DNA from: Pseudomonas sp. P7548
GTDB taxonomy: Bacteria > Pseudomonadota > Gammaproteobacteria > Pseudomonadales > Pseudomonadaceae
Assembly (NCBI RefSeq): GCF_013386585.1
Contig: NZ_JACARO010000002.1
Span: 124,001 to 188,000 of the forward strand
Direction: 5' to 3'
DNA length: 64,000 nt
Shown: positions 1 through 64,000 of the stretch, one piece after another
Layout of the letters: each line of letters starts with the position of its first letter
How positions within the stretch are numbered: position 1 is the first letter of the stretch
The notes under the pieces: model-generated
Database searches by the model: none
Seen by the model: the letters and a program-made list of their open reading frames with translations, nothing else
What the model was told of the DNA's origin: nothing
Translations under genes and position numbers: made by a program

Positions 1-144
1 GTCGCCTTGGGCCGCCTGCACGAGCAGGTGTGGAGCGAAGGGCATGCCGAGTGGCTCGGCGCATGGCGCCAGTCGATCAAGGCTGATCCGCACGCGCCGT
101 TGCTGCCCCTGCAACCGCAGTCACCGCAGGCCCAGACGGCCTGA
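1..144 (+). CDS. opgH: C-terminal end of glucan glucosyltransferase OpgH (partial)
   Basis: Frame 1 is open from the first base to a TGA at 142-144 and gives 47 residues beginning [11 protein letters not shown]. The start lies outside the window. OpgH (MdoH) is the inner-membrane glucosyltransferase that makes the backbone of osmoregulated periplasmic glucans. The short 'LGRLHxQVW' stretch near the end resembles the C-terminal tail of that family. In P. aeruginosa opgH stands directly beside the same ABC transporter genes, which supports the call. Too little of the protein is visible to show any catalytic motif, so the assignment depends mostly on gene order. Confidence 0.65.
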
Positions 145-268
145 TTCAGACGCCCCCGGGGTTCCTCTCGGGGGCGCTTTGAGCGCGGGTCCTACAGCGT
201 TTCCTGCCGCTTCCTGTTGGCGCTAACTCCTTGTTATTTCGAAACAAAAGTCCCCGGATCAGGGCGTA

Positions 269-298
269 TTGTCGTGCCCGTGGCTGGGTTAGGATCGC
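269..298 (+). promoter_or_regulatory. Candidate promoter of the first substrate-binding protein gene
   Basis: TGGGTTAGGATCGC at 285-298 recurs exactly upstream of the second paralogue (1273-1286). It contains a TAGGAT -10-like hexamer at 290-295. A TTGTCG at 269-274 could be a weak -35 with 15-base spacing. Conservation between the two copies in otherwise diverged flanks is the main evidence. Confidence 0.4.
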
Positions 299-330
299 CC
301 CCGAAATTTGATTCGGCTACGGGGGGATTC

Positions 331-1131
331 ATGATCAACAGGTATTGTTCGGCATGGTTGATCGGCGCTATCGCGTTGATCCAGGTGGGCCTTGCGCAGG
401 CGGGGGCCATCGATGACGCCGTTCGGCGCGGTGTGCTGAAAGTCGGTACCACACCCACCTACATGCCTTTCGAAATGATCGATAAACACGGGCAGATCGT
501 GGGCTTTGAGATCGATCTGCTCCAGGCCATGAGCCAGGCGCTGGGTGTTGAGCTTGAATTGGTGGCCGTGCCTTATGGCGACCTGCTGCCGGGATTGGCG
601 GCGAAGAAGTTCGACCTGATCGGCAGCGGCATGACTGTCACCCAAGAGCGCAACCTGAAGCTTAACTTCAGCGACTCCTTCATCGTGGTGGGCCAGACCG
701 TACTGCTGCACCCCAGCGTTGCCGGTCGGGTCGGTAGCGTAGAAGACCTTGATGAAGCCGGTTATCGCATCGCTGTCAGCGAAGGCACCACGGGGGAGTT
801 GGCGGCGCGACGATTCCTGGGGGCCGCACAAGTGACCCGTTTCGCGAACCCGGAAGACGGCGTCAGGCAGGTGGTGGAGGGCAAGGCCGATGCTTTTATC
901 CACGACGCCCCCTACAACCTGATCGCGCTGGCCAGGCCGGAAAACAGCGCGCTGCTGTCCCTTGAACAGCCCTTCACCTTCGAGCCGCTGGCTTTTGGCT
1001 TGAAAAAAGGCGATTACGACAGCGTCAACTGGATCAACCATTTCCTCAACCAAGTGGCCCAGGATGGGACCTACGATCGGTTGCACGACAAGTGGTTCAG
1101 GGAGACCGACTGGATGACGGAAATCGACTGA
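331..1131 (+). CDS. Polar amino acid ABC transporter, periplasmic substrate-binding protein (copy 1)
   Basis: This is a 266-residue family 3 solute-binding protein (SBP_bac_3 fold), probably capturing a polar amino acid in the periplasm for the permease and ATPase downstream. An N-terminal signal peptide of about 24 residues ends in AQAG. The mature part begins AIDDAVRRGVLKVG and contains the PTYMPFE and GFEIDLL motifs of the family. The ATG at 331 is preceded by a G-rich ribosome site and places the signal peptide at the start; an upstream TTG at 217 would add a non-signal extension. It is a close paralogue of the next gene, with the same length and the same mature start. The ligand cannot be read from the sequence. 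Confidence 0.88.
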   Translation: MINRYCSAWLIGAIALIQVGLAQAGAIDDAVRRGVLKVGTTPTYMPFEMIDKHGQIVGFEIDLLQAMSQALGVELELVAVPYGDLLPGLAAKKFDLIGSGMTVTQERNLKLNFSDSFIVVGQTVLLHPSVAGRVGSVEDLDEAGYRIAVSEGTTGELAARRFLGAAQVTRFANPEDGVRQVVEGKADAFIHDAPYNLIALARPENSALLSLEQPFTFEPLAFGLKKGDYDSVNWINHFLNQVAQDGTYDRLHDKWFRETDWMTEID

Positions 1132-1255
1132 AGTCATAACTGCTTACACATCAATTGCTTGCGGGATCTGTTCGGCAACACGTCTACATCTGCGTTGCGC
1201 TGCACCGTCGTGGGGCTTTTCCGACATACGCGGATAACAAATACCCGTGAAACCT

Positions 1256-1286
1256 TTGTGACGGGAGGCGAGTGGGTTAGGATCGC
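1256..1286 (+). promoter_or_regulatory. Candidate promoter of the second substrate-binding protein gene
   Basis: This is the second copy of TGGGTTAGGATCGC (1273-1286). It carries TAGGAT at 1278-1283 and a possible -35 TTGTGA at 1256-1261 with a 16-base spacer. It lies 62 bases before the ATG, further away than in copy 1. Confidence 0.4.
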
Positions 1287-1347
1287 ACCCCGAAATGGTG
1301 CAGCCCTTTTTATGCGCCGACCTTACAAGAATCGTTCAGGGGACTTG

Positions 1348-2148
1348 ATGATGAAAAAGTATCTTTCGATGCTGATGCTTGGCGTCACCGCATTGGTTGC
1401 CGCCACTGCGGCCCAGGCCGGCGCCATCGATGATGCAGTCAAGCGCGGCACGCTGAAAGTCGGTATGGACCCGACCTACATGCCGTTCGAAATGACAGAC
1501 AAACGCGGTGAAATCATCGGCTTCGAAGTCGACATCCTCAAGGCCATGGCCAAGTCCATGGGCGTCAAGCTGGAGCTGGTGTCTACCGGTTACGACGGCA
1601 TCATCCCGGCTTTCCTGACCGGCAAGTTCGACATGATCGGCAGCGGCATGACCCTGACCCAGGAGCGCAACCTGCGCCTGAACTTCAGCGAACCCTTCAT
1701 CGTGGTGGGCCAGACCCTGCTGATCCGCAAGGACCTGGAAGGCACTATCAAGTCCTACAAAGACCTGAACGACGAGAAATACCGCCTGACCTCCAAGCTC
1801 GGCACCACCGGCGAGATGGTTGCCAAGAAGCTGATCTCCAAGGCCAAGTACCACGGCTATGACAACGAACAGGAAGGCGTGCTGGACGTGGTCAACGGCA
1901 AGGCTGATGCCTTTGTGTATGACGCGCCGTACAACGTGGTTGCCGAGAAAAAGGTCGGTAACGGCAAGCTGGTGTTCCTCGAAGAACCCTTCACCTTCGA
2001 ACCCCTGGCGTTCGGCTTGAAAAAAGGCGATTACGATAGCATCAACTTCATCAACAACTTCCTGCACCAGATCCGCAACGACGGCACCTACGATCGCATC
2101 CATGACAAGTGGTTCAAGAGCTCCGAGTGGCTCAAGGACATGGAATAA
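1348..2148 (+). CDS. Polar amino acid ABC transporter, periplasmic substrate-binding protein (copy 2)
   Basis: This is a 266-residue SBP_bac_3 protein, probably the main binding protein of the transporter encoded at 2330-4016. The signal peptide starts MMKKYLSMLMLG and ends in AQAG at nearly the same place as in copy 1. The mature protein is more lysine-rich (for example KRGTLKVG and KKLISKAKYHGY). The start is one of two adjacent ATGs at 1348 and 1351, after GGGGAC. The C-terminal halves of the two copies are almost superimposable (EEPFTFEPLAFGLKKGDYDS). The two genes look like a tandem duplication that included the promoter. Confidence 0.9.
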   Translation: MMKKYLSMLMLGVTALVAATAAQAGAIDDAVKRGTLKVGMDPTYMPFEMTDKRGEIIGFEVDILKAMAKSMGVKLELVSTGYDGIIPAFLTGKFDMIGSGMTLTQERNLRLNFSEPFIVVGQTLLIRKDLEGTIKSYKDLNDEKYRLTSKLGTTGEMVAKKLISKAKYHGYDNEQEGVLDVVNGKADAFVYDAPYNVVAEKKVGNGKLVFLEEPFTFEPLAFGLKKGDYDSINFINNFLHQIRNDGTYDRIHDKWFKSSEWLKDME

Positions 2149-2156
2149 GGCTGGTT

Positions 2157-2291
2157 TGTAGTGAGCGGGCTTGCCCCGCGCTGGGTGGCGAAGCCGCCCC
2201 AAATCCATACACCTCGGTCTTTCTGAAATACCGCGGCGTCTGGTCTTAGGGCGGCTTCGCCACCCAGCGCGGGGCAAGCCCGCTCACTACA
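2157..2291. repeat. REPIN, GII type, long inverted repeat
   Basis: The left arm carries GTGAGCGGGCTTGCCC and the right arm its reverse complement. The pairing extends inward through GGGTGGCGAAGCCGCC, giving arms of about 40 bases around a roughly 50-base loop. The 16-mer is identical to the GII class of REPINs described for P. fluorescens SBW25. It lies between a substrate-binding protein gene and its permease, where it could fold in the mRNA and make binding-protein transcripts more abundant than permease transcripts. Confidence 0.9.
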
Positions 2292-2329
2292 CAAAGGCGC
2301 TTGCCTTAGACTTTTTTGGATGTTGAGTA

Positions 2330-3289
2330 ATGAAACAGAAAAAAGCCCAATGGCCCTGGCACCTGCTGACCGTGGTCGTGCTGGTCGGCCTGGCTGGCGC
2401 CTTGTACTACGCCACGTCGCTGATGTCCTACGAGTGGCGCTGGAACCGCGTACCGCAGTACTTCGCCTATCAGGCTGAAACGTCCCAACGCGCGGCCGAC
2501 ATCTCCACAGTGGTTGAGCTGGTGCGCAAAGGCGATGTGGCTGAAGTCACCCTGCGCAACGACGCGGGCGCCGAGCAAAAGCTCACCGTTGCCGACAACA
2601 GCCTGCAAGTGGCACGCGGCGATGACGTGGCCGAAGGCGACGTGATCGGCGTGACCCGGCAGTGGGCGCTGGGGCCGTTGATGTGGGGTTTGTGGACCAC
2701 GCTGTGGTTGTCGGTGGTGTCCGGCATCCTGGGCCTGGTGATCGGCTTGGCGACCGGGCTGTGCCGCTTGTCCAGCAACCCCACCTTGCGCGATCTGTCG
2801 ACGATCTACGTCGAACTGGTGCGGGGTACGCCGCTGCTGGTGCAGATCTTCATTTTCTATTTCTTTATCGGCACGGTGCTCAACCTGTCCCGGGAGTTTG
2901 CCGGCATCGCGGCGCTGTCGCTGTTCACCGGTGCCTATGTGGCGGAAATCGTGCGGGCCGGCGTGCAGTCCATCACCCGTGGCCAGAACGAAGCTGCTCG
3001 TTCCCTGGGCCTGAGTGCCAGCCAGTCGATGCGCCATGTGGTGTTGCCGCAAGCCTTCAAACGCGTGTTGCCGCCCCTGGCCGGGCAATTTATCAGCCTG
3101 GTGAAGGACACCTCGCTGGTCTCGGTGATCGCGATTACCGAACTGCTCAAGAGCGGCCGCGAAGTGATCACCACCTCGTTTTCGCCGTTTGAAATCCTGT
3201 TCTGTGTGGCAGGCCTGTACCTGCTGATCAACCTGCCGCTGTCGAAAATGGCCAGCCGGCTTGAGCGGAGGCTCGCGCAAAGTGATTGA
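2330..3289 (+). CDS. Polar amino acid ABC transporter permease
   Basis: This is a 319-residue inner-membrane permease of the HisM/GlnP type. A first membrane segment (about residues 12-30) is followed by an unusual soluble insertion of about 80 residues. Four to five further membrane helices follow from about residue 115. The EAA cytoplasmic loop is clear ([20 protein letters not shown]). The reading frame ends TGA at 3287-3289, overlapping the start of the ATPase gene by 8 bases, which indicates coupled translation. The N-terminal insertion is larger than in minimal members of the family and may fold in the periplasm. Confidence 0.88.
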
Positions 3290-4016
3290 AGTCCGCGATC
3301 TGGTAAAAGTCTTCGACACCCGTGGGCAGGTGGTGCGCGCGGTGGACAACGTGAGCACCCAAGTGGCCAAGGGCGAAGTGCTGGTGGTGATCGGCCCGTC
3401 GGGTTCCGGTAAGTCCACGTTCCTGCGCTGCCTCAATGGCCTGGAGGAATTCGACTCGGGCTCGGTGAGCATCGACGGCCTGCAACTGGCCGACCCAAAG
3501 ACCGATGTGAATGCCTACCGCCGCGAAGTCGGCATGGTGTTCCAGCATTTCAACCTGTTCCCCCACATGACTGTGCTGGAAAACCTGTGCCTGGCCCAGA
3601 AGGTCGTGCGCAAGCGCAGCAAGAAAGAACGCGAAGCCAAGGCCCTGGCCCTGTTGGAAAAGGTCGGCATCGCACAGAAGGCCAACGAGTTTCCGTCGCG
3701 CCTCTCTGGCGGTCAGCAGCAACGGGTGGCCATTGCTCGGGCCCTGGCGATGGACCCCAAGGTGATGCTGTTTGACGAACCCACCTCGGCGCTGGACCCA
3801 GAAATGGTCGGCGAAGTCCTGGACGTGATGAAGACCCTGGCCCTGGAAGGCATGACCATGGTCTGCGTCACCCATGAAATGGGCTTTGCCCGCGAAGTGG
3901 CCGACCGGGTGCTGTTCTTCGACCATGGCAAGCTGCTCGAAGACGCCGCCCCGGCCGAGTTCTTCGACGCGCCGAAAGACCCTCGCGCCCAGGCATTTTT
4001 GCGCCAGGTGTTGTGA
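3282..4016 (+). CDS. Polar amino acid ABC transporter ATPase
   Basis: This is a 244-residue ATP-binding subunit that energises uptake through the permease. Walker A is GPSGSGKST (residues 38-46). The signature [14 protein letters not shown] and Walker [14 protein letters not shown] follow, with the switch region CVTHEMGF typical of the GlnQ/HisP branch. A GTG start at 3282 is chosen because GGAGG lies 10 bases upstream, it overlaps the permease stop, and it gives the usual MIEVRDL beginning. A TTG at 3261 would add seven residues. The gene ends only three bases before the convergent chemoreceptor gene. Confidence 0.9.
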
Positions 4017-4019
4017 TCT

Positions 4020-5927
4020 TCAGAGCCTGAACTTGCCGACCAGTGTCTGCAGGTTCAGGCTCAGTTGTGTCAGCTGGGTACTGGCTGCGGCTGTTTCGTC
4101 GCTGGCGGCGGCTGTCTGTTCCGACACCTGCTTGACCTTCAATACGCTGCGATTGATGTCCTCGGCCACCAGGCTTTGCTCTTCGGCGGCAGCGGCGATC
4201 TGCGGGTTCATTTCCTGGATGACCGACACCGTGCGGGCGATGGCGGCCAGGGCGTCTCCCGCATCGCGGGTCAGGCCCACGCTGCAGTCGGTCAGGCTTC
4301 GGCTGTTGTCTATCATGTCGGCGACTTGCTGGGTGCCCGTGTGCAGCCTCAGGATCAGCCCTTCGATCTCTTCGGCTGATTCCTGGGTGCGCTGCGCCAG
4401 GCTGCGCACCTCGTCGGCCACCACCGCAAACCCTTCGCCCGCCGGCCCGGCCCGCGCCGCTTCAATGGCGGCATTCAGGGCCAGCAGGTTGGTCTGCTGG
4501 GACACGGACTTGATCACGTCCAGCACGCTGCCGATCTTCTGGCTTTCTTGTTGCAGCGCCAGCATTGCGCGACCGGAGCGTGCCATTTCGCTGGCCAATT
4601 GACCGATTTGCTCAATGGCCAGGGTTACCACCTTGTCGCCGGTGCCAGCTTGCCTGTCGGCCTCAGTGGCCGCCGTCGAGGCGTGTTCGGCATGCCGAGC
4701 GACTTCCTGGGCGGTGGCGAGCATCTGGTTCATTGCCGTGGCGACCTGATCGGTTTCGTCGCGCTGGTTGTTGATCCCGGCACGCGTCTGCTCGGCCGCC
4801 GTCGACAACTGTGTGGCAGCACTCGCGACTTGCCGGGCGCTGTCGCCGATACCACTGATCAGGCTGCGCAGGTTCTGGGTCATCTGGGCGATGCTCTGTT
4901 GCAGTTGGCCGAGCTCATCACGGCGCTCGTCTTGAAGGGTATGGCTCAGGTCGCCGTCGGCGATGCGGTTGGCAGCGGCCAGGGTTTTACGCAGCGGCAC
5001 CACGATTTGCCGGGCGATCCACCACGCAGCAAGGCTGCCCAGCACCAAGGCCGCGAGGGTGATGCACACCAGCAGCGTGTGTGTCTGGCGTGCGTCATTG
5101 TCGCCCTTGAGCACTTGGTCCTGGCTCAATTGCTCGCTCTGCTCAAGCAGTCTGTTGAGCTGCTGCTCGAAGCGATTTTGCACGGCTTCGGTGCTGAGCT
5201 GGGCGTCCTTGAGCGCGGTGAGTTGCGCGCGGTACGCCGCCAGGTCGACCTTGAGCACCGTGGCGTCCACAGGAAGCGCAGTCACTGCAGCCAGCGCCGT
5301 TTCCAGGGCGTCGAGGGTCTGGCTGATGCTGTGTGCGTAAGCTTGCAACGATTCGGCGGACCAGGCCGGGCGTTGGGCGCGTTGCTCGGCCTGGGCGATG
5401 GCCTGGCGCAGGTTCTCGATAGCGTCCAAGGCGGTCTGATCGTGCTGGTCGGGCAATTCGCTGGCCAGTTGGGCCAACGTGTCGCTGGCCTGGAGCGCAG
5501 TTTTTTGCACCGGGCTGCGGGTGTTCTCTCGATGTTCGATCAAGGGCGGCAGTTGTGTCAGCGCGGTTTTGAATGCATTGACCAGCTCAATGGCTTGTTG
5601 CGCGCGTGACAGGTCGTCCGGGTCTTTGAGTCGGCTGGAGAGATAGGCCAGTTGCTGGTCGATCGTTTCGATCTGGCGGTGCATTTTGTCCAGGCTGGCC
5701 GTATCGGTGAGGGTGCGATACACGATGCGATCGGCCCGCATGGCCTGCGCAACGGCGGTCAGCTTGCCCAGCACGGTCAGGTTGCCTGAGCGGTCAAGCG
5801 CAGCGCTCAGCGCCTGCCAACCGGTGATCGCGATGATAAGGCTGAGGATCAGCACCTGGCCAAAGCCCAGGATCAGTTTGAGCGTGACACTGGCATTGCC
5901 CAGCAGGCGGGTCAGCCGACGAAACAT
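4020..5927 (-). CDS. Methyl-accepting chemotaxis protein with helical periplasmic domain (first of a pair)
   Basis: This is a 635-residue chemoreceptor. The layout is a membrane helix near residues 16-35, a long, almost entirely helical periplasmic domain of about 245 residues, and a second membrane helix near 283-303. A HAMP linker and the cytoplasmic signalling hairpin follow, with the conserved tip [18 protein letters not shown]. The sensor length and helix content fit the HBM (helical bimodular) family of McpS of P. putida and McpK of P. aeruginosa, which bind TCA-cycle acids. The ligand here is inferred at best. The signalling tip reads [12 protein letters not shown] instead of the usual GE-GRGFAV, a small departure also absent from its neighbour. 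GGAGG precedes the ATG. Confidence 0.88.
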
Positions 5928-6039
5928 GGGGAGCCTCCGAATCAGGCAAAGCGTTCAGTGCTGACGCTAATTCGATTCGAGGGCGGCCGGGGGGCATGGC
6001 GGGATGATAAGCGCGTAGGAGATTTCACAAGTTGCTGGC

Positions 6040-6067
6040 ACGCGGCGGCCGGGAGCGGTCGCCGCGT
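6040..6067 (-). terminator. Strong hairpin between the two chemoreceptor genes
   Basis: An 11-base stem (ACGCGGCGGCC with GGTCGCCGCGT, one wobble) closes a six-base loop just after the stop of the upstream chemoreceptor gene. No T-run follows on the transcribed side, so it may stabilise the transcript end or terminate only partly. Confidence 0.4.
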
Positions 6068-6075
6068 ACAGCGGG

Positions 6076-7992
6076 TCAGACGCGGAAGCGCCCGACCAGG
6101 GTTTGCAGGTAGATGCCCAGGCGCGCGAGCTCGGCGCTCGACGCTGCGGTCTCCTCGCTGGCTGACGAGGTTTGCTCAGATACGTCGCGCACATTCAACA
6201 CGCTGCGGTTGATCTCTTCGGCCACGGCGCTTTGTTGCTCGGCGGCGGTGGCGATCTGCGAGTTCATCGCCTGGATGGTCGAGACCGTACGGGTGATATT
6301 GCCCAGCGCATCGCCGGCACGGCGGGTCAGTTCGACGCTGCTGTCGGTGAGGCCGCGGCTGTTGTCCATGATCGTTGCCACCTGCTGGGTGCCGCTTTGC
6401 AGGCCGACGATCAGCTCCTCGATCTCTTCGGTGGACTTCTGGGTGCGTTGTGCGAGGCTGCGCACCTCGTCGGCCACCACGGCGAAGCCTCGCCCCGCCT
6501 CACCGGCACGGGCGGCTTCAATCGCTGCGTTGAGGGCCAGCAGGTTGGTTTGCTGGGCTACTGACTTGATCACGTCGAGCACGCTGCCGATCTTGTCGCT
6601 TTCACGCTGCAGGTGGCCCATGGCCTCGGTGGAATGGCCCACCTCGGTGGCCAGGCGTTCGATCTGGGCGATGGCTTCGCCGACCACCTTGTCGCCTTCA
6701 CGGGCCTGCTGATCGGCGGCCACGGCGGCTTCGGAGGCCTCCTCGGCGTTACGCGCCACTTCTTGCACGGTGGCGGCCATTTCGTTCATGGCGGTGGCCA
6801 CCTGGTCGGTCTCGACCTTCTGGCTGTTGACCCCGGCGCTGGTCTGCTCCGTCACGGCCGACAGTTGCTCGGCGGCGCTGGCGATCTGGGTGACGCCGTC
6901 GCTGATGCCGCCGATCAATTCGCGCAGGCCTACGGTCATGCTTTGCATGGCGCGTTGCAACTGGCCGAGTTCGTCCTGGCGCAGCGAGTTGAGGTTGTGA
7001 CTCAGGTCGCCCGAGGCGACCTGCTCGGCGACCTTGAGGGTCTGGTTCAGCGGGATGACGATCTGACGGGTGATGGCCCAGGCGGCGACCATGCCGAAGA
7101 TCAGCGCCAGGGCGGTCGCCAGCAGCAACAGGTTCTTGGCCTGCGCAGCATCGGTATCACGCACCACGGTTTGGGAGACGGTGAGTTTGTCGCTGTTGCC
7201 CAACAGGATATCGCCCTGGGCGGTCATGACGACCAAGGCGGCTGCGCTGGCTGTTTGAGAATCACGGTATTGGCTGACGGCGGCACGGTAGGCCTGCAAC
7301 GACACACCGGCCTCTTGCAGGTTGGCCTGGTACGGCTCGGGCAATTGGCCTTGCAGCTCAGTGATTTTCTTCAGGGCGTTGTCGATGGCGTCGAGCGCGG
7401 GCTGTTCAGCGTCGGTCTTGCCGCTGTAGGTGTAGCCGCGGACCTGGAAGCGCGATTGCTGGATCAACTTGCTCAGGTCGACCACGCTATTGAACTGGGT
7501 GACGCTGTCGCCTTGCAACAGGGCTTTTTCAATCTCGTTGATCTTGGCCACGGCGTTGTCGGCGGTGTCACCGAGCTTGCTGCGTGCGCCTTCACGCTTG
7601 AGGCCGGCCTGCACCATGGCGCCGAAGGCTTTTTTGTATTGGTTGAGGGCGTCCAGTTGCTGTTCAACCAGAGCCTTGTCGTCGGGTTGCTCGATCAGGG
7701 TTTCGGCGGTTTTCAGGCCGCTGTCCAGCTTGGCTATCAGGTCGTTGACGGCGCCTGTGCCTTGCTCGCCGCGACGGGTCTCGAAGTCCAGGCGCGCCAG
7801 GCGCAGGTCCTTGGTCAGGCCGTTGAGGCTGGAGATAAAGCCCAGTTTATCGCCGCGACTGGTCACATCGCCCAGGCCGGTCCAACCGGTGAACGTGATC
7901 AACAGCGTCAGGATCAACACCAAGCCAAAGCCAATGGCCAGCTTTCGATTGACGCTCACATTCCCCAGTTTTTCGGCTAACAGACGATACAT
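6076..7992 (-). CDS. Methyl-accepting chemotaxis protein with HBM-type sensor domain (second of a pair)
   Basis: This is a 638-residue chemoreceptor with the same architecture as its neighbour: [18 protein letters not shown] start, membrane helix, a periplasmic all-helical domain of about 240 residues, second membrane helix, HAMP and signalling hairpin ([24 protein letters not shown]). The ATG at 7992 has AAAGGAG close upstream and matches the start of the neighbouring paralogue, so the 13 extra residues of the longer frame are left out. Position next to rsmE/tatC matches PA5072 (McpK, an alpha-ketoglutarate receptor) of P. aeruginosa, making TCA-acid sensing plausible. The sensor domains of the two paralogues have diverged far more than their signalling domains. 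Confidence 0.9.
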
Positions 7993-8076
7993 GCTGCAAT
8001 CTCCTTTGGAACAAGGCTTGGACTTATTCAAAGGCTATCGGCTGCGTAGGAAGATTCTGTAGCGACAGAGATTCAC

Positions 8077-8182
8077 TGTGGGAGCGGGCTTGCCCGCGAT
8101 AGCGGTGCATCAGTCACAGGTCGGCTGGCTGATACACCGCTATCGCAGGCAAGCCAGCTCCCACACAAGCTGGCTCCCACAG
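8077..8182. repeat. REPIN, GI-like type, with an extra half copy
   Basis: GTGGGAGCGGGCTTGCCCGCGATAGCGG pairs with CCGCTATCGCAGGCAAGCCAGCTCCCAC across a short loop (8077-8166). A further AGCTGGCTCCCACAG half element follows at 8169-8182. It fills the space between the chemoreceptor gene start and the rsmE stop. Confidence 0.88.
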
Positions 8183-8196
8183 GGTTCGATGGGTGG

Positions 8197-8904
8197 TTAG
8201 AAGAGGCGGGCGAGCAGGGCGGTGACGGCGGTTTCGACGCGCAGGATGCGTGCGCCAAGCTGCACCGGTTGCAGGCCGGCCTTGGCCAGCAGGTCGACTT
8301 CGTAGGGGATCCATCCGCCTTCCGGGCCGATGGCCAGGGTGACCGGCTCGTCCAGCCCACGCGGGCACGCCGGGTAGTCGCCCGGGTGGCCGATCAGCCC
8401 CAGGGTGCCTTCGGCCATGGCCGGCAGGCGGTCCTCGACGAACGGCTTGAAGCGCTTTTCGATGATGATCTCGGGCAGCACCGTGTCGCGTGCCTGTTCC
8501 AGGCCGAGGATCAGTTGCTCACGGATCGCCTCGGGCTCCAGGAACGGGGTCTGCCAGAAGCTCTTCTCGACGCGATAGCTGTTGACCAGCACCACTTTCG
8601 GCACGCCCATGGCGGCCACGGTCTGCAGCACCCGACGCAGCATCTTCGGGCGCGGCAGGGCCAGCAGCAGGGTCAAGGGCAGTTTGGCGGGCGGCGGTTG
8701 GTCGAAGCTCACTTGCAGTTCGGCTTCGCCGGCGTCCAGGCGCAGCAACTGGGCATTGCCCATCAACCCGCCAATGCGGCCGACGCGCAGGCTGTCGCCG
8801 ACGGCCGCACGGTGGACTTCCTGCATGTGCACCAGGCGCCGGTCACGCAGCACCACACGGTCGGCCGCAATGAAGTCGGCCTCTTCCAGTAACAGCAGGT
8901 TCAC
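8197..8904 (-). CDS. rsmE: 16S rRNA (uracil-1498-N3) methyltransferase RsmE
   Basis: This is a 235-residue SPOUT-class methyltransferase that methylates U1498 of 16S rRNA in the decoding region. The N-terminal PUA-like part (to about residue 75) precedes the knotted catalytic domain. The S-adenosylmethionine site motif LAIGPEGGW lies near the C-terminus. The GTG start at 8904 overlaps the tatC stop by four bases (GTGA), so it is read as the last gene of the tat operon. Length is normal for the family. Confidence 0.95.
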
Positions 8905-9692
8905 GGCTGGGTCGCTGGCGGCTGGTCGTCGTCGGCAGGCTGGTCATCCGGGTGGTCGCCACGCTTGCTGATCAGGCTGCCGAACAGGATGCCGATCTCG
9001 AACAGCATCCACATCGGCACGGCCAGCAACGTCTGCGAGAAGATGTCCGGCGGCGTGAGGATCATGCCGACCACGAAGCAGCCGATGATCACGTACGGGC
9101 GGATCTTCTTCAGGTACTTGACGTCGACCACGCCGATCCACACCAGCAGCACCACGGCCACGGGGATTTCGAAGGCCACGCCAAAGGCGAAGAACAGCGT
9201 CATCACGAAGTCGAGGTAGCTGGTGATGTCGGTCATCATTTCCACGCCGGCCGGGGTGGCCGCGGCGAAGAACTTGAAGATCAACGGGAACACCAGGAAG
9301 TAGGCGAACGCCATGCCGGTGTAGAACAGCAGGATGCTCGACACCAGCAGCGGCACCGCGATGCGCTTCTCATGCTTGTACAGGCCCGGCGCGATAAAGC
9401 CCCAGATCTGGTGCAGGATCACCGGGATCGCCAGGAACAGCGACACCATCATGGTCAGCTTCAACGGCGTGAGGAACGGCGAGGACACGTCGGTGGCGAT
9501 CATCGTCGCGCCAGCCGGCAGGTACTGGCGTAGCGGCGTGGAGACGAAGGTGTAGATCTGCTGGGTAAAGGCGAACAGCCCGGCAAAGATGATGAAGATC
9601 GCCGCTACACAGCGCAGCAGGCGGGTACGCAGCTCGGTGAGGTGCGAGACCAGCGGCATGTGCTGGTCGTTTTCCGGTTTATCAGCGCTCAT
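8901..9692 (-). CDS. tatC: Sec-independent translocase subunit TatC
   Basis: This is a 263-residue polytopic inner-membrane protein with six predicted membrane helices. TatC recognises the twin-arginine signal and forms the receptor complex with TatB. The N-terminal [17 protein letters not shown] region is the conserved cytoplasmic segment important for signal binding. The gene overlaps tatB by four bases (ATGA). The tail after the last helix is hydrophilic and rich in Asp and Pro. Confidence 0.96.
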
Positions 9693-10120
9693 GGGGCTCG
9701 CGGCGGCAATGTAGGGTCATGGGGAGCGGGCGCCGCGACGGGCGCCGGCGCAGGCTCAGTGGGGCTGTGGGCGGCCGGTGCCGGGGCGGGTTCCACCACG
9801 GGTGGCACCTGGGCCACGGGCGGCGGCGCGATGCTTTGCTCGGCCACAGGTTCGGCCGGTTTGGCAGGCTCCTGCACCGGGGAGAGAATCTTGCGCGCTT
9901 CCTGCTCCAACGAAAGGATGTGCTCGTTGTGCAGTTGGCGACGAATCTCGTCGGCGCCGATTTCCCGTTCAACTTCCTGTTTGATGGCGTTGAAACTGCG
10001 TTTCAGGCGCCCGATCCACAGGCCGGCCGTGCGAGCGGCGCCGGGCAGGCGTTCCGGCCCCAGCACCAGCAGGGCAACAAGGCCGACGAGGAGCAGTTCA
10101 GAGAAGCTGATACCAAACAT
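9689..10120 (-). CDS. tatB: Sec-independent translocase subunit TatB
   Basis: This is a 143-residue protein with one N-terminal membrane helix ([21 protein letters not shown]), the glutamate/proline hinge of TatB, an amphipathic helix, and a long Pro/Ala/Glu-rich C-terminal tail. It partners TatC in binding twin-arginine precursors. The tail is low in complexity and probably varies between strains. Confidence 0.94.
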
Positions 10121-10130
10121 TAGTCAGTGC

Positions 10131-10409
10131 TCACGAGTCTTTGCGGGTCGGCTCTTCGACTTTTTCAGCCTGCACGTCGAAGGTACGACGCTCGGTGATC
10201 GGCTGGGTGGCCTGCGGGTGCACAGGTTGCGCCGGTGGAACCGGGTTGGCGGCCGGGTCGGCAGGCTTCTCGTCGTCGTTCATGGCTTTACGGAAGCCCT
10301 TGATCGATTCGCCCACGTCAGTGCCCAGGTTCTTGAGTTTCTTGGTGCCGAACACCAGTACCACCACCACCAGAATGACGATCCAGTGTTTCCAGTCAAA
10401 AATGCCCAT
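10131..10409 (-). CDS. tatA: Sec-independent translocase subunit TatA
   Basis: This is a 92-residue pore-forming subunit with a membrane helix near residues 7-21, the conserved [10 protein letters not shown] turn and an amphipathic helix, then a Pro-rich tail. AGAGGA precedes the ATG. It is the first of the three tat genes and follows hisE by 25 bases, so tat transcription probably comes from the upstream ubi-his run. Confidence 0.95.
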
Positions 10410-10434
10410 GCTGCAATTCCTCTGTGAAAGTTAT

Positions 10435-10767
10435 TCAGGCGGACGGGCGCGAGGCCTTTTCGGCATGCCCGGACAAGCCGAAGCGACGGTCCAGTTCATC
10501 CAGCACTGCCTGCGGATGCTGCCCCAGTTGGGCGAGCATGACCAGGCTGTGGAACCACAAATCAGCGGTTTCGTAGATCACATCGCTGCAGTCGCCGCTG
10601 ATTTGCGCGTCCTTGGCGGCGATGATGGTCTCGACGGATTCTTCGCCGAGCTTTTCCAGGATCTTGTTCAAGCCCTTGTGATACAGGCTGGCGACATAGG
10701 AGCTGTCGGCGTCCGCGCCTTTGCGGTCCTCCAGCACCTGGGCCACGCGGTTCAGGGTATCGCTCAT
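10435..10767 (-). CDS. hisE: Phosphoribosyl-ATP pyrophosphatase HisE
   Basis: This 110-residue cytoplasmic all-helical enzyme removes pyrophosphate from phosphoribosyl-ATP, the second step of histidine synthesis. The motif [12 protein letters not shown] carries the metal-binding acidic residues. The ATG at 10767 ([13 protein letters not shown]) is the family start; the longer frame upstream is the hisI gene read out of phase. It follows the hisI stop by two bases. Here hisI and hisE are separate genes, not the fused form of enterobacteria. Confidence 0.94.
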
Positions 10768-10769
10768 GT

Positions 10770-11162
10770 TCAGTGTCCTGCCGAGTAGATGGCGTGCGGG
10801 TCTTTGAGCACCGGCTCGACGGTCTTCCATTCGCCGTTTTCGAACACGCGATAGAAGCAGCTGTGACGGCCAGTGTGGCAAGCGATGTCGCCGATCTGCT
10901 CGACCATCAGGATCACCACGTCGGCGTCGCAGTCCAGGCGCATCTCGTGCAGGGTCTGCACGTGCCCGGACTCTTCGCCCTTGCGCCACAGTTTGCCACG
11001 CGAGCGTGACCAGTAGATGGCGCGCTGCTCAGCGGCGGTAAGGCTCAGGGCCTCGCGGTTCATCCAGGCCATCATCAGCACGCGCCCGGTCTTGTAGTCC
11101 TGGGCAATGGCCGGCACCAGGCCGTCACTGTCCCACTTGATCTCGTCCAGCCAGTCTTTCAT
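10770..11162 (-). CDS. hisI: Phosphoribosyl-AMP cyclohydrolase HisI
   Basis: This 130-residue enzyme opens the purine ring of phosphoribosyl-AMP in histidine synthesis. The zinc and magnesium ligands are visible in the CDAD and [11 protein letters not shown] segments, and the [10 protein letters not shown] core is typical. The ATG at 11162 begins [15 protein letters not shown]. It sits 41 bases after ubiB, in an operon otherwise devoted to ubiquinone synthesis and protein export. Confidence 0.95.
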
Positions 11163-11203
11163 GTTCGGCTCCGGCAATTTGCGACAGTGTATAACCGGAT
11201 TGG

Positions 11204-12808
11204 CTATCGACGCACGATCAGATAAACACCCACGGCGACCATGATGCCGGCCGGCCAGTGGCCCAATTCGTTCAGCGGCCCGCCGAGGGCGAGTACTGCG
11301 CCACCCACCAGGTGCGCGGCGCCCAGCAGGCGCAGGAACCAGTCGTCCTTGCGACGGTGCCACGGCGGCGCGGGGTCCTTGGCGTGGGGCTGGGACATGC
11401 GCTCCAGCAGGTCGCGGGTCATGTTGGCCAGGTGCGGCAGCTGTTCGAACTGGCTGTGCAGGTTGCCGATCAGGGTTTTCGGGCTGACCCGCTCGCGCAT
11501 CCAGCGTTCGAGGAACGGCTGGGCGGTGTTCCACAGGTCGAGGTCCGGGTACAGCTGGCGGCCCAGGCCTTCGATGTTCAGCAAGGTTTTCTGCAGCAAT
11601 ACCAACTGCGGCTGCACTTCCATGTTGAAGCGTCGTGCGGTCTGGAACAGGCGCATCAACACCTGGCCGAAAGAAATATCTTTTAACGGTTTTTCAAAGA
11701 TCGGCTCGCACACGGTGCGGATCGCCGCTTCGAATTCGTTGAGCTTGGTTTCGGCCGGCACCCAGCCCGAATCGATGTGCAACTGCGCCACGCGACGGTA
11801 GTCGCGCTTGAAGAAGGCGAACAGGTTGCGGGCCAGGTAATCCTGGTCTTCCGGGGTCAGGCTGCCGACGATGCCGCAGTCGATTGCAATGTACTGCGGG
11901 CTCCACGGGTTCACGGTGCTGACGAAGATGTTGCCCGGGTGCATGTCGGCGTGGAAGAAACTGTCGCGGAACACCTGGGTGAAGAAGATCTCCACGCCGC
12001 GCTCGGCAAGCATCTTCATGTCGGTGCGTTGGTCGGCCAGGGTGGCGAGGTCGGTGACTTGCACGCCGTAGATGCGCTCCATCACCAGCACCTTGGGGCG
12101 GCACCAGTCCCAATACACTTGGGGCACGTACAGCAGCGGCGAACCTTCGAAGTTGCGCTTGAGCTGGCTCGCGTTGGCGGCTTCGCGCAGCAGGTCGAGT
12201 TCGTCGTAGATGGTTTTTTCGTAGTCGGCGACCACGTCCACCGGGTGCAGCAGGCGGGCATCGGCGCTGAAGCGCTCAGCGGCGCGGGCGAGGATGAACA
12301 ACCATGCCAGGTCCTGACCGATGATCGGCTTGAGGCCCGGGCGAATCACCTTCACCACTACCTCTTCGCCGGTTTTCAGCTGGGCGGCGTGGACCTGCGC
12401 CACGGAGGCGGAAGCCAATGGGTCGACATCGAAGCGGCTGAAGACGTCGCTGATCTTCTTGCCCAATTGCTCTTCGATCAATTTCATCGACTGCTGGGAA
12501 TCGAACGGCGGCACGCGGTCCTGCAGCAGCATCAGCTCGTCGGCGATGTCTTCGGGCAGCAGGTCGCGGCGGGTCGAGAGGATCTGCCCGAACTTGATGA
12601 AGATCGGCCCCAGGTCCTGCAGCGCCAGGCGCAGGCGTGCGCCCCGGCTCAGCTCCAGCGGCTTGCGCGGGAACCAGCGCCACGGCAGCACGTAGCGCAC
12701 CGCCAGCAGGAACCACGGCAGGGGCAGGGCGAACAGCAGGTCATCGAGGCGGTAGCGGATTACGACGCGCTGGATACGAAACAGACGGCGGACGGCGAGC
12801 AGCTTCAT
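11204..12808 (-). CDS. ubiB: Ubiquinone biosynthesis protein UbiB
   Basis: This is a 534-residue protein of the ABC1/ADCK atypical kinase family, needed for ubiquinone synthesis. The diagnostic KxGQ motif is present as [15 protein letters not shown], followed by [16 protein letters not shown] and the catalytic-loop-like HADMHPGN. Two C-terminal membrane helices (about residues 500-532) anchor it. The ATG at 12808 overlaps the ubiJ stop by four bases. Confidence 0.95.
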
Positions 12809-13428
12809 GCGTTATCGCTTGGATCAAGGGAACGGCTCAGGCGTTCGAAGCGGGCCTCGAGGCGTTCCAGGTCGATTTTGGCCTTGTCGAGTTCACGAAA
12901 GCGCGCTTGCGCTTCCCGTTCTCCGACCAGGATGCGCGATTCTTCGCTCAGGTATTCGGCGAGGTTCTGGTTGAGGCTGGCGAACCCTTGTTGGTACCAG
13001 CGCGTGCGGCTGCGCAGGTGCCCGCTGATCAACTGGGTGGCCACGGGGCCGATCCAGCGCGACAGTTCGTATTCCCAGTCCAGTTCCAGGTCTTGCAGCA
13101 CGGCGGCCAGGTCCATCAGCACCGAACTGTCACCTTCGAGCTCCACCTCGGCGCTGTGCAGGATGGCAGTCTTGTTGCGGCTCAGGGCCAGGTGCAGCAG
13201 GCTCGATGCTGGCGCACGCAGGGTGCAGTCGGCGTCGGCAGCCCAGTCGCTGGCGAGCAGCAGGCCTTCATCGCTGGGCAGGATAAACAGCTGCAAGGCG
13301 GGGCTCGTGCAGTCGACGGCAATGATCTTGCCGTTCAAGTGCGCGAGCCGCGCCAGGGCGGTGCTGTCCAGGCGCAGCACACGGTTGATACCGTGCTCGA
13401 CGCTGGCGAGAAGGCCTGCGAACAGCAT
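12805..13428 (-). CDS. ubiJ: Ubiquinone biosynthesis accessory factor UbiJ
   Basis: This 207-residue protein has an N-terminal SCP2 lipid-binding domain and a C-terminal helical region containing a coiled coil ([16 protein letters not shown]). UbiJ assembles with UbiK and the hydroxylases and methylases of the aerobic ubiquinone pathway. The gene lies between ubiE and ubiB, as in most gammaproteobacteria, and shares single-base or four-base overlaps with both. Confidence 0.9.
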
Positions 13429-14198
13429 CAGGGCTTGATGCCGCGGTGCAGGGCAACGATGCCCGAGGTCATGTTGTGGTAGGTCACGCGGTCGAAGCCG
13501 GCTTCTACCATCATCGACTTCAGAGTTTCCTGGTCGGGGTGCATGCGGATCGATTCGGCCAGGTAGCGGTAGCTCTCGGCGTCATTGGTGATCAGCTTGC
13601 CCATCAGCGGCATGAAGGCGAAGGAGTAGGTGTCGTAGACCTTGGACATCAGCGCGTTGGTCGGCTTGGAGAACTCCAGCACTAACAGGCGGCCGCCCGG
13701 CTTGAGCACGCGCAGCATCGAGCGGATCGCGTCTTCCTTGTGGGTCACGTTGCGCAGGCCGAAGGCAATGGTCACGCAATCGAAATGGTTGTCCGGGAAC
13801 GGCAGCTTCTCAGCGTCGGCCTGGACGAACTCGATATTGCCGGCTACGCCTTTATCCAGCAGGCGGTCGCGACCGACCTTGAGCATCGAGCCGTTGATGT
13901 CTGCCAGCACGACCTGACCGGTAGGGCCCACCAGCTTGGAAAACTTGGCGGCCAGGTCGCCCGTGCCGCCGGCGATGTCCAGCACGCGGTTGCCGGCGCG
14001 CACACCCGACAGCTCGATAGTGAAGCGCTTCCACAGGCGGTGCATGCCGCCCGACAGCACGTCGTTCATCAGGTCGTACTTGGCCGCGACGGAGTGGAAC
14101 ACCTCAGCGACTTTTTCCGCTTTCTGGCTTTCCGGAACGTTCTTGAAGCCGAAGTGAGTGGTGGGTTCGGCATCGCTGCCTTTGCGCTGGTCAGTCAT
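13428..14198 (-). CDS. ubiE: Ubiquinone/menaquinone C-methyltransferase UbiE
   Basis: This 256-residue class I S-adenosylmethionine methyltransferase carries out the C-methylation step of ubiquinone synthesis. Motif I is [26 protein letters not shown] and [12 protein letters not shown] match the UbiE signatures. The ATG at 14198 (MTDQRKGS) is preferred; a longer frame adds 21 residues with no family resemblance. It is the first gene of the long minus-strand run down to rsmE. Confidence 0.95.
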
Positions 14199-14271
14199 AT
14201 CGCTGTCACCAAAAGAGAATGCGGGACATGATAATCCCCACGACCTGCTTTGTCTTGGCAAGGCTCAATGT

Positions 14272-14386
14272 CGTGAGCGGGCTTGCCCCGCGCCAGGCTT
14301 CGAAGTGGCCCCAAACCAGGGCCCCAGGTCTTTCTGAAACACTGCGGTGGCCTTGCGTTCGGCGCGGGGCAAGCCCGCTCACTACA
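14272..14386. repeat. REPIN, GII type, in a divergent intergenic region
   Basis: The arms contain GTGAGCGGGCTTGCCC (14273-14288) and its complement near 14370-14385, with inner pairing less perfect than in the copy at 2157. It sits between divergently transcribed ubiE and a PHA-system gene. The whole gap between the two starts is 271 bases and otherwise holds only the two promoters. Confidence 0.88.
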
Positions 14387-14469
14387 ACCATCGGGGTAAG
14401 ATAGGCGGCGACCGAGACCTTTTGCCGCATGGCAGGTATCCATACCGTTATAAAAGAGGAGTCATTGCA

Positions 14470-14745
14470 ATGGCCCGTATTACCGTTGAGCGTGCACATA
14501 CCCTGGGTAAAGAAGGCGCGCGGGCAAAAGCCGACAAGTTGGCAGGCAAACTCAAGGAACAATATGGCCTGGAGTCCACATGGTCTGGCGATACCTTGAA
14601 CCTCAAGCGTTCAGGCGTTAAAGGCACCGTGTCGGTGGCCGAGGACTCCCTGCGTATTGATGTGGAACTGGGCCTGTTGATGTCGGCCATGAGTGGCACT
14701 ATCAAATCCGAAATCGAGAAAGCCCTGGATAAGGCACTGGCCTGA
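14470..14745 (+). CDS. Polyhydroxyalkanoic acid system family protein
   Basis: This small basic protein of 91 residues belongs to the putative polyhydroxyalkanoic acid system family (PHA_gran_rgn). It stands at the head of the PHA granule genes in many pseudomonads. Its sequence ends with an amphipathic helix (MSGTIKSEIEKALDKALA). Its biochemical role is not established. AGAGGAG lies eight bases before the ATG. It is 105 bases upstream of phaI. Confidence 0.82.
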   Translation: MARITVERAHTLGKEGARAKADKLAGKLKEQYGLESTWSGDTLNLKRSGVKGTVSVAEDSLRIDVELGLLMSAMSGTIKSEIEKALDKALA

Positions 14746-14850
14746 TCCGGGTCTTCTTAGGGTGCCGATTCTAATTTTTCTGCCTACTTTGTGCCCAAGC
14801 CCTCAACTCCTGCGGGCCGTTCCTCAACCCTTTTTTGCGTGAGGTGTGCC

Positions 14851-15273
14851 ATGGCCAAAGTTATTTTGAAGAAAAAAATCGACGTTCAGTCCACCGCCCT
14901 GAGTGACGTTAAACGCTATGCCCGCAAGATCTGGCTGGCGGGTCTTGGCGCCTATGCCAAGGTCGGCAGCGAAGGCAGCGAGTACTTCAAAGAGCTGGTC
15001 AAGAAGGGTCAACATGTTGAAAGTAAAGGTAAAAAAGTTGTGGTTGAACAACTTGATGCCGCCAACAGTCAGATTGACCAAGTAAAGAGTAATGTCTCAA
15101 GCGTCAAAGGCCTGGTTGAAGTTCAACTGGATAAAGTTGAAAAAGCTTTTGACATACGCGTTGCAAGTGCCTTGAATCGGATCGGCATTGCGTCTAAACA
15201 TGACGTGGAGACACTCTCTGCTAAGCTCGAAGAGCTGACGACATTGCTAGAACGTGTCGCGCGTAAACACTAA
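14851..15273 (+). CDS. phaI: PHA granule-associated phasin PhaI
   Basis: This is a 140-residue phasin. Phasins coat PHA granules and control their size and number. The core VKRYARKIWLAGLGAYAKVG is shared with the N-terminal part of PhaF just downstream. A heptad-rich region (about residues 55-140) fits the coiled-coil oligomerisation seen in this family. It lacks the basic C-terminal tail of PhaF. TGAGG precedes the ATG at 14851. It is 12 bases upstream of phaF and surely cotranscribed. Confidence 0.93.
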   Translation: MAKVILKKKIDVQSTALSDVKRYARKIWLAGLGAYAKVGSEGSEYFKELVKKGQHVESKGKKVVVEQLDAANSQIDQVKSNVSSVKGLVEVQLDKVEKAFDIRVASALNRIGIASKHDVETLSAKLEELTTLLERVARKH

Positions 15274-15285
15274 GGAGACATCGGG

Positions 15286-16248
15286 ATGGCTGTTAAAAAG
15301 ACTACTCAGAAAGAAGGCAGCTCGTGGGTCGGGGAAGTTGAAAAATATTCCCGTAAGATCTGGCTTGCTGGTTTAGGCGTGTACTCGAAGGCTAGCATTG
15401 GTGAAGGCAAAAAACTCTTCGAGTCTTTGGTCAAGGACGGTGAGAAAGCCGAGAAGTTGACCAAAAGCACAGTCGGTAAAACAGTTGAAGCGGCCAAGGC
15501 AACTGCCGGTTCCGCCAAGTCGGGTATTTCTGACACCTGGGGCAAGTTGGAAGAAACTTTCGACAAACGCCTCAACAGTGCGATTTCGCGACTGGGCGTA
15601 CCCAGCAAGGCAGAGCTGAAGGCACTGCACAGCAAGGTCGACACGTTGACCAAGCAAATCGAAAAGCTCACCGGCGCCAAAGTGGCCCCTGTGAAAACGG
15701 CTGCCGCCAAACCTGCTGCCAAGCCGGCCGCTAAAACCGCAGCGGCCAAGCCCGCAGCGAAAACTGCAGCCAAGCCTCTGGTAAAAGCTGCTGCCAAACC
15801 GGCTGCAAAACCTGCGGCCAAGGCACCCGCCAAAGCCGCCGCTAAACCGGCTGCCAAGCCTGCGGCTAAAACAGCAGCGGCAAAACCGGCTGCCAAGCCT
15901 GCCGCTAAACCTGCCGCCAAGGCCGCTGCAAAACCGGCCGCCAAGCCAGCAGCTAAAACTGCAGCCGCTAAACCTGCTGCCAAGCCCGCTGCTGCGAAAC
16001 CTGCAGCCAAGCCGGCCGCCGCGAAACCGGCTGCTAAACCTGCGGCCGCCAAGCCTGCGGCAAAACCAGCCGCCGCGAAGAAGCCAGCGGTAGCGAAAAA
16101 ACCAGCAGCGGCCAAGCCTGCTGTTGCGGCCAAGCCAGCAACTGCGGCACCTGCCGCTTCCACAGCCAACTCGGTGTCCGCACCGACCCCTGCTGCTGTG
16201 ACCCCGACTGCATCGCCGGCAACCCCGACGCCATCCAGTCAGTCCTGA
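15286..16248 (+). CDS. phaF: PHA granule phasin and nucleoid-binding protein PhaF
   Basis: This is a 320-residue protein with two halves. The N-terminal phasin domain (about residues 1-125, with KYSRKIWLAGLGVYSK) binds granules. The C-terminal half is a histone H1-like array of AAKP units (from about residue 138 to 280) that in P. putida PhaF binds DNA and helps partition granules at division. It ends in an Ala/Pro/Thr tail without lysine. The AAKP array is unusually regular and is prone to length change by slippage. GGAGAC precedes the ATG. A terminator follows the stop directly. Confidence 0.94.
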   Translation: MAVKKTTQKEGSSWVGEVEKYSRKIWLAGLGVYSKASIGEGKKLFESLVKDGEKAEKLTKSTVGKTVEAAKATAGSAKSGISDTWGKLEETFDKRLNSAISRLGVPSKAELKALHSKVDTLTKQIEKLTGAKVAPVKTAAAKPAAKPAAKTAAAKPAAKTAAKPLVKAAAKPAAKPAAKAPAKAAAKPAAKPAAKTAAAKPAAKPAAKPAAKAAAKPAAKPAAKTAAAKPAAKPAAAKPAAKPAAAKPAAKPAAAKPAAKPAAAKKPAVAKKPAAAKPAVAAKPATAAPAASTANSVSAPTPAAVTPTASPATPTPSSQS

Positions 16249-16262
16249 TTTTTTCAGGACAC

Positions 16263-16300
16263 ACAAAAAATGCCCGGCCTGTGAAGGTCGGGCATTTTTT
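16263..16300 (+). terminator. Intrinsic terminator after phaF
   Basis: AAAAAATGCCCGGCC pairs with GGTCGGGCATTTTTT around a short TGTGAA loop, followed by a T-run. It ends the phaI-phaF transcript. Confidence 0.9.
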
Positions 16301-16349
16301 ATGGTGGTGCTTTCAATGACACAACACATCCAACAGTGTGAAGGCTTTT

Positions 16350-16444
16350 GTGGCGAGGGAGCTTGCTCCCGCTTGATCGCGCAGCGGTCGCCGGCTTTTT
16401 GGGCGAACTTCGCACCCCGGCGCAAGCAAGCTTGCTCACTACAA
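16350..16444. repeat. REPIN, GIII type, degenerate
   Basis: The left arm contains the GIII 16-mer GAGGGAGCTTGCTCCC exactly. The right arm is decayed (AAGCAAGCTTGCTCACTACAA) and has taken on a GII-like end. It separates convergent phaF and phaD. Confidence 0.8.
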
Positions 16445-16460
16445 TAAACGCTCCTGCTTT

Positions 16461-17081
16461 TTAGACGGAGTCATCCAGGTATTTGAGTGCGAATTTCTCG
16501 GTCGCCAGCCGTGCCGGCAACAATAAGTGCGGCGCCACCAGCATCACGATCTGGTAGACCACCACCCGTATCTCACCTTCACGGTCGAGAATCCGCTGGT
16601 AGTCCAGCGAAAACAGCAGGGTCAGGGTGATCTGCTCCACCAGTTGCCCCAGTGCCTGGGTACCACTGACCAATTGCCCCGACGTCTTCAACCGTGCCAA
16701 CAGCGACGCCAGGGTGCGTTTGAGTGCCGTGAGCAGGTTGCGAATGCCTTTGGCCAGTTTCGGCAGGCGCCCCGCGAGGTTCGACAGGTCCTGGAACAGA
16801 AACCGGTAATGGGCCATGCGCTCGACGATCAGGTGCAGGAATAGCCAGTAATCCTCGGCCTCCAGCTGCGCGTCAGCGGGTGGGTCGAGCAGGGGGGCCA
16901 GTTCGTTTTGAAAGCGCTCGAACAACCCAAGCACCAAGGGCTCCTTGCCATGGAAGTGGTAGTAGAGGTTGCCGGGGCTGATCCCCATTTCATTGGCCAC
17001 CTCCATGGTCGACACGTTCGGCTCGCCCTTCTGGTTGAACAACTGCAGGGCACATTCAAGGATACGGTCGCGGGTCTTCAT
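16461..17081 (-). CDS. phaD: TetR-family transcriptional activator PhaD
   Basis: This 206-residue TetR-family regulator in P. putida activates the phaC1 and phaI promoters in response to a CoA-type fatty-acid intermediate. The helix-turn-helix is VSTMEVANEMGISPGNLYYH (about residues 23-42). The rest is the helical ligand-binding and dimer domain. It follows phaC2 by 27 bases as the last gene of the minus-strand pha operon. Confidence 0.93.
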   Translation of the reverse strand: MKTRDRILECALQLFNQKGEPNVSTMEVANEMGISPGNLYYHFHGKEPLVLGLFERFQNELAPLLDPPADAQLEAEDYWLFLHLIVERMAHYRFLFQDLSNLAGRLPKLAKGIRNLLTALKRTLASLLARLKTSGQLVSGTQALGQLVEQITLTLLFSLDYQRILDREGEIRVVVYQIVMLVAPHLLLPARLATEKFALKYLDDSV

Positions 17082-17108
17082 CCAGTCTTCTTAATGTGAT
17101 CGTTGAGT

Positions 17109-18791
17109 TCAGCGCACACGCACGTAGGTGCCCGGCGCTGCTTCCATCGGTGGGTAGTTCTGGTTGCCCAGGGCGGTGAGGGTTTCGCGCTGCACGCCGG
17201 AGCGCTGCTGCACCCATTCCAGCCACTGCGGCCACCAGCTGCCTTCGACGTGGTTGGCGTCGTAGTACCAGGCGCGCGGGTCACTGCTCAGCTTGGGGTT
17301 CTCGACGTAGTTGGCCTTGGGGTTGCCCGGCGGGTTGAGGATGCTCTGGATATGCCCGCTGTTGGACAGCACGAAGCGCCGCTCCCCCCCCAGCAACTGG
17401 GTGGAGCGGTACACCGCGTCCCACGGCGTGATGTGGTCGTTGATCCCGGCCACGCTGAAGCTGTCCACCGTGACCTTCTGCAAGTCGATGGGCGTGCCGC
17501 ACACCTCCAGGCCGCCGGGATGGCTCAGCGGGTTGTGCTTGAAGAAATCCAGCAGGTCGCCGTGCAGCGCGGCGGGCAAGCGCGTGTTGTCGTTATTCCA
17601 GTACAGGATGTCGAAGGCCGGCGGTTCCTTGCCCAGCAGGTAGTTGTTGATCCAGTAGTTCCAGATCAGGTCATTGGGGCGCATCCAGGCGAACACCTTC
17701 GCCATGTCGCGGCCGTCCAGCACGCCTTGCTGGTAAGAGCGGCGCTTGGCCGCTTCCAGGGTTTGTTCATCGGCAAACAGCGTGGCGGGGCTGTCGATCT
17801 GGCTGTCGAGCAGGCTCACCAGGTAGGTGGCGCTGGAGATGCGCCGCAACTGGCGCTTGGCTTGCAGGTGGCCTTGCAGGGCGGCGATGCTCAGGCCACC
17901 GGCGCAGGCGCCCATCAGGTTGACCTCCCTTGCACCGGTGATCGTCCGGCAGACGTTGAGGGCTTCTTCCAGCGCCGCAACGTAGGTGGACAACCCCCAT
18001 TCACGATGGCGCACGTCCGGATTGCGCCAACTGACCATAAAGGTCTGCAGGCCGTTCTTGAGGGCGTACTGCACAAAGCTGTTGGCGGGGCTGAGGTCGA
18101 AAATGTAGTACTTGTTGATTTGCGGCGGCACCACCAGCAGCGGCTTGGCGTACTGCTTTTCGCTCATGGGCTTGTACTGGATCAGCTCCAGCAGCTCGTT
18201 GCGAAACACCACCGAACCCGGCGTGGTGGCGACCGTCTTGCCCACTTCGAACGCGTGCTTGCTCACCTGGCGCGGCAGGCCATTGTTGTGCAGCAGGTCC
18301 TCGAACAGGTTCGTCACACCGCGCACCACGCTGTTGCCCCCGGAGTTGAGCAGCTCCTTGACGGCCAGCGGGTTGAGCAGGGTGTTGGAAGGGGAGACGG
18401 CGTCGTTGAGCAGCGAGAAGGCAAAGTGCGCGCGGGCCCGGTCATCGGCGCTCAACGCGCTGTCGTCGATCCAGTGGCGCGTCTGCTTTTGCCAGCTCAG
18501 GTAGGCTTGCAGGCTGCGCCGATAGAGCGGGTTGAGCTTCCAGGTGGGGTCGCTGAAACGGCTGTCATTGGGGTTGGGCTCATGCACCGTCTCACCCAGC
18601 AGCACGCGGCCCAGCTGGCCGCTCAGTGCCCAGGCATGACGAACGGTATGCACCGGGTTGCGCAGGCCGTGGGCGGCAACGCTGCGCAGCGTCGACAGCA
18701 GGTCCCGACCGCGCAGGCCGGTGATCGCGTTTTGCGCATTGATGAACACGGCAGGGGTGGGCGCCGGGTTCGTCACGGGTCTTTCTCGCAT
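17109..18791 (-). CDS. phaC2: Class II polyhydroxyalkanoate synthase PhaC2
   Basis: This 560-residue synthase polymerises (R)-3-hydroxyacyl-CoA into medium-chain-length PHA. The catalytic cysteine is C296 in the lipase-like box GACAGG. The distal Asp (in INDHITPWDAVY) and His (NSGHIQSI) of the triad are visible. The ATG at 18791 (MRERPVTNPAP) gives the standard length; the longer frame adds 23 residues of unlikely leader. It is a paralogue of PhaC1, collinear from end to end with the active cysteine at the same residue number. Confidence 0.95.
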   Translation of the reverse strand: MRERPVTNPAPTPAVFINAQNAITGLRGRDLLSTLRSVAAHGLRNPVHTVRHAWALSGQLGRVLLGETVHEPNPNDSRFSDPTWKLNPLYRRSLQAYLSWQKQTRHWIDDSALSADDRARAHFAFSLLNDAVSPSNTLLNPLAVKELLNSGGNSVVRGVTNLFEDLLHNNGLPRQVSKHAFEVGKTVATTPGSVVFRNELLELIQYKPMSEKQYAKPLLVVPPQINKYYIFDLSPANSFVQYALKNGLQTFMVSWRNPDVRHREWGLSTYVAALEEALNVCRTITGAREVNLMGACAGGLSIAALQGHLQAKRQLRRISSATYLVSLLDSQIDSPATLFADEQTLEAAKRRSYQQGVLDGRDMAKVFAWMRPNDLIWNYWINNYLLGKEPPAFDILYWNNDNTRLPAALHGDLLDFFKHNPLSHPGGLEVCGTPIDLQKVTVDSFSVAGINDHITPWDAVYRSTQLLGGERRFVLSNSGHIQSILNPPGNPKANYVENPKLSSDPRAWYYDANHVEGSWWPQWLEWVQQRSGVQRETLTALGNQNYPPMEAAPGTYVRVR

Positions 18792-18880
18792 GAGCCAACA
18801 CTCCTTCGTCAAGCCATCAAACAGGCACGCCAATTCAGAACCATAGTCGGTTCCTGGCAAGTTGCGCGGCGGTGTGGTCC

Positions 18881-19726
18881 TTACACCGCAGGTCGCGGAT
18901 GAATCACCGCGCGCAGGCGCTCCTCCTCGAGAAATTTCATGATGATCGGCGCCACGGCTTCGGCCCGGGTGATCAAGAACAGGTGGCCATCGTCGATGAT
19001 GTGCAACTGTGCGTTGGGAATGCGCCAGGCCAGCATGCGCATGTTGATCAGCGGGATCAGCGGGTCGTCATCCCCCGCCAGCACCAGGGTGGGTTGGCGG
19101 ATCTTGTGCAGCCAGTGGATGCTGGTCCAGCCCAGCCCGGCGAACAGTTGCCAGTAGTAACCCAGCTTGCCCGCCGAACGTACTTTGCTGGCATGTTCTG
19201 CGGCCAGTTTCGAATCGCGGCGGAACGAGCCGCCATAAATCATCGGGGCAATGCGCACTACATGGGACGGCTGGATGTAACGGCGCGGGCTGGCCATCAG
19301 CCACAGCACTTTGGGTTTGCCCGGCACCATCACCGCACCCGCCGCCGTGGCCGCCAGGATCAGCTTCTTGCAACGCTCCGGGTAGTCGTAGGCGAACTGC
19401 TGCGCCAACGCGCCGCCCCAGGACACGCCCACCGCGTTCACCTGGCCATAGTCCAGGTAGTCGAGCATGCGTGCAGTGAGCTTGGCCAGGCCGGGAAAGC
19501 GATAGGGACGGTTGGGTGTGGATGAGCCACCCACGCCGGGCACATCGAAGGCGATCACTTCCAGGTCCGGGTCTAGGGCCTGGACGAACGGAAACACCAG
19601 CTCAAGGTTGGCGCCGATGCCGTTGAAGATCAGCAAGGGCGTCAAGTGAGGCTTGCCCGGGCGCACCGCCGTGCGGATGGTCTGGCCATCCAGGTCGATG
19701 GTACGGAAGATGAACGGTTGCGGCAT
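18881..19726 (-). CDS. phaZ: Intracellular medium-chain-length PHA depolymerase PhaZ
   Basis: This 281-residue alpha/beta-hydrolase degrades stored PHA at the granule surface. The nucleophile is S102 in GVSWGG, with DDDPLIP and DDGHLFLI carrying the Asp and His. The ATG at 19726 begins MPQPFIFRT as in P. putida PhaZ; a TTG two codons earlier is possible. It lies between the two synthase genes, so synthesis and degradation are produced together and futile cycling must be limited after translation. Confidence 0.95.
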   Translation of the reverse strand: MPQPFIFRTIDLDGQTIRTAVRPGKPHLTPLLIFNGIGANLELVFPFVQALDPDLEVIAFDVPGVGGSSTPNRPYRFPGLAKLTARMLDYLDYGQVNAVGVSWGGALAQQFAYDYPERCKKLILAATAAGAVMVPGKPKVLWLMASPRRYIQPSHVVRIAPMIYGGSFRRDSKLAAEHASKVRSAGKLGYYWQLFAGLGWTSIHWLHKIRQPTLVLAGDDDPLIPLINMRMLAWRIPNAQLHIIDDGHLFLITRAEAVAPIIMKFLEEERLRAVIHPRPAV

Positions 19727-19767
19727 GCTCAAGCCCTGTGAAGTGTTACAGCCGGAATGTGGTCGAA

Positions 19768-19858
19768 ATGTGGGAGCGGGCTTGCTCGCGAAAGCGGTGT
19801 ATCAGTATCAGGTGTGCTAGCTGGCACACTGCATTCGCGAGCAAGCCCGCTCCCACAT
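19768..19858. repeat. REPIN, GI-like type, between phaC1 and phaZ
   Basis: GTGGGAGCGGGCTTGCTCGCGAA pairs with TTCGCGAGCAAGCCCGCTCCCAC around a loop with TGTATCAG. It sits within the phaC1-phaZ operon, so it is transcribed and could act on relative message levels. Confidence 0.92.
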
Positions 19859-19892
19859 TTGATCCCATTTCAATCACAAAAATATGTGTGGC

Positions 19893-21572
19893 TTAGCGTT
19901 CATGCACATAAGTACCCGGCGCTGCTTCTGCTGCGGCGTAAGTTTTATTTCCTAACGAAGTCGGCGCTTTCTTCAGCTTGCCCGCCCGTTCCGCCTGCCA
20001 CGCCTGCCAGTGCAGCCACCAGGAATCGGTGTGCTTGGTGGCGTTCTCCTGCCACTCCAATGCACTGCACGCCAGGCCGTCACTGGTCTGGTAGCGCGCC
20101 TTGGGGTTGCCGGGCGGGTTGAGGATGCTCTGGATATGCCCGCTGCTCGACAGCACGAACTCCACCTTGCCACCAAACAACTGCGCCGACTTGTAGCAGG
20201 ACTGCCATGGCGTGATGTGGTCGTTGGTGCCGGCCAGTGAGTAGATATCGGCGGTGACCTGCTTGAGATCGATGGGCGTGCCGCACACTTCCAGGGCGTT
20301 GGCGCGCACCAGCGGGTTGTTCTTGAACAGTTCGATCAGATCGCCGTGGAACGCGGCCGGCAGGCGGGTGGTGTCGTTGTTCCAGAACAGGATGTCAAAC
20401 ACCGGTGGTTCGTTGCCCAACAGGTAATTGTTGACCCAGTAGTTCCAGATCAGGTCGTTGGGGCGCATCCAGGCGAACACCTTGGCCATGTCGCGGCCTT
20501 CCAGCACGCCGGCCTGGTAGGAATGGCGCTTGGCGGCCTCAAGGGTTTGCTCGTCGACGAACAGCGCCACCTGGGTGTCCAGGGTGGTGTCCAGCACGCT
20601 GACCATCAGGGTCAGGGCGTTGACCTTCTTCTCCCCCAGCGCGGCGTAGTGGCCCAGCAACGCGGTGCAGGTGATGCCACCCGAGCAGGCGCCGAGCATG
20701 TTGATGTCTTTGCTGCCGGTGATTGCCGTGACCACATCCACCGCTTCCTTGAGCGCCTCGATGTAGGTCGACAGGCCCCACTCGCGCTGGGCCTTGGTCG
20801 GGTTGCGCCAGCTCACGATAAAGGTCTGCTGGCCATTGCGCAGGCAGAAGCGCGCCAGGCTCTTGTCCGGGCTCAGGTCGAATACGTAGAACTTGTTGAT
20901 CTGCGGCGGCACCACCAGCAGGGGGCGCTCGTGCACCTGTTCGGTGATCGGCTTGTACTGGATCAGCTCCAGCACGTCGTTGCGAAACACCACCGCGCCT
21001 TCGGTAGTGCCCAGGGTTTTACCCACTTCAAAGGCGCCCATGTTGACCTGGCTCGGCATGCCGCCGTTGTGCACCAGGTCCTTGGCCAGGTGGGAGAGGC
21101 CATCGAGCAGGCTCTTGCCACCGGTTTCAAAGAAGCGTTTGACCGCTGCCGGGTTGGCCGCGCTGTTGGTAGGGGCCATGGCTTCGGTCATCAGGTTGAT
21201 CACGAAGTGACCACGGCTGATGTCCTGTTCCGACAGGTTGCTGTCGCCGATCCAGTCGTGCAGCTCCTTGCGCCATGCCAGGTAGGTCTGCAAATAACGT
21301 TTGTAGAGCGGGTTCTGGCTCCAGGCCGGGTCATGGAAACGACGGTCGTCGTGTTCCGGCACCAGCTGGGATTTGCCGAACATCACGTTCTTCAATTCGA
21401 CGCCAAAGTGGGCGACGTGCTTGACGCTGTGCAACGGTTGCTTGATGGCTTGGGTCAGCACCATTTTCGCCGAGGCGAGCAAATCCTTTTTCCGTAACGC
21501 GATGATCGGGTTCAGCCCCAGGGTGTTTTCCGAGGCCTGGCGTTTCAAGTCATCGTTGTTCTTGTTACTCAT
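19893..21572 (-). CDS. phaC1: Class II polyhydroxyalkanoate synthase PhaC1
   Basis: This 559-residue main synthase of the medium-chain-length PHA pathway is fed by fatty-acid oxidation or by PhaG. The nucleophile is C296 in GACSGG. Asp (TNDHITPWQS) and His (SSGHIQSI) complete the triad. The ATG at 21572 (MSNKNNDDLKRQ) matches the family start. It is the first gene of phaC1-phaZ-phaC2-phaD. A sigma-54-like element lies about 115-130 bases upstream. Confidence 0.96.
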   Translation of the reverse strand: MSNKNNDDLKRQASENTLGLNPIIALRKKDLLASAKMVLTQAIKQPLHSVKHVAHFGVELKNVMFGKSQLVPEHDDRRFHDPAWSQNPLYKRYLQTYLAWRKELHDWIGDSNLSEQDISRGHFVINLMTEAMAPTNSAANPAAVKRFFETGGKSLLDGLSHLAKDLVHNGGMPSQVNMGAFEVGKTLGTTEGAVVFRNDVLELIQYKPITEQVHERPLLVVPPQINKFYVFDLSPDKSLARFCLRNGQQTFIVSWRNPTKAQREWGLSTYIEALKEAVDVVTAITGSKDINMLGACSGGITCTALLGHYAALGEKKVNALTLMVSVLDTTLDTQVALFVDEQTLEAAKRHSYQAGVLEGRDMAKVFAWMRPNDLIWNYWVNNYLLGNEPPVFDILFWNNDTTRLPAAFHGDLIELFKNNPLVRANALEVCGTPIDLKQVTADIYSLAGTNDHITPWQSCYKSAQLFGGKVEFVLSSSGHIQSILNPPGNPKARYQTSDGLACSALEWQENATKHTDSWWLHWQAWQAERAGKLKKAPTSLGNKTYAAAEAAPGTYVHER

Positions 21573-21687
21573 CTACGACGCTCCATTGTCCGAAAGACGA
21601 GTACCGGGTACCGCTGTGCACCAGGTTTCGATACACAACACAAGCCAGGTACGCGACTCGGGTGACCGTTGATACCGCATCGTCAAA

Positions 21688-21703
21688 TGCAGGGAACTTG
21701 CCA
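21688..21703 (-). promoter_or_regulatory. Sigma-54-like -24/-12 element upstream of phaC1
   Basis: On the minus strand the sequence is TGGCAAGTTCCCTGCA, with GG and GC separated by exactly 10 bases, as in sigma-54 promoters (TGGCAC-N5-TTGCA). A sigma-54 consensus upstream of phaC1 has been described in P. aeruginosa. The -24 part fits well and the -12 part has one mismatch. No activator site was recognised. Confidence 0.5.
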
Positions 21704-21820
21704 GTTCCATTGGTTACCCGAGTTTAATTTTTTTCGCAAGCGGGCCAGTCATTGGCCGCGCGACAGGGCATTCAAGCAGATGAAATTAGAAAATGCTCTC
21801 TAAAGAGCAAGAGGCGTGTG

Positions 21821-22198
21821 CTAGAGCATCAGCCGCACGACCGACTCGCTCGGGTCGCGGGTTTTTCCAGCCGCTTTGAGTTCGGCCAGGTAATCGGCCC
21901 ACAGCGCGTCCTGACGCACGGCCAGTTGGTAAAGGTAGTCCCAAGTGAACAGCCCGCTGTCATGCCCGTCGTCGAAGGTCAATTTCAGTGCGTACTGACC
22001 GGCCGGTTCTATCTTGGTCAACCGTACGTTGAGCTTGCCGAATTGCAGGATGGGTTTGCCATGACCCTGGACCTCGGCGGAAGGCGAGTGGGTGCGCAGC
22101 AGTTCGGCGGAGAGTTGATACACCTCGTCGGGCCCGTAGGTGAGGCCGAGGGTGTTGGAGGTTTTGTGCAGGTTTACGGCAGTGGGGAATTTCGACAT
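21821..22198 (-). CDS. DUF971 (gamma-butyrobetaine hydroxylase-like N-terminal) domain protein
   Basis: This 125-residue protein consists only of the DUF971 domain. Such a domain forms the N-terminus of gamma-butyrobetaine hydroxylase and also occurs alone in bacteria, sometimes linked to iron-sulphur proteins. The core FDDGHDSGLFTWDYLY is clear. It corresponds to PA5055 between phaC1 and hslU. The function as a stand-alone protein is unknown. It is set apart from hslU by a REPIN. Confidence 0.85.
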   Translation of the reverse strand: MSKFPTAVNLHKTSNTLGLTYGPDEVYQLSAELLRTHSPSAEVQGHGKPILQFGKLNVRLTKIEPAGQYALKLTFDDGHDSGLFTWDYLYQLAVRQDALWADYLAELKAAGKTRDPSESVVRLML

Positions 22199-22242
22199 TG
22201 GAGAACCGCCCAGAGATAGTCCTGAAGGGACCGGCTTTAAAC

Positions 22243-22332
22243 TGTGGGAGCGGGCTTGCTCGCGAATACGGTGTGTCAGTCAGCACATCTGGCACTGATA
22301 CACCGCATTCGCGAGCAAGCCCGCTCCCACAT
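22243..22332. repeat. REPIN, GI-like type, after hslU
   Basis: This is a pair of near-perfect arms (GTGGGAGCGGGCTTGCTCGCGAAT and complement) between the hslU stop and the DUF971 gene start. The inner pairs include CGGTGT/ACACCG. Confidence 0.92.
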
Positions 22333-22358
22333 TAAAGCAAAGCGGCCCTGCGTTAGCC

Positions 22359-23696
22359 TTACAGGATATAACGAGACAAGTCTTCGTTCTGCGCCAATTC
22401 GCCCAAGTGGCTGTTGACGTACTCAGCGTCGATCTTGATCACCTCGCCATTCTGCGCCCCAGCCAGGTCGCCGGCGCTGAAGGACACTTCCTCCAGCAGA
22501 CGCTCCAGCAGGGTGTGCAGGCGACGAGCACCGATGTTCTCAGTCTTCTCGTTGACCTGCCAGGCGATCTCCGCCAGGCGCTTGATACCGTCTGCCTGGA
22601 ACTCGATGCCCAAGCCTTCGGTTTTCAGCAGCTCACGGTACTGCTCGGTGAGCGACGCGTGCGGCTCGCTGAGGATGCGCTCGAAGTCGCCCGGGGTCAG
22701 CGCCTTGAGTTCCACGCGGATCGGCAGGCGGCCTTGCAGCTCCGGCACCAGGTCGCTTGGCTTGCTCAGGTGGAAGGCACCCGAAGCAATGAACAGGATG
22801 TGGTCAGTCTTGACCATGCCCAGCTTGGTGTTCACGGTGCAGCCTTCGATCAGCGGCAGCAGGTCGCGTTGTACGCCCTCGCGGGACACATCGACGCCAC
22901 CAGAGTTACCACGCTTGGCCACCTTGTCGATCTCGTCGATAAACACGATGCCGTGCTGCTCGACGGCTTCCAGGGCCTTGGCCTTGAGTTCTTCCTCATT
23001 GACCAGGCGCCCAGCTTCTTCGTCGCGCACCAGTTTCAGCGCATCCTTCACCTTGAGCTTGCGGCTTTTCTTCTTGCCCTTGCCCATGTTGCTGAACAGG
23101 TTTTGCAGCTGGCTGGTCATTTCTTCCATGCCAGGCGGTGCGGAAATATCGACGCTGGACGCTTCGGAGACTTCGATCTCGATCTCTTTGTCGTCCAACT
23201 GGCCTTCACGCAGGCGCTTGCGGAACAGTTGACGGGTGTTGGAATCCGAGGCTGGGGCGGCGTCTTCGTTGAAGCCCATGCGTGCCGGGGGCAGCAGGGC
23301 GTCGAGGATGCGTTCCTCGGCGGCGTCTTCGGCGCGGTGGCTGACCTTGGTCACTTCCTGTTCGCGCAGCATTTTCAAGGCGGCGTCGGCCAGATCACGG
23401 ATGATCGACTCGACGTCACGGCCCACGTAGCCCACTTCGGTGAACTTGGTGGCTTCGACCTTGATGAACGGCGCGTTGGCCAGCTTGGCCAGGCGACGGG
23501 CGATCTCGGTTTTACCGACGCCGGTCGGGCCGATCATCAGGATATTCTTGGGCGTCACTTCAACGCGCAGTTCTTCGGGCAGTTGCATCCGGCGCCAGCG
23601 GTTACGCAGCGCAATGGCTACGGCGCGCTTGGCATCGTCCTGGCCGATGATATGGCGATTAAGTTCATGGACGATTTCGCGGGGAGTCATGGACAT
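22359..23696 (-). CDS. hslU: ATP-dependent protease ATPase subunit HslU
   Basis: This 445-residue AAA+ unfoldase feeds substrates to HslV. Walker A is GPTGVGKT (residues 56-63). Walker B is [14 protein letters not shown]. The intermediate I-domain and the C-terminal EDLSRYIL tail that docks into HslV are present. The ATG at 23696 ([12 protein letters not shown]) gives the usual length; a longer frame adds 21 residues upstream. It follows hslV by 37 bases. Confidence 0.97.
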
Positions 23697-23733
23697 AGTG
23701 TTTGGCGGCCTCAAGCCGAATAAGCCTTGGGGC

Positions 23734-24264
23734 TTACTCAGCGAGGTCCTGCTCCTCAATGGTCAGGTTGTGGTTGGTGAACACGCAGATATCGCCAGCG
23801 ATACCCAGGGCGGTCTCGACGATTTCACGGGCCGACAGGTCGGTCTTCTTCAACAGTGCGCTGGCAGCCGCCTGGGCGTAGCCACCACCGGAACCCATGG
23901 CGATCAGGCCGTGTTCCGGCTCCACCACATCGCCGTTGCCGGTGATGATCAAGGACGCGTCTTTGTTGGCCACCGCCAACATAGCTTCCAGGCGGCTCAA
24001 GGAACGGTCGGTGCGCCATTCTTTGGCGAGCTCGACAGCGGCGCGAACGAGGTGGCCCTGGTGTTTTTCCAGTTGGCCTTCGAAACGCTCGAACAGGGTG
24101 AAGGCGTCGGCGGTCGCGCCGGCAAAGCCTGCGAGCACCTGGCCGTGATACAGGCGACGCACTTTCTTGGCGTTGCCTTTCATCACGGTATTACCCAGGG
24201 AAACCTGGCCGTCGCCGCCCATGACGACTTTGCCGTGGCGACGTACTGAAACGATGGTGGTCAA
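23734..24264 (-). CDS. hslV: ATP-dependent protease proteolytic subunit HslV
   Basis: This 176-residue N-terminal threonine protease forms a double hexameric ring with HslU. The TTG at 24264 is chosen because it places the catalytic threonine directly after the initiator ([17 protein letters not shown]), which the mechanism requires. An in-frame GTG five codons upstream would bury that threonine behind extra residues. A GGAG lies eight bases before the TTG. K34 ([10 protein letters not shown]) and the GDGQVSLG loop are conserved. Confidence 0.95.
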
Positions 24265-24311
24265 GGGGAGAGTCTCCACGCAGCGGGGCGAAAATGCCCT
24301 GATGAAAACTC

Positions 24312-24338
24312 ATATGGGGGTGGCGGGGGGGATTTCAA
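24312..24338 (-). promoter_or_regulatory. Sigma-32 heat-shock promoter of hslVU
   Basis: On the minus strand TTGAAA (24333-24338) and CCCCATAT (24312-24319) are separated by 13 bases. This is a near-perfect match to the sigma-32 consensus (TTGAAA, then CCCCATNT). It lies 48 bases upstream of the hslV start, on the correct strand. HslVU is a known heat-shock operon. Confidence 0.85.
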
Positions 24339-24407
24339 CTGTAAGGGAGGTATGCGGACGAGTGGTGTTTATAGGTCTTACACACTTTTGAGAACACCCT
24401 AAAACCA

Positions 24408-24502
24408 AATGTGGGAGCGGGCTTGCCTGCGATTGCGGTGTGTCAGTCACTGAAAATATTGACTGTTACACCGCAATCGCAGGCAAGCCCGCTCCCACAT
24501 TT
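24408..24502. repeat. REPIN, GI-like type, upstream of hslV
   Basis: GTGGGAGCGGGCTTGCCTGCGATTGCGGTG pairs with CACCGCAATCGCAGGCAAGCCCGCTCCCAC, one of the most perfect copies in the window. It lies between the SPOR-protein stop and the hslVU promoter. Confidence 0.93.
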
Positions 24503-24523
24503 TTGTCCCGTGTTGAGCTTGTG

Positions 24524-25225
24524 TCAGCGGCTCTGGCGTTGTTGTAACAACAGGTTGCTAAAGCCGGCGCCAGCCAGTTGCTTCTGCGCCACGGTCAGTT
24601 GCTCACGGTTGCTGAACGGCCCCACCAGCACGCGATACCAGGTCGCATCCTTCACCGTGCCGGACTCAACCGACACCGCCTGGCCCAACAGAATGATCTG
24701 CGCACGCACGCGGTCCGCGTCCGCCTGTTTCGGGAACGAGCCCGCCTGCAGGAAGAACTTGGTCACCGGCGCGGCCTTGGTGGTCGCCACCGGTGGAGGT
24801 GGCGGCGGGGTAATCCCGGCCAGCGCCGCCTGGGCGCGTGCGGTATCGATCTTCGCGGCCTCCGCTGGTGTTACCGGCGTGGTCGGCACTTGTGGCGTCG
24901 GCAGGGTTTTCTCCGGCACGGCGTCAGGCGGCACGATCACTTCCGATTCCGGCAGCAGCGTGTAGAAGTCGTACTTCGGCTTCACCGGCGCTGTCGGGCT
25001 TGGCGCGGTCTTGTTGGCTTCGGCGATCTTCGTGGCCTTCTGCTGCTCTTGCTTGACCCGTTTGACGTCATCGCCCTTGCCCGGCTCCAGCTTCATCAGG
25101 ATCACGACAAACGCACCGACCGCCAGGCCGATGGCCATCCACAACCAGCCTGGAATAGGCTTCTTCGCCGGGGCCTGGTAGCGGCTGGCGCCGCGCTTGG
25201 GTGCAGGTTTTTTCTTGGCAGCCAA
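24524..25225 (-). CDS. SPOR-domain membrane protein
   Basis: This 233-residue bitopic membrane protein has a basic cytoplasmic start (AAKKKPAPKRGASRYQ), one membrane helix (about residues 28-46), a Pro/Thr-rich periplasmic linker, and a C-terminal SPOR domain (about 155-230, FFLQAGSFPKQADADRVRAQ). SPOR domains bind denuded glycan strands at the division site, as in FtsN. The TTG at 25225 is chosen: it starts one base after the argS stop and removes an improbable leader. Gene order matches PA5052 of P. aeruginosa. Confidence 0.87.
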   Translation of the reverse strand: MAAKKKPAPKRGASRYQAPAKKPIPGWLWMAIGLAVGAFVVILMKLEPGKGDDVKRVKQEQQKATKIAEANKTAPSPTAPVKPKYDFYTLLPESEVIVPPDAVPEKTLPTPQVPTTPVTPAEAAKIDTARAQAALAGITPPPPPPVATTKAAPVTKFFLQAGSFPKQADADRVRAQIILLGQAVSVESGTVKDATWYRVLVGPFSNREQLTVAQKQLAGAGFSNLLLQQRQSR

Positions 25226-25226
25226 C

Positions 25227-26963
25227 TTACATACGCTCCAGAGTTTCCAGGCCCAACAGCTCCAGGCCTTGCTTGAGGGTCCGTCCAGCCAGTGCGGCAA
25301 GGCGCAGGCGACTTTGCTTCTGGGCTTCGTCGTCTGCGGTGAGGATCGGGCAGTTCTCGTAGAAACTGGAGAACAGGCCGGCGACTTCGTACAAGTAGGT
25401 GCACAGGATATGCGGCGTGCCCTTCTCGCCGACGCTGTTCAGCACTTCGCCGAATTGCGCCAGCTTGGCGGCCAGTTCCTGTTCGTGCGGGGCGTCCAGC
25501 ACGATGTGGCCTTCCACTTCGCTGAAATCCTTGCCCAGCTTACGGAACACGCCGGCTACGCGGGTGTAGGCGTACAGCAGGTACGGCGCAGTGTTGCCTT
25601 CGAAGTTCAGCATCAGCTCGAAGTTGAAGCTGTAGTCGCTGGTGCGGTGCTTGGACAGGTCGGCGTATTTCACCGCGCCAATGCCCACCACGCGGGCGAT
25701 GTTGCGCAGGTCGGCTTCGGCCAGCTCCGGGTTCTTTTCCTTCACCAGGTTGTAGGCGCGCTCCTGGGCTTCGTTCAGCAGGTCGATCAGCTTCACGGTG
25801 CCGCCGTCGCGGGTCTTGAACGGACGACCGTCGGCGCCGTTCATGGTGCCGAAGCCCATGTGTTCCATGTGCATCGGGTGGGTGATGAAGCCTGCGCGAC
25901 GGGCCACCTCGAACACTTGCTGGAAGTGCAGGGCCTGGCGCTGGTCGACGAAGTACAGGGCGCGGTCGGCTTTGAGTACGCCGCTGCGGTAGCGCACGGC
26001 CGCCAGGTCGGTGGTGGCGTAGAGGTAGCCGCCATCGGCCTTGACGATGATCACCGGCAGCGGCTCGCCGTCGGCGGTCTTGAATTCTTCGAGGAATACG
26101 CACTGCGCGCCGTTGCTCTCGACCAGCAGGCCCTTGGCCTTGAGGTCGTTGACCACGTTGATCAGGTCATCGTTGTAGGCGCTTTCGCCCATTACGTCGG
26201 CCATGGTCAGCTTGACGTTGAGCAACTCGTAGATTTCCTGGCAGTGGGACAGGGATATCTCACGGAAGCGGTTCCACAGTGCCAGGCACTCTTCGTCACC
26301 GGCTTGCAGCTTGACCACCAGGCCGCGGGCGCGGTCGGCGAACTCTTCGGACTCGTCGAAACGCTTCTTGGCGGCGCGGTAGAAATTCTCCAGGTCCGAC
26401 AGCTCGTTGCTGGTGATCGGGTTTTCCTGCAGGTACGCCATCAGCATGCCGAACTGGGTGCCCCAGTCGCCCACGTGGTTCTGGCGGATCACGGTGTCGC
26501 CGAGGAACTCGAGAACACGGGCCACGCCGTCGCCAATGATGGTGGAGCGCAGGTGGCCCACGTGCATCTCTTTGGCCAGGTTGGGTGCCGACAGGTCAAT
26601 GGCGACGCGTTCCAGCGGGCCGGCCTTGCGCACGCCGATCTGGGCGTCGGCCAGGGCCGCGTCCAGGCGCGAAGCCAGGGCCTGGGTGTTCTGGAAGAAG
26701 TTGATGAACCCCGGGCCGGCGATTTCGGCCTTGGTGACGCTTTCGTCAGCCGGCAGGGCGGCGATGAGTTTTTCCGCCAGGTCACGCGGCTTCATGCCAG
26801 CCGGCTTGGCCAGCATCATCGCGATGTTGCTGGCGAAGTCACCGTGGGTCTTGTCGCGGGTGTTCTCCACCTGGATCGCCGGCGTCAGGCCTTCAGGCAA
26901 CACACCTTCGTTGACGAGTTGGGTGAGGGCTTGTTGGATCAGCTGGCGAATGGTGTCTTTCAT
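25227..26963 (-). CDS. argS: Arginyl-tRNA synthetase
   Basis: This 578-residue class I synthetase charges tRNA-Arg. The HIGH-like motif is HVGHLRST within [16 protein letters not shown]. The N-terminal Add1 domain and the C-terminal helical anticodon-binding domain (ending [15 protein letters not shown]) are complete. The ATG at 26963 ([13 protein letters not shown]) is the normal start; seven extra upstream codons are omitted. It is followed without a gap by the SPOR-protein gene. Confidence 0.97.
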
Positions 26964-27082
26964 GGTGTTCTCTTTCGACCGCAAGCGGCGGCGCGCGATG
27001 CGCAGGTGGAAAAACTGGGCATTATCCGTGGCGAGGGCGGGCTTGCCAACCGTTCAGACAGGTTGACGGACCTGCGGGCCTC

Positions 27083-27158
27083 ATCGCGGGCAAGCCCGCT
27101 CCCACATTTAAGGTATTCACAATTCAAACTGTGGGAGCGGGCTTGCCCGCGATAGCAA
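27083..27158. repeat. Two REP halves in back-to-back (inverted) arrangement
   Basis: ATCGCGGGCAAGCCCGCTCCCAC (about 27083-27105) and GTGGGAGCGGGCTTGCCCGCGAT (27131-27153) point away from each other. In all other copies in the window the GTGGGAG ends are outermost; here they are innermost, around a 25-base AT-rich spacer. This could be two solitary REPs left by decay of neighbouring REPINs. Confidence 0.85.
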
Positions 27159-27166
27159 CCTATCTA

Positions 27167-29386
27167 TCAATACAAATCTACCGGGTCCACATCCAATGAC
27201 CATCGCACCTGCCGGCCGCTGGGCATTTGCTCCAGGGCAAGCAACCAGCTACTTAATAGGCGATGCAATGGCGCACGGGACGTTGCCTGCAAGAGTAGCT
27301 GAGCACGATAGCGCCCGGCGCGGCGTTCCATGGGGGCGGGCACCGGGCCGAGCAGTTCGATGCCCGTCAGGCCCAGCTCACCCAGCAAACTCTCGGCAGC
27401 GCTGCACGCTTCATCGAGGAAACCTTCAGCCTGCCCAGGCTTGTGCGCTTCGGCCCGCAACAGCGCCAAATGGGAAAACGGTGGCAGGCCCGCCGCACGC
27501 CGTTCACTCAGTGCCTGTTCGGCAAAGGCAAAGTAGCCTTGCTCTGTCAGCTGGATCAGCAGCGGATGGTCAGCCAAGTGCGTCTGGATAATCACTTTAC
27601 CCGGCTCTTCGGCGCGCCCGGCTCTGCCTGCGACCTGCACGATCAACTGCGCCATGCGCTCGCTGGCGCGGAAGTCGCCTGAGAACAGTCCGCCATCAGC
27701 ATCCAGGATCGACACCAGGGTCACCCGAGGGAAGTGGTGGCCTTTGGCGAGCATCTGCGTGCCGATCAGGATGCACGGCTGGCCCTTCTGGATGGTGGCG
27801 AACAGCTGGTTCATTGCGTCTTTGCGTGAGGTGCTGTCACGGTCGACCCGCAGCACCGGGTAGTCCGGGAACAGGATGCCCAGGCGCTCTTCGGCGCGCT
27901 CGGTGCCGGCGCCGACTGGCCGCAGGTCCACCTTGCCGCACTGCGGGCAGTGGCGCGGCACCCGCTCCACGTGGCCGCAATGGTGGCAGCGCAGTTCGCC
28001 ATAACGCTGGTGCACGGTCATGCGCGCATCACAGCGCTCACACTCGGACATCCAGCCACAGTCATGGCACAGCAGCGTCGGCGCGAAGCCGCGGCGGTTG
28101 AGAAACACCAGCACTTGCTGGCCAGCCGCGAGGGTCTGGCCGATAGCCTGTTGCATCGGCCCGGAAATGCCGCTGTCCAGCGGGCGGCTTTTGACGTCCA
28201 GGCGCAGGAAACGCGGCTGCTTGGCGCCGCCGGCCCGTTCGTTGAGGCGTAGGAGTCCATAACGGCCGGTGTAGGCGTTGTGCAAGCTTTCAAGGGATGG
28301 CGTGGCCGAGCCCAGCACAATCGGGATGTCTTCCTGGCGCGCGCGCACCAGGGCCAGGTCGCGGGCGTGGTAACGCAGGCCTTCCTGCTGTTTATAGGAG
28401 CCGTCGTGCTCTTCGTCGATGATGATCAGCCCGGGGTTTTTCATCGGGGTGAACAGCGCCGAGCGGGTGCCGATGATGATGTCGGCCTCGCCGTCCCGGG
28501 CCGCCAGCCACGATTCCAGGCGCTCGCGGTCATTGACCGCCGAGTGCACCAGGGCGATGCGGGCATTGAAGCGTTGCTCGAAGCGCGCCAGGGTTTGCGG
28601 GCCCAGGTTGATTTCGGGGATCAGCACCAGCGCCTGCTTGCCGGCCTGCAAGGTTTCGCGGATCAGCTGCAAATACACTTCGGTCTTGCCGCTGCCGGTG
28701 ACGCCGGCCAGCAGGAAGGCATGGAAGCTGTCGAAGCCTGCGCGAATCGCTTCATAGGCGGCGCGTTGCTCGGGGTTGAGCGGCAATTCCGGCTGGGCCA
28801 GCCAGTGGTCGTGGCGCGGGTCGGGGGCGTGCTTGCGGATTTCTACCTGCACCAAGCCCTTGGCCAGCAGCAGGTCGAGGCTGTCTTTGCTCAGCATCAG
28901 CTTGCTCAGCAGTTGATGCGCCACGCCGTGCGGGTGCTGGGCCAGGGTCGCCAGGGCTTCACGCTGGCGCGGGGCCCGGGCGATGCGCGGGTCGTCGAGA
29001 CGGGCGCCGGGCACCATTGACCAGAAGCGTTCCTGGCGCGCTTCAGCCAGCTCGCCCTGGCGCAGCAGCACCGGCAGCGCCCAGCTCAGGGTGTCGCCCA
29101 GGCTGTGCTGATAGTACTGGGCCGTCCACAGGCATAGCTTGAACAGGGCGGGCGGCAGCGGCGGGGTCGCGTCGAGCATGGCCAGTGCGGGCTTGAGCTT
29201 CTCGGCGGGCACTTCGCTGTGATCGGCGACTTCCACCAGGATGCCGATCATTTCCCGGCGCCCGAACGGCACGCGCACACGCATGCCCGGCTGCAACTGC
29301 GCCCGCGACACACCGGCCGGGGCCCGGTAATCGAACAGGCGGCGCAGGGGCGAAGGCAGGGCTAGGCGCAAAATGGCGTCGGGCAC
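27167..29386 (-). CDS. priA: Primosomal protein N' (replication restart helicase PriA)
   Basis: This 739-residue DNA helicase reloads the replisome at stalled forks. Walker A is GVTGSGKTEVY and the DEAH-type box is IIDEEHDGSYKQ. The zinc-binding cluster is visible as CHDCGWMSECERC and CHHCGHVERVPRHCPQC. The N-terminal 3'-DNA-binding domain is present. The start is GTG at 29386. Length is typical of the family. Confidence 0.97.
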   Translation of the reverse strand: MPDAILRLALPSPLRRLFDYRAPAGVSRAQLQPGMRVRVPFGRREMIGILVEVADHSEVPAEKLKPALAMLDATPPLPPALFKLCLWTAQYYQHSLGDTLSWALPVLLRQGELAEARQERFWSMVPGARLDDPRIARAPRQREALATLAQHPHGVAHQLLSKLMLSKDSLDLLLAKGLVQVEIRKHAPDPRHDHWLAQPELPLNPEQRAAYEAIRAGFDSFHAFLLAGVTGSGKTEVYLQLIRETLQAGKQALVLIPEINLGPQTLARFEQRFNARIALVHSAVNDRERLESWLAARDGEADIIIGTRSALFTPMKNPGLIIIDEEHDGSYKQQEGLRYHARDLALVRARQEDIPIVLGSATPSLESLHNAYTGRYGLLRLNERAGGAKQPRFLRLDVKSRPLDSGISGPMQQAIGQTLAAGQQVLVFLNRRGFAPTLLCHDCGWMSECERCDARMTVHQRYGELRCHHCGHVERVPRHCPQCGKVDLRPVGAGTERAEERLGILFPDYPVLRVDRDSTSRKDAMNQLFATIQKGQPCILIGTQMLAKGHHFPRVTLVSILDADGGLFSGDFRASERMAQLIVQVAGRAGRAEEPGKVIIQTHLADHPLLIQLTEQGYFAFAEQALSERRAAGLPPFSHLALLRAEAHKPGQAEGFLDEACSAAESLLGELGLTGIELLGPVPAPMERRAGRYRAQLLLQATSRAPLHRLLSSWLLALEQMPSGRQVRWSLDVDPVDLY

Positions 29387-29503
29387 GCGGGGGTCTCATC
29401 TATAAAGGCAGGCGTTGGCGCAGGGGCGGGAGCCTAGCAGACCTGTGGTGGGGGTGTCCCGTCTCCGGTGCCGGAATTGGACCTTCAGAACACGGCTATC
29501 CAT

Positions 29504-29593
29504 TGTGGGAGCGGGCTTGCTCGCGAAAGCGGTGTATCAGTCGCTGGAGATAGCGGCTGTTCTACCGTATTCGCGAGCAAGCCCGCTCCCACA
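29504..29593. repeat. REPIN, GI-like type, between priA and rpmE
   Basis: GTGGGAGCGGGCTTGCTCGCGAA pairs with TTCGCGAGCAAGCCCGCTCCCAC. It occupies part of the 374-base divergent gap between the priA start and rpmE. The rest of that gap holds the rpmE promoter and no open frame of note. Confidence 0.92.
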
Positions 29594-29663
29594 GGGAAGT
29601 AGGGGTGCATAGGTATTTCTGATGAAAGGGGCTTATATGTGCGGAATCGGCCGGCACCGCCGC

Positions 29664-29691
29664 TTGCGCGTTTAAAAAGGTCTGGTAGAAT
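29664..29691 (+). promoter_or_regulatory. Sigma-70 promoter of rpmE
   Basis: TTGCGC (29664-29669) and TAGAAT (29686-29691) are spaced by 16 bases and lie 70 bases before the rpmE ATG. A GC-rich stretch (TCCGCGGCC) after the -10 hexamer resembles the discriminator of stringently controlled ribosomal genes. Confidence 0.6.
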
Positions 29692-29760
29692 CCGCGGCCT
29701 AATTACGTGCGGTATTCGACAATAGTGTCGAGTGGCGGCACGCTAGCCTGAGGAAGTGCC

Positions 29761-29979
29761 ATGAAAGCCGATATCCATCCAGCGTACGAAACCATCGAAG
29801 TCACCTGCAGCTGCGGCAACAAGTTCGAAACCCGTTCGAACCTGTGCAAGCCACTGGGTACTGACGTATGCAACGAGTGCCACCCGTTCTACACCGGTAA
29901 GCAGAAGACTCTGGACACCGGCGGCCGTGTACAGCGCTTTGCTGACCGTTTCGGCGCTTTCGGTGCCAAAAAGGCCTAA
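29761..29979 (+). CDS. rpmE: 50S ribosomal protein L31, zinc-binding form
   Basis: This 72-residue protein of the large ribosomal subunit has the zinc ligands of the C+ form: CSCG near residue 16 and CNEC near residue 37. The zinc-free paralogue used under zinc starvation is not in this window. GAGGAAG precedes the ATG. A hairpin with a T-run lies just after the gene, inside the next coding region. Confidence 0.96.
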
Positions 29980-30014
29980 GGCCGATCAATGTGGGAGGCC
30001 GATACGGTTTTTCC

Positions 30015-30812
30015 ATGCTGATGAAAAAGGCGTCCCTGGTGGGCGCCTTTTTTGTGCCTGGGATTTGGCTGTCGGCCGCCCAGGCCCAGGTGTTTTGCCC
30101 CGCGCCGGCCAACGTGGCCAGGGTGGAGGTGCAGCGCGTGGTCGATGGCGACACGGTCCGCCTCAAGGACGGTCGCAGCGTGCGGATGATTGGCCTCAAT
30201 ACCCCCGAAACCGCCAAGAAAGGCCTCACTGACGAGCCTTATGCCGTCGCTGCCCGCCAGCACCTGCAAGCCTTGGTGCATGCCAGCGATGGCCAGCTAG
30301 GCATGGTGCCTGGGCGTGAGAGCAAAGACCGGTATGGCCGAACCCTGGCCCACCTCTATGGGGCTGACGGCGAAAACCTGGAAGCGCAGTTGCTGGCGCA
30401 GGGCCTGGGGTTCCAGGTGGGTGTGGCGCCCAACGTGGACCTCGTCACGTGCCAGCAGTTGGCCGAAAACAGTGCGCGCCAGGCACGGCTGGGGGTGTGG
30501 CGGCAGTCGCCCGTGCAGCCTGTCACCCAGCTCAGGCAATCCGGCTTTGCCTTGGTCAGCGGCCGGGTGAGCAAGATAGAACGCAATCGCGGCGGTATTT
30601 GGATCGACTTGGAGGGGGCACTGGTATTACGCATTGCACCCGATATGGCTCGACAATTCGACAGTGCCTGGCTCGATGGTCTGCAAGGCATGAAAATCGA
30701 GGCGCGTGGCTGGGTGCAGGATCGCTCCAGGCGAGACGGCCTGAAAAAGGGGCGGGGGCGCTGGCTCCTGGCGCTCACCGATCCCGGTATGCTCAAATCG
30801 TCGTTTGAATAA
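30015..30812 (+). CDS. Secreted thermonuclease-family (SNase-like) protein
   Basis: This is a 265-residue exported protein with a signal peptide (KKASLVGAFFVPGIWLSAAQA). A staphylococcal-nuclease fold follows at about residues 30-160, with VVDGDTVRL, MIGLNTPE and the catalytic-loop-like DRYGRTLAHLY. The C-terminal part (about 185-260) resembles a second beta-barrel and is less clear. It probably cleaves nucleic acid in the periplasm or outside. ATG at 30015 is taken as start; 30021 is equally possible. It corresponds to PA5048 by position. Confidence 0.8.
   Translation: MLMKKASLVGAFFVPGIWLSAAQAQVFCPAPANVARVEVQRVVDGDTVRLKDGRSVRMIGLNTPETAKKGLTDEPYAVAARQHLQALVHASDGQLGMVPGRESKDRYGRTLAHLYGADGENLEAQLLAQGLGFQVGVAPNVDLVTCQQLAENSARQARLGVWRQSPVQPVTQLRQSGFALVSGRVSKIERNRGGIWIDLEGALVLRIAPDMARQFDSAWLDGLQGMKIEARGWVQDRSRRDGLKKGRGRWLLALTDPGMLKSSFE
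30024..30053 (+). terminator. Intrinsic terminator of rpmE, inside the nuclease start
   Basis: AAAAAGGCG pairs with CGCCTTTTT, with TCCC/GGG extending the stem (one bulge), followed by TTTTTT. The hairpin covers the signal-peptide codons of the nuclease gene, so read-through from rpmE into that gene should be reduced. Confidence 0.65.
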
Positions 30813-30990
30813 AAAAATGTAGACATTTTTTATGTCGATTGTGAACAGTTGAGCCCTTGTATCCCGTGGCTCTTGGCCGAAAGTCGTAGCGCAGGGCCCT
30901 TGACACCTGTGACTGCCCAGTCTTGTGGGGACTTTGCGACACGCGTATCCTCGGCGGTCCGTCGACCAACAGTAAAAGCGGAATGCCGAT

Positions 30991-32259
30991 ATGTCTGATT
31001 TGAAAACTGCCGCTCTCGAATATCATGCCCATCCTCGTCCAGGAAAGCTGAGTGTAGAGCTCACCAAAGCCACTGCCACCGCTCGCGACCTGTCGCTGGC
31101 CTACAGCCCTGGTGTTGCCGAGCCCGTACGTGAAATCGCCCGCGACCCTGAACTGGCGTACAAGTACACCGGCAAAGGCAACCTGGTTGCAGTGATTTCC
31201 GATGGCACCGCGATTCTGGGCCTGGGCAACCTCGGCCCATTGGCTTCCAAGCCAGTCATGGAAGGTAAAGGCGTGCTGTTCAAGCGCTTTGCCGGCATCG
31301 ACGTTTTCGACATCGAAGTCGACTCCGAAAGCCCGCAGGCTTTCATCGACACCGTCAAGCGCATTTCCATCACCTTCGGTGGCATCAACCTGGAAGACAT
31401 CAAGGCACCTGAGTGCTTCGAGATCGAAAAGGCCCTGATCGAACAGTGCGACATTCCGGTATTCCACGATGACCAGCACGGCACGGCGATCGTCACCGCA
31501 GCCGGCATGATCAACGCCCTGGAAATCGCTGGCAAAACCCTGGCTGACGCCAAGATCGTCTGCCTGGGCGCTGGCGCAGCGGCCATCTCCTGCATGAAGT
31601 TGCTGGTGAGCATGGGCGCCAAGCTGGAAAACATCTTCATGGTCGACAGCAAGGGCGTGGTCCAGTCCGAGCGTACCGACCTGAACCAGTACAAGGCGAT
31701 GTTCGCCCACGCGACCGACAAGCGCAGCCTGGCTGACGCCCTTGACGGTGCAGACGTGTTCGTTGGCCTGTCCGGCCCGAACCTGCTGAGCGCCGAAGGC
31801 CTGAAGTCCATGGCGGCCAACCCGATCGTGTTCGCCTGCTCCAACCCTGATCCAGAAATCTCTCCGGAACTGGCTCACGCCACCCGCAGCGACGTGATCA
31901 TGGCGACCGGCCGTTCGGACTACCCGAACCAGGTCAACAACGTACTGGGCTTCCCGTTCATCTTCCGTGGTGCCCTGGACGTTCGCGCCAAGCGCATCAA
32001 CGAAGAAATGAAAGTGGCGGCCGCCAACGCCCTGCGTGAACTGGCCAAGCTGCCGGTTCCTCAGGAAGTGTGCGATGCCTACGGCGGTATCAAACTGGAA
32101 TTCGGTCGTGAGTACATCATCCCGAAACCAATGGACAAGCGCTTGATCACCCTGATCTCCGATGCCGTGGCCAAGGCCGCCATCGAGACCGGCGTGGCTA
32201 CCCTGCCGTATCCGAAGCACTACCCGCTCAAAAGCGTGGATGATGTGTTCAACGGCTAA
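30991..32259 (+). CDS. maeB: Malic enzyme, short single-domain form
   Basis: This 422-residue enzyme decarboxylates malate to pyruvate with reduction of NAD(P). The catalytic YSPGVAEP and the metal-binding EDIKAPECFEIE and DDQHGTA segments are clear. The dinucleotide site is VCLGAGAAAISC. It lacks the phosphotransacetylase-like C-terminal domain of long MaeB proteins, so acetyl-CoA control through that domain is not expected. The leader region (30813-30990) holds no obvious second gene. A strong terminator follows. Confidence 0.92.
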   Translation: MSDLKTAALEYHAHPRPGKLSVELTKATATARDLSLAYSPGVAEPVREIARDPELAYKYTGKGNLVAVISDGTAILGLGNLGPLASKPVMEGKGVLFKRFAGIDVFDIEVDSESPQAFIDTVKRISITFGGINLEDIKAPECFEIEKALIEQCDIPVFHDDQHGTAIVTAAGMINALEIAGKTLADAKIVCLGAGAAAISCMKLLVSMGAKLENIFMVDSKGVVQSERTDLNQYKAMFAHATDKRSLADALDGADVFVGLSGPNLLSAEGLKSMAANPIVFACSNPDPEISPELAHATRSDVIMATGRSDYPNQVNNVLGFPFIFRGALDVRAKRINEEMKVAAANALRELAKLPVPQEVCDAYGGIKLEFGREYIIPKPMDKRLITLISDAVAKAAIETGVATLPYPKHYPLKSVDDVFNG

Positions 32260-32278
32260 GCCGTTGTAGCGCACCAAC

Positions 32279-32314
32279 AAAAAGCCCCGGCTCTTGCGAG
32301 TCGGGGCTTTTTTT
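32279..32314 (+). terminator. Intrinsic terminator after malic enzyme
   Basis: AAAAAGCCCCGGCTC pairs with GAGTCGGGGCTTTTTTT around a short loop, ending in a T-run. Confidence 0.92.
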
Positions 32315-32351
32315 GTACCTGGCGATAAACTCAAGAGTTGCGCAACACCCA

Positions 32352-32444
32352 ATGTGGGAGCGGGCTTGCTCGCGAAAGCAGAGTATCAGTCAACCAATTT
32401 GGCGACTGATGCACCGCATTCGCGAGCAAGCCCGCTCCCACATT
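32352..32444. repeat. REPIN, GI-like type, between malic enzyme and ponA
   Basis: GTGGGAGCGGGCTTGCTCGCGAA pairs with TTCGCGAGCAAGCCCGCTCCCAC, between two convergent genes and next to a true terminator. Confidence 0.92.
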
Positions 32445-32453
32445 CGATCTGCG

Positions 32454-34919
32454 TTAGAACAGGTCGATCGGCGCCGCTTCATCCGCTGGCAGCGGGCTGC
32501 CCGGTGCAACGCCATTGCCCAGCTCGTTGACCGACGGCGGCGTGTCTTCGCTCTTGAACAGTTCGAAGTACGCATTCGGCGTGCTCGGCGAGGCCGCGCG
32601 GCCGCTGATCGGGTCGATCCGCAGGCTGAGGATGCCTTCCGGCTCTGGCTGGGTGTGCAGCGGCTTGTCTTTGAGGGCTGCACCCATGTAGCTCATCCAG
32701 ATCGGCAGTGCCACGGTGCCACCAAACTCGCGGCGGCCCAGGCTTTCCGGCTGGTCGTAGCCGGTCCAGACGGTGGTTACGTAATCGGCGTTGTAGCCGG
32801 AGAACCAGGCATCTTTGGAGTCGTTCGTCGTACCGGTCTTGCCGGCGATGTCTGCACGGCCCAGGGCCAGTGCACGACGGCCGGTGCCTTTCTTGATCAC
32901 GTCCTCAAGGATGCTGTTGAGGATGTAGGTGGTACGGCCATCCACCACGCGTTCGGCAACCGCCGGCGCCTGGGGCTCGGCCGGTGCAGTGGTGCTTGCG
33001 GCGGGCGCTGCACCTGGTGTCGGTTCGATGGTGATGCCGCCGTGGCTTGGCGCTGCCAGGCCGTCGGTAGCGGCCACGCCGTTGACCACATCGCCTGGCA
33101 CCCGTGGAGGGTTGGCGGTGAACAGGGTTTCGCCGTTACGGCTTTCGACCTTATCGATCAGGTACGGCGAGATCTTGTAGCCGCCGTTGGCAAACGTACT
33201 CCAGCCCGTGGCGATTTCCATGGGCGTGAGGGTCGCGGTACCCAGGGCCAGGGACAGGTTCGGCGGCAGGTCCGACTTGTTGAAGCCAAAGCGCGTGATG
33301 TAGTCGATGGTCTTGCCGACACCCATGGCCTGCAGCAGGCGGATCGACACCAGGTTACGCGACTTGTACAGCGCTTCACGCACGCGGATCGGGCCGAGGA
33401 ACGTGTTGGTGTCGTTCTTCGGGCGCCAGACCTTGTCCAGGTATTCGTCGACGAACACGATCGGTGCATCGTTGACCAGGCTGGCGGCGGTGTAGCCGTT
33501 ATCCAGGGCCGCGCTGTAGATGAACGGCTTGAAGCTCGAGCCCGGCTGGCGCTTGGCCTGGGTGGCGCGGTTGTAGTTGCTCTGCTCGAAGGCAAAACCA
33601 CCGACCAGCGCGCGGATCGCACCGTTCTGCGGGTCCAGGGACACCAGCGCACCCTGGGCCAGCGGCACCTGGCTGAACTTCAGGCTGTCGTCCTTTTGGC
33701 GCTGCACGCGGATCAGGTCGCCCACTTGCGCGACGTCAGACGGCTGCTTGGGCATCGGGCCCATGCTGTTGGTGTTCAGGAAGGGGCGCGCCCACTTCAT
33801 GCTGTCCCAGCTCACATGGGCTTCGCCGGTGCGGGTCAGCACTTGCACGCCATCTTTCTTCACCTGGGTGACGATGGCAGGCTCCAGGCCGCTGATCGGG
33901 CGCTGCTTGCCCAGCTCGGTGGTCCAGGCGCTCAGGGTCTTGCCCGGCAGGCGCGACTCGGGGCCGCGGTAGCCGTGACGCTGGTCGTAGGTGATCAGCC
34001 CGGAATGCACCGAGTTGTTGGCGATTTCCTGCAGGTCGCTCGGCACCGTTGTGGTTACGCGGAAGCCTTCGGTGTAGGCATCGCTGCCATAGCGGCCGAC
34101 CATCTCGGCGCGGGCCATTTCAGCGATGTACGGCGCATTCACTTCCGGCGTCGGCACGTGGTAGCTGGCGTTCAGCGGTTCGGCCACGGCGCTTTCATAG
34201 GCGGCCTGGTCGATCTTGCCCAGCTTGTACATGCGCCCCAGGATCCAGTCGCGGCGCTCTTTGCTGCGCGCCGGGTTGGCCAGGGGGTTGAAGCGCGAAG
34301 GGGCCTTCGGCAGGCCGGCGATCATCGCCATTTGCGCCAGGCTGGCGTCACGGATGGACTTGCCGTAGTACACCTGGGACGCGGCTTCGATCCCGTAGGC
34401 GCGGTTGCCCAGGTAGATCTTGTTCACATACAGCTCAAGGATCTCGTCCTTGGTCAGCTGACGTTCGATTTGCAGGGCCAGCAGGATCTCGGTGGCCTTG
34501 CGCGAGAAGCTGCGCTCGCTGGTGAGGAAGAAGTTCTTCGCCACCTGCATGGTGATGGTGCTGCCCCCGGATTGAATGTGTCCGCTTTTTACCAACTGCG
34601 TGGCTGCACGCACCAGGCTGCTGGGGTCGACGCCGTAGTGGTTGGCGAAGTTATCGTCTTCGGCCGACAGTAAGGCGCTGATGAAATTGGGTGGAATATC
34701 GGCGAAACGGATCGGTGTGCGGCGCATTTCGCCGAACTCCGCGATCAGCTTTTCATCGCTGCTGTAGACCCGCAAAGGAATCTGCAACTGGATACTTCTG
34801 AGGGCCTCTACGGAGGGCAAACCCGGACTAAGGTAGAGGTAGGCACCGCTGAGCACGAGCAGCAGCCCGCAGACAATCGCGACAATGGAGTACCCGAAAA
34901 ACTTCAGCAGACGAATCAA
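32454..34919 (-). CDS. ponA: Penicillin-binding protein 1A (bifunctional transglycosylase/transpeptidase)
   Basis: This is an 821-residue class A penicillin-binding protein that polymerises and cross-links peptidoglycan. It has an N-terminal membrane anchor (about residues 9-30). The GT51 domain has EDDNF and GGSTITMQVAKN. An OB-like insert follows, then the transpeptidase with SSFK (SxxK), SRN and GKTGTTN. The C-terminal tail is Pro/Glu-rich. It is divergent from the pil operon, the conserved arrangement in Pseudomonas. Confidence 0.96.
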   Translation of the reverse strand: MIRLLKFFGYSIVAIVCGLLLVLSGAYLYLSPGLPSVEALRSIQLQIPLRVYSSDEKLIAEFGEMRRTPIRFADIPPNFISALLSAEDDNFANHYGVDPSSLVRAATQLVKSGHIQSGGSTITMQVAKNFFLTSERSFSRKATEILLALQIERQLTKDEILELYVNKIYLGNRAYGIEAASQVYYGKSIRDASLAQMAMIAGLPKAPSRFNPLANPARSKERRDWILGRMYKLGKIDQAAYESAVAEPLNASYHVPTPEVNAPYIAEMARAEMVGRYGSDAYTEGFRVTTTVPSDLQEIANNSVHSGLITYDQRHGYRGPESRLPGKTLSAWTTELGKQRPISGLEPAIVTQVKKDGVQVLTRTGEAHVSWDSMKWARPFLNTNSMGPMPKQPSDVAQVGDLIRVQRQKDDSLKFSQVPLAQGALVSLDPQNGAIRALVGGFAFEQSNYNRATQAKRQPGSSFKPFIYSAALDNGYTAASLVNDAPIVFVDEYLDKVWRPKNDTNTFLGPIRVREALYKSRNLVSIRLLQAMGVGKTIDYITRFGFNKSDLPPNLSLALGTATLTPMEIATGWSTFANGGYKISPYLIDKVESRNGETLFTANPPRVPGDVVNGVAATDGLAAPSHGGITIEPTPGAAPAASTTAPAEPQAPAVAERVVDGRTTYILNSILEDVIKKGTGRRALALGRADIAGKTGTTNDSKDAWFSGYNADYVTTVWTGYDQPESLGRREFGGTVALPIWMSYMGAALKDKPLHTQPEPEGILSLRIDPISGRAASPSTPNAYFELFKSEDTPPSVNELGNGVAPGSPLPADEAAPIDLF

Positions 34920-35138
34920 GGCTTTTGGATTTCCAGAGAAAAGAAAGAGTTACGCGTCGGGGCATGCATGGCAAACGATGGATCGACCCGAGCTGCAGAT
35001 AAAAAGCGGGAAAAAACGCTGGGCATTAAAGCATTTTTCGGCTTGGGGCGTCATTCGCACCACTTAAACAAGCCGACCGAATGCAGGGCGCCCAGCGGCA
35101 ATCAGGCTGGTATGACAGGCAAAGTTTTAGGGAGTTTT

Positions 35139-35792
35139 ATGAGAAAGGGATTTTTCAGGCGAAAAAACGACAGCGTCCTGGGCGTCGATATCAATGACGC
35201 GGGGATCAAGCTGGTTGAGTTGGGCCGTTCAGGCAGTGTGTATACGGTGCAGGGCTATGCCACCCAGGCGCTGGCGGCCCATGCGGTGGTTGATGGCACG
35301 CTGCTGGACCTCGAGGCAGTCGGGCACGCCTTGCACGAGGCGGTGTCCCGGTCGCTGGCCTCCACACGGCTGGCGGCGGTTGCCGTTGCCGGGCCTTCAG
35401 TCATTACGCGCGTGATCGAGCTGGAGGCGGGGCTCAGCGACGAAGAAATGGCTTGGCGCATCCAGATGGAGGCCGACCAGTACATTCCTTACCCGCTGGA
35501 TGAGGTGGCCATCGACTTTCAGGTCAAGGGACCTTCGCCCCAGGACCCTGCCCGGGTCGAGGTGCTGCTGGCCGCCTGTCTCAGGGAACAAGTCGAAGCG
35601 CGCGCAACGGTTTTGACCCGCGCCGGCCTCGTGGCACAGGTGGTGGACGTCGAAGGGTTTGCATTGGAGCGCGCTTGCAGTCAGGATTTCGCCAGCTTCA
35701 CGCCGGGCCATCGAGTCGATGGCGCACAATGGGCCGTGGATGCCCAAGGGATGGGAATTGCTTGCGGGTTGGCCCTGAGGAGTTTTGCTTGA
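35139..35792 (+). CDS. pilM: Type IV pilus assembly ATPase-like protein PilM with large internal deletion
   Basis: PilM is the cytoplasmic actin-like protein that binds the tail of PilN. This frame encodes only 217 residues, against 354 in P. aeruginosa. Residues 11-180 align with the normal N-terminal half (VLGVDINDAGIKLVEL, EADQYIPYPLDEVAIDF, VLLAAC, VVDVEGFALERA). The last residues, GIACGLALRSFA, match the normal C-terminus. About 130 residues between them, holding the second nucleotide-binding subdomain, are missing in frame near residues 180-203. ATG at 35139 follows GGGAG. The stop overlaps the pilN start (TGATG). It may be a minimal scaffold or a decaying gene. Confidence 0.8.
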   Translation: MRKGFFRRKNDSVLGVDINDAGIKLVELGRSGSVYTVQGYATQALAAHAVVDGTLLDLEAVGHALHEAVSRSLASTRLAAVAVAGPSVITRVIELEAGLSDEEMAWRIQMEADQYIPYPLDEVAIDFQVKGPSPQDPARVEVLLAACLREQVEARATVLTRAGLVAQVVDVEGFALERACSQDFASFTPGHRVDGAQWAVDAQGMGIACGLALRSFA

Positions 35793-36343
35793 TGACACGC
35801 ATCAACCTTTTGCCTTGGCGCCAGGCGCTGGAGCAGCGCAAGCGCAAATACTTTCTGATGTTTTTGCTGGCGTTCGGCTGTGCCGCACTCGCAGCGGTGT
35901 GGCTGGCAGACCAGGTGATCGATCAGGCCATCGACCGACAAGTGGCGCGCAACAGCCATTTGAACAAGGAAGTGGCTGTCGTCGACGCGCGCATCAAGAC
36001 CATCGACAGCCTGCAGGAGCAGAGCCAGCAATTGGCTGAGCGGATGAAAGTCGTGCAAGACCTGCATGATGCCCGCTCCTCCAGCACCCAGATGTTTGAT
36101 CAACTGGCCCGCGCAGTGCCCGAGGGCGTACACCTGCACGAAGTAGTGGCCAACGGCGACACGATCAGCGTCAGCGGCAGCGCGGAGTCCAGCCAGGACA
36201 TCGCTCAACTGATGCGGCGCCTGGAGGCTTCGCAAGGTACCCACGCCACGCAGTTGCAGCATGTGCGTGCGGAGGGCGGGCGCGGAAACAACGAGTTTCA
36301 ATTGATGGTGCGCCAGGGCGAGTCCACCGAGGCCCAGCCTTGA
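35792..36343 (+). CDS. pilN: Type IV pilus assembly protein PilN
   Basis: This 183-residue inner-membrane protein has the conserved cytoplasmic tail TRINLLPWR that binds PilM, one membrane helix (about residues 21-42), a periplasmic coiled coil and a ferredoxin-like domain. It is slightly shorter than the 198 residues of P. aeruginosa PilN but has all regions. The ATG overlaps the pilM stop by one base, and the pilN stop overlaps the next start by four bases (TTGA). Confidence 0.9.
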   Translation: MTRINLLPWRQALEQRKRKYFLMFLLAFGCAALAAVWLADQVIDQAIDRQVARNSHLNKEVAVVDARIKTIDSLQEQSQQLAERMKVVQDLHDARSSSTQMFDQLARAVPEGVHLHEVVANGDTISVSGSAESSQDIAQLMRRLEASQGTHATQLQHVRAEGGRGNNEFQLMVRQGESTEAQP

Positions 36344-37311
36344 GCCTGCCCAGGCTCGACTTATCCACACTCTCTCACAACGCTACCCAATGGCCCCTGC
36401 CGGGTAAGGCCCTGTTGGGCTGCGCGCTCGCAGGCGTGGTGTTGTGGGTGGGTGATGGATTGGTCATGGGCCCATCCCGTGAGCAGTTGAAGGCGGCTGA
36501 GGTGCGTGAAGTTGCCCTGCGCCAGGTGCTTGAGCAAAAGGCCGGCGTTGCTTCCAGCCTCGAAGACCGCGCGCGTCAGGTTCAATTGATGCAGGACACG
36601 GTGTCGGGGCTGTTGCGGCAGTTGCCTGGTGTGTCCGATGTGCTTGGTTTGTTGGATGACATCGCGCGTCTGGCGGCGACCAATGATCTGGTGGTTGAGG
36701 ACGTCACCGTACTGGATGCAGAGGCTGGTTCGCTCTATGTCGCGGAACCGTTGCAGCTCGGTATTTTTGGCGCGTATCACAACCTCGCTGCCTTCGTCAG
36801 CGCCTTGGGTGGCCTGTCGAGGATCGTCACTGTGCAGGATGTAGCGCTTCGCCGGGACGGCTCGATGTTGCGCCTCGATCTACTGGTAAAGGCCTATCGC
36901 AGCTCATCACCGCATGCTCGGCCCGGCCTGCCGGTCGCGCCGCAAGAGCGGTTTGTCTACGCGGCGGCTTCTCTGCGTGACCCCTTTCAGTCGGCGGTGT
37001 CGCCTAGCGATTATCTGCCTGGTCGGCGGGCACCCGCACCGGACCTGACCCGTGCCCGTGGAGTGCTGGAGGGGTTGGCAGTCGACCGGTTCGAAATGGT
37101 CGGCACGCTGTCCCGTGGCAGGCAAACCTTCGCCTTGCTGCGTGCGGCGTCGAAGGTGCATCGGCTGGCGGTCGGCGACTACCTGGGCCCCAACCATGGC
37201 CGGGTGACCGCCATTACGTCGGGTCATGTGGAGCTCGCCGAGCTGTTTCCCGATGAACAGGGTGCCTGGCTAGAGCGCTCGCGAACCCTCTTGTTAAACG
37301 TCAACTCATAA
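36340..37311 (+). CDS. PilO-PilP fusion protein
   Basis: One uninterrupted frame of 323 residues joins two proteins that are normally separate. Residues 1-187 are PilO-like: membrane helix about 22-44, coiled coil, then the ferredoxin-like fold with LRQLPGVSDVLGLLDDI and GAYHNLAAFVSALGGLSRIV. Residues 204-323 are the PilP beta-domain: FVYAAASLRDPFQ, FEMVGTLS, VGDYLGPNHGRV and GAWLERSRTL. The PilP signal peptide and lipid-attachment cysteine are absent, so the PilP part is tethered through the PilO helix. The start is TTG, overlapping the pilN stop. PilP normally links PilNO to the secretin PilQ. Confidence 0.85.
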   Translation: MSLPRLDLSTLSHNATQWPLPGKALLGCALAGVVLWVGDGLVMGPSREQLKAAEVREVALRQVLEQKAGVASSLEDRARQVQLMQDTVSGLLRQLPGVSDVLGLLDDIARLAATNDLVVEDVTVLDAEAGSLYVAEPLQLGIFGAYHNLAAFVSALGGLSRIVTVQDVALRRDGSMLRLDLLVKAYRSSSPHARPGLPVAPQERFVYAAASLRDPFQSAVSPSDYLPGRRAPAPDLTRARGVLEGLAVDRFEMVGTLSRGRQTFALLRAASKVHRLAVGDYLGPNHGRVTAITSGHVELAELFPDEQGAWLERSRTLLLNVNS

Positions 37312-37323
37312 CGGAATCAACCA

Positions 37324-38706
37324 ATGAAAAGGACTTTCTCGTCCTTCGGTGTGGCGCTATGGATAGCGTTCACAGCACCGATGGCTTTCGCTGTGCCCAA
37401 TCGCGTGGATTTGATCCAGCTGCCGCCACCTGTCAGTGCGCCTCTGAGCACTTATACCGGTGACAAGTTGAGCCTGAATTTCCAGAACATCGAGCTGCGC
37501 GCCGTGTTGCAGCAAATTGCCGACGTGGCCGGCTTGAACCTGGTGGCCAGCGATGAGGTGCAGGGCTCAATCACGTTGAGGCTCAAGGACGTGCCGTGGG
37601 ATCAGGCGCTGGACCTGGTGTTGCAAAGCAAGGGTTTGGATAAGCGAGTGAAGGCGGGGGTGTTACTGGTGGCGCCTGCCGAAGAGCTCGCCGCCCGCGA
37701 ACTGCTGGTACTGGAGTCGCGCAAGCAGATCGCCGAACTGGCGCCTTTGCGTCGCGAGTTGTTGCAGGTCAACTACGCCAAGGCGGCCGACCTGGCCAAG
37801 TTGTTCCAGTCGGTGAGCGGCCTGGACGGCGCCACGGATGAACGAGGCTCGGTGGCTGTTGATGATCGCACCAACAACATCATTGCCTATCAGACCGGCG
37901 AGCGGCTCGACGAGCTGCGGCGCATCGTGGCGCAGTTGGATGTGCCGGTGCGCCAGGTGATGATCGAGGCGCGAATCGTCGAGGCCAATGTCGATTACGA
38001 CAAAAGCCTGGGCGTGCGCTGGGGCGGGCGGCTGAACCGAGGCAATTGGAACGCGGGGGGCATCGACAAGCCGTTGGCCGAAGGCGCCGAGTTGCCGGAA
38101 AGCCCGCCCAGTTCGCCGTTTGTCGATTTAGGCTCGCTGACGGGGACTTCAGGCCTTGGCCTCGCCTTTATCACCGACAACCTGTTGCTGGACCTTGAGC
38201 TGACCGCCATGGAAAAAACCGGTAATGGCGAAATCGTCTCGCAGCCCAAGGTGGTGACGTCCGACAAGGAAACCGCGCGAATCCTCAAGGGCACCGAAAT
38301 TCCCTACCAGGAGTCCAGTTCCAGCGGCGCCACCTCGGTGTCCTTCAAGGAGGCCTCGCTGTCGCTGGAGGTGACCCCGCAAATCACCCCCGACGACCGC
38401 GTGATCATGGAGGTCAAGGTCACCAAGGACGAGCCCGACTACCTGAACAAACTCAACGATGTGCCGCCGATCAAGAAAAACGAGGTCAACGCCAAGGTGC
38501 TGGTCAAAGATGGCGAGACCATCGTCATCGGCGGGGTTTTCTCCAATACCCAAAGCAAAGTGGTAGATAAGGTGCCATTTTTGGGCGATGTGCCGTATCT
38601 TGGCCGCCTTTTCCGGCGCGATGTGCTGGCGGAGAAAAAATCCGAGCTGCTGGTATTCCTGACTCCGCGTATTATGAATAACCAGGCGATTGCTGTGAGT
38701 CGTTGA
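37324..38706 (+). CDS. pilQ: Short PilQ-type secretin without AMIN domains
   Basis: This 460-residue outer-membrane secretin compares with 714 residues for P. aeruginosa PilQ. A signal peptide (about residues 1-23) and some 20 linker residues lead straight into the secretin N0 domain ([20 protein letters not shown]). The N1 domain and a complete secretin core follow ([48 protein letters not shown]). The two peptidoglycan-binding AMIN domains are missing. In size it resembles HofQ/ComE secretins of DNA uptake, although the retained sequence is PilQ-like. It lies 12 bases after the fusion gene. Confidence 0.9.
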
Positions 38707-38710
38707 TTCT

Positions 38711-39229
38711 GTGCGAAATTTGATTCTTGTAGGACCGATGGGGGCTGGAAAAAGCACCATCGGCCGTTTGCTGGCCAAAGAGCTGCGCCTGCCGTTCAAA
38801 GATTCCGACAAGGAAATTGAATTGCGCACGGGTGCCAATATCCCTTGGATCTTCGATAAGGAAGGCGAGCTGGGCTTTCGCGACCGCGAGCAGGCGATGA
38901 TTGCCGAGCTGTGCGGCTGCGACGGCGTGGTATTGGCTACCGGCGGCGGTGCGGTGATGCGCGATGAAAACCGTCGTGCGCTGCATGCCGGTGGTCGGGT
39001 GGTCTATCTGCATGCGTCGGTCGAGCAGCAGGTGGGCCGCACCGCCCGCGATCGCAATCGCCCGTTGCTGCGCACAGCTGACCCGGCAAAAACCTTGCGG
39101 GACCTGCTGACGCTGCGCGACCCGCTTTATCGGGAGATCGCCGATCTGGTGGTGGAAACCGATGAGCGGCCGCCTCGAATGGTCGTCCTCGACATTCTGG
39201 AGCGCTTGCAGCAGTTGCCACCCCGTTAA
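38711..39229 (+). CDS. aroK: Shikimate kinase AroK
   Basis: This 172-residue enzyme phosphorylates shikimate in the aromatic amino acid pathway. Walker A is GPMGAGKST. The shikimate-binding DSD (KDSDKEIE), ATGGGAV and the lid RDRNRPLL are conserved. The GTG start at 38711 is four bases after the pilQ stop, so it is cotranscribed with the pil genes, as in other gammaproteobacteria. This cotranscription may explain why the pil frames are kept open. Confidence 0.96.
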
Positions 39230-39353
39230 AGCCAGGCCCGAAATGCGCTATTCTCGGCGGCGCGCCATGGTCCTTCGGAGTATGGCGTAGAGCCATCAGG
39301 CGACGTCAGAACCGAGCGTTGCCGATCGTAAATATATCTTCACGCGGGGACAC

Positions 39354-40454
39354 ATGCAGACACTTAAGGTCGATCTAGGCGAGCGCAGCTACCCAATCCA
39401 TATTGGCGAAGGTTTGTTGGACAGGCCCGAGTTGCTGGCGCCGCATATCGCGGGGCGGCAAGTGGCGATCATCTCCAACGAAACGGTCGCGCCCCTGTAC
39501 CTTGAGCGTCTGAGTCGCAGCCTGGCGGCGTACTCGGTGATCTCGGTAATCCTGCCCGATGGCGAAGCCCACAAGAACTGGGAAACCCTGCAACTGATTT
39601 TTGATGGCCTGCTGACGGCACGGCATGACCGCCGCACCACCGTGATCGCCCTGGGCGGCGGGGTGATCGGCGACATGGCCGGCTTCGCGGCCGCCTGCTA
39701 CCAGCGCGGTGTGGACTTTATCCAGGTACCCACGACGCTGTTGTCCCAGGTCGATTCGTCGGTGGGTGGCAAGACCGGTATCAACCACCCGCTGGGCAAG
39801 AACATGGTCGGTGCGTTCTACCAGCCCAATGCCGTGCTGATCGACACCGCCACCCTCAACACCTTGCCGCCCCGCGAGCTGTCGGCGGGCCTGGCGGAAG
39901 TCATCAAGTACGGGCTGATCTGCGACGAGCCGTTCCTGGCCTGGCTGGAGGAGCACGTCGACGCCCTGCGCAACCTGGACCAGGTTGCACTCACCGAAGC
40001 TATTTCCCGCTCCTGTGCCGCCAAGGCGCTGGTGGTAAATGCCGATGAGCGCGAGTCCGGCGTGCGGGCCACCTTGAACCTGGGCCACACCTTCGGCCAT
40101 GCGATCGAAACGCACATGGGCTATGGTGTGTGGTTGCATGGGGAGGCCGTGGCGGCTGGCACGGTGATGGCATTGGACATGTCGCAGCGCCTGGGATGGA
40201 TCACCGCCCAGGAGCGCGATCGCGGCATTCGCCTGTTCCAGCGTGCCGGGTTGCCGGTCATCCCGCCGGAGGAAATGACCGAGGCGGATTTCCTCGAACA
40301 TATGGCAATAGACAAGAAAGTGATCGACGGTCGACTGCGACTGGTGCTGCTGCGCCGCATGGGTGAAGCGGTGGTGACCGACGATTATCCGAAAGAGATT
40401 TTACAGGCCACGCTGGGAGCGGATTACCGCGCCCTGGCCCAGCTTAAAGGTTAA
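39354..40454 (+). CDS. aroB: 3-dehydroquinate synthase AroB
   Basis: This 366-residue NAD-dependent enzyme makes 3-dehydroquinate from DAHP. NAD-binding [13 protein letters not shown], the metal ligands (Glu in [13 protein letters not shown] and the His of [10 protein letters not shown]) and [12 protein letters not shown] are all present. ATG at 39354. The 124-base gap from aroK has no clear terminator. Confidence 0.97.
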
Positions 40455-40464
40455 TAAGATCCCG

Positions 40465-42024
40465 ATGACTAGTTTGCATGCCGACGAGGCGTTCCTCGGC
40501 CATTACCAGTTAAGCCACGACCCTTTTGCTCCGCGGGTGCCTGGCTTCAAATTTTTCCCGGCCCAGCGCAAGCCTGTGCTCGGCCAGTTGCACCACCTGG
40601 CGCGTTACAGCCAGCTGCTGCTGGTCGTGACCGGCCCGTTGGGCAGCGGCAAAACCCTGCTGCGCCAGGCGCTGGTGGCCAGCACCAACAAGCAGTCGGT
40701 ACAGAGCGTGGTGGTGTCGGCCCGTGGTGCCGGTGATGCGGCGGGTGTGCTGCGCCAAGTGGCCCAGGCCCTGGACGTGGCCACTGCCGAGCCGAACGCG
40801 ATCCTCAAGCAGGTGGTACAACTGGGCCTGACCGGCCAGGAAGTCTACTTGCTGGTCGACGACGCCGAGCAGCTCGACGAATCTGCCCTGGAAGCGCTGC
40901 TGGCGCTGGCGGCGGGCACGCCGGAAGGCCGTCCGCATGTATTCCTGTTCGGTGAGTCGTCGTTGATCGCCGATCTGGAGCAGATCAGCGGTGATCAAGA
41001 GCTGTTTCACGTCATCGAGCTGCAACCGTACGAAGAGGAAGAAACCCGCGAATACCTGGCTCAGCGCCTGGAAGGTGCGGGGGCGGGCATCGAACTTTTC
41101 TCCGCCCAGCAGATCTCTGATATTCACGAAAGCTCCGACGGCTGGCCTGGCACCATCAACCAGGTTGCCCGCGATGCAATGATCGAAGCCATGATTGCCA
41201 GCCGCTCTGCGGTGAAGCGTCCAAAGATGGGGTTCACTATGCCTAAGAAGCACGTATTGGCTATTTCCGCGGTTGTCGTGGTTGCTGTAGCCGCCGCCTG
41301 GTTGATCCCGGGCCGCAGCAAGGCACCGACGACTGCCGGCGCGCCAACCGAACAGGCGCAGTTGCCATTGGGCAAACCCACGCCAAATGTCGAATTCGCC
41401 AATTCCGGCCAACCGACCAACCTGCCGATGGTCGGCCAGCCGGTCATGCGCGGTCCGTTGGCTGAAGAAGCCGGTGGCATCTCCGAAGGCGACGACGGCG
41501 TGCCGGTGGAAGGTTCCAGCGCGACGCCGCCAACCGTGACCACCACTGCCCCGCCTGCGGGCGTGCCAGCGGGCCAGCCGGCGGCAGTTGCCAAGCCGAC
41601 CCCTGCACCGACCGTTGCCACCGCCAAGCCTGCGCCTGTGACCAAGCCGGTCGCGCCTGCGCCAGCCGCCAAGCCAGCTCCAGCGGCCAAGCCTGCCGAG
41701 AAACCGGCCGCCACCGTTGCCAAGGCCGGTGCTGCGGGTAGCGGTTGGTATGGCAGTCAGCCTTCCGGCAACTTCGTGGTGCAGATCCTCGGCACCAGCT
41801 CCGAAGCCAACGCCCAGGCGTTTGTGAAAGAGCAGGGCGGCGAGTACCGTTATTTCAAGAAAGTGCTCAACGGCAAGCCTCTCTATGTGATCACCTATGG
41901 CAGTTTCGCCAGCCGTGCAGCGGCTGATTCTGCCATCAAGGCCTTGCCAGCGAAGGTTCAGGCTGGTAAACCTTGGCCTCGCACTGTTGCCAGCGTTCAA
42001 CAAGAACTCGCAACAACTCGCTGA
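40465..42024 (+). CDS. DamX-like AAA ATPase with SPOR domain
   Basis: This 519-residue cell-envelope protein has an N-terminal ExeA-type AAA domain (about 30-250, Walker A GPLGSGKT, Walker B LLVDDAEQL). A membrane helix (about 267-285) and a long Pro/Ala/Lys-rich periplasmic linker follow, then a C-terminal SPOR domain (about 445-515, FVVQILGTSSEANAQAFVKEQ). DamX of E. coli shows the same order apart from a weaker ATPase part and acts at the division septum. The position after aroB is conserved (PA5037). Confidence 0.88.
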   Translation: MTSLHADEAFLGHYQLSHDPFAPRVPGFKFFPAQRKPVLGQLHHLARYSQLLLVVTGPLGSGKTLLRQALVASTNKQSVQSVVVSARGAGDAAGVLRQVAQALDVATAEPNAILKQVVQLGLTGQEVYLLVDDAEQLDESALEALLALAAGTPEGRPHVFLFGESSLIADLEQISGDQELFHVIELQPYEEEETREYLAQRLEGAGAGIELFSAQQISDIHESSDGWPGTINQVARDAMIEAMIASRSAVKRPKMGFTMPKKHVLAISAVVVVAVAAAWLIPGRSKAPTTAGAPTEQAQLPLGKPTPNVEFANSGQPTNLPMVGQPVMRGPLAEEAGGISEGDDGVPVEGSSATPPTVTTTAPPAGVPAGQPAAVAKPTPAPTVATAKPAPVTKPVAPAPAAKPAPAAKPAEKPAATVAKAGAAGSGWYGSQPSGNFVVQILGTSSEANAQAFVKEQGGEYRYFKKVLNGKPLYVITYGSFASRAAADSAIKALPAKVQAGKPWPRTVASVQQELATTR

Positions 42025-42375
42025 CGATCCGGCGGCCTTACCCAGGCCGCCCTCCCGGCACCTCAAAAAAACCGCAAGTGCGTGCTGTCTCTAGAGACCG
42101 CGCGCTTTGTGGTGTCTGCGTCACAGTGGCTTTTGAGTCGTAGCGGTCAGAATTAAAAAAGTTTTGACTAGCACAGCATATCGCTTTAAACCTTTCATAA
42201 ATGCGACATAGATTTGCGACATTTCGTCGCTAAATTTGTGAGCGTTCGTGTCGGTGTGTACAATGACCTCCCTTTTGCCCCCGCTAAGCCGGCGTACGTT
42301 CGGCGTGGAAGGTAACCGGTTGAATTGAAAAGAAATTTGCCTCGTTATAAGAGGCAGCCTGGTGAGAAAGTGTCT
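42025..42375. other. Intergenic region upstream of gltB
   Basis: These 351 bases contain no credible gene. Visible structures are a 7-base GC stem (GGCGGCC/GGCCGCC, 42031-42051) just after the previous stop, a perfect 12-base palindrome GTCTCTAGAGAC (42087-42098), an AT-rich tract, and the gltB promoter. The leader downstream of the promoter is about 105 bases long and could carry regulation of glutamate synthase. Confidence 0.6.
42236..42264 (+). promoter_or_regulatory. Sigma-70 promoter of gltBD
   Basis: TTGTGA (42236-42241) and TACAAT (42259-42264) are separated by 17 bases. They are the best pair in the region and sit within an AT-rich upstream context. Confidence 0.6.
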
Positions 42376-45300
42376 ATGAAAGCAGGTCTGTACCAACCCG
42401 ATGAATTCAAGGATAACTGCGGTTTCGGCCTGATAGCCCATATGCAGGGCGAACCCAGTCATACCCTTTTGCAAACGGCCATCGAGGCCCTGACCTGCAT
42501 GACCCACCGCGGTGGGATCAACGCCGACGGCAAGACCGGTGACGGTTGTGGCTTGCTCATTCAAAAGCCCGATCTGTTCCTGCGCGCTGTCGCAAAAGAG
42601 CAATTTGCAGTCGACCTGCCCAAGCAGTACGCCGTGGGCATGGTGTTCTTCAACCAGGACCCGGTCAAAGCCGAGGCCGCTCGCGAGAACATGAACCGCG
42701 AGATCCTCGCTGCCGGCCTGCAACTCGTCGGCTGGCGCAAAGTGCCTATCGACACCAGCGTACTCGGCCGCCTGGCCCTGGAACGCCTGCCGCAGATCGA
42801 GCAAGTGTTCATCGCGGGCGAAGGCCTGAGCGACCAGGACATGGCGATCAAGCTGTTCACGTCCCGTCGTCGCTCGTCCGTGGCCAACGCCGCCGACACC
42901 GACCACTACATCTGCAGCTTTTCCCACAAGACCATCATTTATAAAGGCCTGATGATGCCGGCGGACCTCACCGCCTTCTATCCAGACCTGAGCGATGAGC
43001 GCCTGCAAACCGCAATCTGCGTGTTCCACCAGCGCTTCTCCACCAACACCCTGCCGAAATGGCCGCTGGCCCAGCCGTTCCGCTTCCTCGCCCACAACGG
43101 CGAGATCAACACCATCACCGGCAACCGCAACTGGGCCGTGGCCCGTCGCACCAAGTTCGCCAACGACCTGATGGACCTGGAAGAACTCGGCCCGCTGGTC
43201 AACCGCGTGGGTTCCGACTCCTCCAGCATGGACAACATGCTCGAGTTGATGGTCACCGGCGGCATCGACCTGTTCCGTGGCGTGCGCATGATTATTCCGC
43301 CAGCGTGGCAGAACGTCGAAACCATGGACCCGGACCTGCGTGCGTTCTACGAGTACAACTCGATGCACATGGAACCGTGGGACGGCCCGGCCGGCGTCGT
43401 AATGACCGACGGTCGCTACGCGGTGTGCCTGCTCGACCGTAACGGTCTGCGCCCGGCGCGCTGGGTCACCACCACCAACGGGTTCATCACCCTGGCGTCC
43501 GAAATCGGCGTGTGGGACTACAAGCCAGAAGACGTGATCGCCAAAGGCCGTGTTGGCCCTGGCCAGATCCTGGCCGTGGACACCGAAACCGGGCAGATCC
43601 TCGACACCGACGCCATCGACAACCGCTTGAAGTCGCGTCACCCGTACAAGCAATGGCTGCGCAAGAACGCCCTGCGCATCCAGGCGACCATGGAAGACAA
43701 CGACCACGGTTCGGCTTTCTACGACGTCGACCAGCTCAAGCAGTACATGAAGATGTATCAGGTCACGTTCGAAGAGCGCGACCAGGTGCTGCGTCCGCTC
43801 GGCGAGCAAGGCTACGAGGCCGTCGGCTCCATGGGCGATGACACGCCGATGGCCGTGCTGTCCCAGCGCGTGCGCACGCCGTACGACTACTTCCGCCAGC
43901 AGTTCGCCCAGGTGACCAACCCACCGATCGACCCGCTGCGCGAAGCCATCGTGATGTCCCTGGAAGTGTGCCTCGGTGCCGAGCGCAACATCTTCCAGGA
44001 ATCGCCTGAGCACGCCTCCCGCGTAATCCTCAGCTCGCCGGTGATTTCGCCGGCCAAGTGGCGCTCGTTGATGACCCTGGATCGCCCGGGCTTCGACCGC
44101 CAGATCATCGACCTGAACTACGACGAGAGCCTCGGCCTTGAAGCCGCCGTGCGCAACGTCGCCGACCAGGCCGAAGAAGCCGTGCGCGCCGGTCGTACCC
44201 AGATCGTGCTGACCGACCGTCACATTGCCCCAGGCAAGCTGCCGATCCACGCCTCGCTGGCCACCGGCGCGGTGCATCACCGCCTGACCGAGAAAGGCCT
44301 GCGCTGCGACTCCAACATCCTCGTCGAAACTGCCACCGCGCGTGACCCGCATCACTTTGCGGTGTTGATCGGCTTCGGCGCCTCGGCGGTGTACCCGTTC
44401 CTGGCCTACGAAGTGCTGGGCGACCTGATCCGTACCGGTGAAGTACTGGGCGACCTCTACGAGGTGTTCAAGAACTACCGTAAAGGCATCACCAAGGGCT
44501 TGCTGAAGATCCTGTCGAAGATGGGTATCTCCACCGTCACGTCCTACCGTGGCGCGCAATTGTTCGAAGCCATCGGCTTGTCCGAAGAGGTGTGCGAACT
44601 GAGCTTCCGTGGCGTGCCAAGCCGCATCAAGGGCGCGCGTTTCGTCGACATCGAAGCCGAGCAGAAAGCCCTGGCAGCTGAAGCCTGGAGCGCGCGCAAG
44701 CCGATCCAGCAAGGCGGCCTGCTGAAGTTCGTGCACGGTGGCGAATACCATGCGTACAACCCGGACGTGGTCAACACCCTGCAAGCCGCCGTGCAGCAGG
44801 GCGACTACGCCAAGTTCAAGGAATACACCTCGCTGGTGGATAACCGCCCGGTGTCGATGATCCGTGACCTGTTCAAGGTGAAGACCCTGGACACGGCGAT
44901 GGACATCAACGAAGTCGAGCCGCTGGAATCGATCCTCAAGCGCTTTGACTCCGCCGGTATCTCCCTGGGCGCCTTGTCGCCCGAGGCTCACGAAGCCCTG
45001 GCCGAAGCCATGAACCGCCTGGGTGCGCGTTCCAACTCCGGCGAAGGCGGTGAAGACCCGGCGCGCTACGGCACCATCAAGAGCTCGAAAATCAAGCAGG
45101 TCGCGACCGGCCGCTTTGGTGTTACCCCGGAATACCTGGTCAACGCCGAAGTGCTGCAGATCAAGGTGGCCCAAGGCGCCAAACCGGGTGAAGGTGGCCA
45201 GCTACCGGGCGGCAAGGTCAACGGTCTGATCGCCAAGCTGCGTTACGCAGTGCCGGGCGTGACCCTGATCTCGCCTCCACCGCACCACGACATCTACTCG

Positions 45301-46821
45301 ATTGAAGACTTGTCGCAGCTGATTTTCGACCTGAAACAAGTCAACCCGCAGGCCCTGGTCTCGGTGAAACTGGTAGCAGAAGCCGGCGTCGGCACCATCG
45401 CCGCTGGCGTGGCCAAGGCCTATGCCGACCTGATCACCATCTCCGGCTACGACGGCGGTACCGGTGCTTCGCCGCTGACCTCCATCAAGTACGCCGGCGC
45501 ACCGTGGGAACTCGGCCTGGCCGAAACCCACCAGACCCTGCGCGGCAACGACCTGCGCGGCAAGGTGCGTGTACAGACCGACGGCGGCCTGAAAACCGGC
45601 CTCGACGTGATCAAGGCTGCGATCCTCGGCGCCGAAAGCTTCGGCTTCGGTACTGCGCCAATGATCGCCCTGGGGTGCAAATACCTGCGTATCTGCCACC
45701 TGAACAACTGCGCCACTGGCGTCGCCACTCAGAACGAGAAGCTGCGCAAGGATCACTACATCGGCACCGTCGACATGGTGGTGAATTTCTTCACCTACGT
45801 CGCCGAAGAGACCCGTGAGTGGCTGGCCAAGCTGGGCGTGCGTTCCCTCGAAGAGCTGATCGGTCGTACCGATCTGCTGGAAATCCTCGAAGGCCAGACC
45901 GCCAAGCAGCACCACCTGGACCTCACGCCGTTGCTCGGCAGCGATCACGTCCCGGCCGACAAGCCGCAGTTCTGTGGTGTGGACCGTAACCCGCCGTTCG
46001 ACAAAGGCCTGCTGGCCGAGAAGATGGTGGACATCGCAGGTCGCGCAATCAGCGAAGCCAGCGGTGGCGAATTCGAACTGGATATCTGCAACTGCGACCG
46101 TTCCATCGGCGCACGCATCTCCGGCGAAATCGCACGCAAGCACGGCAACCAGGGCATGGCCAAGGCGCCGATCACCTTCCGCTTCAAGGGCACTGCAGGC
46201 CAGAGCTTTGGCGTGTGGAACGCCGGTGGCCTGCACATGTACCTAGAAGGCGACGCCAACGACTACGTGGGCAAGGGCATGACCGGCGGCAAGCTGGTGA
46301 TCGTTCCGCCTAAAGGCAGCGTCTACAAGACCCAGGACAGTGCCATCATCGGCAACACCTGCTTGTACGGCGCCACCGGTGGCAAGCTGTTCGCGGCCGG
46401 TACTGCCGGTGAGCGTTTCGCCGTGCGTAACTCCGGTGCTCACACCGTGGTGGAAGGCACTGGCGATCACTGCTGCGAGTACATGACCGGGGGCTTTGTC
46501 GCGGTACTGGGCAAGACCGGTTACAACTTCGGTTCGGGCATGACCGGCGGTTTCGCCTACGTGCTCGACCAGGACAACACCTTCGTCGACAAGGTCAACC
46601 ACGAGTTGGTCGAGATCCAGCGGATCAGCGGCGAAGCCATGGAGTCCTACCGGAACCACTTGCAGCACGTGCTGGACGAGTACGTCGAGGAAACCGGCAG
46701 CGAATGGGGCCGCAACCTCGCCGAAAACCTCGATGATTACCTGCGTCGTTTCTGGCTGGTCAAGCCCAAGGCTGCCAACTTGAAATCGTTGCTTTCCAGC
46801 ATCCGTGCCAACCCGCAGTGA
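42376..46821 (+). CDS. gltB: Glutamate synthase (NADPH) large subunit
   Basis: This 1481-residue enzyme makes two glutamates from glutamine and 2-oxoglutarate. The ATG at 42376 gives a 14-residue propeptide before the catalytic Cys15 ([13 protein letters not shown]), the N-terminal nucleophile after processing. An upstream TTG would wrongly lengthen it. The FMN-binding synthase domain contains [17 protein letters not shown]. The 3Fe-4S cluster cysteines lie in [18 protein letters not shown]. The C-terminal GXGXG beta-helix domain is complete. GltD follows after 32 bases. Confidence 0.97.
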
Positions 46822-46844
46822 TATGCGCCTGAAGAGTTTGATGA

Positions 46845-48272
<1,428 letters not shown>

Positions 48273-48300
48273 CCCTGGCCCTGGGTTGAAATGGGCTCAA

Positions 48301-48391
48301 AATGTGGGAGCTGGCTTGCCTGCGATGCAGGCAACTCGGTCTATCAGTTAGACCTAGGTGATGCCATCGCAGGCAAGCCAGCTCCCACACA
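48301..48391. repeat. REPIN, GI-like type, after gltD
   Basis: GTGGGAGCTGGCTTGCCTGCGATG pairs with CATCGCAGGCAAGCCAGCTCCCAC. The C-to-T exchange (GAGCTGGC) distinguishes this subgroup and is matched in the other arm, so pairing is kept. Confidence 0.92.
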
Positions 48392-48450
48392 AACCCCATT
48401 CCACATTGGGGTTTGCGACGCCAGTCATTGCGACAAATTGACCCGATAGA

Positions 48451-48480
48451 CAAAAGGCACGGCTCACTCCGTGCCTTTTG
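48451..48480 (+). terminator. Intrinsic terminator between gltD and hemE
   Basis: CAAAAGGCACGG pairs with CCGTGCCTTTTG around a CTCACT loop. It most likely ends the gltBD transcript. The hemE promoter must lie after it or overlap it. Confidence 0.85.
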
Positions 48481-48526
48481 CGTCTGGCTCTGAGAAAATG
48501 CCCGCACTTTTTTTGCGGATGCCGAC

Positions 48527-49594
48527 ATGACTGCCCTCAAGAACGACCGTTTCCTTCGTGCCCTGCTCAAGCAACCCGTGGACGTCACCCCTGTGTGGAT
48601 GATGCGCCAGGCCGGTCGCTACCTGCCGGAATACCGCGCCAGCCGCGCCAACGCCGGTGATTTCATGAGCCTGTGCATGAACCCGGAGTTCGCCTGCGAA
48701 GTCACGATGCAGCCGCTGGACCGCTACCCACAACTGGACGCGGCCATCCTCTTTTCCGACATCCTCACCATCCCTGACGCCATGGGCCAAGGCCTGTACT
48801 TCGAAACCGGCGAAGGCCCGCGTTTCAAGAAAGTCGTGAGCACCCTGGCCGACATCGAAGCCCTGCCGATCCCGGATCCGCACAAAGACCTCGGTTACGT
48901 GATGGACGCCGTCAGCACCATCCGCCGCGAACTCAACGGCCGCGTGCCGCTGATCGGTTTCTCCGGCAGCCCGTGGACCCTGGCCACCTACATGGTCGAA
49001 GGCGGCTCGTCGAAAGACTTCCGCAAGACCAAAGCCATGCTCTACGACAACCCGCAAGCCATGCACCTGCTGCTGGACAAGCTGGCGCAGTCGGTCACCT
49101 CCTACCTCAACGGCCAGATCATGGCCGGCGCGCAAGCGGTGCAGATCTTCGATACGTGGGGCGGCAACCTGTCGGCGGCGGCGTACCAGGAGTTTTCCCT
49201 GGCCTACATGCGCAAGATCGTCAGCGGCCTGATCCGCGAACACGAAGGCCGTAAAGTGCCGGTCATCCTGTTCACCAAGAACGGCGGCCTGTGGCTGGAA
49301 AGCATCGCCGACGCCGGTGCCGACGCACTGGGCCTGGACTGGACTTGCGACCTGGGCGAAGCCCGCCAGCGCGTGGGCAACCGCGTCGCGCTGCAAGGCA
49401 ACATGGACCCGACCGTGCTCTACGCCAAGCCGGAAGCGATCCGCACCGAAGTCGGCCGCATCCTGGCCAGCTACGGCAAGGGCACCGGGCACGTGTTCAA
49501 CCTGGGCCACGGCATCACGCCGGAAGTGAACCCGGAACATGCGGGCGCGTTCCTGCGTGCGGTGCATGAGCTGTCGGCGCAATATCACGAATAA
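48527..49594 (+). CDS. hemE: Uroporphyrinogen decarboxylase HemE
   Basis: This 355-residue cytoplasmic enzyme converts uroporphyrinogen III to coproporphyrinogen III in heme synthesis. The substrate-binding start [31 protein letters not shown] and [17 protein letters not shown] are the family signatures. ATG at 48527. A terminator overlaps the stop. Confidence 0.97.
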
Positions 49595-49624
49595 AAAAAG
49601 CCCGGTTTGATACCGGGCTTTTTC
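49593..49624 (+). terminator. Intrinsic terminator after hemE
   Basis: AAAAAAAGCCCGGT pairs with ACCGGGCTTTTT around TTGAT, directly at the hemE stop codon. Confidence 0.93.
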
Positions 49625-49644
49625 ATGCCTGAACACAAGTCAAA

Positions 49645-49733
49645 ATGTGGGAGCTGGCTTGTCGAATCGTCGCACCGCTGCGATAGCTGCATTGAATTCA
49701 CCGCCGCTATCGCAGGCAAGCCAGCTCCCACAT
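49645..49733. repeat. REPIN, GI-like type, carrying a short insertion
   Basis: The right arm is standard (CTATCGCAGGCAAGCCAGCTCCCAC). The left arm begins GTGGGAGCTGGCTTG and is then interrupted by TCGAATCGTCGCACCG before resuming CTGCGATAG. The same inserted segment occurs in the copy at 61544. Confidence 0.88.
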
Positions 49734-49747
49734 AAAAGCAAATAGCC

Positions 49748-51022
49748 TTAGACCTTCACGTCTCCCAACGGCGGCAACTTCGCCAGCTTCAACGCCACCA
49801 GCAACGCGCCAATCAACAGCGCCACGATAAACGCCCCAATCCCATTCCACCCGGCAAAGTGCCAGAAGAACCCGCCCGCTGTCCCGGCAATACTCGACCC
49901 CACGTAGTAGCAGAACAGGTACAGCGACGACGCCTGCCCCTTGGCTTTCACCGCGCGACGGCCGATCCAGCTGCTGGCCACCGAGTGGGCGCCGAAGAAG
50001 CCGAAGGTGAAGATCAGCATGCCTGGCACCACCAGCCACAGTGGGGTGAACAGCGTCAGGGCCATGCCGGCGAGCATCAGCACGATGGTGCCCCACAGCA
50101 CGCGACGGCGGCCTAGGCGGTCGGCGAGGGAGCCGATTTTGGCCGAACTGTAAATGCCCGAGAGGTACACCAGCGACAGCAAGCCCACCACGGCCTGGCT
50201 CAGGCCATACGGGTCGGCGAGCAGGCGATAGCCGATGTAGTTGAACATCGTCACGAACGCGCCCATCAGCAAGAAGGCTTCAAGAAACAGCCACGGCAAG
50301 CCGGCGTCCTTGAAGTGCATGACAAAACCATCGAGCAAGGTGCGCGGCTTGAGGCTGCTGGCGCGGAAGTTGCGCGATTCGGGGAGGATTTTCCAGAACA
50401 CCGTGGCGGCGATCAGGGCCAGGGCGCCGATGATCAGCATTGCGGTGTGCCAGCTCACAAAATCGATCAGCACGCCGATGATCAGCCGCCCGCTCATGCC
50501 GCCAATGGCATTGCCGCCGATGTAGAGCCCCATCGCCAGGCCGATGTGCTGCGGGTGGATCTCTTCGCTCAGGTAGGTCATCGCAACGGCGGCCAGGCCG
50601 CTCAGCGACAGGCCCACCAATGCGCGCATGAACAGAATGCCTTCCCAGGTCGGCATCAGGCCGCTGGCAATGGTCGCCAGGGCGGCGCAGAACAGTGCGG
50701 ACACCATCACCGGCTTGCGCCCCAGGGTGTCGGAGATCGGCCCGGTGATCAGCAGACCCAGCGCCAGCATCGCGGTCGCCACCGACAGGATCAGGCTGCT
50801 TTGTGCCGCATTGATGGAAAATTCGTGGGACAGCGCCGGCATCATCGGTTGCACGCAGTACAGCAGGGCAAAAGTGGCGAAACCGCCGGAGAACAGCGCC
50901 AGCACCGTGCGCATGAACATCGGCGTGCCTTTTTCGATGTACTGCTCGTTGAGCTGGGCGACGACTTCGTCCAGGGCGGTAGGCGGGACTTCTTGAGCGA
51001 GTGGAGCGACAGCAGCTTTCAC
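49748..51022 (-). CDS. MFS transporter (YnfM-like)
   Basis: This 424-residue inner-membrane protein has about 12 membrane helices after a 40-residue hydrophilic N-terminus. The MFS loop signature is GPISDTLGRKPVM, with a second-half repeat SLADRLGRRRVLWG. Family resemblance is to the YnfM/YgaY exporter group. The substrate is unknown. The start is GTG at 51022. It is divergent from a LysR regulator, which probably controls it. Confidence 0.87.
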   Translation of the reverse strand: MKAAVAPLAQEVPPTALDEVVAQLNEQYIEKGTPMFMRTVLALFSGGFATFALLYCVQPMMPALSHEFSINAAQSSLILSVATAMLALGLLITGPISDTLGRKPVMVSALFCAALATIASGLMPTWEGILFMRALVGLSLSGLAAVAMTYLSEEIHPQHIGLAMGLYIGGNAIGGMSGRLIIGVLIDFVSWHTAMLIIGALALIAATVFWKILPESRNFRASSLKPRTLLDGFVMHFKDAGLPWLFLEAFLLMGAFVTMFNYIGYRLLADPYGLSQAVVGLLSLVYLSGIYSSAKIGSLADRLGRRRVLWGTIVLMLAGMALTLFTPLWLVVPGMLIFTFGFFGAHSVASSWIGRRAVKAKGQASSLYLFCYYVGSSIAGTAGGFFWHFAGWNGIGAFIVALLIGALLVALKLAKLPPLGDVKV

Positions 51023-51095
51023 GGGGACCTCGGGGAGGAAGAGCAGGCCAGGACCGGCACTGCAAAAAAGAATATAGCTGGCTAATGATTCTTTC

Positions 51096-51105
51096 CAATA
51101 TATTG
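51096..51105. promoter_or_regulatory. Candidate LysR operator in the divergent promoter region
   Basis: CAATATATTG is a perfect 10-base palindrome lying 42 bases before the LysR start, in the 124-base gap between the LysR and MFS genes. It contains a T-rich dyad as expected of LysR sites but is not a clear T-N11-A box. Confidence 0.3.
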
Positions 51106-51146
51106 TTCGACCTGTTTAAGAGCTTTTACGACCTAATGAGGCTTGC

Positions 51147-52040
51147 ATGGAATTGCGTCACTTGCGGTACTTCATCGCCGTCGCCGAAGAACTGCATTTC
51201 GGCCGCGCCGCGCAGGTGCTGGGCATCTCGCAACCTCCGCTGAGCCAGCAGATCCAGGCGCTGGAGCAAGAAGTCGGTGCACGGTTGTTCGAGCGTACCA
51301 ATCGTCGGGTCGAGCTGAGCGAGGCGGGACGACTGTTCCTGCACGAGGCGCGATTGGTGCTGGCCCAGGTCGACAAGGCTTCCGATGTGGCACGGCGTGC
51401 GCAATTGGGCGAACTGGGTGAGCTGAAGATCGGCTTCACCTCCTCGGCACCGTTCAACGCCAGCATCCCCAAGGCGATCTTCGCGTTTCGCCAGGCATTC
51501 CCGGCGGTGCATCTGAACCTGCAGGAAATGAGCAGTACCGAGGTGGCTGACTCGCTGGTGGATGAGTCGATCCAGGTCGGCCTGATGCGCCCGCTGCCGC
51601 TGCCGGATTCCCTGAGTGTGGTCGAACTGATGCGCGAGCCACTGGTGGCTGTATTGAGCGCCGGCCACCCACTGGCACACGGCAGTGAACGAGGCCTGCA
51701 CCTGGCGCAGCTGGCGCAGGAGCCGTTCGTGTTTTTCCCACGCAGCTACGGCAGCGGCCTCTATGCGCAACTGATCAACCTGGCCCGAGACGCCGGTTTC
51801 AGCCCGCACTTCGCCCAGGAAGCCGGGGAGGCCATGACCATCATCGGCCTGGTGGCGGCGGGGCTGGGCGTATCGGTGCTGCCGGCGTCTTACCAGCGCA
51901 TCCGGATCGACGGGGTGGTGTATCGCACGCTGCTGGATGAAGAAGCGATGACAGCCGTGTGGCTGGTGCAACGAAAAGGCGCGCAAACGCCAATGGCCCA
52001 AGCGTTTGTCGAACTGCTGACCCGCAAAGCAACCTTGTAG
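51147..52040 (+). CDS. LysR-family transcriptional regulator
   Basis: This is a 297-residue regulator with an N-terminal helix-turn-helix (FGRAAQVLGISQPPLSQQIQ, about residues 19-38) and a C-terminal inducer-binding domain (about 90-295). It is likely to control the divergent MFS gene and itself. The final leucine codon and TAG stop are part of a GII repeat (TTGTAGTGAGCGGG), so the C-terminus may have been set by that insertion. Confidence 0.9.
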   Translation: MELRHLRYFIAVAEELHFGRAAQVLGISQPPLSQQIQALEQEVGARLFERTNRRVELSEAGRLFLHEARLVLAQVDKASDVARRAQLGELGELKIGFTSSAPFNASIPKAIFAFRQAFPAVHLNLQEMSSTEVADSLVDESIQVGLMRPLPLPDSLSVVELMREPLVAVLSAGHPLAHGSERGLHLAQLAQEPFVFFPRSYGSGLYAQLINLARDAGFSPHFAQEAGEAMTIIGLVAAGLGVSVLPASYQRIRIDGVVYRTLLDEEAMTAVWLVQRKGAQTPMAQAFVELLTRKATL

Positions 52041-52167
52041 TGAGCGGGCTTGCCCCGCGCGGCAGCGTGTCAGGTATGTTGAGGCGTCTGGTGCCCCGTG
52101 CGGCGGCGTGTCAGTCGGCTCAAACGAACCTGACACACCGCCGCGTGGGGCAAGCCCGCTCACTACA
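52036..52167. repeat. REPIN, GII type, overlapping a stop codon
   Basis: GTGAGCGGGCTTGCCCCGCG (52040-52059) pairs with its complement at 52144-52163. Inner pairs are GCGGCGTGTCAG and similar. The outer TTGTAG bases contain the TAG stop of the LysR gene. It lies between that gene and the convergent aryl-polyene operon. Confidence 0.9.
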
Positions 52168-52171
52168 TGAC

Positions 52172-52567
52172 TTAGTTCATGCCATTACTGCGCAGCGCCG
52201 CCATGATGTCGCGGTCGAGCATGCTCACCCAGCGGTTGTAGTTGCGATGGATCGTACCGTCCTTGTAGCCCAGGTCGCGGCTGTCGCGGTAGGTGATGGC
52301 GTAGCTGTTGCGGGTGTAGCGGATGTCGATGGCGGCATAAAACTGGTTACGCACGTTGATCTCGGCCTGCACCAGTTGCGGGCTCAGGCGCTGGACCGTC
52401 CATTCGCGCTTTTGCAGGGCGTTGACGATGATCACCTTCATTTTCTCTTCACTGACCTGGGTGTTGGCCGGCAGGTCGTGCTGGGTGTTGAGGATCGGTT
52501 TGTTGGTGCAACCGGCGGTGACCAACAGGGCCAGGGTGATCAGGGTAGCGCGTAGCAAGGAAGACAT
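52172..52567 (-). CDS. Small lipoprotein at the end of the aryl-polyene operon
   Basis: This 131-residue predicted lipoprotein has a lipobox TAGC with the acceptor cysteine near residue 20. The rest is a mixed alpha/beta domain (MKVIIVNALQKREWTV, YAAIDIRYTRNSYAITYRDS) of unknown function. It follows the ketosynthase gene by 26 bases in the same direction and is read as the last gene of the operon. I do not recognise a characterised homologue. Confidence 0.75.
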   Translation of the reverse strand: MSSLLRATLITLALLVTAGCTNKPILNTQHDLPANTQVSEEKMKVIIVNALQKREWTVQRLSPQLVQAEINVRNQFYAAIDIRYTRNSYAITYRDSRDLGYKDGTIHRNYNRWVSMLDRDIMAALRSNGMN

Positions 52568-52593
52568 TCCGTATTCTCCAATCGATTTAACAG

Positions 52594-53820
52594 TCAGGAC
52601 CAGCGGCGAAAGATCAGCGACGTGTTGACGCCGCCAAAGGCAAAGTTGTTGTTCATTACGTAGTCGTGGTGCATCTCGCGAAATTCACCCTGCAGGTAAT
52701 CCAGTTCGCCGCACTGCGGGTCCACTGAATCCAGGTTGAAGGTGTGCACGTACTGGTTGCGGTTCATCATCTCGATGCTGAACCACGACTCAAGCGCCCC
52801 GCAGGCCCCCAGGGTGTGGCCAAGGAAACTCTTCTGCGAGCTGATGGGCATGCGGCTGCCGAACAGGCTGCTGGTGGCCAGGGTCTCGGCGATGTCGCCC
52901 TGGTCGGTAGCCGTGCCGTGACCGTTGACGTAGCCGATCGCAGAGGGTTCCAGTCCGGCATCTTCCAGCGCCAATTCCATCGCACGGCGCATGGTTTTCT
53001 GCTCGGGGCGAGTGGTGTGCTGGCCGTCGGCGTTGCTGCCGAAGCCGACCAGCTCGGCGTGGATATGCGCCCCACGGGCCAGCGCGTGCTCCAGTTCTTC
53101 GAGCACCAGCATGCCGCCGCCTTCACCGATCACCAAGCCATCGCGGCCGCTGTCGTAGGGGCGCGGGCTGGTCTGGGGGGCGTCGTTTTTCAGGCTGGTG
53201 GCGTACAGCGCATCGAACACCATGGCTTCGGTCGGGCACAGCTCTTCGGCACCCCCGGCGAGCATCAACGGCAAACGTCCGAACTTGATTGCCTCGTAGG
53301 CATACCCGATGCCCTGGCTACCGCTGGTGCAGGCGCTGGAGGTGGGGATCAACCGCCCGGTGAGGCCGAAGAAGATGCTGATATTCGCCGCCGTGGTGTG
53401 CGGCATCATGCGCACATAGGAGTTGGCGTTCAGCCCCTCGGCCACTGAGTTCAGCAGCATATTGCCGAACGCTTTGATCTCGTCGGTGCTGCCGGTGGAC
53501 GAACCGCAGGCCACGCCCATGCGCCCGTCTTTGATCGACTCGTCGCCGAGCAGGCCGGCGTCCTGCAGCGCCTGCTCTGCGGCCCATACGGCGAGGCGCG
53601 AAACACGGCCCATGCTGCGCAGCTGCTTGCGCGTCCAGTGGGCGGGCACGACGAAGTCGTCGATCGGCCCGGCCAGGCGCGTGTTCAATTCAGTGAAACG
53701 GTCCCACTCGTCCATGCGCCGGATGCCGCTGCGGTTGGCGCGGAAGTTGGCGGCGATGGTCTCCCAATCGCCACCCAGGGAGGTCATGCCGGCCATGCCG
53801 GTGACTACGACGCGCTTCAT
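52594..53820 (-). CDS. apeR: Beta-ketoacyl-ACP synthase of aryl-polyene synthesis (ApeR-like)
   Basis: This 408-residue FabF-type ketosynthase has the active triad complete: C164 (SSACTSGSQG), H301 (VNGHGTATDQ) and H335 (SFLGHTLGACG). In aryl-polyene systems ApeR is thought to start or extend the chain alongside the ApeO enzyme. ATG at 53820 is chosen because it overlaps the preceding stop (TGATG) and begins MKRVVVTGM; an in-frame GTG two codons earlier is less likely. The symbol follows the Xenorhabdus/E. coli naming by position and type. Confidence 0.85.
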   Translation of the reverse strand: MKRVVVTGMAGMTSLGGDWETIAANFRANRSGIRRMDEWDRFTELNTRLAGPIDDFVVPAHWTRKQLRSMGRVSRLAVWAAEQALQDAGLLGDESIKDGRMGVACGSSTGSTDEIKAFGNMLLNSVAEGLNANSYVRMMPHTTAANISIFFGLTGRLIPTSSACTSGSQGIGYAYEAIKFGRLPLMLAGGAEELCPTEAMVFDALYATSLKNDAPQTSPRPYDSGRDGLVIGEGGGMLVLEELEHALARGAHIHAELVGFGSNADGQHTTRPEQKTMRRAMELALEDAGLEPSAIGYVNGHGTATDQGDIAETLATSSLFGSRMPISSQKSFLGHTLGACGALESWFSIEMMNRNQYVHTFNLDSVDPQCGELDYLQGEFREMHHDYVMNNNFAFGGVNTSLIFRRWS

Positions 53821-54548
53821 CAGCACAGGCCTCCGTTTACGGCCAGCACCTGGCGCGTGATATAGCCGGCCTCGGCCGACATCAGGAAATTCACCGCGCC
53901 GGCCACCTCTTCCGGAGTGCCCATGCGCTGCGCGGGGATCATCTTCATCAGCTCTTCCACCGGCACATTCTCATCAAGCATCGCCGTGTCGATCAGGCCG
54001 GGCGCCACGCAGTTGACCGTGATCTTGCGCTTGCCCAGCTCGATGGCCAGGGCCTTGGCGGCGCCGATCAAACCGGCCTTGGAGGCGCTGTAGTTGACCT
54101 GGCCACGGTTGCCGATCAAGCCGGACACCGACGTGATGCACACGATACGCCCGGCCGCGCGACGTCGGATCATCGGCATCATCACCGGGTGCAGCACGTT
54201 GTAGAACCCGTCGAGGTTGGTGCGCATCACCACGTCCCAGTCGTCTTCCGACAGGGCCGGGAATGCACCGTCGCGGGTCAGGCCGGCGTTGAGCACCACG
54301 CCGTAGTAGGCGCCGTGCTGTTCCACGTCGGCTTCGAGGATTGCCTTGCACACGGCACGGTCCGCCACATCGAACTGCAGCACCCGCGCCTTGCGGCCCA
54401 GGGCTTGGATTTCGACTTGCACTGCGTCGGCTTCGGCGCGGCCACTGCGGCAATGCAGCACGATGTCATGGCCGGCCTGGGCCAGGCGCAAGGCGATGGC
54501 GCGGCCGATGCCACGGCTGGAGCCGGTGACCAGTACGGATTCAGTCAT
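53820..54548 (-). CDS. apeQ: 3-oxoacyl-ACP reductase of aryl-polyene synthesis (ApeQ-like)
   Basis: This 242-residue short-chain dehydrogenase of the FabG type reduces the keto group after each extension. The nucleotide motif is TGSSRGIG (residues 9-16). NAG is at 88-90, and the catalytic Ser140, Tyr153 and Lys157 are in place (NYSASKAG). It overlaps apeP by four bases and apeR by one base. Confidence 0.9.
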   Translation of the reverse strand: MTESVLVTGSSRGIGRAIALRLAQAGHDIVLHCRSGRAEADAVQVEIQALGRKARVLQFDVADRAVCKAILEADVEQHGAYYGVVLNAGLTRDGAFPALSEDDWDVVMRTNLDGFYNVLHPVMMPMIRRRAAGRIVCITSVSGLIGNRGQVNYSASKAGLIGAAKALAIELGKRKITVNCVAPGLIDTAMLDENVPVEELMKMIPAQRMGTPEEVAGAVNFLMSAEAGYITRQVLAVNGGLC

Positions 54549-55006
54549 GGCGTTACGTCCTTCGATTCATCTAAATAGTTGGCCGCCTGGGGCGGTCGGA
54601 ATACGTTCAAGCGGGCGCTAGCCAAAATGCCATCACCGGTCAGGTGGCATTCGAACACACCCATGCCATTGTCGTCTTCCAGGGAACGCAGGCCGTGGAT
54701 GGTCAGCTCGGCGCCGGCTGGGAAGTGTTCCACATTGCATTCGTACTTGCGTGTGCCCAACAGGAAACCCAGTTCCACGGCTTCGCCTTTCTGGCGCGCA
54801 CGGCAGCCGGCGTAGGCCGCGACACTTTGCGCCATCAGCTCGATACCGACCCACGCCGGCAGGCTGCCGTCGTCGTGGCTGAACAGGCCACCGGGCTTGA
54901 CGGTGACGCGGGTGTGAACCTGCTCTTCATCGAACGACAACACTTGGTCGATCAGGATCATGTCGCCCGCGTGGGGCAGCAGTTCAGCGAGTGGCCAATC
55001 GATCAT
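54545..55006 (-). CDS. apeP: Hotdog-fold 3-hydroxyacyl-ACP dehydratase subunit (ApeP-like)
   Basis: This 153-residue hotdog-fold protein in the aryl-polyene pathway works with a second subunit (ApeI) to remove water and leave each conjugated double bond. His12 (LLPHAGDMILID) and the helix VGIELMAQSVAAYAG match the family. It begins within the end of apeO by four bases. The partner subunit is not in the window and would be expected past position 64000. Confidence 0.87.
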   Translation of the reverse strand: MIDWPLAELLPHAGDMILIDQVLSFDEEQVHTRVTVKPGGLFSHDDGSLPAWVGIELMAQSVAAYAGCRARQKGEAVELGFLLGTRKYECNVEHFPAGAELTIHGLRSLEDDNGMGVFECHLTGDGILASARLNVFRPPQAANYLDESKDVTP

Positions 55007-56169
55007 GGGGCCTCTGCGATTATCAGGCTGACGTTGTTGCCGCCGAAGGCAAACGAATTGCTCATCAGGCAGCGTTTTTTCAAGGTGTCACCGGCTTGCG
55101 CCCAGTGCAGGGCCGGCAGCGCCGGGTCGGCCTGGCCGTCCCAGACATGGGGCGGCACCACGCCGTGGGCCAGGCTCAACCAGCAGAACGCGGCCTCCAG
55201 TGCACCGGCGGCGCCCAGGGTGTGGCCGCTCATGGGCTTGGTCGACGAACAGGCCACGCCTTGGGGGAACAGTTGGGCAACCGCCAGGCTTTCCATGGCG
55301 TCATTGTGTTGGGTCGCCGTGCCGTGCAGGTTCAGGTAACCGATCTGCTCGGGCGCAAGTTTGGCGCTGGCCAGCGCCTTGCGCATCGCTTGCAGCGCGC
55401 CCTTGCCGGTGGGTTCCGGCGCGGAGATATGGTGCGCGTCGCAGCTGGCGCCACTGCCCAGCAGCGCGATGGGCGCGGTCTCGCGGCTCATCAGGAACAG
55501 CACTGCGGCTTCGCCGATGTTGATGCCGTTGCGGTTCACCGAGAACGGGTTGCAACGCTGGCTCGACACGGCTTCCAGCGAGGTGAAGCCGTTGAGGGTC
55601 AGCTTGCACAGGCTGTCGACGCCGCCGCAGATCACCGCATCGCACACCCCCAGGTCCAGCAGGCGCTGGGCACTCATCAGTGCGCGCGCGCTGGAGGTGC
55701 AGGCGGTGGAAATCACATACGCCGGGCCGCTCACTTGCAGCCAGTCGGCGAGGAAGTTGGCCGGTGCGCTGAGTTCCTGTTGCTGGTAGTCGTAATCACC
55801 GGGGAACTGGTTGTCGCGCAGGTAATGCGCAATACCACGGCTCGCCTCGTCAATGCCCGACGTACTGGTGCCGAGCACAATGCCGACCCGCGAGGCGCCA
55901 TACGTTTCAATGGCCTGACGGATCTGTGCCTCAATCTGCAGCGCCGCTTCCAGCAACAGCTGGTTATTGCGGCTGCTTTGCTGGTTCAGCTCCGTTGGGA
56001 TGGTCGCCAATTCACCGGGCACGCCGGCCACCGGCAGCACACGCTCCGGTACCCAGCCGCTTTCGGCGCGCATGCCGGAACAGTCGCCGGCAAACAGGCT
56101 GCGACTGACTTCGTCCTGGCCACGGCCGAGGGCACAGATTACGCCGAGGGCGTTGAGGTAGGCGGTCAT
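55003..56169 (-). CDS. apeO: Beta-ketoacyl-ACP synthase of aryl-polyene synthesis (ApeO-like)
   Basis: This 388-residue ketosynthase has C157 (STACTSSARAL), H282 (LNLHGTATQH) and H316 (PMSGHTLGAAG). The family partner is a chain-length-factor-like protein, ApeC, not seen here. It is shorter than FabF and lacks some N-terminal residues (MTAYLNALGVICALG). It overlaps the DUF3261 gene stop by four bases (ATGA). Confidence 0.87.
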   Translation of the reverse strand: MTAYLNALGVICALGRGQDEVSRSLFAGDCSGMRAESGWVPERVLPVAGVPGELATIPTELNQQSSRNNQLLLEAALQIEAQIRQAIETYGASRVGIVLGTSTSGIDEASRGIAHYLRDNQFPGDYDYQQQELSAPANFLADWLQVSGPAYVISTACTSSARALMSAQRLLDLGVCDAVICGGVDSLCKLTLNGFTSLEAVSSQRCNPFSVNRNGINIGEAAVLFLMSRETAPIALLGSGASCDAHHISAPEPTGKGALQAMRKALASAKLAPEQIGYLNLHGTATQHNDAMESLAVAQLFPQGVACSSTKPMSGHTLGAAGALEAAFCWLSLAHGVVPPHVWDGQADPALPALHWAQAGDTLKKRCLMSNSFAFGGNNVSLIIAEAP

Positions 56170-56648
56170 CGTGCGGCCCCCAGCGGGCTGACGCGGTAGC
56201 TCAACGGTTGCCCGCTCATGTTCACACTGAAGACCTCAGACGACTGGTACACGATCTGCCAGTGGCCGGGCAGCGTGCGGGTAAGGTCCATGGCCTGCGC
56301 GGTGGGATACAGCTTTCGCACATCGTCCGCCGACGTCAGGGCGAATAACAGGGCGGCGAACAACTCCCGCGCCTGGGGGTTGGGCGGCAGCAAGCCGTCG
56401 GCCTGCCACTGGCCATCGACCAGCTTCTGCCGGGCTTGGGGAATGCCCAGCGGGTCCATCATCGACCAGCGAATCGCACCGCCTTCTCGCTGGATCACCA
56501 GCAGCCAGTCCTGGCTTTGACCGTCTGCCTGGCGCTGAACATGCAGTTGCATGGGCAGCGTCAGGGTCGGGATTTTCTCGGGCAGCGGTGGCTGGCTGGC
56601 GCAAGCGCTCAGCAGCAACAGGCAGCCGATCAGCAGCAGACGCATCAT
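56166..56648 (-). CDS. DUF3261 lipoprotein of the aryl-polyene cluster
   Basis: This 160-residue predicted lipoprotein has a signal MMRLLLIGCLLLLSAC with the lipid-accepting cysteine near residue 16. The remainder is a beta-rich domain typical of DUF3261 (WLLVIQREGGAIRWSMMDP). It occurs in aryl-polyene clusters next to the ApeM exporter and LolA-like carrier. Its job is probably pigment transfer to the outer membrane. ATGA overlap with the methyltransferase gene. Confidence 0.82.
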   Translation of the reverse strand: MMRLLLIGCLLLLSACASQPPLPEKIPTLTLPMQLHVQRQADGQSQDWLLVIQREGGAIRWSMMDPLGIPQARQKLVDGQWQADGLLPPNPQARELFAALLFALTSADDVRKLYPTAQAMDLTRTLPGHWQIVYQSSEVFSVNMSGQPLSYRVSPLGAAR

Positions 56649-57379
56649 AGTGCCGGGCCCGCCAAGGGTTTGCGTGCCACGCAGTTCACCAGGGTTTCCT
56701 CACGCTGCCCCACCGGCGGCGGGTTGCGCAGGCCCCAGCGCTCCAGCAGGCCAAAGTCGCTGGAGCGACTCCACCACAGGTACGGGTAGGAGACGTTCTG
56801 CGGGCCAAATTCGAAGCCCTGATCGCTCAGCATCTCCAGGTATTCCTCGGCGCTTTTCTGCACGTGCATGGGGTGGCGGAACAGCCAGCGAATCACCCAG
56901 GTGTCGATGTACGCTTCGGTGGATTCGGCAAACAGCAGATAACCGCCCGGCTTGAGCACGCGGTAAAACTCCTTCAGCGCGCGATGCTGCTCCACCAGGT
57001 GGTGGAAGGTCTGGTGGCAGAACAGGATGTCGACGCTTGCGTCCGGCACCTCGAGGGTGGCGCAGTCGCTGCCGATCAGCTCCACATCCAGGCCCTGGCG
57101 CGCAGCTTCGGCCTTGCTCAATGCCAGGCTGTGAGGGTCGGCGTCCAGGCCGATCAAGCGGGCAGGGGCGAACACCTGCTGCAACAGCTTGAAGGATTTG
57201 CCCTGGCCGCAGCCGGCATCCAGCAGCACTGGCGCCACCGGCAGCGGCTCGCTGAACAGGCTGCGCAGGTCGTTGATCGCTACGCGCAGTACATGGTGCT
57301 GCCAGGTGTGGCTGCGCAGAAACCAGAAACCGAACTTGGTTTCCTCGACGTAGTTTTTACTGAGGTATTGAGTGCTCAC
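56645..57379 (-). CDS. SAM-dependent methyltransferase in the aryl-polyene operon
   Basis: This 244-residue class I methyltransferase has motif I VLLDAGCGQGKS, then LIGLDADPHSLAL, and the core FCHQTFHHLVEQHRALKEF. The GTG at 57379 is chosen: it overlaps the flavoprotein stop (GTGA) and follows AGGGG. The ATG at 57397 lies before that ribosome site. The substrate is unknown; ring O- or C-methylation of the pigment head group is a guess from context. Confidence 0.83.
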   Translation of the reverse strand: MSTQYLSKNYVEETKFGFWFLRSHTWQHHVLRVAINDLRSLFSEPLPVAPVLLDAGCGQGKSFKLLQQVFAPARLIGLDADPHSLALSKAEAARQGLDVELIGSDCATLEVPDASVDILFCHQTFHHLVEQHRALKEFYRVLKPGGYLLFAESTEAYIDTWVIRWLFRHPMHVQKSAEEYLEMLSDQGFEFGPQNVSYPYLWWSRSSDFGLLERWGLRNPPPVGQREETLVNCVARKPLAGPAL

Positions 57380-58623
57380 GCGGCATCCCCTGCACAAATC
57401 TGCGACAACATCCGTAGCCGTCGCTTGGGCTCACTGACAAACGGGTTGCGCTCGTCCCACGCATAGCCGGCGAGGATCGAGCTGATCATCCGGCGAATCT
57501 CCGGCGAACTGCCAGGATGGAAGATTACATCCTGGAAGGTGCCGGCATACCAGCCTTCGACGTAGCAACGGAAGGTGTCGACACCGCGCTTCAACGGCTC
57601 GGCAAACTCGGTTTGCCAGTCCACCGTCTCGCCGTTCAATTGGCGATGCAACAGGCCTGCGGCCATGCTCGCCGAACGCATGGCGATGGTCACGCCGGAA
57701 GAGAATACCGGGTCGAGGAATTCCGCCGCGTTGCCCAGCAGCGCAAAGCCTGGGCCGTGCAGGCTTTTGACGTTGGCCGCGTAACCGCCGATGGTGCGCG
57801 CCGGGGTGTCCCACACCGCGTTTTTCAGCACGCTGGACAGGCTTGGGGTTTCGTCGATAAAGCCGCGCAGGCACGCATCGAGGTCACCGTCGCGGCCGTC
57901 GAAATGTTCCTTGGCCGCGACCACCCCCACCGAGCAGCGACCGTTGCTGAACGGGATGGTCCAGAACCAGATATCGCGCTGCGTCGGGTGCGTGGTGACG
58001 AGGATCTTGGTGCGGTCAAAGCCCGGGTGTTCGATGCGGTCTTCGACGTGAGTGAACACCGCCTGGCGCACCGGGAAATCCGACGGTACATCCAGGTCCA
58101 GCAGGCGCGGCAGCACGCGGCCGTAACCGCTGGCATCCAACACGAACGTGGCCTTGAGGTGGTACTCGCTGCCGTTCTCGCGGCGCACGTGCAGGTAGCG
58201 GCAATCGCCTTTGAAGTCCACGCCGACGAGGGTTTCGCCGTAGCGGATCTCCACCCCTTGCAGCGCGGCCTGGTCAGCCAGCAACTTGTCGAAGTCACCG
58301 CGCTGCACCTGGAAGGTGGTGGGCTTGCCGTTGCTGAAGGTATCGCTGAAATCAAACGCACTGTAGCGCTCGCCCCAGGCGAACGCGGCGCCGGTTTTCA
58401 GCTGGAACCCCGCGGCCTGCACCGCGTCGAGCATACCGGCTTCTTCGATGAAGTCGATGCAGTGGGACAACAGGCTTTCGCCGATGGAAAAACGTGGAAA
58501 ATGCTGGCGCTCGATGACCAGTACGTCATGCCCTTTGCGCTTGAGCAGAGCTGCCGCGATGGCGCCGGACGGCCCGGCACCGATCACCACGACCTGGCGA
58601 CGTTCCATTTCAACTGTGGGCAC
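57376..58623 (-). CDS. Flavin-dependent halogenase-like oxidoreductase
   Basis: This is a 415-residue FAD protein of the tryptophan-halogenase superfamily. The FAD site is GAGPSG (residues 15-20). Both halogenase signature motifs are present: WFWTIP (219-224, the WxWxIP motif) and FLDPVFSSG (302-310, the FxxPxxSxG motif). K76, in GFQLKTGAAFAWG, sits where phenol-type halogenases carry the catalytic lysine. The GTG start has GGAG close upstream. It could chlorinate or brominate the aryl ring of the polyene, as in brominated xanthomonadins. It could also be a related hydroxylase or desaturase. Confidence 0.8.
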   Translation of the reverse strand: MPTVEMERRQVVVIGAGPSGAIAAALLKRKGHDVLVIERQHFPRFSIGESLLSHCIDFIEEAGMLDAVQAAGFQLKTGAAFAWGERYSAFDFSDTFSNGKPTTFQVQRGDFDKLLADQAALQGVEIRYGETLVGVDFKGDCRYLHVRRENGSEYHLKATFVLDASGYGRVLPRLLDLDVPSDFPVRQAVFTHVEDRIEHPGFDRTKILVTTHPTQRDIWFWTIPFSNGRCSVGVVAAKEHFDGRDGDLDACLRGFIDETPSLSSVLKNAVWDTPARTIGGYAANVKSLHGPGFALLGNAAEFLDPVFSSGVTIAMRSASMAAGLLHRQLNGETVDWQTEFAEPLKRGVDTFRCYVEGWYAGTFQDVIFHPGSSPEIRRMISSILAGYAWDERNPFVSEPKRRLRMLSQICAGDAA

Positions 58624-58656
58624 GAGGGCTCCTTGCCGCGTTGGCGATAATCGGGT

Positions 58657-60987
58657 TCATGAGGCGTGCTTCTGATGGCCGGCCCAGGGCGCCAGCATAA
58701 AGCTGAAAGCCAGGCCCAGGCTGACCGACAGGCCGAAATTGCTCACCGCTGGCGTACTTGAGACCGCCAGCAGGCCGAACGACAGCCAGGTGGTCAGCGC
58801 GGCCAGCAGCGTCCCCAGCAGGCTGACCGCTGCGCCGCCGATCTGCTCGCGCATCAGGATCGCGTAATCCACGCTGATGGCGGTGACCAGCAGCAGGCCG
58901 AACAGGCTGAACAGTGTGAGCGGTTGGCCCAGCCAGCCGAGGCTGGCCAGGCTGCACAGTGCGGCCAGCAAGGGCAGTGCGACGATGCGCAAGGCACCGC
59001 CGAAACCGAAGGGCAGGATCAGCAGCAACACGATCAGTACGCACGACATCAACTTCAATTCGGCGGCGCTGATCTGCGTGTCGGCGAATACCCGGTTCAA
59101 ATCACCGAGGCGATCCACCAATTGCACTCCCGGCAAGTCCACTGCCTGCACCCGTAGCAAGGCGGGGTTGTTCAAGCCTTGCAGGCTGACCATGGCGGCC
59201 ACGCCGCCGTCCACCTGGCCCAGCCACAGTGTGCGCCAGGGCTCGGCGAGCGGGCCTGCCAGCGCGGCGTCGATGTCTTGGGTGGGCAGCGCTTGCAGGT
59301 GCGCGACTTCGGCTTGCAAGGCCGCAGCAGGAACGCCCAGGTCGAGCAGCGGTTGCCAGTGTTGTGGCAATGCGTTCAGCGCATCCCGCAGTTGCTGTTG
59401 CTCGGCGGGCAGGCTGACCAGTTGATTCAGCGCCAGGTAGCCCTGGAGCTTGTCCATGTTCACCAACTGATCCAGGCGCTGGCCCAGTGCGGCCTGACGC
59501 TCCAGCAACTGCTGCTGGTTGTCGGCCCGCACCAGGAAAAACTGGCTGGTGGGTTGGAATCCGGTGATACGCGCCACGGCCTGCGCTTCTTGCAGCAACT
59601 GCGGCGGGGCACCGATCCACTGGCGGATATCGTTCTTGGTGTTCAAGTGCCACAAGCCACCGGCGCAAAACAGCAGCACCAGCACCAGCAACACCGAACT
59701 TGGCACGCGCTTGAGCAACGAGGTGCGCATCCGCCACAGGCATTCGGCGATACGCAGCGGCCATTGCGCCGGGCGCAGTTCCACGCCCTTGAGCAGGGCC
59801 GGCAACAGGCACACCGCCGACAAGTACGCGCCCACCAGGCCGGCAGCGGAGAACACTGCGATCTGGGTCAGCGCCGGGAACGGCGTCCAGGCCAGCGCCA
59901 GGTAGCCGATGCAACTGGTGGCCAGGCTCAGGCTCAGCCCCGGCAGCGTGATGCGCAGCGCCGGCCAACTGCGCCACGGCTGCAGGCTCCAGCTCTTGGA
60001 CAGGTAATGCAGCGGGTAATCCACCGCCACGCCAATCAGGCTCGAGCCCAGCACCAAGGTCATCACATGCATGTGGCCAAACAGCGCCACACAGGCCACC
60101 GCGCCAAACAGCATGCCCACCAGCACCGGCACAAACGCCAGCAGCACACGCCAGCGACGAAACGCCAACAACAGCAATAACAGAATGCCCACGGTGGCGC
60201 CGCCGCCGACCCAGGTGATTTCCCGCGTGGCCTGCTGTTGGCCATTGGCGGCATACAACAGGCCGCTGGCAGCGAGCAGTTGCGCACCTTGCCCGCTGGC
60301 CTGTTCACGGCTGGCCTTGAGCAAATCTGCCACTTGCAGCGGCAGCTTCATATCGAAAGCATTGCCGGTGGTGCGCGCGCGTAGCAGCACCCAGTTTTTA
60401 CCGTCGGCATCGGCAATCAGGGCACCGCTGCCAATGTCCAGTTGCACTGAACCGTGCTGCGGCTGGCTGTTCTGGATGCGCCCGGTCAAACCCAGCCAGT
60501 CGTCCTGGCTCGGCACCAGGCTGAACCCGGTGAAGGGGTCGAACAGCGCTTGCACGCGCTGCTGGATAAACGTGTCGGGGTGGTCGATCAGTTGTTCGCG
60601 GTCCTTGGCCGAGAGCATCGCCAGGCGCCCGCGCAGCAATTGCTCGCGCAGCGCCGGCAGGTCGGCTTGCAGGTTCCACTGCACTTTTTCAAACAGCCCG
60701 CTGGCCTGCCAGCGCTCGCCTAACTGCTGCGCCACGGCCACCGCTTGTTGGCGGTCGGCGTGCCCGACCAGCACCAGCATCTCGCGGTTCAGGGGTTCCT
60801 GCATGCGCTGTTCGGCTTGCTGTTCCAAGGCGTCCGGCGTGTTGCCCGGCACCAGTTCCATCAAGTTGGCCGACAACGGCGCGCCATGGCGCCACTGCCA
60901 GCCGGCCAGGGCCAGCACGGCCACCAGCAGGATCAGGAACAGGCGCGGTAGCAGACGCTCACTGGGCAAAGTCGTGTTTCTCCGCAT
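58657..60987 (-). CDS. MMPL/RND-family exporter of the aryl-polyene cluster (ApeM-like)
   Basis: This 776-residue inner-membrane exporter has about 12 membrane helices in two halves of 6, each with a large periplasmic loop (about residues 35-250 and 430-620), the standard MMPL pattern. It likely extracts the lipid-linked aryl polyene from the inner membrane. ATG at 60987 lies within the preceding gene, a 29-base overlap. No later in-frame ATG precedes the first helix. Proton-relay residues were not assigned. Confidence 0.85.
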   Translation of the reverse strand: MRRNTTLPSERLLPRLFLILLVAVLALAGWQWRHGAPLSANLMELVPGNTPDALEQQAEQRMQEPLNREMLVLVGHADRQQAVAVAQQLGERWQASGLFEKVQWNLQADLPALREQLLRGRLAMLSAKDREQLIDHPDTFIQQRVQALFDPFTGFSLVPSQDDWLGLTGRIQNSQPQHGSVQLDIGSGALIADADGKNWVLLRARTTGNAFDMKLPLQVADLLKASREQASGQGAQLLAASGLLYAANGQQQATREITWVGGGATVGILLLLLLAFRRWRVLLAFVPVLVGMLFGAVACVALFGHMHVMTLVLGSSLIGVAVDYPLHYLSKSWSLQPWRSWPALRITLPGLSLSLATSCIGYLALAWTPFPALTQIAVFSAAGLVGAYLSAVCLLPALLKGVELRPAQWPLRIAECLWRMRTSLLKRVPSSVLLVLVLLFCAGGLWHLNTKNDIRQWIGAPPQLLQEAQAVARITGFQPTSQFFLVRADNQQQLLERQAALGQRLDQLVNMDKLQGYLALNQLVSLPAEQQQLRDALNALPQHWQPLLDLGVPAAALQAEVAHLQALPTQDIDAALAGPLAEPWRTLWLGQVDGGVAAMVSLQGLNNPALLRVQAVDLPGVQLVDRLGDLNRVFADTQISAAELKLMSCVLIVLLLILPFGFGGALRIVALPLLAALCSLASLGWLGQPLTLFSLFGLLLVTAISVDYAILMREQIGGAAVSLLGTLLAALTTWLSFGLLAVSSTPAVSNFGLSVSLGLAFSFMLAPWAGHQKHAS

Positions 60988-61669
60988 CGCTCAGGGGCTG
61001 GTCGGCACGGCTGTCCTGCATGCGCAGCACGGTGCTGTCGCCCTGGGTTTCCAGCAGCTCGATCTTCTGCACCAGCTCGCCGCCGTCGATATTGATCTGG
61101 GTGAAGACCTGTTTTAACAGCAACGAGCGTGGGATCAGCGTGAGCTTCCACCCGTTGGCTTCGCCTTGCAGCTGCAACTCGAAATCACGCTGCAAACCAC
61201 TGCTGTCGCCTTGGAGCACGGCGAGGAAAAGGCGATTCTGCTCGGCGCCGGCGCTCTTGTTTGGCAGCAACTGCCAGCCATTGGCGTCACGGCGGGCAAT
61301 GCCTTGGGCGCTGATGCGGTAGTCCTGTTGCAGCGGGGTCTTGAGCAGCCAGAGCAGGCCGTGGTCCTTGGCCAGCACGAAGGTGCCTTTGCTGACCAGG
61401 GGCTGGGGCAGGGCACGCAGGTGTTTTTCCTGGGTGAAGGCACCGTGGATCACGGAGGGTTTGGCGAGTTGATCGCTGAGTTGCTGCAGGTCAAAAGCGT
61501 GGGCCGTGCCTGCAACGCTGAGCAGCAGAATAAACGCGATCCATGTGGGAGCGGGCTTGCTCGCGAATGACCTGAGAGCGCTGCGGCGTGTCAGGTACAC
61601 AGTGATATCGTTGACGATCTTCGCGAGCAAGTCGAATCGTCGCACCGCCGCTCCCACAGTGGTCAGCAT
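60959..61669 (-). CDS. LolA-like outer-membrane carrier with a REPIN-derived N-terminus
   Basis: This is a LolA-fold periplasmic carrier (about residues 59-236, FDLQQLSDQLAKPSVIHGAF) that in aryl-polyene clusters is thought to shuttle the product. The signal-peptide core IAFILLLSVAGTAHA (about 44-58) is intact. Residues 4-42 are encoded by a REPIN at 61544-61659. The only ATG is at 61669, overlapping the thioesterase stop (ATGCTGA), so the coupled start appears to be kept with the repeat inserted in frame. The 42-residue hydrophilic leader would be unusual for Sec export. A non-ATG start nearer the core is possible. Confidence 0.75.
   Translation of the reverse strand: MLTTVGAAVRRFDLLAKIVNDITVYLTRRSALRSFASKPAPTWIAFILLLSVAGTAHAFDLQQLSDQLAKPSVIHGAFTQEKHLRALPQPLVSKGTFVLAKDHGLLWLLKTPLQQDYRISAQGIARRDANGWQLLPNKSAGAEQNRLFLAVLQGDSSGLQRDFELQLQGEANGWKLTLIPRSLLLKQVFTQINIDGGELVQKIELLETQGDSTVLRMQDSRADQPLSDAEKHDFAQ
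61544..61659. repeat. REPIN, GI-like type, inside a coding sequence, with short insertion
   Basis: The left arm is GTGGGAGCGGGCTTGCTCGCGAA. The right arm is TTCGCGAGCAAG followed by the segment TCGAATCGTCGCACCG, then CCGCTCCCAC. The same segment interrupts the copy at 49645. This is the only REPIN in the window that lies within an open reading frame. Confidence 0.85.
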
Positions 61670-62091
61670 TTCAAGGCCCTTTCTACGGCGTCGGTGAAAA
61701 CTCTGGGGGAGACCAGCTGCATCTCTCGACTGGCGACCTCAACCGCGACCTGCACCGTGCTGGCACGGGTCAAGCGCTCGCCACTGGCCAGGTCGGTGAT
61801 CAGGTAATTGACCTTCAAGCGGTTCTCCCATTCCACCAGGCTGGCGCGCACGTTGATCGTCTGGCCGAACACGGCGCCGCGCACGTAGCGCAGCTGCATG
61901 TCGATCACCGGCCACGCATAGCCGGATTCCAGCATCGCCGTGTAGTTATGGCCGAGCTTGTCCAGCAACGCACAGCGCGCCACTTCCAGGTACTTCACGT
62001 AGTGCCCGTGCCAGACGACGTTCATGGTGTCGACGTCGAAAAAAGGCACGAGGATTTCAGTGTCGCAGTGCAGCACGCCCTGGCTACGCAT
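61663..62091 (-). CDS. Hotdog-fold thioesterase of the aryl-polyene cluster (ApeK-like)
   Basis: This 142-residue 4-hydroxybenzoyl-CoA thioesterase-type protein has the active-site Asp in FFDVDTMNVVWHGHYVKYLE. ApeK is thought to release or edit acyl chains. ATG at 62091 follows GGAGG and overlaps the ammonia-lyase stop by eight bases. A longer frame from 62115 adds eight residues. The stop lies within the start codon region of the carrier gene. Confidence 0.86.
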   Translation of the reverse strand: MRSQGVLHCDTEILVPFFDVDTMNVVWHGHYVKYLEVARCALLDKLGHNYTAMLESGYAWPVIDMQLRYVRGAVFGQTINVRASLVEWENRLKVNYLITDLASGERLTRASTVQVAVEVASREMQLVSPRVFTDAVERALKC

Positions 62092-63625
62092 GCAGCCTCC
62101 AGTGTTGTTCGGCAATGCGTTGCAGGCACAGACGCAGTTCGCCTTCCAGGGCGCGGTCTTCGATCACCGGCGGGAAGTCTTTGGCAAGCTCTTCATGCAT
62201 GGCGGCCAGGGCCGGAGGCAATGGGCGAGCGTCGTCGGCCTGGGCGCGCAGCCACACCCCTTGGTTGGCGGCGAGCAGGGTGGCGGCCGCGACTTGTTCG
62301 GTCAGCTCCAGCACACGGATCGCATCGCGGGCGGCGATGGTGCCCATGCTCACTTTGTCCTGGTTATGGCATTCGGTGGAGCGCGAGAACACGCTGGCCG
62401 GCATGGTGTTTTTCAGGGCTTCGGCGGTCCAGGCGCTGGTGCCGATCTGCACGGCCTTGAAGCCGTGGTTGATCATCGCGCGGTCGGCCGGCGCGCCGGA
62501 CAGGTTGCTCGGCAGGCCGTGGTTGTAACGCACGTCCACCAGCAGCGCGAGCTGGCGGTCGAGCAGGTCGGCCACGTTGGCCACCAGGGTCTTGAGGCTG
62601 TCCATGGCGAAGGCGATGTGGCCGCCGTAGAAGTGACCGCCGTGCAGCACGCGTTCTTCTTCGGCATCGATGATCGGGTTGTCGTTGGCGCTGTTCAGTT
62701 CGGTTTCGATGAACGAACGCAGCCAGCCCAGGCTGTCGGCCAGCACACCCAGCACGTGCGGTGCGCAACGCAACGAGTAGCGGTCTTGCAGGCGATGCAG
62801 CGGCGCGGTCGGCGCGTCGATGGCCAAGTCCTTGCGCAGCCAGGCAGCCACTTGCATCTGCCCCGGGTGCGGCTTGGCGGCGAACAGGCGTTCATCGAAG
62901 TGTTCCGGGTTGCCTTGCAGCGCCACCACGTTCAACGCGGTGATGCGCGTGGCCAGTTGCAGCAGATAGTCGGCACGGGCAAACGCCAGGCAGGCCAGGC
63001 CGGTCATCACCGCGGTGCCGTTCATCAACGCCAGGGCTTCCTTGGGACGCAACACCAGCGGGTTCCAACCCAGTTCGCGGTGCACGTCGGCCGCCTGGCG
63101 GCGTTCGCCACGGAACATCACTTCGCGCTCGCCGGACAAGGTCGCGGCCACGTAGGACAGCGGCGTCAGGTCACCGCTGGCGCCCACCGAGCCTTCTTCC
63201 GGGATCAGCGGCAGCACGTCGTGTTCGAGGAACGCGTGCAGGCGCTCCAGCAGCTCCACGCGCACCCCGGACACGCCGTGGCACAGTGACTGCAGCCGCG
63301 CTGCCAGCACCGCGCGGGTGGCTTGGGCGTCGAGCAACTTGCCCAGGCCGCAACCGTGGAAGGTGTACAGGTGACGCGGCAGCGCTTCGACGTGCTGCAA
63401 CGGCACGGCCACCACGCAGGAGTCGCCGTAGCCGGTGGTCACGCCGTAAATCACGCCTTCCTTGTCCAGCAGCGAGTCGAGGAACTGCGCGCCCTTGGCG
63501 ATGCGCTGGCGATACGCCGCGTCGCCCTGCAATCGGGTAGGCGCCTGACGGTTGGCCAGGGCCAGCACGTCTTCAATGCGCAGGGGGCGTTCGCCAAAGG
63601 TTACCGGCTCAAGATGCGTCGTCAT
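62084..63625 (-). CDS. Aromatic amino acid ammonia-lyase (HAL/TAL family)
   Basis: This 513-residue MIO-dependent lyase has the self-forming cofactor triad Ala149-Ser150-Gly151 (SVGASGDLTP) and the catalytic Tyr60 in IYGVTTGYG. The position next to a polyketide-type cluster, and the absence of other hut genes, argue against a role in histidine catabolism. It probably supplies an aryl starter such as coumarate from tyrosine. Residues YTFHGCGLG (87-95), in the substrate-selectivity region, do not match the usual histidine-lyase pattern. ATG at 63625; 17-base overlap with the upstream gene. Confidence 0.85.
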   Translation of the reverse strand: MTTHLEPVTFGERPLRIEDVLALANRQAPTRLQGDAAYRQRIAKGAQFLDSLLDKEGVIYGVTTGYGDSCVVAVPLQHVEALPRHLYTFHGCGLGKLLDAQATRAVLAARLQSLCHGVSGVRVELLERLHAFLEHDVLPLIPEEGSVGASGDLTPLSYVAATLSGEREVMFRGERRQAADVHRELGWNPLVLRPKEALALMNGTAVMTGLACLAFARADYLLQLATRITALNVVALQGNPEHFDERLFAAKPHPGQMQVAAWLRKDLAIDAPTAPLHRLQDRYSLRCAPHVLGVLADSLGWLRSFIETELNSANDNPIIDAEEERVLHGGHFYGGHIAFAMDSLKTLVANVADLLDRQLALLVDVRYNHGLPSNLSGAPADRAMINHGFKAVQIGTSAWTAEALKNTMPASVFSRSTECHNQDKVSMGTIAARDAIRVLELTEQVAAATLLAANQGVWLRAQADDARPLPPALAAMHEELAKDFPPVIEDRALEGELRLCLQRIAEQHWRLHA

Positions 63626-64000
63626 CGGTCTTCCAGAAAGGGTAAAAGTTGAACCATTGTTGGGGCGCTTCCAGGCAAAACTGGCCCAGGCGGGCGGCGT
63701 AGCGCTCGGTCCACTGAGCGATGACCTGCTCGCGGGTGGTGCGCTTCCATTCGATCAATTCGGCGAAAGGCTCAATGCTCAGGCGATAGCGGCCATTGTG
63801 TTTCAGGCACATCAGCAGGTTCACCGGGCATTTGAGCAACCCGGCCAGCAACCACGGGCCTTGCGGGAAGGCGGCGCTGTGCCCGAGGAAATCCACGTGT
63901 ACCGTGCGTCCGCCATGCAGCGGCACGCGGTCACCCGCGATGGCCAGCCACTCGCCTTCGTCCAGGCGCTGGCTGAGCAGCAGCATGGTGGCCGGGTCCA
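63609..64000 (-). CDS. Lipid-A-type acyltransferase domain, C-terminal part (ApeJ-like, partial)
   Basis: The frame is open to the right edge of the window and the start is outside. The 130 visible residues match the C-terminal part of the LpxL/HtrB acyltransferase family: GDRVPLHGG, FLGHSAAFPQGPWLLAGLL, YRLSIEPFAEL and APQQWFNFYPFW. In aryl-polyene clusters this domain is often fused behind a family 2 glycosyltransferase, which would lie upstream. It probably attaches the polyene to a membrane anchor. Confidence 0.8.
   Translation of the reverse strand, partial: DPATMLLLSQRLDEGEWLAIAGDRVPLHGGRTVHVDFLGHSAAFPQGPWLLAGLLKCPVNLLMCLKHNGRYRLSIEPFAELIEWKRTTREQVIAQWTERYAARLGQFCLEAPQQWFNFYPFWKTDDDAS

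Follow-up and report, generated by a model that had tools for sequence, protein, structure and literature searches.

A shortened pilMNOPQ operon in Pseudomonas sp. P7548 and its probable assignment to a TfpB-driven type IVa pilus

What kind of machine is served by a pilMNOPQ operon in which three genes are shortened and every reading frame stays open? Such an operon (Table 1) lies in the 64,000-nucleotide stretch of Pseudomonas sp. P7548 DNA analysed here (the window), between a divergent 821-aa frame, which we take to be ponA, and aroK-aroB. The P. aeruginosa pilMNOPQ genes have the same order and occupy the same place between ponA and aroK-aroB. An earlier, sequence-only reading had located the operon in this normal place, divergent from ponA and upstream of aroK-aroB, and had described a PilM of 217 and a PilQ of 460 residues, PilO and PilP as one protein, and intact gene overlaps (TGATG at positions 35790-35794 and TTGA at 36340-36343); with all lengths and coordinates rechecked, this description was confirmed. 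Our best reading, to which we give a probability of roughly 0.6, is that the operon encodes a type IVa pilus alignment complex in shortened form and that this pilus is driven by the extension ATPase TfpB.

Table 1. Genes of the shortened operon and its neighbours (positions in the window)
Gene	Positions	Strand	Description
pilM	35139..35792	+	217 aa; PilN-clamp domain and C-terminal helix, second domain deleted
pilN	35792..36343	+	183 aa; N-terminal motif TRINLLPWR; Pfam PilN match
pilOP	36340..37311	+	323-aa single frame; PilO followed by PilP homology region without lipoprotein leader
pilQ	37324..38706	+	460 aa; leader, N0, N1, secretin; AMIN domains absent
aroK	38711..39229	+	downstream neighbour; NCBIfam AroK; control for selection and tree
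ponA (presumed)	32454..34919	-	divergent upstream neighbour; 821-aa open frame

The Pfam families PilM, PilN, PilO and PilP were all matched, in operon order, upstream of pilQ, and the retained domains align with their P. aeruginosa counterparts, the kept part of PilM being 50% identical and PilQ aligning over N0-N1-secretin. Compared with the solved P. aeruginosa chain, PilM has positions 6-182 joined to 321-356, with 183-320 absent, and positions past 167 of the 340 in the Pfam profile were unmatched. Judged by this alignment, the shortening is an internal deletion with the C-terminal helix kept rather than a truncation of the end, which refines the earlier statement that the protein is shortened. 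The two-domain actin-like nucleotide site, taken as a mark of membership, is incomplete, and we infer that the shortened PilM would act as a PilN clamp lacking this site. According to the available text of two papers, the PilN channel is placed between the PilM subdomains (PMC6325625) and PilM is the socket for PilB docking (PMC11656802). As regards full-length pil genes elsewhere, which would have spoken against the sequence-only reading, the genome search gave a single PilM match; a second operon of the PilM/PilQ type was rejected on the same ground, one of the six secretin matches being the PilQ described here.

The PilOP frame matches Pfam PilO (88 bits, residues 50-187) and PilP (110 bits, residues 189-319) and aligns to the solved PilO 2rjz and PilP 2lc4. 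By these matches, the frame runs from PilO into the PilP homology region, whose leader is lost. The predicted structure of the protein was poor (pLDDT 53.6, 15-row alignment) and was left out of the argument. In PilQ no AMIN domain is matched at E 0.001; the Pfam families recognised are STN, Secretin_N and Secretin. Its residues 43-460 correspond to residues 278-714 in the solved structure 9x0w, a 714-aa PilQ that we take to be that of P. aeruginosa. The window operon therefore differs from the P. aeruginosa one in having no PilM domain 2, PilQ AMIN or separate PilP with its leader. Through their binding to peptidoglycan, AMIN domains set the position of the complex, and an engineered P. aeruginosa PilQ without them, which like the window protein consists of N0-N1-secretin only, forms stable oligomers that are delocalised and non-functional (PMC5285504, available text). 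The window form, by contrast, is natural and kept in its clade. The failure of the engineered protein counts against our best reading, as do the sub-threshold TfpB score (827 bits, cut-off 850) and four points described below: the relaxed selection, the non-significant tree-corrected pair test, the merely diverged PilM domain 2 of putida-type genomes and the lack of twitching in P. fluorescens C7R12.

No canonical PilB was found in the window genome, the best TIGR02538 match (1.1e-163) lying under the cut-off, and PilU and PilY1 were not found either, in which the genome again differs from P. aeruginosa. Its ATPase scores 827.5 bits to TfpB versus 499 to PilB, TfpB being the best of 18 families, and is a 561-aa protein with Walker A, Walker B and paired CxxC motifs; the score stands against an NCBIfam NF053534 cut-off of 850 and values of 955-974 for the best-listed TfpBs of the genus. 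Open frames elsewhere in the genome encode PilA (Pilin domain), PilC (T2SSF), PilD (A24), PilT (pilT_fam) and minor pilins, so that major pilin, platform, prepilin peptidase and retraction ATPase are all present. As these genes are kept, we are dealing with a type IVa pilus system and no bare channel, which contradicts the earlier proposal of a compact trans-envelope channel closer to Hof/Com modules than to a twitching pilus. The genome search that this proposal had called for returned pilA, pilC, pilD and comEC, and no pilB over the cut-off. The missing PilB and PilY1 and the retained TfpB-like motor are features beyond the earlier description.

Because no canonical PilB was found, TfpB is the likely driver. 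As in the window genome, the TfpB-class extension ATPase of Acinetobacter baylyi is encoded away from pilC, and it drives extension there; A. baylyi has both PilB and TfpB, whereas the window genome has the TfpB-like protein only. Pseudomonas fluorescens A506 is also TfpB-only, and a role as sole motor was raised for it as an idea in the same 2021 paper, which stated that data are needed on TfpB acting alone and whose available text makes no mention of a shortened alignment complex (PMC8213720). In the mechanism that we propose, TfpB would work on PilC to extend the pilus, and the stator around it would be limited to the PilN-clamp half of PilM and would no longer bind ATP. The covalent linkage of PilP to PilO would stand in place of the lipid anchor and leader, the secretin would no longer be tethered to peptidoglycan, and retraction would still be carried out by PilT. 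The outcome would be a minimal, low-force pilus that probably serves adhesion or, given the presence of ComEC, the uptake of DNA rather than twitching.

To place the operon within the genus, we surveyed 298 evenly drawn Pseudomonas genomes, counting as low-scoring any PilM match weaker than 1e-130, i.e. trimmed, diverged or split. PilB exceeded the NCBIfam cut-off in 0 of 115 genomes with a low-scoring PilM versus 167 of 181 with a full one, and two of the 298 genomes gave no PilM match. PilY1 was matched in 163/167 PilB-positive versus 8/131 PilB-less genomes, where PilB-less denotes no match over the family cut-off and covers two genomes with intermediate PilB scores (G177 and G034) and one that is 87% complete (G075). 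A TfpB-like match stronger than 1e-180, a line chosen by us, was retained in 129 of the 131 PilB-less genomes. The TfpB cut-off itself was failed by 92 of 298 genomes, all but about three of them PilB-less (by E-values), which indicates that the retained motor has diverged. Five TfpBs of the clade type are 61-64% identical to a PilB-positive reference in the N-terminal part, 57-64% in the C-terminal zinc part and 85-88% in the core. In five PilB-positive genomes, too, the N-terminal part is one of the least conserved regions (74-96%), and the idea of TfpB co-evolution at its PilM-docking domain was dropped for that reason.

Operons were read directly in 101 genomes, 55 of the 131 PilB-less and 46 of the 167 PilB-positive. 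All 46 PilB-positive operons were intact, 40 of them coming from the listing of best-scoring PilMs and thus leaning to intact PilM, a lean that the 298-genome table does not have. Among the 55 others, 6 were otherwise intact (including G243, with PilM over two frames, and G034, with its intermediate PilB score), 9 were reduced in AMIN only, 10 in PilM domain 2 as well, and 30 carried the fusion in addition. All 101 follow one nested order, namely absence of PilB, loss of AMIN, loss of PilM domain 2 and PilO-PilP fusion, with no other combination, and shortening of the operon was confined, among the genomes compared, to those without PilB. Of the 115 low-scoring PilMs 80 were inspected again. 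Genomes of the putida type have PilM open frames of 287-431 aa, from which we conclude that domain 2 diverged there and was not cleanly removed ('putida-type' and 'fragi-type' are labels that follow tree position).

On an aroK-aroB tree, from which one relative on a short contig (L024) was left off, the fewest changes required were 8 for PilB, 6 for AMIN, 4 for domain 2 and 2 for the fusion, counts that are blind to gain versus loss. After correction for the tree the associations were not significant, 3 to 4 of 6 independent pairs agreeing for PilB and AMIN (p 0.125-0.25) and 1 to 3 of 6 for PilB and domain 2 (p 0.25-1). The operon seems to have been reduced step by step and not all at once; three coordinated reductions had been proposed earlier, and it is the nested intermediate forms in relatives that point to a stepwise origin instead. 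PilB, mostly together with PilY1, would have been lost first, followed by the then dispensable AMIN anchors, PilM domain 2 and the separate PilP. It is possible, at somewhat less than even odds, that PilB, PilY1, PilQ AMIN and the ATP-binding PilM domain 2 form a dispensable force-and-anchoring module, that TfpB by itself can run on a bare core of PilN clamp, PilO-PilP and secretin, and that Pseudomonas has taken the module apart repeatedly, each time in the same sequence of steps, so that TfpB-only minimal pili make up a class of their own.

The main rival to a TfpB-driven pilus is slow, ordered decay, in which the pilus works poorly after the loss of PilB and the operon is whittled by in-frame deletions under residual constraint. 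We consider it unlikely, although several observations speak for it. Omega in PilM, PilN, PilOP and PilQ exceeds that of the full-length clade about 1.7- to 4.7-fold (range 0.09-0.26 versus 0.02-0.10), while the AroK control is unchanged (0.041 versus 0.043). PilM is spread over three frames in one of 15 relatives (L008) and over two in the PilB-less genomes G080 and G243, PilY1 and PilU are likewise missing from the genes found, and many PilB-less genomes have a TfpB that is itself divergent. P. fluorescens C7R12, a strain that may or may not belong to the short-form clade, does not twitch, and its authors concluded that, under the conditions they used, type IV pili are probably not made (PMC6713353, available text). 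On the other hand, omega is well under 1 for every gene, at 0.23 for PilM, 0.13 for PilN, 0.26 for PilOP and 0.085 for the secretin part of PilQ (L008 PilM and, for the comparison, two indel-bearing rows among the 16 of full-length PilM were left out). In 28 of 29 clade rows (15 relatives, 13 further genomes and the window, some possibly of the same species) each of the four genes occupies a single open frame, L008 being the exception, and the shortened form is therefore more than chance or sequencing error. PilN residues 2-10 are invariant in 16/16 clade rows, the PilM deletion spares the closing C-terminal helix in a confidently predicted fold, the best 120 of 8000 scored TfpB homologues are at least 87% identical, and similar reductions occurred several times over with the locus retained. 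By these sequence comparisons the clade-wide short operon is under purifying but relaxed selection, which together with its conservation argues against unconstrained decay. The omega near 1 or frequent stops that would have told against the sequence-only reading were thus not observed in relatives; its suggestion of selection for a compact form agrees with the conservation and purifying selection, whereas the raised omega argues against strong selection for compactness.

A second alternative is a rebuilt machine of the Com/Hof type, dedicated to DNA uptake and without a surface pilus for other uses. HofMNOPQ of E. coli and ComA-E of Haemophilus are DNA-uptake sets with a short PilM-like protein. 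They share an AMIN-less secretin with the window operon, whose PilQ resembles HofQ in domain content and weakly matches the solved HofQ part 2y3m (46 bits), and a 745-aa frame of the genome carries a ComEC domain. We nevertheless regard such a machine as improbable: PilQ clears the NCBIfam IV_pilus_PilQ cut-off (TIGR02515, 508 bits versus 284, profile 1-428) and stays below both HofQ ones (PRK13568 and PRK10560, 295 versus 554 and 247 versus 598 bits, respectively), contrary to the earlier view of a module nearer to Hof-type secretins. A major pilin with a Pfam Pilin domain, PilT and minor pilins are kept, the ComEC domain says little since it also occurs in 10 of 14 control genomes, and intermediate forms in relatives link the operon to full-length Pseudomonas genes. 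Finally, it is very improbable that the proteins are functionless and their frames open only to avoid polarity on aroK, as was also suggested earlier, for although aroK begins 4 bases after pilQ and directly follows it in 79 of 80 relatives (the top-scoring 80 among at least 581 matches; the sole exception is L024), frame keeping alone would give omega near 1, not the values measured, and an alignment of 38 short and full-length PilM rows has 28 invariant columns.

In the open-access titles and abstracts searched, we found no description of a fused PilO-PilP, a truncated PilM or an AMIN-less PilQ, and the literature on pilus genes of P. fluorescens and P. putida, there including the available text of PMC9210963, likewise gave no account of an operon of this form. 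The TfpB-driven pilus that we favour would bear on PilM, whose nucleotide-binding half has been deleted or remodelled on more than one occasion, and in the genomes examined only where PilB is absent. Its loss only without PilB raises the testable question of whether domain 2 is a PilB-specific stator. It also follows that annotation of a 'PilMNOPQ type IV pilus' in the P. fluorescens or P. putida group should not be taken to mean a pilus that twitches like that of P. aeruginosa.

The shortened operon proposed by the sequence-only reading is real and conserved. Fifteen named relatives, among the best 80 of at least 581 matches, share the short form of the window (where PilM, at 217 aa, is without domain 2, PilO and PilP are fused and PilQ, at 460 aa, is without AMIN) with PilQ identities of 90-93%; they include P. 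edaphica, yamanorum, cedrina, pisciculturae, grimontii, costantinii, canadensis, salomonii and poae. In 28 of the 29 rows of the short clade each of the four genes occupies a single open frame; the three-frame PilM of the exception, P. cedrina subsp. fulgida, is either genuine or an assembly error. PilN begins with TRINLLPWR in all 16 short-clade rows. Its ATG at the pilM-pilN junction is replaced by AAG in four of them (L010, L013, L008 and L019), all with a TTG one codon upstream which overlaps the pilM stop, so that the gene overlap is retained. As a single open frame covers both PilM and PilN in the putida-type locus L124, both PilM-PilN and PilO-PilP fusions may be present there. P. protegens has an AMIN-less PilQ but a full-length PilM, P. 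fragi, P. helleri and P. endophytica combine an AMIN-less PilQ with a partly trimmed PilM, and P. akapageensis retains about half of the AMIN region.

The operon is part of a repeated, ordered simplification accompanying the absence of PilB. Among 101 operons read directly, with PilB status known, 46 were PilB-positive and intact (40 of these were selected among top PilM scores, a bias to intact PilM that is absent from the 298-genome table below). Six lacked PilB and were otherwise intact (in one of them PilM spans two frames, and another scores intermediate for PilB), nine also had a reduced AMIN, ten a reduced PilM domain 2 as well, and 30 (14 fluorescens-type, 16 putida-type) the PilO-PilP fusion in addition; no further combination of these states was found. 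The aroK-aroB tree requires at least eight changes for PilB, six for AMIN, four for domain 2 and two for the fusion, gain and loss being indistinguishable. A tree-corrected test of PilB against AMIN or domain 2 was not significant with just six independent pairs, which agreed in 3-4 cases for AMIN and 1-3 for domain 2, with no contradictions. In L120 and L193, both from the window's 16-row clade, domain 2 and AMIN are gone while PilO and PilP are still separate, an indication that in this clade these losses preceded the fusion. PilM domain 2 was probably lost on more than one occasion, since L119 (genome G106), whose PilM lacks it, stands in the fragi-type clade, where the other members read are only partly trimmed.

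In an even draw of 298 genomes across Pseudomonas, PilM was matched in 296: 181 full-length by score and 115 weaker than 1e-130, of which the 80 re-examined were trimmed, diverged or (two) split over frames. Canonical PilB exceeded its cut-off in 167 genomes, i.e. 167 of 181 with full-length PilM versus 0 of 115 with low-scoring PilM. PilY1 was matched in 163/167 PilB-positive versus 8/131 PilB-less genomes. A strong TfpB-like match (beyond 1e-180, a line of our own choice) occurs in 129 of the 131 PilB-less genomes, although such matches are weaker there than in PilB-positive genomes (median 1e-243 versus 1e-289). The TfpB cut-off was passed by 206 of 298 genomes; the 92 below it are nearly all PilB-less, judged by E-value.

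The sequence-only reading had likened the operon to a DNA-uptake module. In the P7548 genome contig 235 carries a cluster of pilA (its product with a Pilin domain), pilC and pilD, with pilB not found between pilA and pilC. A ComEC domain occurs in a 745-aa frame. PilM is single-copy, the genome search giving one match and no second PilM. The PilX-like gene directly adjoins the next minor pilin gene (PilE by position) without an intervening PilY1, and PilY1 had no match anywhere in the genome. There are four PF00437 ATPases, PilU not being among them. Two, beside GspF- and pseudopilin-like genes and beside a Tad-like set, we assign presumptively from their neighbours; contig 53 carries PilT (TIGR01420, 480 bits) and a 561-aa protein whose top NCBIfam match is TfpB (827 bits, under the cut-off of 850; PilB only 499). 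The latter has Walker A, Walker B and paired CxxC motifs, and its 120 best homologues (of 8000 scored) are all at least 87% identical. MshEN binds c-di-GMP in other motors, and its presence means that this motor may be under c-di-GMP control. The Wzy_C protein beside pilA may be a pilin glycosyltransferase.

Coordinates of features in P7548 and related genomes
Feature	Locus	Position	Remark
TfpB-like ATPase	L107	4290-5975	Pfam MshEN, 52 bits
Wzy_C (O-antigen ligase) protein	L105	5024-6433	beside pilA
Minor pilin genes	contig 235	~70-72 kb	
Further secretin gene	G000:C235	122821-123297	open frame 759 aa; additional to those adjoining GspF-like and Tad-like genes
Further secretin gene	G000:C19	10065-10550	open frame 496 aa; additional likewise
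Short-type PilM in three frames	L008	2161-2807	P. cedrina subsp. fulgida LMG 21467
PilM and PilN in one frame	L124 (G007)	2516-3808	putida-type

Selection for a compact channel was the first supposition; the retained domains are constrained (omega 0.085-0.259), yet more loosely than in full-length operons. Median pairwise omega (Nei-Gojobori) in the short clade was 0.230 for PilM (15 rows) and, with 16 rows each, 0.126 for PilN, 0.259 for PilOP, 0.085 for the PilQ secretin part and 0.041 for both AroK and AroB. The full-length clade gave 0.049 and 0.039 for PilM domains 1 and 2 (14 genomes) and, in 16 genomes, 0.075 for PilN, 0.085 for PilO, 0.098 for PilP, 0.020 for the secretin part and 0.130 for the AMIN region; the AroK control was static (0.043 versus 0.041). 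Since dS has a median close to 1 for several of the genes in each clade, these values serve as comparisons, not exact figures. Slow decay of the operon, with which the looser constraint would fit better than the open frames, is the main rival and seems less likely to us; a functional TfpB-only pilus is our preferred reading (probability about 0.6).

According to published work, PilB docks into a socket made by PilM, and this socket limits the strokes of PilB (PMC11656802). Peptidoglycan is bound by the AMIN domains of PilQ, which also position the complex; PilP connects PilNO with PilQ by means of both its N terminus and its homology region; P. aeruginosa PilQ without AMIN can still oligomerise but is non-functional (PMC5285504). 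TfpB can extend pili without PilB in A. baylyi, and P. fluorescens A506 is TfpB-only, with TfpB as putative sole motor (PMC8213720). With PilB gone, the nucleotide half of the PilM stator and the force-bearing wall anchors would no longer be needed, and their in-frame deletion would leave a TfpB-driven core, in which the PilO-PilP fusion would covalently replace the PilP leader. Twitching is predicted to be absent, in agreement with one P. fluorescens strain described as non-twitching (PMC6713353), which may equally make no pili at all. Our guess is that the pilus serves DNA uptake or adhesion.
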